Source of the DNA: Acidimicrobiaceae bacterium | GTDB taxonomy: Bacteria > Actinomycetota > Acidimicrobiia > Acidimicrobiales > RAAP-2 | DNA: 5,825 bases | Direction: 5' to 3' | Assembly: GCA_003157945.1 (NCBI GenBank) | Contig: PMFY01000396.1 | Coordinates: 1-5,825, forward strand | Shown here: piece after piece, positions 1 to 5,825 of the stretch | Layout: every line of letters starts with the position of its first letter | How positions within the stretch are numbered: position 1 is the stretch's first letter | Notes under the pieces: generated by a model | The model's database searches: none | What the model was told of the DNA's origin: nothing | Seen by the model: only the letters and a program-made list of their open reading frames with translations | Position numbers and translations under genes: made by a program

Positions 1-62
1 CGGACCGACTCGGAGATGCAGTCGAGGATCTGCTTCCGCTTGGTGCTCAGTACCTGGGCCAT
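1..62 (-). CDS. lexA: LexA SOS repressor, N-terminal fragment
   Basis: Only the first 20 codons and two bases of the next are in the window; the gene runs off the left edge. The start ATG is complementary to 60-62, and the peptide begins MAQVLSTKRKQILDCISESV followed by Arg. The segment LSTKRKQILDCISESVR resembles the first helix of the LexA winged-helix domain (family pattern: L-T-x-R-Q-x-x-I-L-x-F-I-x-x-x-x-R). A strong ribosome site, GGAGGG, sits 5 bases upstream. The identity is supported mainly by context: four LexA-type boxes lie directly upstream, and the divergent LysM and nrdR genes match the mycobacterial lexA neighbourhood. LexA represses SOS genes until RecA filaments trigger its self-cleavage. 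The cleavage site and Ser/Lys dyad lie outside the window, so they cannot be checked. Another small HTH protein is possible but less likely. Confidence 0.82.
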   Translation of the reverse strand, partial: MAQVLSTKRKQILDCISESV

Positions 63-67
63 GTGGT

Positions 68-73
68 CCCTCC
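68..73 (-). promoter_or_regulatory. Ribosome binding site of lexA
   Basis: On the minus strand this reads GGAGGG, five bases before the ATG at 62-60. It fixes the lexA start and is among the strongest Shine-Dalgarno matches in the window. Confidence 0.8.
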
Positions 74-84
74 GCTGTCCGGTC

Positions 85-95
85 GTGTCACACCC
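85..95 (+). repeat. GTGTCACACCC direct repeat, copy 1
   Basis: An 11-base direct repeat whose other copy is at 255-265. The core GTGTCACAC is an odd-centred palindrome. The two copies flank the whole set of four LexA boxes, and this one lies in the predicted lexA leader. Its function is unknown; it could be a second regulator's site or chance. Confidence 0.5.
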
Positions 96-100
96 TCGTG

Positions 101-114
101 CGAACGTCTGTTTG
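101..114. promoter_or_regulatory. LexA (SOS) box 1, lexA side
   Basis: Reads CGAACGTCTGTTTG. The left half CGAAC is perfect; the right half GTTTG has one change from the actinobacterial consensus CGAAC-N4-GTTCG. The outer bases G100 and C115 extend the symmetry. It sits over the predicted lexA transcription start, so bound LexA would block its own gene. Confidence 0.8.
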
Positions 115-118
115 CATG

Positions 119-147
119 AAAGTAGCCCTGGTGGGACGACAAAGCAA
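119..147 (-). promoter_or_regulatory. Probable lexA promoter (TTGCTT-17-TACTTT)
   Basis: On the minus strand TTGCTT (147-142) and TACTTT (124-119) are separated by exactly 17 bases, fitting a housekeeping sigma -35/-10 pair. Transcription would start near 112 and leave a leader of about 50 bases. LexA box 2 (145-158) overlaps the -35 element, and LexA box 1 (101-114) covers the predicted start point. This is the geometry expected for autorepression. The elements were picked by eye and the -35 is imperfect. Confidence 0.6.
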
Positions 148-158
148 ACATCTGTTCG
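145..158. promoter_or_regulatory. LexA (SOS) box 2, lexA side
   Basis: Reads CAAACATCTGTTCG. The right half GTTCG is perfect and the left half has one change. It overlaps the predicted lexA -35 element. The degenerate half faces box 1, a mirror image of box 1's own degenerate half. Confidence 0.8.
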
Positions 159-167
159 AAGAATCCA

Positions 168-197
168 TTGACACCGAACAGGTGTTCGTGGTGGGAT
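168..197 (+). promoter_or_regulatory. Probable promoter of the LysM-nrdR-deacetylase-dinB operon
   Basis: A perfect TTGACA (168-173) is followed after 18 bases by TGGGAT (192-197), a weak -10 that keeps the first T and the final AT. The predicted start is near 204. LexA box 3 fills the spacer and box 4 covers the early transcribed region, so the promoter should be shut off without DNA damage. The -35 is convincing; the -10 is not, and a different start point is possible. Confidence 0.55.
175..188. promoter_or_regulatory. LexA (SOS) box 3, LysM side, perfect palindrome
   Basis: Reads CGAACAGGTGTTCG, both half-sites perfect. It lies immediately after the TTGACA -35 element (168-173), inside the spacer of the rightward promoter, so bound LexA should exclude RNA polymerase. 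Confidence 0.88.
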
Positions 198-207
198 GTC
201 GCCATGG

Positions 208-221
208 CGAACAGAGGTTCG
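208..221. promoter_or_regulatory. LexA (SOS) box 4, LysM side, perfect palindrome
   Basis: Reads CGAACAGAGGTTCG, both half-sites perfect. It lies just downstream of the predicted start point of the rightward transcript. Its centre is 33 bases from that of box 3, about three helical turns, so the two LexA dimers could lie on the same DNA face. Confidence 0.86.
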
Positions 222-254
222 ATGCACGGAACGGTCCGGACCATCGACCCGCCG

Positions 255-265
255 GTGTCACACCC
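255..265 (+). repeat. GTGTCACACCC direct repeat, copy 2
   Basis: Second exact copy of the 11-base element at 85-95, in the leader of the rightward operon. Including G254, GGTGTCACACC is a full odd-centred palindrome here. Confidence 0.5.
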
Positions 266-313
266 GTCGCCTACAACGTTCCGCATGACGGATCCGACGA
301 CACGGTCGACCAC

Positions 314-321
314 AGGAAGGA
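314..321 (+). promoter_or_regulatory. Ribosome binding site of the LysM gene
   Basis: AGGAAGGA lies seven bases before the ATG at 329. It decides this start over the in-frame GTG at 98, whose 77-codon extension would run through all four LexA boxes. Confidence 0.8.
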
Positions 322-328
322 CTTCCCG

Positions 329-787
329 ATGACGGCGCTTCTCACAGCATCCCTCCCGGAGTACCTCGACGAGCCGACCCTCCCGGGGCGCCCTGAACTC
401 CGACTGGTTCAGGCACCCGAGCGCCGGGGCCTCCGCTACCGAACGACCGAGGACGACGACGGATGGGGCGCGGACAGTGTGCGTGTGCCCCGACGTCGTG
501 TCCCGGTCCAGGTCCGGCGTCGCCGGACCATCCTGGCGACGATGGGCCTGGCGCTGGCCCTCCTCGCTCTTCCGCTGGGTGGATCCGGTGGCGCCTCCCA
601 CACCACCGGATCCACCTCGGCGGCCCAGATCCACGGGTCGTCCTACACCGTTCGTGCCGGCGACACGCTGTGGTCCATCGCCGAGCGGGTCGACCCGTCC
701 GGCGACCCCCGGCCGCTGGTTTCGCAGATGGCGTCGGAGCTGGGCAGCTACAACGTCGTGCCCGGTGAACTCGTGACCATCCCCTGA
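329..787 (+). CDS. Membrane-anchored LysM protein, ChiZ/YneA-like SOS division-inhibitor candidate
   Basis: A 152-residue protein. Residues 1-67 form a charged, probably disordered cytoplasmic tail ending in an Arg-rich block (RVPRRRVPVQVRRRR, 52-66). Residues 68-84 are one hydrophobic helix (ILATMGLALALLALPL). A short Gly/Ser/Thr linker follows, then a C-terminal LysM domain (about 105-151, opening SYTVRAGDTLWSIAERVDP), which in this family binds peptidoglycan GlcNAc. The predicted topology is cytoplasmic N terminus and extracellular LysM. The size and domain order match mycobacterial ChiZ (Rv2719c) and recall Bacillus YneA, both SOS-induced proteins beside lexA that slow cell division. The two perfect LexA boxes upstream support the same role. 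No hydrolase domain is visible, so activity would come from binding cell wall or divisome partners. The fold and topology are well supported; the division-inhibitor role is inferred from position and family. Confidence 0.88.
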   Translation: MTALLTASLPEYLDEPTLPGRPELRLVQAPERRGLRYRTTEDDDGWGADSVRVPRRRVPVQVRRRRTILATMGLALALLALPLGGSGGASHTTGSTSAAQIHGSSYTVRAGDTLWSIAERVDPSGDPRPLVSQMASELGSYNVVPGELVTIP

Positions 788-832
788 AGCGGTCGACACC
801 GTAGGCGGCCGATATCCGCGACGACCGCCACC

Positions 833-838
833 GGAGGA
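833..838 (+). promoter_or_regulatory. Ribosome binding site supporting the upstream nrdR start
   Basis: GGAGGA lies seven bases before GTG 846. No comparable motif precedes the alternative GTG at 867, so on a long transcript the 846 start is favoured. Confidence 0.7.
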
Positions 839-845
839 CACTCCC

Positions 846-1340
846 GTGGGCACTAGCCTCGACTCCGTGCGTTGTCCCTGGTGCCTGGCCGACGACGATC
901 GGGTCGTGGATTCGAGGGTGGCGGAGGACGGAGCTGCCATCCGTCGCCGTCGCGAGTGCTCCGGGTGTGGGCATCGCTACACCACGTTCGAGCGGATCGA
1001 CGAGATCCCGCTCATCGTCGTCAAGCGGTCCGGTATCCGCCAGCCGTTCGACCGGGCCAAGCTCATCGACGGCCTGCGAGCGGCAACGAAGAACCGGCCG
1101 GTCACCGAGGACCAGCTCGAGGTCGTCGCCAGGGACGTGGAGGACGAGCTCCGGGAGACGGGTTGGGAGTCGACCTCCGAGCAGGTGGGCCTGGCCGTGC
1201 TCGAATACCTGCGCGTCGTCGACGAGGTGGCCTACCTCCGGTTCGCCAGCGTCTACAAGGGATTCGAGGGTGTCGACGACTTCCGCCGCGAGGTGGGGCT
1301 CCTCACGAAGACCACGGCGCCGAAGCGTCCCGGTGCCTGA
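846..1340 (+). CDS. nrdR: NrdR, ribonucleotide reductase transcriptional repressor
   Basis: A 164-residue protein from GTG 846. The N-terminal zinc ribbon has its four cysteines at C10, C13, C38 and C41 (RCPWC and CSGCGHRYTTFER), with the family signature RRRREC just before the second pair. An ATP-cone follows at about 54-144 (IPLIVVKRSGIRQPFDRAK through YLRFASVYKGFEGVDDF). NrdR senses ATP/dATP through this cone and represses ribonucleotide reductase operons by binding NrdR boxes, thereby tuning dNTP supply. The usual length is 150-160 residues. A start at GTG 867 would give 157 residues and the textbook MRCPWC opening, while the ribosome site favours 846; both may be used. The stop is three bases before the next gene. 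No ribonucleotide reductase gene lies in the window, so its targets are elsewhere. No NrdR box was found nearby. Confidence 0.97.
   Translation: MGTSLDSVRCPWCLADDDRVVDSRVAEDGAAIRRRRECSGCGHRYTTFERIDEIPLIVVKRSGIRQPFDRAKLIDGLRAATKNRPVTEDQLEVVARDVEDELRETGWESTSEQVGLAVLEYLRVVDEVAYLRFASVYKGFEGVDDFRREVGLLTKTTAPKRPGA
854..859 (+). promoter_or_regulatory. Possible internal -10 (TAGCCT) for a leaderless nrdR transcript
   Basis: TAGCCT fits the actinobacterial TANNNT -10 pattern and ends seven bases before GTG 867, the codon that would give the canonical NrdR start MRCPWC. This spacing is typical of leaderless transcripts. There is no good -35, so the call is tentative. Confidence 0.35.
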
Positions 1341-1343
1341 CGC

Positions 1344-2054
1344 GTGGCCGAGCTCCTGACCGAGGTGCCGGGGGTCGCCCTGGCCATCTACGCCCACCCG
1401 GACGATCCGGACGTGTCCTGCGGCGGCACCCTGGCCGCATGGGCCGCAGCCGGATGCCAGGTGCACACCCTGATCTGCACCGACGGGGGGAAGGGCACGG
1501 CCGATCCGTCACGTGATGCGGCCGACCTCGTGCGGGACCGTGCCGCGGAGGCGGCGTCCGCCGCCGCCGCCCTCGGGATCCAGGGCCAGGAGCACCTGGG
1601 CTTTCCGGATGGTGGCCTCACCGATGACGAGACCTTCCGCGGCACGCTGGTGGCCGTGGTCCGTCGCCTCCGTCCGGACGTCGTGCTGTGTCCCGACCCC
1701 ACCGCCGTGTTCTTCGGGCAGGACTACTTCAACCACCGGGACCACCGGATCACGGGGTTCGCCACCCTCGACGCCGTGGCGCCCGCGGCGGCCATGCCCC
1801 TCTACTTCCCCGATGCGGGCCCGGCCCACCAGGTGTCGACCGTGCTGTTGTCGGGAACCCTCGAACCGGACGTGTGGGTGGACATCTCGACGACCGTCGA
1901 CCGCAAGGGTGAGGCCGTCGCCTGCCACCGCAGCCAGTTCCCCGACGGCGAAGAATGGGCCGGCACGGCCGTCCGGCTGGCGGCGGAGGACGCGGGTCGC
2001 CAGGCCGGGGTGCCGTGTGCCGAGGGGTTCCGGAGACTGCGCCTCGGGGGGTGA
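1344..2054 (+). CDS. PIG-L/LmbE-family zinc-dependent deacetylase
   Basis: A 236-residue protein, GTG start three bases after nrdR, with no clear ribosome site, so probably translationally coupled. The N terminus VALAIYAHPDD carries the family zinc motif AHPDD at 17-21. By analogy with mycobacterial MshB, His18 and Asp21 bind zinc and Asp20 is the general base. The second motif HRDH (131-134) supplies the remaining zinc His, most likely His134. Other family features are the segment CTDGGKGTADP (45-55) and HRSQF (195-199). The family removes acetyl groups from GlcNAc-linked substrates, as in mycothiol (MshB, Mca), bacillithiol (BshB) or GlcNAc-phosphatidylinositol. The length is close to the short BshB-type members and well below MshB or Mca (roughly 290-300). 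The substrate cannot be assigned. It ends in a 4-base overlap with dinB, tying it to the DNA-repair operon. Confidence 0.92.
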   Translation: MAELLTEVPGVALAIYAHPDDPDVSCGGTLAAWAAAGCQVHTLICTDGGKGTADPSRDAADLVRDRAAEAASAAAALGIQGQEHLGFPDGGLTDDETFRGTLVAVVRRLRPDVVLCPDPTAVFFGQDYFNHRDHRITGFATLDAVAPAAAMPLYFPDAGPAHQVSTVLLSGTLEPDVWVDISTTVDRKGEAVACHRSQFPDGEEWAGTAVRLAAEDAGRQAGVPCAEGFRRLRLGG

Positions 2055-3514
2055 CCGCGGTGCCCCCTCCGGATCCCGGCCGCGGCGAGGGTGGACCGGC
2101 AGCGTCCCACCGGGTGATCCTGCACGTCGACATGGACTCGTTCTTCGCGTCCGTGGAGGTGCGGGACGATCCGTCGCTGGCCGGTCGCCCGGTCATCGTG
2201 GGCGGGAGCGGTGGTCGCGGTGTGGTGGCCGCGTGCACGTACGAGGCCCGCATGTTCGGTGTCCACTCGGCCATGCCGTCGTCGGTCGCCCGGAGGCTGT
2301 GCCCCGACGCGGTGTTCCTCGACGGCAGGTTCCACCGCTATGTCGAGGAGAGCCGGCACCTCCACGCCGTCCTGACGTCCTACACCCCACTGGTCGAGGG
2401 GATCTCGCTCGACGAGGCCTTCCTCGACGTGAGCGGAGCCGTGCACCTGTTCGGGTCCGGGGTGACCGTGGGCCACGAGATCCGGCTCCGCGTCCGCGAG
2501 GAGATGCAACTCGAGTGCTCCGTGGGGGTCGGCCGATCGAAACTGATGGCGAAACTGGCATCGAAGGCGGCCAAGCCCCGGGCGTCCCGATCCGGGATCG
2601 AGCCCGGACCCGGGGTCGTGGAGGTGGCGGCCGACGGCGAACTGGACTTCCTGCACCCGCTGCCCGTCCGGGCGCTCTGGGGGATCGGTCCCGTGACCGA
2701 GAAGCGGCTGCTGGCGCTCGGCGTCACGACGGTGGGGGAGCTGGCCGGGATGTCGCCCGAGGGGCTCGAACGCTACCTGGGCGTGGCGGCGGGGCGCCAC
2801 CTGTCGGAGCTGTCCCGGGCGATCGACGACCGTCCCGTCGTCCCCGAGCAGGAGGCCAAGTCGATCGGGCACGAGGAGACGTTCGCATCGGACCTCTGGG
2901 ACATCGACGACCTGCACCGACGGCTCCAGCGCATGGTCGACGCCTCGGCCACCGCCCTGCGACGGGCGGAACGGGCCGCACGGACGGTGACCGTGAAGCT
3001 GCGCTTCGGCGACTTCACCCAGGTCACCCGGTCCCACACGCTCGACGGCCCGGTCGACGCGACGCCGGCCATCGGTGCAGTGGCCGACGCCCTGCTCGAG
3101 AGCGTCGACCTCGCCAGAGGTGTCCGCCTGCTCGGTGTCAGCCTGTCGGGACTCGTCGACCCGGGCGAGGGCACCCAGCTCCGCCTGGACCTGGACACCC
3201 CGCCGACCGGGGCCGGTCCGGTCGGCGGCCCCGGGGGAGTGGAGCGACCCGGCAGCGGTGTCCGGGCCGGACCCGGCACCGTCCGGGACGCCTCCCGGGA
3301 GGCCGAGCGCCTCCAGCAGTCCTGGGGGTCGGTCACCTCGGCGGTCGACGCCATCCGGGCCCGCTACGGCGGAAGTGCCGTGGGCCCGGCGTCCCTGGTC
3401 ACACCGGACGGGATCAAGGTGCGCCAGCGGGGCGAGGCCCAATGGGGACCGTCCCGACCGGACGAGCCCCCGGCCCGGGACGGCCCCCGGAGGGACGCCC
3501 CGGACGGCGCATAG
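2051..3514 (+). CDS. dinB: DNA polymerase IV (Y-family translesion polymerase)
   Basis: A 487-residue protein from GTG 2051, which overlaps the deacetylase stop as GTGA. Catalytic motifs are intact: VDMDSFFASVE at 26-36 (Asp27 binds metal; Phe32 corresponds to the steric gate) and SLDEAFLDV at 119-127 (Asp121, Glu122). The thumb helix-hairpin-helix is at about 209-231 (LWGIGPVTEKRLLALGVTT). SIGHEETFASDL near 271 opens the little-finger domain, which runs to about 370. The sliding-clamp motif is QLRLDL at 376-381. About 106 residues follow: a Pro/Gly-rich linker, then a short conserved-looking stretch, AVDAIRARYG (431-440) and AVGPASLV (443-450), often seen at the end of actinobacterial DinB proteins. 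The enzyme copies past damaged bases without proofreading. In-frame GTG 2060 and GTG 2114 (giving MILHVDMDSFF) are alternative starts; about 20 residues before the catalytic core is a little long for the family. Confidence 0.97.
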   Translation: MTAVPPPDPGRGEGGPAASHRVILHVDMDSFFASVEVRDDPSLAGRPVIVGGSGGRGVVAACTYEARMFGVHSAMPSSVARRLCPDAVFLDGRFHRYVEESRHLHAVLTSYTPLVEGISLDEAFLDVSGAVHLFGSGVTVGHEIRLRVREEMQLECSVGVGRSKLMAKLASKAAKPRASRSGIEPGPGVVEVAADGELDFLHPLPVRALWGIGPVTEKRLLALGVTTVGELAGMSPEGLERYLGVAAGRHLSELSRAIDDRPVVPEQEAKSIGHEETFASDLWDIDDLHRRLQRMVDASATALRRAERAARTVTVKLRFGDFTQVTRSHTLDGPVDATPAIGAVADALLESVDLARGVRLLGVSLSGLVDPGEGTQLRLDLDTPPTGAGPVGGPGGVERPGSGVRAGPGTVRDASREAERLQQSWGSVTSAVDAIRARYGGSAVGPASLVTPDGIKVRQRGEAQWGPSRPDEPPARDGPRRDAPDGA

Positions 3515-3773
3515 GCCGGGTCCGGGCCCCCGCTCCCGGAGTCCGGGCGGGTGCTCGGGATCCCCGGGACGAGGGCGATCGGGCCGAACGTCACAAGGGA
3601 CTTGAGAACTCCGGGAAAACAGCCGACAACCTGTAGCATGGAAGACGTGGTTGCACGACCCCTGGAGGACCCGTCCGGCGCACCGTGGGGCGCCGTGCGC
3701 TCAGGCTCCGCATGCGCGAGGATGGTGCAGGTGGTGACAGCCTTGGCTGACGAGAGGTGGAGGGGACAAGACG
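3515..3773 (+). other. Intergenic region between dinB and the DUF3040 gene
   Basis: 259 bases without a confident gene. Just after dinB is a short hairpin, TCCGGG / CCCGGA (3521-3526 with 3535-3540, 8-base loop), which has no T-run and is at best a weak terminator; GGGATCCC (3557-3564) is a further palindrome. The least GC-rich part, about 3590-3645, holds the promoter-like TAGCAT. The segment 3641-3773 would be the DUF3040 leader. It contains GCGCAC / GTGCGC (3678-3683 with 3695-3700) and the DUF3040 ribosome site near 3759-3765. An in-frame 46-codon reading frame (3647-3787) crosses the leader but is not convincing as a gene. Confidence 0.6.
3634..3639 (+). promoter_or_regulatory. Probable -10 element (TAGCAT) of the DUF3040 transcript
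   Basis: TAGCAT matches TANNNT and sits in the most AT-rich part of the gap. TTGAGA at 3602-3607 looks like a -35 but is 26 bases away, which is too far. Predicted transcription begins near 3646-3647, giving a leader of about 127 bases. Confidence 0.45.
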
Positions 3774-4148
3774 GTGCCGCTCTCTGAGCACGAACAGAGG
3801 ATCCTGCACGAGCTGGAGCAGTCCCTCTACCAGGAAGATCCTGACTTCGCCGAGCGGGTGCGCTCGGAGACCGTCTACCGCCACGCCGGCCGGTACTGCA
3901 TCTGGTCGGCCCTGGTCTTCGTAGCTGCACTGGTCTTCATGTTCTTCACGTTCGCCTCCAACCTGGCGCTCGGCTTCGTCGGCGTCGTCATCATGTTCCT
4001 GTCGGGGGTCGTGTTCGCCAACAACGCCCGGCGGATGGGCAAGGCCGGGATCGACGACCTGTCCCGATCCCTCCACACCCGCAGTATCAACAATCCGGTC
4101 CACGATCCCCGTGACTGGATCCGTGGGCGCTTCCACCGCGACGACTGA
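3774..4148 (+). CDS. DUF3040 small membrane protein
   Basis: A 124-residue protein with GTG start; GGAGGGG at 3759-3765 is its ribosome site, about 8 bases upstream. The opening MPLSEHEQRILHELEQSLYQ followed by EDPDFA is the hallmark of the actinobacterial DUF3040 family. Residues 1-37 are charged and amphipathic. Two hydrophobic segments follow, about 41-59 (YCIWSALVFVAALVFMFFT) and about 63-83 (NLALGFVGVVIMFLSGVVF), forming a helical hairpin with a very short turn. A basic, soluble C-terminal tail runs to 124. Both ends are probably cytoplasmic. The function is unknown, although its presence is characteristic of Actinobacteria. The tail is overlapped by the start of the downstream kinase gene, so the two are likely co-expressed. 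Confidence 0.93.
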   Translation: MPLSEHEQRILHELEQSLYQEDPDFAERVRSETVYRHAGRYCIWSALVFVAALVFMFFTFASNLALGFVGVVIMFLSGVVFANNARRMGKAGIDDLSRSLHTRSINNPVHDPRDWIRGRFHRDD

Positions 4149-5202
4149 ACCTCCGGCAGGCGACGTCGGCGTTCCAGGCGCCGATGGCCTGCCGTCACCT
4201 GACGCCGACCCGTCCCCGGCGGTCGGTGCACCTGCAGGATCCCCTGCGACGGCTCCCGTCCTCGCCGTCGACATCGGCGGGACGAAGATGGAGGCGGGGA
4301 TCGTCACCAGTGACGGCCGCATCCTCGATCGGGCCCGCATCGCCACGCCCGGATCCACCGATCCCGAGAAGGTGTTCGACGCGCTGGCGTCGGTCGTCAC
4401 CGAAGTCCTCGGCCGGGCGGTGTCGCCTCCCGCCACCTGTGGTGTCGGGTGCGGTGGCCCGATGGAAGCCGGTGGCCGGACGGTGAGTCCACTCAACATC
4501 CACGCCTGGCGTGGGTTCCCCCTCCGCTCCCGCCTGGCGGAACTGGTCGGGATGCCGGTGGCCGTCGACAACGACGCCAAGGCCCTCGCCCTCGGTGAGG
4601 GGTGGGTCGGCGCGGCCCGGGGCTGCGACGACTACCTGGCCATGGTGGTGTCGACCGGTGTCGGCGGAGGCATCGTGCTCGACGGTCGGTTGCTGGACGG
4701 CACCGGTGGCAATGCCGGTCACATCGGCCATCTCGTGGTCGAACCCAAGGGACGTCCCTGCGTGTGCGGGGGTCGGGGGTGTCTCGAGGCGGAGGTGTCG
4801 GGCACGGCGATCGCCGCGATGACCGGCAAGCCGCCCGCCGACGCCGACCTCGGCCTGCGCCGCCACTGCGGCACACTGGTCGGACGGGCGGTGGCGTCGG
4901 TGGCCTGCCTGCTGGACCTCCAACTCGCGGTGGTCGCCGGATCGGTCGCCCTGGGGTTCGGCGACGACTTCTTCGATGCCGCCGACGACGAGCTCCGGCT
5001 CCGGTGCGGGCTCGACTTCGCACGGGCCACCCGCATCGAGCCGGGTGGCCTCGGTGGCGACGGCCCCCTCGTCGGCGCAGCTGCCGTCGCGCGGCGCGGC
5101 CACGACCGGTCGTCCGCGGGAGCACCCGGCATCGACCGGCGGGCGGGGGATACCCCGGCGCCCGTCGGGCCCACCCCCGTCATGGGGGAGGATGGTCGGT
5201 GA
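4111..5202 (+). CDS. ROK-family sugar kinase (glucokinase-like)
   Basis: Up to 363 residues. The phosphate-binding motif LAVDIGGTKMEAGIV is at 51-65. The catalytic Asp is Asp155 in VDNDAKALALGEG (152-164). STGVGGGIVLDG (181-192) is the second nucleotide/sugar loop. The ROK zinc site is complete: His207 followed by C217-x-C219-G-G-R-G-C224-L-E, with the usual nine residues between His and the first Cys. The usual GEIGH is AGHIGH here (His204 instead of Glu), a change that may alter sugar choice. These enzymes phosphorylate glucose or related hexoses with ATP; repressor members carry an N-terminal HTH, and none is visible. About 48 Pro/Ala/Gly-rich residues precede the core and about 33 low-complexity residues end it. 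The start is uncertain: GTG 4111 or 4123, both inside the DUF3040 gene and without a good ribosome site; no ATG or GTG follows before the core. Confidence 0.92.
   Translation: MTGSVGASTATTEPPAGDVGVPGADGLPSPDADPSPAVGAPAGSPATAPVLAVDIGGTKMEAGIVTSDGRILDRARIATPGSTDPEKVFDALASVVTEVLGRAVSPPATCGVGCGGPMEAGGRTVSPLNIHAWRGFPLRSRLAELVGMPVAVDNDAKALALGEGWVGAARGCDDYLAMVVSTGVGGGIVLDGRLLDGTGGNAGHIGHLVVEPKGRPCVCGGRGCLEAEVSGTAIAAMTGKPPADADLGLRRHCGTLVGRAVASVACLLDLQLAVVAGSVALGFGDDFFDAADDELRLRCGLDFARATRIEPGGLGGDGPLVGAAAVARRGHDRSSAGAPGIDRRAGDTPAPVGPTPVMGEDGR
5184..5192 (+). promoter_or_regulatory. Ribosome binding site of the 99-residue ORF
   Basis: GGGGGAGGA lies nine bases before ATG 5202, inside the last codons of the kinase gene. 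It argues that the small downstream reading frame is real. Confidence 0.65.
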
Positions 5203-5501
5203 TGGAACCCGCCCCACCCGCCCGCTCCACCGGACACGACTTCGCGGTGCTGGCCGGGGCCGTGATCCGTCGGCCCGACCTCTGGTGGACCGCCCTGGGG
5301 GAACTGCGGCGCATGGCCCCCCGTCTCTGGTGGCGGACTCCACCGCACCTCCCCCTGCCCGACCGGGGTCTCTGGGAGTTCCGGATGGTGACGGCCTACG
5401 GCCGTCCGGATGCCGTCCCGGACCGCCGGGACGTGGTCACGTTCCTCGAGTGGTGCCGGGCCACCGCCGCCGGCACGCCGCGGCCGGGCGGGCACGGGTA
5501 G
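5202..5501 (+). CDS. Small conserved-looking protein of unknown function, Trp-rich
   Basis: A 99-residue protein whose ATG overlaps the kinase stop codon (TGATG). No domain of known function is recognised. The central part is distinctive: VIRRPDLWWTALGELRRMAP (21-40), RLWWRTPPHLPLPDR (41-55), then LWEFRMVTAYGRPDA (57-71) and VVTFLEWCRA (78-87). Trp pairs at 28-29 and 43-44 lie in basic, amphipathic helices, with no transmembrane segment. The pattern of RPDLW, LPLPD, FR-x-x-TAYG and a final LEWCR is like short hypothetical proteins I recall beside HNH-nuclease genes in Actinobacteria; this is memory, not a search. Membrane-surface or protein binding is possible. The ribosome site, tight coupling to both neighbours (six bases before the next start) and regular codon use support a real gene. 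Confidence 0.75.
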   Translation: MEPAPPARSTGHDFAVLAGAVIRRPDLWWTALGELRRMAPRLWWRTPPHLPLPDRGLWEFRMVTAYGRPDAVPDRRDVVTFLEWCRATAAGTPRPGGHG

Positions 5502-5507
5502 GACCCG

Positions 5508-5825
5508 ATGGACCGCCCGACCTTCCGCCCGCCCCCCACGGTCCACGCGTCCGGTGCGGCGCCACCCGGCCGGGCCGACGGGAACGGGACGGTGCGGTCG
5601 CCGGTCACGTCGACTCGCCGGGCGCTGGTGCTCAACGCCACGTTCGAGCCGCTGGGCATCGTGTCGTCACGGCGGGCGGTCCTCCTGGTGCTCGACACCA
5701 AAGCCGAGTTGCTCCACGCCACCGAGCGGGTGTTCCGGGCCGAGCGGGTGACCGTGCCCGAACCCTCCGTCGTCCGCCTGATCCGGTACGTGAAGGTGCC
5801 CTACAACTACCGGGTGGCGGTCAAC
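5508..5825 (+). CDS. HNH endonuclease family protein, N-terminal part
   Basis: 106 codons from ATG 5508 to the right edge, still open. TAGGA, overlapping the previous stop, serves as ribosome site four bases upstream. Residues 1-37 are Pro/Gly-rich and variable-looking. From about 40 the sequence ALVLNATFEPLGIVSSRRAV, LLVLDTKAELLHATERVFRAE, then PEPSVVRLIRYVKVPYNY closely follows the opening of actinobacterial HNH endonucleases of the type that starts ALVLNATYEPL. In this family the catalytic HNH and zinc-binding Cys pairs come shortly after this point, beyond the window, so activity cannot be judged. The typical family wording before the HNH core is VP-R/Y-R-R-x-VP; this copy has VPYNYRVAVN. 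It is often a single-domain protein of about 160-180 residues with an unclear biological role. Confidence 0.85.
   Translation, partial: MDRPTFRPPPTVHASGAAPPGRADGNGTVRSPVTSTRRALVLNATFEPLGIVSSRRAVLLVLDTKAELLHATERVFRAERVTVPEPSVVRLIRYVKVPYNYRVAVN

What the first reader, a model, noticed from the sequence alone, without database searches (positions are those of the whole stretch)
101..221. Four LexA boxes packed into 121 bases between lexA and the divergent LysM operon
Boxes at 101-114, 145-158, 175-188 and 208-221 all fit CGAAC-N4-GTTCG with at most one change. Centre spacings are 44, 30 and 33 bases. Most SOS promoters carry one or two boxes; four shared between lexA and a four-gene operon suggests cooperative or looped repression and a sharp damage threshold.
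Basis: partly seen in the sequence, partly recalled or inferred. Interest (0 to 1): 0.72.

Follow-up and report, generated by a model that had tools for sequence, protein, structure and literature searches.

The report
Four damage-repressor sites, two promoters
Four repressor-binding sites sit between the DNA-damage repressor gene lexA and a probable cell-division brake gene; comparison with relatives suggests two sites for each of two back-to-back promoters, one of them built into lexA's own promoter, so the array is a conserved and largely ordinary damage switch with one unusual detail.

Summary
In detail: four CGAAC-N4-GTTCG boxes (two exact, two with one change); no shuffle gave more than two in 121 bp. 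The array is conserved: 15 of 17 distinct order-level loci and 16 of 22 class-level loci have four boxes.

A looped or cooperative array is not supported. Across the class, box-to-box spacings vary without clear helical phase. What stays fixed is each box's place in a promoter. Box 2's odd base supplies TTG of lexA's -35: TANNNT lies exactly 17 bp away in 16/17, 18/19 and 21/21 class loci (the last set box-selected) and in 42 of 53 phylum loci with that asymmetry. TTGAC begins 6-8 bases before a box in 56 of 60 class loci. So boxes 1+2 most likely serve lexA, 3+4 the LysM gene.

'Four-gene operon' is incomplete: nrdR has its own conserved promoter-like hexamer (47 of 49). A PafBC-like element precedes LysM in 22 of 60 class loci. 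The box 2 result offers a simple alternative to a published puzzle, half-motifs in actinobacterial lexA promoters (PMC2248561). No binding or expression was measured.

The parts
3..62 (-). 5' end of lexA (start codon at 60-62)
   Evidence: 100% identical over 20 codons to LexA of L002; that LexA matches PDB LexA chains
101..114 (.). LexA box 1, CGAACGTCTGTTTG; predicted to overlap the lexA start of transcription
   Evidence: lies just past the predicted lexA -10; the start position is inference
119..124 (-). predicted lexA -10, TACTTT
   Evidence: TANNNT exactly 17 bp from the box-2 TTG hexamer in 16/17 (A), 18/19 (B), 21/21 (C, box-selected) class loci
142..147 (-). predicted lexA -35, TTGCTT, overlapping box 2
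   Evidence: sequence
145..158 (.). LexA box 2, CAAACATCTGTTCG (in the lexA sense CGAAC-N4-GTTTG)
   Evidence: same asymmetry in 53 of 83 phylum lexA upstream regions
168..173 (+). predicted -35 of the LysM promoter P1, TTGACA
   Evidence: TTGAC begins 6-8 bases before a box in 56 of 60 distinct class loci, 21 of them box-selected
175..188 (.). LexA box 3, CGAACAGGTGTTCG, between -35 and -10 of P1
192..197 (+). candidate weak -10 of P1, TGGGAT (18 bp spacer)
   Evidence: TNNN[AC]T at spacer 18 in 25 and at spacer 17 in 10 of 56 loci; this pattern was chosen after viewing the alignment
208..221 (.). LexA box 4, CGAACAGAGGTTCG, predicted just downstream of the P1 start
256..277 (+). candidate PafBC-type promoter P2: TGTCACACCC, then TACAAC 16 bases on
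   Evidence: TGTCACACC 29 copies on the + strand, 0 on the - strand, 0.125 expected from mononucleotide shuffles, in 60 class loci; the window's hexamer ends in C, not T
86..107 (+). second TGTCACACCC copy whose +16 hexamer (GAACGT) lies in box 1
   Evidence: also in L001, L002, L003, L006 and L019
329..787 (+). LysM protein with a hydrophobic stretch; probable SOS cell-division suppressor
   Evidence: LysM 25 bits, cutoff 20.9; YneA model 24 bits, below its cutoff of 60
854..859 (+). candidate nrdR -10, TAGCCT (leaderless-type promoter)
   Evidence: TANNNT starting 11-14 nt before the nrdR start in 47 of 49 distinct loci
867..1340 (+). nrdR (GTG start at 867)
   Evidence: TIGR00244 167.6 bits, cutoff 124.65
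1344..2054 (+). PIG-L family deacetylase
   Evidence: PF02585, 104.6 bits
2051..3514 (+). dinB, DNA polymerase IV
   Evidence: NF002882 398.6 bits, cutoff 389

Best explanation
The region is a divergent SOS promoter pair repressed by LexA at two operators each. For lexA, box 2 overlaps the -35 (its off-consensus base supplies TTG) and box 1 covers the predicted transcription start. For the LysM gene, box 3 fills the space between a TTGACA -35 and a weak -10, and box 4 lies just past the predicted start. LexA dimers most simply exclude RNA polymerase (boxes 2, 3) and block opening or early elongation (boxes 1, 4). Damage removes LexA and releases both promoters: lexA resets the system and the LysM protein is expected to delay division. 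nrdR, the PIG-L gene and dinB get read-through plus a separate nrdR promoter without LexA boxes. Shown: motif, conservation, fixed promoter geometry. Inferred: LexA binding, steric repression, transcription starts, function of the LysM protein.
For: Box cluster beyond chance. Four boxes in 15 of 17 order-level and 16 of 22 class-level loci not chosen by boxes. TANNNT at exactly 17 bp from the box-2 TTG hexamer in 16/17, 18/19, 21/21 (box-selected) class loci and 42/53 phylum loci, all spacers 8-29 having been tried. TTGAC 6-8 bases before a box in 56/60 class loci. Box number tends to follow promoters: 17 of 26 phylum lexA loci have one box, and of the three with three boxes (L109, L117, L128) two have a LysM gene found beside lexA. 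Single exact boxes at ruvC, imuA' and a DEDD exonuclease gene in relatives.
Against: No binding, footprint or expression data. The LysM -10 is weak and was defined after seeing the alignment. Box 1 is not always in the same place: 17, 24 or 40-45 bp from box 2 in set B, and L015 lacks it. L036, L042 and L044 lack the CAAAC box; L042 has no box. L112 has a LysM match beside lexA but a single box in the stretch scanned, and L109 has three boxes without a LysM match, both against box number following promoters. 11 of 83 phylum loci have an exact symmetric box and no GTTTG box, none with the 17-bp -10, and 6 have no box. A generic sigma-70 scan of 1-400 found no promoter.
Confidence: 0.83

Rival explanations
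1. The four boxes form one cooperative or looped repression complex that gives a sharp damage threshold.
For: Among close relatives spacing is almost constant: 12 of 17 distinct set A loci have exactly 44/30/33 (window, L001-L003, L005-L012), phase R 0.82-0.95. Boxes 2-3 and 3-4 are about three helical turns apart in the window.
Against: In class set B the spacings are 17-45, 22-69 and 23-34 with R 0.28, 0.30 and 0.43, while distances to promoter elements stay fixed. 121 bp is short for a loop (general knowledge, not from a call). R 0.43 for box 3-4 is borderline, so local cooperation there is open.
Confidence: 0.1
2. Boxes 1 and 2 are degenerate, decaying sites; only boxes 3 and 4 are functional.
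For: Each has one departure from the consensus.
Against: The departures themselves are conserved: CAAAC-N4-GTTCG in 17/17 and 19/22 class and 23/26 phylum loci, with a -10 at a fixed distance.
Confidence: 0.04
3. The LysM operon is mainly controlled by PafBC from P2, and LexA control of P1 is secondary.
For: TGTCACACC downstream of the last box in 22 of 60 class loci; the same element before recA and uvrB in relatives; tandem WYL genes in 5 of 5 relatives searched, one pair matched to PafBC structures; spacing as in the published P1 consensus tTGTCRgtg-8 nt-TannnT (PMC5656591, passage seen).
Against: The exact 9-mer is not found there in 38 of 60 class loci (variants were not counted); in the window the -10 is TACAAC, not TANNNT; xAxxxT at offset 16 in only 12 of 23 copies; TTGAC plus box is far more conserved (56 of 60). 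NCBIfam names neither WYL protein.
Confidence: 0.12

Closest known systems
lexA promoters with two LexA operators: E. coli (PMC9210283, abstract in search listing) and Streptomyces venezuelae lexA1/lexA2 (PMC9380542, section 8 read)
   Same: Two LexA sites at the lexA promoter; S. venezuelae consensus tCGAAC-N4-GNNCGa
   Different: Here the lexA pair is back to back with a second pair for a LysM gene
lexA beside an SOS division-inhibitor gene: yneA (Bacillus), Rv2719c/chiZ (mycobacteria), divS (Corynebacterium); the gene arrangements are recalled, not taken from a call
   Same: lexA next to an SOS-induced small protein of division control
   Different: The YneA model matched below its cutoff (24 of 60 bits); here nrdR, a PIG-L gene and dinB follow
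Firmicutes lexA promoters with 1 to 3 boxes (PMC2248561, section 14 read)
   Same: Several boxes of the same family upstream of lexA
   Different: Symmetric palindromes there; the actinobacterial box is lopsided, which our data tie to the -35
RecA-NDp / P1 promoter activated by PafBC (PMC5656591, passages; PMC11804915, passages)
   Same: TGTCR, 16 bases to a -10-like hexamer, also found here before recA
   Different: CAC instead of gtg after TGTCR; the window's -10 is TACAAC

Membership tests
Gram-positive/actinobacterial LexA operator (SOS/Cheo box) | CGAAC-N4-GTTCG palindrome, at most one change | tested here: met
Gram-positive/actinobacterial LexA operator (SOS/Cheo box) | conserved upstream of lexA in relatives | tested here: met
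Gram-positive/actinobacterial LexA operator (SOS/Cheo box) | same motif at other repair genes in the genome | tested here: met
   met in relatives only: ruvC, imuA', DEDD exonuclease; the window's own genome is not held
Gram-positive/actinobacterial LexA operator (SOS/Cheo box) | bound by LexA and released on DNA damage | not testable with these tools
   needs gel shift or ChIP
YneA/DivS/ChiZ-type SOS division suppressor (LysM gene) | LysM domain | tested here: met
   PF01476 25 bits, cutoff 20.9
YneA/DivS/ChiZ-type SOS division suppressor (LysM gene) | match to the YneA equivalog model | tested here: not met
   24 bits, cutoff 60; so 'works like', not filed as YneA
YneA/DivS/ChiZ-type SOS division suppressor (LysM gene) | single membrane segment and division arrest | not tested
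   a hydrophobic stretch is visible in the translation; arrest needs an experiment
PafBC (RecA-NDp/P1) promoter | TGTCR with TANNNT 16 bases on | tested here: inconclusive
   TGTCA and spacing met, but the hexamer TACAAC lacks the final T; xAxxxT at offset 16 in 12 of 23 class copies
PafBC (RecA-NDp/P1) promoter | pafB and pafC present in the genome | tested here: inconclusive
   tandem WYL genes in 5 of 5 relatives, one pair checked against PDB; own genome not held

The most novel reading that the evidence does not exclude
Throughout the phylum (taken to be Actinomycetota) the main lexA operator is lopsided because one half-site doubles as the -35 hexamer, which ties repressor affinity to promoter strength. 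This, rather than monomeric LexA or drifting specificity, explains the half-motif conservation reported in 2008. In Acidimicrobiia the neighbouring LysM gene also reads two damage sensors, LexA at P1 and ssDNA-activated PafBC at P2.
Probability: 0.5. Interest if true: 0.58.

Novelty: new variant of a known kind. Interest (0 to 1): 0.42.

Why it matters
It turns a box count into a promoter map that can be tested base by base. It offers a plain explanation (operator half-site equals -35) for why actinobacterial lexA boxes look like half-motifs, a question raised in PMC2248561. It also suggests that a little-studied bacterial class may wire a division brake to both known actinobacterial damage sensors.

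Tried and rejected
Box count in the window's own genome: not possible, none is held; done in relatives instead. The one-mismatch count in G005 gave 301 sites against 81 for the reversed pattern, but the list was cut, so clusters could not be counted exhaustively. Helical phasing as a sign of looping: rejected for the class, though it holds among close kin. In one search the TTGAC-to-box distance was limited to 6-8 by the script itself, so that row is not used as evidence, which tried 1-30, is. A generic sigma-70 scan of 1-400 found no promoter; the promoters here rest on conservation. The box-like CGAACAGAGGATCC at 3791-3804 lies in the DUF3040 coding sequence with two changes and was set aside. 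The box-pair searches (55 of 395 class genomes; 33 of 296 phylum genomes; reversed control 0 in both) demand exact patterns and so undercount; set C, drawn, is box-selected and is not used as evidence for conservation of boxes 2 and 3. In one search any GTTTG-type box was preferred and otherwise the box nearest lexA was measured, so '0 of 11' for symmetric boxes is a comparison, not a strict control. Paper searches bearing on a lexA/LysM/nrdR array or on the -35 overlap: no listed title or abstract start describes it; most of the listed papers were not opened and most subscription papers are not held, so absence from print is not claimed.

Full report
WHAT IS THERE. The window has four matches to CGAAC-N4-GTTCG with at most one change, at 101, 145, 175 and 208, and no others. 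In 500 dinucleotide shuffles the mean was 0.35 and the largest cluster in 121 bp was 2, once. lexA starts at 62 on the minus strand. On the plus strand follow a LysM protein (329-787), nrdR, a PIG-L family gene and dinB. The window has no own genome in the collection. Its nearest named relatives are mostly Acidimicrobiales or Acidimicrobiaceae metagenome-assembled genomes (NrdR up to 95% identical).

CONSERVATION. Nineteen nrdR-linked loci were found. L004 ends before the region. Set A (window plus L001-L019; 20 given, L004 without lexA, L013 and L014 dropped as near-duplicates of L012, 17 used) has four boxes within 300 nt of lexA in 15 and three in 2. One of the two is L015, which lacks box 1; the other count is due to the 300-nt limit, because L016 has a fourth box just beyond it. 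Exactly 44/30/33 is seen in 12 of the 17; L016, L017 and L018 differ by 1-4 bases, and L019 is arranged differently. The departures in boxes 1 and 2 are conserved too. Set B, the 30 best nrdR-HMM loci of 164 matching genomes among 198 of the class, was not chosen by boxes: 7 lack a lexA start in the locus, 1 is a duplicate, and of 22 used 16 have four boxes, 2 five, 2 three, 1 two and 1 none. So four boxes are the norm in the class loci examined.

BOX 2 IS THE lexA -35. In the lexA sense box 2 reads CGAAC-N4-GTTTG. The changed base makes TTG. Exactly 17 bp from the hexamer beginning with that TTG there is TANNNT in 16 of 17 (A), 18 of 19 (B) and 21 of 21 (C, box-selected) loci that have the CAAAC box; spacers 8-29 were tried and the only other hit was one set A locus at 18 bp. 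In the phylum of the relative G002, the 30 loci with the best LexA scores among 149 genomes gave 26 usable ones (3 short, 1 duplicate), 23 with the CAAAC box and 18 of those with the 17-bp -10. I then fetched 60 more upstream regions down the same score list, leaving out G002 and G028. Of 86 regions 3 were duplicates; of 83, 53 have the GTTTG type, 11 an exact symmetric box and no GTTTG box, 13 another one-change box, 6 none. TANNNT at 17 bp: 42 of 53, 0 of 11, 1 of 13; every other spacing in the GTTTG group has 6 or fewer. At least 10 of the 83 come from genomes also in the class lists. A 2008 study found half-motifs more conserved than the palindrome in actinobacterial lexA promoters and asked whether LexA binds as a monomer or its specificity is shifting (PMC2248561, section 14 read). 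Overlap with the -35 is a simpler reading of at least part of this; I did not test Corynebacterium, where that study saw the large motif lost.

BOXES 3 AND 4 BELONG TO THE LysM PROMOTER. TTGAC begins 6-8 bases before a box in 56 of 60 distinct class loci, 21 of the 60 being box-selected. Within 30 bases upstream of boxes the distances are 6 or 7 in all 17 cases of set A, and 6-8 in 19 of 22 of set B. A clear TANNNT -10 is rare (3 of 56 at 17 bp, 2 at 18); a looser TNNN[AC]T, chosen after viewing the sequences, peaks at 18 bp (25) and 17 bp (10). The next box begins 30-43 bases after TTGAC in 53 of 56 loci, near or past the expected start.

NO SIGN OF A FIXED ARRAY. In set A spacings are nearly constant (R 0.82-0.95). 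In set B they are 17-45 (box 1-2, n 17), 22-69 (2-3, n 17) and 23-34 (3-4, n 16), with phase R 0.28, 0.30 and 0.43. Position in the promoter, more than box-to-box distance, is what is kept. In phylum set D, 17 of 26 lexA regions have one box. L117 and L128, with a LysM gene found beside lexA, have three; but L112, also with a LysM match, shows one, and L109 has three without a LysM match. In relatives, exact boxes stand alone at ruvC, imuA' and a DEDD exonuclease gene. Of 32 exact boxes outside the lexA region in 30 fetched stretches of G002, G003 and G005, 4 have a one-change box within 200 bp and none has more than one such neighbour; the genes by most of these boxes were not identified and many boxes may be chance.

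OPERON AND SECOND PROMOTERS. The nrdR start is GTG 867. TANNNT starts 11-14 bases upstream in 47 of 49 distinct loci (L037 dropped as a duplicate), the pattern of a leaderless promoter. So nrdR, the PIG-L gene and dinB need not depend on the LexA promoter. Upstream of LysM lies TGTCACACCC with TACAAC 16 bases on. In 60 class loci TGTCACACC occurs 29 times on the plus strand and never on the minus strand, with 0.125 expected; 22 loci have it downstream of the last box, 23 copies, with xAxxxT at offset 16 in 12 and a T at the hexamer's end in 18. The longer pattern TGTCACACCC-N7-A-N3-T occurs 14 times in five relatives' genomes (11 forward, 3 reverse), reversed control 0; three hits are the lexA region, one is recA and one uvrB; the others were not tied to a repair gene, though one lies directly beside a LexA box (L089). 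The published P1/RecA-NDp consensus is tTGTCRgtg-8 nt-TannnT (PMC5656591, passage), the same spacing. Tandem WYL genes occur in 5 of 5 relatives; one pair matches the PafB and PafC chains of solved structures (E 2e-24 and 3e-28), while NCBIfam names neither. The window's hexamer does not end in T, so this is a candidate, not a member.

VERDICT. A real, conserved, divergent promoter pair with LexA boxes. The count of four is best explained by two promoters with two operators each. The noteworthy part is that the lexA operator's lopsidedness coincides with its -35.

Noticed in passing
854-859: TAGCCT 13 bases before the nrdR GTG; TANNNT 11-14 bases upstream in 47 of 49 distinct loci, suggesting a conserved leaderless nrdR promoter.
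   Followed up: yes
256-277 and 86-107: Two TGTCACACCC elements resembling the PafBC -26 element; the +16 hexamer of the upstream copy lies inside LexA box 1.
   Followed up: partly
L086 around 1501: A relative's recA has a LexA box followed by TGTCACACCC and TAGGGT at +16; from memory, this resembles the two-promoter recA of mycobacteria.
   Followed up: partly
L141 and L146, around 1501-1507: In ruvC and imuA' of a relative the start codon ATG lies inside the exact LexA box, which would fit a leaderless mRNA whose operator covers its own first codon.
   Followed up: no
L021, L047, L076, L077, L079 and L023, L027, L035, L061: In other class lineages the second lexA box sits 17 bp (CGATC form) or 24 bp (CGTAC form) from box 2; in the CGTAC form it contains the lexA -10, TACGNT.
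   Followed up: partly
L023, L072, L073: Some loci carry a fifth box whose start is 15 bp after that of box 4, so the two nearly abut.
   Followed up: no
4111-4148: The ROK kinase frame, read from its first start codon, overlaps the end of the DUF3040 gene; its true start is probably later.
   Followed up: no
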